From the NCBI GenBank assembly GCA_023249835.1, contig JAHFBY010000005.1, positions 1 through 14,295 of the forward strand: DNA of 14,295 nt, in the 5' to 3' direction. The first letter of the stretch is position 1; each line of letters begins with the position of its first letter. Position numbers and translations under genes: made by a program. This stretch comes from Elusimicrobiota bacterium. Lineage in GTDB: Bacteria > Elusimicrobiota > Elusimicrobia > 2-02-FULL-39-32. Below the pieces are notes generated by a model. The model saw only the letters and a program-made list of their open reading frames with translations. It ran no database searches and was not told where the DNA came from. Of the stretch, positions 1-14,295 are shown piece after piece.

Positions 1-568
1 TAAACCAACTTTCAAACTGGTACCACGCGCGGTCATAGAGCGGCTCAATTTTTAGAATGTGAAATCGTGATTTTTTTATTAACGCGATGAATTTCGGCGC
101 TTTTTGAGGACGCAAATAATCTGTAAATAAGACATGCCCATTGGGAGTTAACGCTTCGTAAATTTCAGCCAAGGCTTGGGGACGACGATTTTCTTCAACA
201 AACTCGTGAATTGCATCGGCAGCTACAATTAAATCAAAAACACCCCTCTGGAACGGCAAGTTCATCAATCCTGCCACTAAAAATTCAGCCGATGCATTTT
301 GGCAACGTTTTGCAGCAGACTCTACTGCTCCCAAGGACACGTCCATGGCAATAGTGTGCCGGCTTAAAGGGATTAGTTTTTTGGTTAACTGACCGCCGCT
401 GCACCCGATATCTAAGGTTCGAAAATAATGTGATTTTATCTCGCTTAAAAGTTTAGCGATAGATTGATGGCGCAATATTTCAATGCCACGACGACTATAG
501 TCCCAGGGTTCAGACTGGCAGGAGTACAAATTTTGGTAGTATTCAATACTTTTTAGAGGGTCATTCAT
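1..568 (-). CDS. Class I SAM-dependent methyltransferase, partial (C-terminus beyond left edge)
   Basis: This reading frame stays open to the left edge, so only the first 189 residues are present. It begins at ATG 568-566, directly preceded by an in-frame TGA, which fixes the start. Motif I of Rossmann-fold methyltransferases is clear (LDIGCSGG, residues 52-59), followed by the acidic strand-2 residue D76 (AMDVS) and the strand-4 segment FDLIVAADAIHEF (111-123). A post-motif region, TPNGHVLFTDYL, lies near 141-152. It resembles the NodS-like/small-molecule methyltransferase group, but the acceptor cannot be inferred. There is no normally spaced Shine-Dalgarno sequence: the nearest GGAGG is 24 nt upstream and inside the stem-loop at 579-618. 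The gene follows the long operon in the same direction but is separated from it by that stem-loop, so it may be expressed separately. Confidence 0.85.
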   Translation of the reverse strand, partial: MNDPLKSIEYYQNLYSCQSEPWDYSRRGIEILRHQSIAKLLSEIKSHYFRTLDIGCSGGQLTKKLIPLSRHTIAMDVSLGAVESAAKRCQNASAEFLVAGLMNLPFQRGVFDLIVAADAIHEFVEENRRPQALAEIYEALTPNGHVLFTDYLRPQKAPKFIALIKKSRFHILKIEPLYDRAWYQFESWF

Positions 569-578
569 TCAAAGAAAG

Positions 579-618
579 AATAATCACGTATACCTCCGCA
601 GAGATATACGTGATTATT
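579..618 (-). terminator. 18-bp stem-loop with C(UGCG)G tetraloop; probable terminator of the operon
   Basis: The arms 579-592 and 605-618 are perfect 14-nt inverted repeats. In minus-strand RNA the stem continues through a U604-G593 wobble and three more pairs (603/594, 602/595, 601/596). It is closed by a UGCG loop with a C-G closing pair, the cUNCGg type of very stable tetraloop. On the plus strand the wobble becomes a C/A mismatch, so the structure is better formed in the direction of transcription. It starts 9 nt after the TAG of the upstream TPR gene and is followed by CTTTCTTT, an imperfect U-tract. It may be an intrinsic terminator or a 3'-end stabilising structure. Its 3' side also buries the only GGAGG upstream of the methyltransferase. 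Confidence 0.75.
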
Positions 619-627
619 AAGAACGAA

Positions 628-1257
628 CTATTTTATTGATTTAATTCCAGCTAACGCAGATTGATTGCTGGGAGCAATTGATAGAATTTCAGTAAAAATT
701 GCTTTAGCTTGATCATTATTCTTTGCATAAAGATAAGCCCAACCCAACATGCTTTTTACATCCAAGTCCAAGGGATACATCTTCGACACAGACTCATACT
801 CTTTGACGCTGGATTTATAATCGCCCATATAAAAATACCCATACGCCAAACGCGTGCGCGACAAGTAATTTTTAGAGTCAATCTTTAATGCCATTTGAGC
901 GGATCCAATCAATTCGCTCCATTTCTTGGCCACCAACAAATGATACTGCTGATAGATCAAAGGCTCAATCGCGCCTTTCATGACTTCAGAGGCTTCCCCG
1001 TACAATTTAGCGGCAGCGTCAAACTTGCTCATCATTCCCTGCAAATAAGCTTCTCTCATCAACGCAGAATATTTAACCATATCGTTCGCGCCATCCATTG
1101 ATGCTTCTTTTATAATGTTATACGCGCCGGCGTAATCACCGCTTTTTTCCGAAGCATAGGATTTCTGGAAAAGGCTCGTATAATCTGCCGCAACAAGGTA
1201 ATTTAAACTTAAAAATGACATCATTCCAACTGCTACATACTTAACGCTTTTGTTCAC
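628..1257 (-). CDS. Secreted TPR-repeat protein (barrel-less paralogue of the neighbouring TPR/OMP protein)
   Basis: This is a 209-residue protein with an N-terminal signal peptide: a basic start, a hydrophobic stretch at residues 7-22 and a likely cleavage after LVAA (24). The mature part is helical repeats. The clearest TPRs are at about 130-163 (RTRLAYGYFYMGDYKSS) and 165-198 (LGWAYLYAKNNDQAKAIF), with degenerate repeats before them. The start is GTG 1257, supported by a perfect AGGAGG 9 nt upstream. It is the last gene before the stem-loop terminator and lies 41 nt after the TPR/barrel gene. Its repeat region aligns collinearly with the TPR half of that neighbour, suggesting duplication. 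A likely role is a periplasmic partner or scaffold for the envelope proteins of this operon. No enzymatic motif is seen. Confidence 0.85.
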   Translation of the reverse strand: MNKSVKYVAVGMMSFLSLNYLVAADYTSLFQKSYASEKSGDYAGAYNIIKEASMDGANDMVKYSALMREAYLQGMMSKFDAAAKLYGEASEVMKGAIEPLIYQQYHLLVAKKWSELIGSAQMALKIDSKNYLSRTRLAYGYFYMGDYKSSVKEYESVSKMYPLDLDVKSMLGWAYLYAKNNDQAKAIFTEILSIAPSNQSALAGIKSIK

Positions 1258-1266
1258 TTTTTACAA

Positions 1267-1272
1267 CCTCCT
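1267..1272 (-). promoter_or_regulatory. Shine-Dalgarno AGGAGG that fixes a GTG start
   Basis: A perfect AGGAGG on the minus strand lies 9 nt before GTG 1257. It supports the non-ATG start over the in-frame ATG codons at residues 12-13, which would remove the front of the signal peptide. It is the strongest ribosome binding site I see in the window, in an operon whose other sites are mostly weak. Confidence 0.8.
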
Positions 1273-1298
1273 AATTTTTTATTAATGATATTCGAGGG

Positions 1299-2648
1299 CT
1301 ACCACCATCTTACTAAAAGTTTTATTGTATGCGCAACCGAGGAATACTGCTTATTATTAGTTAAATTGAGCCCCTCGGAATATCCTAAGGTATATCCCAA
1401 GCTCCAGATCTTATCGTTATACTCCAGCATTCCTTTAAACGAGGAATTAACTTCGTCAGGCGCATCGTTAACGGAAAAACCGGAATCCGCTACGTGCATG
1501 GAATGCGTTCCTAAAATAGTAGACAAACCAAAGTGTAAATGTTCGGTATAATAATTACCCGCCAGCGTGCCGATCCAATAGTTTTTATATACAGAGATAT
1601 TCTTCGGACGAGAATCATCGGTTGGAATCGTTGCCGCGCCGTTATTAATTATATCGTCGCGCGCAATCCCGTTGCCAACCACGCTTAAGGACACTGGACC
1701 AAGATTAGTATTTAAGCCAATACCGCCCTCCGAAGCGCGGGAAGCCATATATTTAGAGCAAGAGCCGCTAAGCAAAAGCTTTTTCCACGCATAGCCAAGG
1801 GTGCCGACATCCCCTTCTCCCAACGAAGTATCGTTTGTCCTTATTTTCTTGTAGGTTAAAGTCGTGGACGAATTACCGGAATAGGTATAACTTCCAGTAT
1901 ATGAATCCTCCTGCAAAGGCGCGGCAAAAACGCTTAAAAAGTCGATGGTCAATCCCTCATAAGCGAAATCAAAGCGGTGGCGCGTGTTATGAACCAAAGT
2001 AAAAGCCACGTCGCGCGCATTGCCCTCTTTCTTTAAAGTGGAGCCATAGCCTAACCAAGTGTAGTATCCCGACAACTCATAATAACTGTACTTAGCCGAA
2101 GTATACGCGGTGTTCAATTGCTTTAAGCTAGTGTTCCCGGGATTAGCGATCAAAGCAAGCTCCGCATATTTTTTGGCATGTTCCAGGTCCCCCAAACCAT
2201 TGTAAGACCACGCCAACCCTTCCATGGCCGCTTGATTGCGATGGTCTAACTCATAAATTGTCGTGTAATGTTTTATCGCATTTTTGTATTTCCCCAAAGC
2301 AAGATACGCATAAGCGGTATTGATTAACACGTAAACGTTTTTCGGATACTTCATCAAAAGCTTATCGCCGAACGATGCGGCTTTTCTGAACCGGTTTAAT
2401 TTAACCAGCGAATTTTGCACGCCGACCTGCGCGTCCAACACGTAGTCGTCGTGCAGTTTCCCGACCGCAGTCCTTGCCCCTTGATCATAATACTTTAGAG
2501 CAGAAACATAGTCTCCGCTCCAATAATACTTATAGGCCAAGGCCATGCCCGCATTATACTGTTCTAACGCCTGGTCCGCGCGCGCCGGAGGAACTCCCAC
2601 TGTTCCGCTTAACAGCACTACCCCCATCAATATAACTATTTTTTTCAT
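1299..2648 (-). CDS. Outer-membrane protein: N-terminal TPRs plus C-terminal beta-barrel (YaiO-like layout)
   Basis: This is a 449-residue protein with a signal peptide (MKKIVILMG, cleavage probably after ARA at residue 24). TPR helices cover about 26-180, with recognisable repeats at 105-135 (AYAYLALGKYKNAIKHY) and 140-170 (LAWSYNGLGDLEHAKKYAELAL). From about residue 186 to the end the sequence switches to alternating aromatic/polar beta-strands and finishes with LLVRWW. A terminal aromatic residue is the usual signal for BAM-dependent outer-membrane insertion. The layout matches YaiO-type proteins, but residue-level homology is not proven here. ATG 2648 has GAGGTG 8 nt upstream. The gene lies 29 nt after the channel-M23 gene. 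It could act as an outer-membrane pore or export partner; the substrate is unknown. Confidence 0.85.
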   Translation of the reverse strand: MKKIVILMGVVLLSGTVGVPPARADQALEQYNAGMALAYKYYWSGDYVSALKYYDQGARTAVGKLHDDYVLDAQVGVQNSLVKLNRFRKAASFGDKLLMKYPKNVYVLINTAYAYLALGKYKNAIKHYTTIYELDHRNQAAMEGLAWSYNGLGDLEHAKKYAELALIANPGNTSLKQLNTAYTSAKYSYYELSGYYTWLGYGSTLKKEGNARDVAFTLVHNTRHRFDFAYEGLTIDFLSVFAAPLQEDSYTGSYTYSGNSSTTLTYKKIRTNDTSLGEGDVGTLGYAWKKLLLSGSCSKYMASRASEGGIGLNTNLGPVSLSVVGNGIARDDIINNGAATIPTDDSRPKNISVYKNYWIGTLAGNYYTEHLHFGLSTILGTHSMHVADSGFSVNDAPDEVNSSFKGMLEYNDKIWSLGYTLGYSEGLNLTNNKQYSSVAHTIKLLVRWW

Positions 2649-2677
2649 ACTCTTTTCACCTCGATTATTGTATTTTT

Positions 2678-4738
2678 TTACAGTATTCGAATCGAATCGA
2701 TAAATTTTTCCCTATGAATTTTTACTGAACATTCAAAACTGTCAATCAACCAACGCAATAAATAAGCGCTCCCGCTTGATTCAAAATTATAATTATCGAG
2801 CACGGAAAGCCGCGATTCATTGCGCGCGAAATTCCTATAAAATGACGTTAAAAACAATATTAGGCCGCTCCACCAAACTTTAAAACCAATCCCTATGGGC
2901 AATTGATCTTTCCACCAAATTCGCTCATCGCTTACCGGGTAAGAGGGCATGGCTAAAAACAAATAGCGCAAAATATTGTTTTTGGGCCCGGCGTAGCGAT
3001 AAAATCGAAAAAAGTTATTCACCAAGTCAAAATAAAGCCGGGATTTGCCGTTGCGCATATAAACCGCGCCGCTTGGATCCATCTCTACTTCAATGCGCTC
3101 TCTTTTTTCTACGAGTTGAACTCCGTTTTTTTTAACGCTTACCAAATAATCAAAACTGTCTTTCAGCAACAGTTCAAATATTTTCTTCTTTTTTGTTGTG
3201 GGCACAAGAGCTGCGACCCTTTGGCCTTTTTGGGGGTTCCACTTATGATAAAAACGACCTCCAGAAGCAACGGCCTGTTCAAAACGAAATTCCAAGGTTG
3301 GCGAATTGTCCTCTAACCCAGACATAGCTTGAATATGGATATGCGGGCAAGGAGAGTAGCCGGAATTACCGCACGCAGCAATGATTTCCCCCCGTTCCAC
3401 CACTGCTCCTACTTTAGAAGTTATTGATCCTTTTTTCAAATGGGATATTTTTATGTAGTAGCCGGCAATGACATATATAATCACGGAATTACCCCAATTG
3501 TTTTCTCGGTTAACCGACCCAATGGCATTGTCCGCAATATCGTTGACAACCAAGACTATTGTTCCCGCTGCCGGCGCAAAGACCGGTTTAGCATAAGCTA
3601 AGTAACTGTCCAGTAGTTTTGGGTTTCCAACCCATTGCTCATTTTGATCATTGACCATGACAAAATCCACGCCGTATTTCCACAAACCCTTGTGCGTGAT
3701 ATCGTCATCAAACGCTTGCGAGACAAACCATGAACCTGAAAACGGCAATGAAAAGGAGGGGAGGTCAGTTCGGAAACGAGTGGCGAAGTTTAAGAAAAAA
3801 TCGAGGTTTTCTTCCGGAGTATTGTGAAAAGTATAGATCTTGAGTTTGGAGGGAATCAACCTTAAATAATATATTAAGCAGAGAAGGACCAAGTTAAAAG
3901 GCAGGGTTAATACCGGCAGGTTAAATAACCCCAAAAAAGACTCGCATCCCGCCAACACAAGGTAAGTTAAAAGCGATATGATCACAGTAACTAGATAGGT
4001 CTGGGCAGAGGGGACCAAATATACGCCGCCGGCAGCAACCGCAGTTAAAACCAGGTTAAACAAATTGGGGTTAGAGACTAAAGTAAGGTATCTTGAATCC
4101 ATAAATTCATAATAAAAAAATCCGGAGTAATAACCGATTAAACTTAACAACAAAATAATTCGAGAATGATACAAAAGAGCCAAGGCAATGCACGCCCCAG
4201 CCCAAGGGTCTGTAGAGAAAAAAATACCCGCTAAGGATTGAAAATAACCGCCTAGCCCTAAGGGTAAATGGAAACTAATATAATTTTCCGGCTGAAAGCT
4301 ATACAGCGTCATTTGTTTAGAAAATATCGGCAAAATCATATACACGGTAAGGCTCACGATAACAAAGGGGAGGCTAAGCGCTGATAAACCAAAAATCTGC
4401 CTTAAAGCATGGCCCAAAACAATTGTTAAAATAATAGTTAAAATGCCGGCAAGCAGGGCCAGAAAAAGGATTGGCAGGGTCAAGGGATAGTGCGCGCCAA
4501 TGGATAAACCAACTAAAAGGGGGTTATAAAAGTAATGCGGTTCAATTATCCCAAAACGGTCAAAAACGAAACTGTGAAAAAGATAGGCTGAAACAAGCGT
4601 TAATACGCCAAAAAAACCGGTTTTAAAATCAAGGAAAGTTATCCCTGCTATGACCAAACCTAAAACAAATCGGTCGGTAAAAAATATTTCCGAATAAATA
4701 TAAAGGACTTTCTTAATGTTGTTCAATCTAGGATGCAA
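2678..4738 (-). CDS. Fusion of a urea-transporter-family channel with an M23 metallopeptidase domain
   Basis: This is a 686-residue fusion. Residues 1-297 are highly hydrophobic and show the two-fold repeat of the UT family (PF03253): YFYNPLLVGLSIG (69-81), LSLPFVIVSL (121-130), then FQSLAGIFFSTDPWAG (166-181) and LPVLTLPF (274-281). Residues about 330-475 form an M23/lysostaphin-type domain with D358 in YGVDF, H433 in ISHL and the HxH motif H466/H468. The usual first zinc His (D minus 4) is K354, and H349 is the nearest alternative. The last 200 residues include a hydrophobic stretch at 622-633 and no domain I recognise. The start is TTG 4738, 7 nt after the decarboxylase stop, with no clear ribosome binding site, so it is uncertain. 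Several selectivity positions differ from known urea channels, so the transported molecule may not be urea. Confidence 0.85.
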   Translation of the reverse strand: MHPRLNNIKKVLYIYSEIFFTDRFVLGLVIAGITFLDFKTGFFGVLTLVSAYLFHSFVFDRFGIIEPHYFYNPLLVGLSIGAHYPLTLPILFLALLAGILTIILTIVLGHALRQIFGLSALSLPFVIVSLTVYMILPIFSKQMTLYSFQPENYISFHLPLGLGGYFQSLAGIFFSTDPWAGACIALALLYHSRIILLLSLIGYYSGFFYYEFMDSRYLTLVSNPNLFNLVLTAVAAGGVYLVPSAQTYLVTVIISLLTYLVLAGCESFLGLFNLPVLTLPFNLVLLCLIYYLRLIPSKLKIYTFHNTPEENLDFFLNFATRFRTDLPSFSLPFSGSWFVSQAFDDDITHKGLWKYGVDFVMVNDQNEQWVGNPKLLDSYLAYAKPVFAPAAGTIVLVVNDIADNAIGSVNRENNWGNSVIIYVIAGYYIKISHLKKGSITSKVGAVVERGEIIAACGNSGYSPCPHIHIQAMSGLEDNSPTLEFRFEQAVASGGRFYHKWNPQKGQRVAALVPTTKKKKIFELLLKDSFDYLVSVKKNGVQLVEKRERIEVEMDPSGAVYMRNGKSRLYFDLVNNFFRFYRYAGPKNNILRYLFLAMPSYPVSDERIWWKDQLPIGIGFKVWWSGLILFLTSFYRNFARNESRLSVLDNYNFESSGSAYLLRWLIDSFECSVKIHREKFIDSIRIL

Positions 4739-4745
4739 ATATTTG

Positions 4746-6098
4746 TTATAGCTTAAACTTTTTCAATCTTTCCGGGACCTGTTCGTTGCCAATGACGTCA
4801 TCTAAGGTTTCCTTTCTCCTGATAACTTCTATTTCATTATTTTCCGTGATTAAGATAATATTAGGACGGTATTCGATGAACTGCATCCAAAAAGTTACGC
4901 AATAAGCGCCCACCGGATGAAAAATAAGGGGCGTTCCCGCGGAGAGCGGCGGTAAACGCACGAAATCCCTTATGACATCGATGTTCATGCAGAGCGGACC
5001 ATAGAGTATGGAGTCTTCAACCGGACCTTTAAAATCCACGCCAACTTTTACCGGGATATCGTACCACTGGGGCGTAACCATGAGGTTAACGCCCGCGTCC
5101 AAAATATAAGCTTTTTTACCATCCACCAATCTTTTTGAACCCACGATGCTAGTAATGAGGTACCCAGAATCATCAACAACCGCTCGCCCGCTTTCAAAAT
5201 ATACCGTGGGCATATAATGCGGGTTGGTCTTCTCATGTAGGGTCTGCCCTATCATCTTGGCGAAATCTTGGACCGGAGGAACAGAGAAGTCCGGCGGCAA
5301 ATAAATGCCTTTTAATCGGTTTCGGGAAGGGAACCCTCCACCCAAATTGATATATTCCAGCGTAATCTTATATTCTTCCTTTAATGTCGCTGCAAACTGC
5401 AATAGCTTTTCAGCGGAAATTTGATAGGCTTTCGTGGACAACATGAACGTGCCCATATGGCAGTGCACTCCAACCAAGTTCAATTTTTTATTTTTCACCA
5501 GCCGCTTGACCATGGTCAGAGCCTGGCCATTTTCCAAATTAAAGCCAAACCGGCTCCATTGCGGATAAACGCCGGAATCTAAGTTTATGCGCAGCCCAAC
5601 GTCAATTTTTTTGTTGCGCTTGGCAGCGATCTCTTCCAATCGAAAAATTTCATCGAAATGATCAATATTGATCATGGCGCCGTCTGCCGCGGCCACTTCC
5701 AATATCTCCGAACGTTTACAGGGTCCGTTAAAAATAATCTTATGGCCGGGAACGCCCAGCCTCTTTGCTTTTTGATATTCAAACTCTGAAACCACCTCCG
5801 CCAAACAACCTTCGCTATGCAAGATGCTGCAGATCGCGCCCAAATAGTTGGTTTTATAAGACCAGGCAAAAACCACGTTCGGGTAGTACGCTTTAAATGC
5901 TTGGACGTAAGAACGAATAGTTTTGCGCAGCTCCCGCTCAGAAAAGACAAAAACCGGCGACCCAAATTTTTCAACGATATCTTTTATCTTAACGCCGTCA
6001 ATCTCGGTCATCCCTTGATCGTTGAACCCGCTTTGAAACTTGTTAATCATTCCCATAGTTTGCTTAATCAATATGGGTTTTTCATAAATCTTTTTCAC
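4746..6098 (-). CDS. Fold-type III PLP-dependent decarboxylase (diaminopimelate/ornithine decarboxylase-like)
   Basis: This 450-residue protein carries the hallmarks of the DapDC/ODC alanine-racemase-fold family: the PLP Schiff-base lysine K82 in WSYKTNY, HCHMG (212-216), the phosphate-binding GGGFP (253-257), ESGR (302-305), the active-site cysteine in YGPLCMNID (C370) and the GAYC segment (397-400). These enzymes decarboxylate amino acids such as meso-diaminopimelate, ornithine, lysine or carrier-bound substrates. An extra 30 residues precede the usual N-terminus. The canonical EPGR is ESGR, a variant I associate with biosynthetic-cluster members rather than housekeeping LysA. The GTG start overlaps the stop of the ATP-grasp gene as GTGA, with AAGGGGG upstream, implying translational coupling. 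The context argues for a specialised substrate, so lysA is not assigned. Confidence 0.88.
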   Translation of the reverse strand: MKKIYEKPILIKQTMGMINKFQSGFNDQGMTEIDGVKIKDIVEKFGSPVFVFSERELRKTIRSYVQAFKAYYPNVVFAWSYKTNYLGAICSILHSEGCLAEVVSEFEYQKAKRLGVPGHKIIFNGPCKRSEILEVAAADGAMINIDHFDEIFRLEEIAAKRNKKIDVGLRINLDSGVYPQWSRFGFNLENGQALTMVKRLVKNKKLNLVGVHCHMGTFMLSTKAYQISAEKLLQFAATLKEEYKITLEYINLGGGFPSRNRLKGIYLPPDFSVPPVQDFAKMIGQTLHEKTNPHYMPTVYFESGRAVVDDSGYLITSIVGSKRLVDGKKAYILDAGVNLMVTPQWYDIPVKVGVDFKGPVEDSILYGPLCMNIDVIRDFVRLPPLSAGTPLIFHPVGAYCVTFWMQFIEYRPNIILITENNEIEVIRRKETLDDVIGNEQVPERLKKFKL

Positions 6099-7135
6099 GC
6101 TCTTTCCCCCTTAACCACAATTTGCTTAAAATCATTGATATCGCGAATTAGCTCAGCCGCATAGCGCACTAACAATTTACCGCTTTCATAGTGACTCGAA
6201 AATTCCGCTTCATCATCCAAAAGGTTGGCCGCATAACGGAAAGGCAAGTTGATCCCCGCTCCCGTGCCCAAATAAATCCAGGCCGGAAACCTAGGGTTTA
6301 TTTCCAGCAAATACAGTTCGTCTTTATTCGTCATCCGAAACTCCAATTCAAAACCGCCCCTGTATCCCGTAGTTTGGATAAATTTTCGACCAATTTCCAA
6401 CATCTTTGGATTTTGGATCGTCACCGCTGTCCAAACCTTTCCCATTTGAGTAAGCATGAGTTTTTTTATCGCCACCAAACCCAAACAGCCGCCTTCCTTT
6501 CCCGCCAACCCCGCCAAATTATAGTCGTTGCCCGTCAAAAACTGCTGCACTAAAACCGGGTAGCCCCACTTGTTCGCCAACTGTTGATAAAAACTTTGCG
6601 CTTCAAAATAGGAATGAACGCAATAAGCCTCATAAAAACAGCCTTTCACCATGGCCGGGAACCCCACTTTATCCAACGCCAAATTCAACTCTTCCAGGGA
6701 AGTCACTGGAATTGTTCGGGGAACTTTAATGTTGATTTTTTCGCCCAGAGCAGGCAAGTTTACTTTAGTCATGCTTTCAAATAAATCTTTAGATGAAATG
6801 TTTAGCCCAATATTTTTTTGCTGAAATTGTTCAAAGTTTTTTACGTAATGCGGAAGTTCCGAATCTAGGGCAGGGATAATAGCCTCAATATCATTTTGTT
6901 CGCAAATCTGCAAAAGCCGCGCAATATAATCTGCGCTGTCGGCTGAAGGGTAGGGCAAAAGGAAAGCTTTGTCTACGTACTGTTCCAAATAGAGGCCTGA
7001 ATCCATAGCGTCATAAGAAAGTCCAACGCAACAATAATCTTGGCCGGATTCTTTAAGGCTGCGAATAATTCCCATCCCCGGGCCGGGATTTTCGCCGGAA
7101 TTAATTCCCGATACTGCAATGTTGCGCCGTTTCAA
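6095..7135 (-). CDS. ATP-grasp ligase (CarB-like fold)
   Basis: This 346-residue protein has a pre-ATP-grasp Rossmann-like region (residues 4-90, with ISGxNPGPGMG-type loops), a lysine typical of ATP binding (MVKG, K164) and the metal-binding end of the fold (GFELEF, E265; LLEINPRFPAW, E278 and N280). ATP-grasp enzymes activate a carboxylate as an acyl-phosphate and ligate it to an amine or thiol. The segment around residues 233-245 (GKVWTAVTIQNP) matches a CarB-like subgroup. The start is TTG 7135, overlapping the PqqD-like stop as TTGA, with AAGG 9 nt upstream. An internal ATG at residue 21 would break the N-terminal fold. Its tight coupling to the PqqD-like and decarboxylase genes suggests one pathway, perhaps amide-bond formation on an amino-acid or peptide substrate. 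The substrate is unknown. Confidence 0.87.
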   Translation of the reverse strand: MKRRNIAVSGINSGENPGPGMGIIRSLKESGQDYCCVGLSYDAMDSGLYLEQYVDKAFLLPYPSADSADYIARLLQICEQNDIEAIIPALDSELPHYVKNFEQFQQKNIGLNISSKDLFESMTKVNLPALGEKINIKVPRTIPVTSLEELNLALDKVGFPAMVKGCFYEAYCVHSYFEAQSFYQQLANKWGYPVLVQQFLTGNDYNLAGLAGKEGGCLGLVAIKKLMLTQMGKVWTAVTIQNPKMLEIGRKFIQTTGYRGGFELEFRMTNKDELYLLEINPRFPAWIYLGTGAGINLPFRYAANLLDDEAEFSSHYESGKLLVRYAAELIRDINDFKQIVVKGERA

Positions 7136-7374
7136 TCAATTAGACCTTTGCTTTTAAGCAGTTCCTGAAAATCAATCAAGTCCCGTTCCGCTTCTTCCCG
7201 CGTAACCTCAAAATTATTTTGCAGCATATCGCTCAAGTCATCCAGGTTGCCGGTTTCTTTCATCTTCCTTAATATTTCCAGGCCGATGGCATTGGTGGTA
7301 TAGGAAATTCCAGTTTCAGGATCAAACAGGAACCCGTCATCGTTCATGGCTATTCGCTTTAATTTTTCGTTCAT
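7132..7374 (-). CDS. PqqD-like small protein (peptide-chaperone/RRE-type fold)
   Basis: This 80-residue protein is acidic and has no signal peptide. The pattern is that of PqqD-family proteins: a beta-hairpin FLFDPETG (residues 15-22), the conserved turn YTTNAIG ahead of a long helix, an acidic middle helix and a final winged-helix-like segment (FQELLKSKGLID). Classical PqqD binds the leader of the PQQ precursor peptide for a radical-SAM enzyme. Related proteins sit in many peptide-modification loci, including the so-called HPr-rel-A type. No radical-SAM enzyme is present here; the next gene is an ATP-grasp ligase. Two in-frame ATGs are close together. I chose 7374 because AAAGGG lies 6 nt upstream of it, whereas it abuts the ATG at 7380. 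Confidence 0.8.
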   Translation of the reverse strand: MNEKLKRIAMNDDGFLFDPETGISYTTNAIGLEILRKMKETGNLDDLSDMLQNNFEVTREEAERDLIDFQELLKSKGLID

Positions 7375-7380
7375 ACCCAT

Positions 7381-7386
7381 CCCTTT
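7381..7386 (-). promoter_or_regulatory. Shine-Dalgarno AAAGGG deciding between two ATG starts
   Basis: AAAGGG on the minus strand touches the first ATG (7380-7378) but is 6 nt from the second (7374-7372). The spacing favours the second ATG as the start of the PqqD-like gene. Confidence 0.55.
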
Positions 7387-7398
7387 GCTTTTAAAAAA

Positions 7399-8247
7399 TT
7401 ATTGCCCGGATTTAGGTTTGCCAACATCATAACCTAACTCCGAGAGAACTTCGCTCAACTCTATCAATTCCCTTTTTTTAGCTGCGATCATCTTATGGAA
7501 AGTGTTCACCACCGGACGCGGGGTCAATGCGGAACTGCAACTTATCACTTCCATAACACAAACCATATTTTGAATTTCTCCCGTTAACTCTTCAAACCGG
7601 TAACGCGAAATTTCCGCATTCTGGAATTCGTATTTTTTCATGAGGTCCTTCTTATCTTTAAGGATTTGCTCATAGCGCGCCGCCAACTCCGCAAAATGAC
7701 CGTTCACAAGTTCCGCTTGCCGGCGCAAAGAATTATTTTCTTGGGTCAAGGAACGAACCTCTTCTTCTAACTTAAACTTATCGTTGATCCCCTGCGACGC
7801 AAGTCCCGGAATACCGTTCTTTTTTAGCTCGTTGACTTCTTTTTCCAGTTCATAAATCCTGCGGCTCCTCTCCATCATCTCAAATTTTAAGGCAGAGACC
7901 CGCTCCACAACGGATTCGTCCGTTTGAATTGGAAGGCGAACAGACGGCGGGTTGGATTTTTCGCGCACGAATTCAATTAAAAGGCGGTGCGTCTCATCAA
8001 TCCTTTGTTCTAAAGCCGCAATTCGTTCCTGGGCCCGGGTATTGTCCTCTTCTTTTTGGCGCACCGCGGACTCTGCCCGCAACTGATCTTTCAGCGCGCG
8101 GAAAGTTCCTTCCACTTCAAGCCTAGCGCTTTCTCTCTCCTGAAAACGAATTTCCGCAGTTAACGCTTTCTCTTTTTCCGCCAAATACTTAGCCTCCAAG
8201 TCCAGCGCTTTAGCCTTTAAATCCCGTTCATGGACTTTATCTTCCAT
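7399..8247 (-). CDS. Cytoplasmic coiled-coil protein, unknown function
   Basis: This 282-residue protein has no signal peptide or membrane helix. Residues 1-100 and about 115-215 are strongly charged heptad-like coiled coil, interrupted by a proline/glycine linker near 100-112. The C-terminal 70 residues are less charged, contain two cysteines (MVCVMEVISCS) and may form a small helical bundle. I chose ATG 8247, one base after the TAA of the preceding gene. A longer version starting at TTG 8271 adds eight residues and overlaps that gene, but has no better ribosome binding site. It lies 24 nt before the chosen PqqD-like start. Coiled-coil similarity to many filament or tether proteins carries no functional information. 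It may pair with the larger coiled-coil protein encoded just upstream. Confidence 0.75.
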   Translation of the reverse strand: MEDKVHERDLKAKALDLEAKYLAEKEKALTAEIRFQERESARLEVEGTFRALKDQLRAESAVRQKEEDNTRAQERIAALEQRIDETHRLLIEFVREKSNPPSVRLPIQTDESVVERVSALKFEMMERSRRIYELEKEVNELKKNGIPGLASQGINDKFKLEEEVRSLTQENNSLRRQAELVNGHFAELAARYEQILKDKKDLMKKYEFQNAEISRYRFEELTGEIQNMVCVMEVISCSSALTPRPVVNTFHKMIAAKKRELIELSEVLSELGYDVGKPKSGQ

Positions 8248-8248
8248 T

Positions 8249-9847
8249 TTATTTGCCGTCCCTCTGCGCAATGGCTTTTAAAATTTTATTGTGCAGATGG
8301 ATAACGTCCTGATCATCCGGCAAGAGCTCGTTTAAAAGTCCCGTGCGCTTTAGCGCGCTTTCCAAGTCGCCGTTTCGGAACTCTTTATTGGCCACTTCGC
8401 CCAAAACCATGGTCAATGAATTTTTAATTATGGAATTTTTACGGTCTAACCGATAAGCCTCTTCCAGTGAAGTTAATGCGCTTTCCAGGTCGCCGGCAGA
8501 GAACATGCCGTTACCCTCGTGCAACAGTTTTTGCGCCTTGACCAAGTTGCTATTATTATCTTTGATGTTCCAGACAATTAGCGCTCCAGAAAACAACAAA
8601 AGACCGCTAAGGACTAAAATGATCCCGGCCTTGGCAGATTTAAATTGACCCATCCACTTAAATAAATATTTTGGCTTTTGTTCAAGCGACATACCTCCAC
8701 CCAAAGCAGGACGTTCTTCTTTTGAAAGTTTAGCGCCGGAAGTAAACGCGGGTCCAACGGTTTGCGGATTAGGAGGAACGTGACTTTTCCATTCCAAACG
8801 ATTTAGCAAATCTACGACTTTACCGGAAATATTTAACTGCTGCGCAGACTGAGTTTTTATAGATTCCACCCAATCTTCCCTGCGTTTGCGCAACTCTTCA
8901 TCTTTTAAAACGATTTGTTCTTCTCTATTCTTGAGAGCTGTTTCCGCCTGTTCTCTTTCCACAATAACCTGTTCTAAAGACTCCTGCAACTCTCCGATTT
9001 TTTCTTCACGGTTTAATAGCTGTTCCACCATGCGTTTGCGGTCTTCTTCGGCCTGCATCATCTGCCGCTCGCGTTCCACCACCGCTAAACGCCTCTCTTC
9101 CTTTTCTTTATCCAACATTTGCCTAAGATTAGACAACTCTTCTTCTAGCTTAACCAATTGCAGCTCTTTTTCACTAACCTTATCGTTTAAAGCGCGTTTT
9201 TCTGTTTCATAATTATTTTCATTGGCATTGATTTGCGCCTGCAAATCGCGGATGTTTTGCTCTAACCTTGAAACTTCTTCCAACTCTTGCTGGCGACGTT
9301 CATAAAGGTCCTTGCGAACATGATTAACCTCTTCTTCCTTTTCGTCCCTTTCTTTATCCCATTGCTTTTGACGCTCCTCCCAATTCTTGCGCAGCGACTC
9401 TTGGACCTCGCTTTCTTCCCGCAATTTTAACTTTAGATCCAAGATTTCTTTGCGCGAGAACTCCAGTTCACTGCGCAACTGCTCCGCGTGCGCTTGACTG
9501 CTGCGGCGCTGCATCTCCAAAGTGGAAAAAGTTTGCTGCAGGATATGGCCCTGCTGCTGGTTATGCTCTTCAATTTTATTTTTAAGGGATGCGCTATGTT
9601 CTTGTTCGCGGGCAAGTTCGGCTTGCAAAACTTCTAACTTTTCCTCTTTAGACTCAAGCAGGCTCTCCCAATAACTCTTTTCTTTTTCAAAGCGGGCGCG
9701 GACGTTGTTTAAAGCCGCTATTTGAATCTCGTTTTGAGCCGATTCAAACTGGCCGGAAAGTTCCCCCTTGCCCTCCACCGGATCCAGGCGATGTTGCACC
9801 TTGTCCCACAAGGTATCAAGTTGTTTTTTTAAATAATCGTCATTCAT
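8249..9847 (-). CDS. Large coiled-coil protein with one membrane helix and C-terminal TPRs
   Basis: This 532-residue protein has a long, nearly continuous charged coiled coil over about 34-335. A proline/glycine-rich linker follows (356-390), then a basic stretch (KWMGQFKSAK), one membrane helix (about 407-426) and a TPR-type C-terminus (435-527) in which GDLESAL occurs twice (452-458, 493-499). The basic residues just before the helix suggest that the coiled coil is cytoplasmic and the TPRs extracytoplasmic. This would be a tether linking cytoplasmic partners to the envelope. ATG 9847 overlaps the end of the small ORF by 8 nt. No good Shine-Dalgarno sequence is seen, which fits translation by coupling. 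The family is not recognised; a role in anchoring or scaffolding is an inference from architecture. Confidence 0.8.
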   Translation of the reverse strand: MNDDYLKKQLDTLWDKVQHRLDPVEGKGELSGQFESAQNEIQIAALNNVRARFEKEKSYWESLLESKEEKLEVLQAELAREQEHSASLKNKIEEHNQQQGHILQQTFSTLEMQRRSSQAHAEQLRSELEFSRKEILDLKLKLREESEVQESLRKNWEERQKQWDKERDEKEEEVNHVRKDLYERRQQELEEVSRLEQNIRDLQAQINANENNYETEKRALNDKVSEKELQLVKLEEELSNLRQMLDKEKEERRLAVVERERQMMQAEEDRKRMVEQLLNREEKIGELQESLEQVIVEREQAETALKNREEQIVLKDEELRKRREDWVESIKTQSAQQLNISGKVVDLLNRLEWKSHVPPNPQTVGPAFTSGAKLSKEERPALGGGMSLEQKPKYLFKWMGQFKSAKAGIILVLSGLLLFSGALIVWNIKDNNSNLVKAQKLLHEGNGMFSAGDLESALTSLEEAYRLDRKNSIIKNSLTMVLGEVANKEFRNGDLESALKRTGLLNELLPDDQDVIHLHNKILKAIAQRDGK

Positions 9848-9962
9848 AAAAAACCGAGTGATCCCGCCAAGTTTGCGAAAAGATCAGCTCGGGCTTCTCA
9901 TTTATAGCAGGAATGTAAGTCATTTTCAATACCGGCTCACTAAAGTCACCTGGACCCCTCAT
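9840..9962 (-). CDS. Small 40-residue ORF coupled to both neighbours
   Basis: ATG 9962 overlaps the histidine-kinase stop as ATGA, and AAGG lies 8 nt upstream. The ORF ends with TGA at 9840, overlapping the next gene's start by 8 nt. It therefore fills the whole 111-nt gap between two genes with a typical translational-coupling arrangement. The peptide is mixed in character, with no signal or membrane helix, two aromatic patches and FYE at its end. I recognise no family. It may be a genuine microprotein, a coupling leader for the coiled-coil gene, or conceivably a substrate for the peptide-type enzymes downstream. A longer in-frame version starting at 10112 lies inside the kinase gene and is not supported. 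Confidence 0.5.
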   Translation of the reverse strand: MRGPGDFSEPVLKMTYIPAINEKPELIFSQTWRDHSVFYE

Positions 9963-11500
9963 ATTTGAAACCTTGGCTTTGGCCTTTGCGGCAATTCCGG
10001 CACAGGCTCCGGCGATTGCAGAGGTAGAGAAACAACTATCCGCGCCCCTTTGCCAATACCTGCAGAATGCGCTGTAATTAAACCCTGATGTTTCTGCATG
10101 ATTGTATAACAAATACTTAAACCTAACCCTGTTCCCCGACCCGGCTCTTTAGTTGTAAAAAAGGGTTCAAAAATATGCGGCAAATACTCTGCGTCAATTC
10201 CTATACCGCTGTCAATAATATCCAATTCCACCATCTGTCTTCCCGCATCCTCCCTACCTGGGTCAATGGAAAGAGACTTCTGCCGAACAACCCTACTCGC
10301 AATGGTTAAACTCCCTCCCTTAGGCATAGAGTGCACGGCGTTAGTGATTACGTTTAAAATTACCTGCTGTAAATGCCCGGCGCTGGCCCAGACGTCCGGG
10401 ACAGGCTCACCCTTGCTATCCCATATCAACTTAATATTTAATGAGGTTATCTCCGCTTCGCACAAAGCTAAAACCGATTGGATGGTTTCAACAACGTTCA
10501 CCGGAGCGAAATTATAGTCTGACGGTCGAGAAAAATCCAATAACCCGCGCACAATTTTACGGCACCGCTGCGCAGCGTTTTCAATTTTTTCCACATGGGA
10601 TCGTTTGGGATCATTGGGATCCATTTTTTCAAGCAATAGCTGGGCCTGGCCCAACACGCCCGATAAAGGATTATTAATTTCATGCGCCACTCCCCCGGAA
10701 AGAGTGCCGATAGAGGACATCCTGTCCATCTGTAAAACCTTGGCTTCATATCGGCTTAAAGATTCGCTCATAACCTCAACGCAACGCGCAAGGTTGGCAA
10801 ATTCTAAAGGCGCGGTTATATTCAACTTTAATCGCCATTGTCCTTCTCCCACAGAGTGAAGCGCATCCTGCAAGATGGCCAAAGGTTCGCAAATAGATTG
10901 ATAAAGATTGATCGCAAAACCTATTGCCGCAAGGATTATAGCCATAAGGAGCAATACGGACAACAACGTCAAAGCTTGGGCATAATGCTTACTTTGCGCC
11001 CAATATTGATCAGAGGTCTGTTTCTTCTCACTGGCTAAGGACTTGCTATAGTTTTCAGTGGCCTCCATTGCATCCAATAGGGAATCCTTTAGCATCTTAT
11101 CGGCGTCCGCGCTTCGGCCCTGATCTGCTAAATTAAACACCAACTCTACGCTGCTCCCAAACGCTCTAAACCGCGCAGCATACTGCGCCGCTTGATTTAG
11201 CTCTTCCACAAAAATTGCAGTTTTTTGCCACTGAGTGATCAAGCTGCGCAATTTAATTTCCTGCACTACATATTCATCTTTCTTTTCCCGGTTGCCGGCA
11301 ACGTAACTTTCTAACGCCTCCCGTAAACGCAATTGGGTTTGATTTATATCGCTTAATAAATCATGGATTTCGCGGTTGCGCTCATAAGCAGCATATTGCG
11401 TCCGCAAAGTTCGTGAGGACCCAATCAGCACAATCCCCAAAAATAAAGTAAGCGCTATGATTACTGCATATGAAAGTATCAGCCTGATTTTAATGGACAT
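9959..11500 (-). CDS. Membrane-bound sensor histidine kinase (NtrB/ZraS-type catalytic core)
   Basis: This 513-residue kinase has a membrane helix at 7-27, a helical sensor region (about 30-172, resembling four-helix-bundle sensors) and a second membrane helix (about 177-199). A HAMP-like linker (200-250) leads to a HisKA domain whose H-box has phospho-acceptor H273 (VAHEINNP). The HATPase_c domain shows the N-box NVITNAVHSMPKGG (383-396), G1 DSGIGI (430-435), the F-box FEPFFTT and G2 GRGTGLGL (454-461). All catalytic elements are intact. A proline-rich tail follows 493. ATG 11500 has GAGGAG 10 nt upstream, inside the end of the PorV-like gene. No response regulator is in the window, so the partner is elsewhere or beyond the right edge. 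The periplasmic four-helix sensor suggests detection of an envelope or extracellular cue. Confidence 0.93.
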   Translation of the reverse strand: MSIKIRLILSYAVIIALTLFLGIVLIGSSRTLRTQYAAYERNREIHDLLSDINQTQLRLREALESYVAGNREKKDEYVVQEIKLRSLITQWQKTAIFVEELNQAAQYAARFRAFGSSVELVFNLADQGRSADADKMLKDSLLDAMEATENYSKSLASEKKQTSDQYWAQSKHYAQALTLLSVLLLMAIILAAIGFAINLYQSICEPLAILQDALHSVGEGQWRLKLNITAPLEFANLARCVEVMSESLSRYEAKVLQMDRMSSIGTLSGGVAHEINNPLSGVLGQAQLLLEKMDPNDPKRSHVEKIENAAQRCRKIVRGLLDFSRPSDYNFAPVNVVETIQSVLALCEAEITSLNIKLIWDSKGEPVPDVWASAGHLQQVILNVITNAVHSMPKGGSLTIASRVVRQKSLSIDPGREDAGRQMVELDIIDSGIGIDAEYLPHIFEPFFTTKEPGRGTGLGLSICYTIMQKHQGLITAHSAGIGKGARIVVSLPLQSPEPVPELPQRPKPRFQI

Positions 11501-11503
11501 AAA

Positions 11504-13039
11504 TTATTCGCTCCTCTGCCTAACCCGCAATACTTTCAACTCGCGCTCCACCACCGTTAAATCCGTGCCGGTGCGCACAAACCTTTGCACCAACTGGCTC
11601 AACAAACCTATCCGTTCCGCAATATTAGCCCCGCGCACCACCACTTTTTGATAATAACTCCATGCAAAGGCCAAATCCACCTCTGATTTTGCGCGGTCGG
11701 ATTTTAACATTGCCAACTCTTCCATAGCGTCGGCAATGTTAAAACCATACCGGCTAAATTCATCCACTATTCGGTTAAGGATTTCAATCCGTTCGCTGAT
11801 TTGCGCTCCATTTACTTTTTTGCGTTTATACCCCTCCATAGCGACCAGATATTGTTCTTCTCTCTTTTTCCCTAAAATGGCCTTATCCTGTTCTTGTTCC
11901 ACTGCTTTTCTACCTTGCGCCATCTTCGCCTGCAGTTCTTCAATTTCTATCATCAAGGATCGCGATTCTTCTTTAACTTTTGCGAGTTCCAACTCCGCCT
12001 TTTTAGCTAAAATATCCGCCCCCTGCATACGTAAACTATAATCAGGCTCGGCAATGACATTGCCAAAACGCAAAGTGAAACTGAACCGGTGATTGCCTTG
12101 CGTAACGCCAAATTTCACGCCGGTAATGGGCATTTGCATTCCGTAATCCAACTGCACGGACCCAACGCGAACAGCAACTCCCAAAGAAAGCGCGCTATAG
12201 TTTCTAGAACCAAAACCTAATGACCCCCGAGCTGCCAAGTCCGAATTTCCCCAGCCGGCGCCCAACCACCATTTTTCTCCCGCTGCCGTTAAATTAAAAT
12301 CTCGGTTGTTAGTTGGCGATTTAACCGTATCCAATTCACCTAAAAGAGTCAAACCCTTTTCCTGATAGGATAATCCGCTGCGCACGCTCATTGGCAAAAC
12401 ATCGCTATCATTGCCGGCAATAGACATGTTGGGTTGGTTGATGTTTTTTAAAGACAATCCATAAGTGTAGTTTAGATAGGGCCTAAATAAGAGGCCCAAA
12501 TCAAATGAATAGTTAGTGCGGCTGTCTCCGCTTGAGAATACCGGGTCAGTTTTGCTCAAATCCACTAAAGCTAAATTATTGGTTTGACCTACCGGCGCAG
12601 AAAAACTTCGGCGCAACTGCTTTACACCTAACCCGCCAAAAAGAATACGCGTTAACCGGCGCGCATAGGCCAAGGTCACTTCTCTTTCCGAATAAAGATC
12701 GTCTGCGGAATACTGGTGGTAGGAAACTCCAAAATTTCCTATTGGGCCTATAAAAGGATGTCCATAAACAAAATAAGAATGGCTGATTTTAGTGTTGTCC
12801 GAAAGTCCGGAATAGAGCCGTCCGTAGCTGGCCGAGAGCTCTTTACGGTACAAGTACACTAAACCCGCTGGGTTGTAGTAAACAGAATAAACGTCATCTG
12901 CCACGGCCGTATAGGCGCCCCCCAAAGCTGTTGCCCTTGCTCCGGTGCCAATATCTTCAAATGAGGACCAGGCTAAACTCGGACAAGCAAATGATCCGAT
13001 CAGTAAAAGAGCGTAAATTTTATTATCTGATTTCATCAC
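11504..13039 (-). CDS. PorV-like outer-membrane beta-barrel with a C-terminal coiled-coil/repeat tail
   Basis: This is a 511-residue protein. A signal peptide (about 1-24) is followed by the conserved PorV/UPF0164 (FadL-like) N-terminal signature GARATALGGAYTAVADD (33-49) with YYNPAGL (54-60), then barrel strands to about 328 (RFSFTLRFGN). Family members normally end near there; PorV proteins attach or shuttle type IX-secreted proteins or act as outer-membrane pores. Here 180 further residues follow: a charged coiled coil (338-400) and two copies of a 46-residue repeat (404-449, 463-508). GTG 13039 overlaps the FN3 gene's stop as GTGA, and an ATG follows at once (13036), so the start is uncertain by one codon. 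The FN3/CHU_C-like protein before it is a plausible client. No other type IX gene is seen. Confidence 0.87.
   Translation of the reverse strand: MMKSDNKIYALLLIGSFACPSLAWSSFEDIGTGARATALGGAYTAVADDVYSVYYNPAGLVYLYRKELSASYGRLYSGLSDNTKISHSYFVYGHPFIGPIGNFGVSYHQYSADDLYSEREVTLAYARRLTRILFGGLGVKQLRRSFSAPVGQTNNLALVDLSKTDPVFSSGDSRTNYSFDLGLLFRPYLNYTYGLSLKNINQPNMSIAGNDSDVLPMSVRSGLSYQEKGLTLLGELDTVKSPTNNRDFNLTAAGEKWWLGAGWGNSDLAARGSLGFGSRNYSALSLGVAVRVGSVQLDYGMQMPITGVKFGVTQGNHRFSFTLRFGNVIAEPDYSLRMQGADILAKKAELELAKVKEESRSLMIEIEELQAKMAQGRKAVEQEQDKAILGKKREEQYLVAMEGYKRKKVNGAQISERIEILNRIVDEFSRYGFNIADAMEELAMLKSDRAKSEVDLAFAWSYYQKVVVRGANIAERIGLLSQLVQRFVRTGTDLTVVERELKVLRVRQRSE
11516..11830 (-). repeat. Two-copy tandem protein repeat, period 59 residues (177 nt)
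   Basis: Residues 404-449 and 463-508 of the PorV-like protein share the pattern Y...V..GA.I.ERI..L...V..F.R.G..L...E.EL..L. Copy 1 includes GAQISERIEIL, and copy 2 includes GANIAERIGLL. The copies are exactly 59 residues apart and diverged at the DNA level, so this is an old internal duplication of a helical module rather than an assembly artefact. Confidence 0.8.
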
Positions 13040-14295
13040 CTAGCCACCGCTACCGTTCCAGTATAGGTGTTCTCACCAACTTCAATTTTATATATGTAAA
13101 TGCCCCCCGGAACCACGCTGCCGGAAAGGCTCGAGCCGTCCCAAGTCAAGACTGAACTATTGCCAGCAAATAGATCGCTTTTTTTTGCCTCCGCCACTTT
13201 GGCGGAACGCATATCATAAAGCGTCCCTTGAACTTGAGCATCGGTAGAGTTTTCAAAAAAGAAAAAGACCTGGTCATTGATCCCGTCATTGTTGGGCGTT
13301 ATGGTGCGCGGGAATACCCCGTTTTGCTGAAATGCCGATTGTTGAACAAGCCGCAACTGGTAACCTCCGGTATGCCTCGCCTCAACCGAAGCCTCGTTAT
13401 TTGACTTGTCTACTGAAGTCCCTAACTTTAGCCATTGCGACCCGTTGTTCCAATAAATAGAAAAAGCTGTTTCCGCGGATCCAGCCGCGGGCAAATTAGC
13501 GGAAAAATGAGCGCTCGGCGCGCCATTAAAAACCCGGCCAAATGAATCCACTTGATAACCTATTGCTATTTCCACTGCCTGATCAAAAACATAATCTTTC
13601 TGAACCTTGCCTGTAATGCTGTCAGAAACTTCTACTTTAATCGATTTAAAGGTGCGCCCCCCCTCTTCCGATTCCAACCGTTTACCGGAAATTTGAATAT
13701 TTTGCGCTCGAAACTTGTCCATAAGGTTGTCGGGAACCTTGATATATGATAAAGAGTCGTCCATTTTAACTAAAACCTTTCCATCTGATACCAGTAAATC
13801 AGAATCCGCGGATTCCGCTCCCCCTTTATTAATTGATCGAAGTTTATAGTACACGGTTCGTTTGGGTATATTGTTGTCAACAAAAATTGTTGAACCTGAA
13901 GCTGATTGAATAAAAAATCCGTTAACTGCGCCGTTAGGCGCGTCCAGCCGGGTAATAGAATAGGAGGAAAGTTCAAGCTCTTCAAAAGGAGCTCCCGAAG
14001 CGCGAGCCGTGGGAGAGTCCCAGGTAATTATAAAGGCATCTCCAGAACCGTTCCTGTGCCCACGCACATTGGTTGGCTTAGCAGGTTCCGGCAATATGGT
14101 GGAAACAGTTAAGGTAGCGATAAATACGCCGCCCGATACGTTGGGAATAACCTCATCGTCATACGTAAAAAAACTATAGTAATAGGTGGTGTTGGGTCTT
14201 AAGCTTGTTTGCATAAAATAAGTCGCGGGCGCGCTCAAGGTGCTTAGTCGAACAAAATTAAATAAGTCTGCCTGACTTTGAGTGGACGATGAAAA
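13036..14295 (-). CDS. Secreted FN3 protein with FlgD/CHU_C-like C-terminal module, partial (N-terminus beyond right edge)
   Basis: The frame is open through the right edge; 419 residues are visible. The TTG at 14238 is an ordinary internal leucine. From the edge there is the end of one beta-sandwich (LRPNTTYYYSFFTYDD), then an FN3 domain at about 71-160 (PTNVRG.. ITWDSP.. VYYKLRSINKGG), a beta-rich middle region, and a C-terminal module at about 328-419. The latter has TPNNDGIND (333-341), LTWDGSS and VVPGGIYIYKIEV, hallmarks of the FlgD-Ig/CHU_C-like domain found at the end of secreted or type IX-sorted proteins. It ends in AVAR. It is most likely an extracellular adhesin-like or structural protein; its size is unknown. 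Its stop overlaps the PorV-like start, consistent with a client/carrier pair. Confidence 0.85.
   Translation of the reverse strand, partial: FSSSTQSQADLFNFVRLSTLSAPATYFMQTSLRPNTTYYYSFFTYDDEVIPNVSGGVFIATLTVSTILPEPAKPTNVRGHRNGSGDAFIITWDSPTARASGAPFEELELSSYSITRLDAPNGAVNGFFIQSASGSTIFVDNNIPKRTVYYKLRSINKGGAESADSDLLVSDGKVLVKMDDSLSYIKVPDNLMDKFRAQNIQISGKRLESEEGGRTFKSIKVEVSDSITGKVQKDYVFDQAVEIAIGYQVDSFGRVFNGAPSAHFSANLPAAGSAETAFSIYWNNGSQWLKLGTSVDKSNNEASVEARHTGGYQLRLVQQSAFQQNGVFPRTITPNNDGINDQVFFFFENSTDAQVQGTLYDMRSAKVAEAKKSDLFAGNSSVLTWDGSSLSGSVVPGGIYIYKIEVGENTYTGTVAVAR

Follow-up and report, generated by a model that had tools for sequence, protein, structure and literature searches.

A six-gene cassette conserved across phyla: a possible pathway for making a small compound from an amino acid and exporting it across both membranes

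Introduction

The butirosin pathway combines a small carrier protein, BtrI, with a ligase, BtrJ, and a decarboxylase, BtrK. PMC4431377 places BtrJ in a CPS-related ATP-grasp clade, and PMC7857480 describes BtrK as a DAPDC-derived enzyme that acts on a carrier-bound amino acid, with FigC, SbnH, AcsE, MccE and BtrK all acting on amino acids that are already conjugated. The latter source also describes rhizoferrin biosynthesis by FigA/FigC (FslA/FslC), in which an amide-forming ligase is followed by an alanine-racemase-fold decarboxylase working on the ligated amino acid. At the cell envelope, pairs of TPR and barrel proteins serve in envelope-spanning polysaccharide export, as set out in PMC9384988 and PMC9734138.

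Here we analyse a window of 14,295 nucleotides from an Elusimicrobiota bacterium (GCA_023249835.1, contig JAHFBY010000005.1), in which relatives of several of these components stand side by side. We found no description of this six-gene cassette in the literature, where an earlier mention among amidoligase papers may exist, and the set has apparently never been studied before.

Results

All genes of the cassette lie on the minus strand. Gene 1 (7132..7380) encodes a small PqqD-family protein of 82 aa, gene 2 (6095..7135) a 346-aa ATP-grasp ligase with a PylC-like N-terminal domain and an ATPgrasp_Ter-type core, gene 3 (4746..6098) a 450-aa alanine-racemase-fold PLP decarboxylase nearest to FigC/FslC, and gene 4 (2678..4738) the 686-aa protein UT-M23, in which a channel resembling urea transporters is joined to an M23 metallopeptidase domain and, at the C-terminus, to a beta domain. 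Genes 1 and 2 overlap in TTGA and genes 2 and 3 in GTGA, as read in the sequence, and by their coordinates 7 nt separate the decarboxylase from UT-M23; the original prediction is right on the positions and junctions of these four genes. Its span of 2678..7380 falls short, however, because two conserved genes of the unit continue downstream to position 628. The two that it overlooked are gene 5 (1299..2648), whose 449-aa product has a hydrophobic N-terminus, a TPR superhelix and a predicted 14-stranded outer-membrane beta-barrel, and gene 6 (628..1257), which encodes a 209-aa, putatively exported TPR protein with a hydrophobic N-terminus and TPR Pfam matches.

Gene order was compared in the best 80 of at least 561 loci with confirmed relatives of the ATP-grasp protein, which by their titles span about a dozen phyla, and the rates hold for these 80 only. 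Where there is room, a PqqD gene stands upstream of the ATP-grasp gene (75 of 76 loci), the decarboxylase follows it (72 of 74) and UT-M23 comes next (62 of 70); UT-M23 is missing nearby at L083 and L091, though room is ample, and from the 1.2 kb remaining past the decarboxylase at L086. Barrel and TPR families both lie downstream of UT-M23 at 41 of 51 testable loci, the barrel family being present at 41 and the TPR family of gene 6 at 43, and eight of the 51, including three cyanobacterial loci, lack barrel and TPR genes downstream. Hosts belong to Aquificota, cyanobacteria, Bacteroidota and Verrucomicrobiota as well as to numerous candidate phyla. Since the gene order recurs across phyla, the arrangement is far beyond chance. 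The proposed coupling of ligase, decarboxylase and channel-M23 protein is therefore borne out, and the four genes, nearly always adjacent at these loci, are not the rare neighbours that would have spoken against it.

Physical linkage is sometimes broken while the association persists. Three genomes carry a split unit, with the PqqD, ligase and decarboxylase genes apart from those for UT-M23 and the barrel. UT-M23 is present in 35 of 36 ligase-positive genomes from three phylum samples, which include the previously known cassette carriers G000, G295, G297 and G301 and differ in threshold (a single protein at 1e-20 in one sample, profiles at 1e-40 in the others), and this co-occurrence holds also where the two halves are far apart or on different contigs. 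Distances within the six families co-vary (Mantel r 0.61-0.92, 49-77 loci per pair), with 0 of 999 permutations as high for each of the 15 pairs. The six genes are thus one conserved unit, whose synthesis and envelope halves occasionally lie apart. Among plasmids, 32 records match UT-M23, each over less than 80% of the query, and the 30 matches listed all start at residue 314 or later, outside the channel.

Gene 3 passes the cut-offs of Orn_Arg_deC_N (115.5 bits, cut-off 23.4) and Orn_DAP_Arg_deC (43, cut-off 23). It scores 240.6 bits on the FslC/FigC model NF041039 (cut-off 500) and 229.1 on the LysA model TIGR01048 (cut-off 297.9; 228.7 in the genome search), below the cut-off in both cases, and the other decarboxylase copy of the same genome reaches 503.8 bits on TIGR01048. 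The best PDB match is 7kh2, an N-citrylornithine decarboxylase. Across 72 cassette decarboxylases (ORFs of 380-560 aa, others being dropped), K82, taken as the PLP lysine, is invariant, and the active-site motif C370-M-N-I-D374 (4977..4991, minus strand; C-E-[ST]-[GS]-D in LysA) keeps its C, M and D in all 72 and its N and I in 70. All 11 LysA proteins read alongside have C-E and R-P where the window decarboxylase has C-M-N and T-P; we take the Glu of C-E-S and the Arg of R-P to be DAP-binding in LysA, and M371 occupies the former position in 72 of 72 cassette sequences. Judged by these residues, the cassette decarboxylase is not LysA, the DAP-type residues being replaced. In a tree that holds only 14 other sequences, all 72 fall into one group (support 0.75).

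A separate LysA above cut-off was found in 13 of 13 genomes, so the cassette enzyme is not the sole housekeeping copy that the original prediction had wished to guard against, and we rejected that identity. The same finding bears on the broader notion that these are chance neighbours or housekeeping copies with no common function. Each domain is common on its own, and nothing of weight favours this notion otherwise; against it stand the separate LysA, the order kept across phyla and the co-occurrence without adjacency, and we give it practically no credence.

The ligase matches ATPgrasp_Ter (PF15632; 40.0 bits, cut-off 29.1) and PylC-like_N (PF21360; 32.5, cut-off 27), its nearest models are of the CPS/PylC type, and K164, E278, N280 and R282 are invariant in 31 sequences; 2890 related proteins were found at E<=1e-3. 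Gene 1 matches PqqD alone in Pfam (PF05402; 49.7 bits, cut-off 23.4) and stays under the cut-off of each of the seven NCBIfam PqqD-type models listed, with 21.2 bits on TIGR03859 (PQQ biosynthesis PqqD, cut-off 46) and 20.5 on TIGR04353 (HPr-rel-A/GAK, cut-off 35). Neither a radical-SAM (PqqE) nor an HprK-like kinase match occurs in the eight window proteins scanned with Pfam, which confirms the earlier view that the set is neither PQQ-type nor GAK/HPr-rel. As the small protein is PqqD alone in Pfam, it is not the phosphopantetheine-site carrier that marks butirosin-type ligation.

A PqqD-like protein next to a ligase raises the question of a ribosomal peptide encoded elsewhere, whose leader PqqD would present; linkage or extension of the core would fall to the ATP-grasp enzyme, its trimming to the decarboxylase and removal of the leader, before export, to M23. 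PF05402 includes PqqD plus many other RiPP recognition domains (PMC12710340), graspetides are made by ATP-grasp enzymes (PMC8939145), and M23 is a peptidase. We searched for precursors among ATG-started ORFs of 18-95 aa within 900 nt upstream of PqqD at 73 loci, and the only groups of at least three loci were three that all came from the same four related Desulfurobacterium-like loci; the search took in upstream regions only, ORFs elsewhere in the cassette or at a distance lying outside it, and groups of two loci were not listed. In these 73 regions the cassette thus shows neither the adjoining conserved precursor gene of a RiPP or graspetide system nor a peptide for the PqqD-like protein to present, as had been envisaged. 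The CPS/PylC-type affinity of the ligase also argues against a ribosomal peptide, as does the UT pore, which is probably too narrow for one, and we consider this explanation quite unlikely.

UT-M23 scores 136.4 bits on UT (PF03253, cut-off 25) and 38.8 on Peptidase_M23 (PF01551, cut-off 28.7). The channel domain (residues 12-290, the PF03253 range; 3869..4705, minus strand) belongs to a structure model of pLDDT 90 that Foldseek matches to the bacterial urea transporter 3me1/3k3g with a TM of about 0.8 by target length, and Pfam score and fold together place it in the urea transporter family; on TIGR03441, the yut-type urea transporter model, it reaches 60.6 bits (cut-off 274.6). Across 42 sequences it retains the aromatic positions of the bacterial urea transporter (F20 in 41; Y71, F174 and F227 in all), and most filter positions still bear a hydroxyl (S122 in 39; T278 conserved in 33 and replaced by A in 9). 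UT pores are expected to pass only very small polar molecules. The M23 domain (approximately residues 325-490; 3269..3766, minus strand) has its zinc/catalytic residues H349, D358, H433, H466 and H468 intact and invariant in the 42 sequences, which together with the Pfam score makes it a genuine family member, with its first H and D nine positions apart where a spacing of four is usual for M23. For the C-terminal domain (approximately 500-686), the 50 Foldseek matches shown hold no specific PDB match.

The AlphaFold2 model of gene 5 (pLDDT 89.4) has helices at 23-184 and 14 strands at 189-448, suggesting a TPR part followed by a predicted 14-strand outer-membrane barrel. Its top PDB match is BcsC, with TM-scores (0.36/0.31) that are low for a whole fold, and the barrel also resembles the porins CymA, PorB and OmpF. 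The barrel assignment rests on the structure model because just one of two half-set barrel profiles matched gene 5 (1.8e-19, perhaps via the TPR part), whereas gene 6 matches two half-set profiles built without it (1.6e-30 and 3.4e-30). By a crude hydropathy test, both proteins have hydrophobic N-termini resembling export signals. A membrane glycosyltransferase or synthase, as expected of synthase-dependent polysaccharide secretion, was found neither in the eight window proteins scanned nor, for 84 selected neighbours, among the 25 most frequent of their 75 Pfam families.

In the 42 UT-M23 sequences, K+R averages 3.45 in the N-terminal 25 aa and 5.24 in the 35 aa past the final helix of the channel, whereas the 21-aa inter-repeat linker averages 0.48; the argument uses the two ends and the linker only, with other loops, some bearing conserved K/R, left unassigned. 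Because both channel ends are K/R-rich and the linker is not, the M23 domain probably faces the cytosol. A cytosolic M23 hydrolase would be unusual. Alternatively, the channel may be inserted the opposite way, with a periplasmic M23 cutting or binding peptidoglycan so that UT, TPR protein and barrel form an uninterrupted route across the cell wall. Consistent with this orientation, most M23 matches of known structure are cell-wall hydrolases (for example ShyA, LytM and lysostaphin), the partner proteins have export-like N-termini, and TPR plus barrel pairs are known from polysaccharide export. Besides the charge bias, it has to contend with the cysteines of UT-M23, of which one is invariant and just one more, at position 432 in a third of sequences, reaches 20%. 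It also has to contend with a haloarchaeal relative of this type of M23, which stands alone and has a hydrophobic N-terminal part; haloarchaea have no peptidoglycan. We think the periplasmic orientation somewhat unlikely. Of the earlier proposal that the channel-M23 protein processes a compound at the envelope, the channel fold therefore stands, whereas processing in the periplasmic sense is doubtful.

Flanking genes, surveyed for a seventh partner, gave no consistent functional hint, either from scans of 20 upstream neighbours and 84 of 249 others (nearly all hand-picked on the plus strand) or from ORF clustering. Apart from the TPR/barrel family, seen at 50 loci, clustering returned a family resembling response regulators at scattered positions (14 loci) and two more whose members lie immediately upstream of PqqD (9 and 6 loci). 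Among the 25 commonest of the 75 neighbour families, DUF2202 leads with 4 of 84, followed by citrate transporters (3), while DUF4405, LTXXQ, cytochrome c' and response regulators each appear twice. We considered a metal or redox role but did not adopt it on these counts.

The neighbours bear on an uptake function, in which a urea-like nutrient would enter through barrel and UT and be linked by the ATP-grasp enzyme to an amino acid as carrier, with the decarboxylase processing it and M23 freeing the carrier. UT proteins are passive and could run inwards, the barrel resembles porins, and ligation, processing and hydrolysis follow one another in gamma-glutamyl-putrescine degradation. Yet the commonest recurrent neighbour families listed hold no urease or amide-degrading enzyme, while response regulators do recur, and we know of no part for PqqD proteins in catabolism; uptake seems to us decidedly unlikely.

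Discussion

We tentatively favour the view that the six genes form a dedicated system for biosynthesis and delivery, in which a ligase-decarboxylase pathway is coupled to an exit through two membranes, a reading to which we would lend slightly less than an even chance. The PqqD-like protein would present the ATP-grasp ligase with an acceptor, which might be a peptide or an aminoacyl compound. The ligase would join a carboxylate and an amino acid by an amide bond, and the FigC/BtrK-like decarboxylase may then strip the alpha-carboxylate from the conjugated amino acid. At what is probably the cytosolic mouth of the urea-type channel, the M23 domain would trim or free the product, so that a small polar compound could cross the inner membrane via the UT pore and be carried over the outer membrane by the products of genes 5 and 6, the TPR/beta-barrel protein and its exported TPR partner. 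Here we infer the substrate, the direction of transport, the side of M23 and the order of the steps; export rather than uptake is assumed because the enzymes are biosynthetic.

A pore for very small solutes is an ill fit to a ligated product unless M23 cleaves first. It is conceivable, if somewhat doubtful, that a zinc hydrolase on the cytosolic face cuts the ligated, decarboxylated precursor and that only the freed product enters the pore, to be exported by the TPR/barrel pair. If true, many diderm phyla would possess a cleave-and-release channel exporting one class of compound. In the six-gene system as such, the urea-channel fold, the M23 peptidase and the PqqD protein would gain roles that, to our knowledge, have not been shown for any of them before. 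With its synthesis and envelope halves, the system is compact enough for expression and testing as a whole.

Each part has a described counterpart from which it departs. UT-M23 resembles the bacterial urea transporter dvUT in fold, aromatic pore positions and filter motif, and differs in its fusion to M23 and a C-terminal beta domain and at residues whose roles in the dvUT pore we assume: in the first half Ser takes the place of the filter Thr in 39 of 42 sequences, the second half has Thr (33) or Ala (9), and the Q24 position is Glu in 30 of 42 and Gly in 9. With BcsC, PgaA and AlgK-AlgE the cassette shares the pairing of TPR and outer-membrane barrel, either as a superhelix preceding the barrel or as a separate TPR partner, but its barrel has 14 strands, its TPR part is short, likeness to BcsC is low and, within our scans, a polysaccharide synthase is absent. 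The ATP-grasp protein passes the Pfam cut-off of the Ter-linked biosynthetic operons (PF15632), whereas no Ter family appears among the Pfam matches of the eight window proteins scanned. Butirosin BtrI/BtrJ/BtrK offers the same combination of small protein, ATP-grasp ligase and DAPDC-derived decarboxylase, although the cassette PqqD is not a carrier protein as BtrI is, and we know of no export part of the cassette's kind in that system. Rhizoferrin FigA/FigC differs in that the cassette ligase is an ATP-grasp enzyme and not an NIS synthetase, in the additional PqqD, UT-M23, TPR and barrel proteins, and in an FslC score far under the cut-off; even so, FigC/FslC is the nearest relative of the cassette decarboxylase, both carry C-M-x-x-D, and the succession of amide-forming ligase and alanine-racemase-fold decarboxylase is the one that we propose here.

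Gene order across loci

The four genes of the original prediction lie exactly where it put them, and gene calls show all four on the minus strand; the TTGA and GTGA overlaps are there, as is the gap of 7 nt. All Pfam domains of the four proteins, namely PqqD, ATP-grasp with a PylC-like N-terminal domain, a two-domain PLP decarboxylase, and urea transporter plus Peptidase_M23 (UT-M23), lie above their cut-offs, and every NCBIfam model listed for these proteins fell short of its own. A profile from 31 relatives of the ATP-grasp ligase matched 582 genomic stretches. A relative is encoded in 561 of them, and neighbourhoods were counted in the best 80 of these 561 loci by phmmer searches of their ORFs, with the proteins of the window as queries (E < 1e-3). 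These 80 loci, mostly metagenome bins, carry the record labels Aquificales, Thermodesulfobacteria, Verrucomicrobia, Bacteroidales, cyanobacteria, Campylobacterales, Gemmatimonadetes, Planctomycetota, Cloacimonadota, Calditrichota, Delongbacteria, Hydrogenedentota and proteobacteria. Among them, PqqD lies upstream of the ligase in 77/80 loci (75/76 with room, that is, with enough flanking DNA for the gene to be seen), the decarboxylase downstream in 77/80 (72/74 with room) and UT downstream in 64/80 (62/70 with room), together with M23 in 61 of those 64. PqqD, ligase, decarboxylase and UT-M23 are thus a conserved unit.

The exceptions are varied. The ATP-grasp protein stands alone in L068, and only PqqD and the ligase are present in L014, with an IS605-type gene upstream, and in L072, where the sequence then ends. 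UT-M23 was not found near the ligase in L083 and L091, nor in the remaining 1.2 kb of L086; it lies upstream in L013 and L047 and on the opposite strand in L021, and L080 has a UT ORF without M23. L013 starts with the envelope genes and closes with the synthesis genes. The layout of L025, from a metagenome bin labelled Klebsiella pneumoniae, is much like that of a Limisphaerales cassette (L024), and the label looks wrong.

Several other genes adjoin the cassette upstream. A DUF4405 gene (L019:2605-3417) is directly 5' of PqqD, a DUF2202 gene (L078:6869-7555) lies upstream of PqqD, and two families with representatives in L045 (2042-3872) lie immediately 5' of the cassette in 9 and 6 loci. LytTR-type response regulators directly 5' of PqqD (L079:6872-7618, L081:6878-7573) could possibly control the cassette. 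In the window, two coiled-coil-type genes (7399-9847), one with a weak TPR match, precede PqqD by 18 nt; their family is absent among the recurrent neighbours obtained by ORF clustering of the 80 loci.

A predicted barrel gene and a TPR gene extend the unit to six

ORF clustering also recovered one neighbour family in 50 loci, mostly right behind UT-M23, which resolves into two genes that the original prediction had missed, making the cassette a six-gene unit. The first encodes a protein of mostly about 280-490 aa whose last residue is F, W or Y in 38/48 cases, an ending to which outer-membrane barrels tend; the second encodes a TPR protein of mostly about 200-260 aa. A hydrophobic stretch near the N-terminus was picked up by a crude test in 45/48 barrel-family and 44/46 TPR proteins. 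In a split-half test, where each half of the loci was searched with profiles built on the other, the TPR gene was downstream in 43 of 51 testable loci, accompanied by the barrel gene in 41, and anywhere in the locus in 48. Neither gene is downstream in the other eight (L032, L035, L036, L058, L059, L061, L062 and L080); in L059 a TPR gene is directly upstream of PqqD. The window's members of this family, both on the minus strand, are the barrel gene (1299-2648) and the TPR gene (628-1257). The barrel protein is modelled as a TPR superhelix and a 14-stranded barrel (pLDDT 89.4, 33 aligned sequences); BcsC heads its PDB matches (E 1.7e-11), yet with TM-scores of just 0.36/0.31, closely followed by porins and barrels that include EstA, PorB and CymA.

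Co-occurrence across genomes

Ligase and UT-M23 were sought separately in three phylum samples totalling 493 genomes, including four (G000, G295, G297, G301) in which the cassette was known beforehand. The phylum of a Persephonella bin (81 genomes) yielded the ligase in 25, UT-M23 in 26 and both in 25; that of Thermodesulfobacterium (118 genomes), 5, 4 and 4; and the window's own (294 genomes), 6, 7 and 6, the seventh being an M23-only match. Pooled, UT-M23 occurs in 35/36 ligase genomes and the ligase in 35/37 UT-M23 genomes. In G469, which has UT-M23 without the ligase, pieces of decarboxylase and UT-M23 lie in several frames at a contig start (L155, G469:C107), so the assembly may simply lack the ligase; a decaying cassette or a faulty assembly may explain the pieces. 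The unit is split in three genomes, with PqqD, ligase and decarboxylase at one place and UT-M23 and barrel elsewhere, about 196 kb apart on one contig (G443) or on different contigs (G459, G424). By the profiles used, ligase and UT-M23 each stand alone in G492, and a 4.8-kb contig without UT-M23 (L154, G324:C301) carries two tandem ligase genes between PqqD and decarboxylase. Distances are correlated between the six families in all 15 pairings (Mantel r 0.61-0.92, each from 49-77 loci), with 0/999 permutations reaching the observed r in each; part of this correlation comes from common descent of the genomes.

In a comparison involving loci L007-L011 and L141-L145, the window's ligase (6095-7135) is 57-67% identical to 11 proteins (P0002-P0012), some labelled as Hydrogenedentota or Firestonebacteria bins, but just 34-38% identical to the ligases found in its own phylum, which suggests lateral transfer.

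The decarboxylase differs from LysA

A separate LysA scores above the 297.9-bit cut-off in 13/13 genomes (in G297 by summing broken pieces). Each also has a second copy at 212-234 bits, which is the cassette enzyme in G000, G295, G297 and G301, the four in which coordinates were compared. Across 72 cassette decarboxylases, K82, H212, E302, R305, C370 and D374 (window numbering) are invariant, and M371 is present in 72/72 where LysA has Glu; the Arg of the LysA R-P motif is Thr in the window's enzyme and mostly Thr across the family. We take this Glu and Arg to be DAP-binding residues. The closest named family, FslC/FigC (N-citrylornithine decarboxylase of the rhizoferrin pathway), aligns a Met with M371. 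Membership tests placed the cassette enzyme in neither LysA nor FslC. FigC, SbnH, AcsE, MccE and BtrK group with DAPDC, and the amino acids that they act on are already joined to another moiety (PMC7857480). Since FigC-group enzymes use attached amino acids and the ligase gene precedes that of the decarboxylase, ligation would come before decarboxylation.

The channel-M23 protein

In the UT-M23 model (42 sequences, pLDDT 90), about the first 320 residues match bacterial and animal urea transporters and the remainder M23 enzymes. At positions that presumably correspond to pore-lining residues of dvUT, the aromatic-slot equivalents are kept, and the filter threonines are represented by Ser in 39/42 at one position and by Thr (33/42) or Ala (9/42) at the other. 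All 42 sequences keep the zinc and catalytic residues of M23. Mean K+R is 3.45 in the N-terminal 25 residues and 5.24 in the 35 that follow the last helix, against 0.48 in the 21 residues linking the UT repeats; by the positive-inside rule, these K/R-rich channel ends suggest a cytosolic position for both ends and hence for M23. Known urea transporters likewise have their termini in the cytosol. Two stand-alone M23 relatives with hydrophobic N-terminal parts, from a haloarchaeon and Thermus (L157:2695-3621, L158:2689-3648), have CGNSGHS and PHLH motifs in common with UT-M23. Nitrile hydratase genes lie near the haloarchaeal gene, and to our knowledge haloarchaea lack peptidoglycan. As evidence on the M23 domain, this is indirect.

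Proposed mechanism and comparison with known systems

We propose that, in a synthesis half, PqqD would present a substrate that the ATP-grasp enzyme ligates and the decarboxylase then decarboxylates, and that, in an envelope half, M23 would trim or release the small product, which would pass the UT pore and leave via TPR protein and barrel. The gene unit itself is shown; we infer its chemistry, which way transport runs and on which side of the membrane M23 sits, and the overall mechanism is possible, although we would stop somewhat short of calling it probable. Literature searches aimed at the cassette's composition, neighbours and parts yielded no recognisable description of this gene set, and membership tests placed the cassette outside the PQQ, HPr-rel/GAK and polysaccharide synthase systems and, as far as testable, outside the RiPP system. 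Its enzyme logic resembles that of FigA/FigC and BtrJ/BtrK, and its outer half resembles TPR/barrel exporters.
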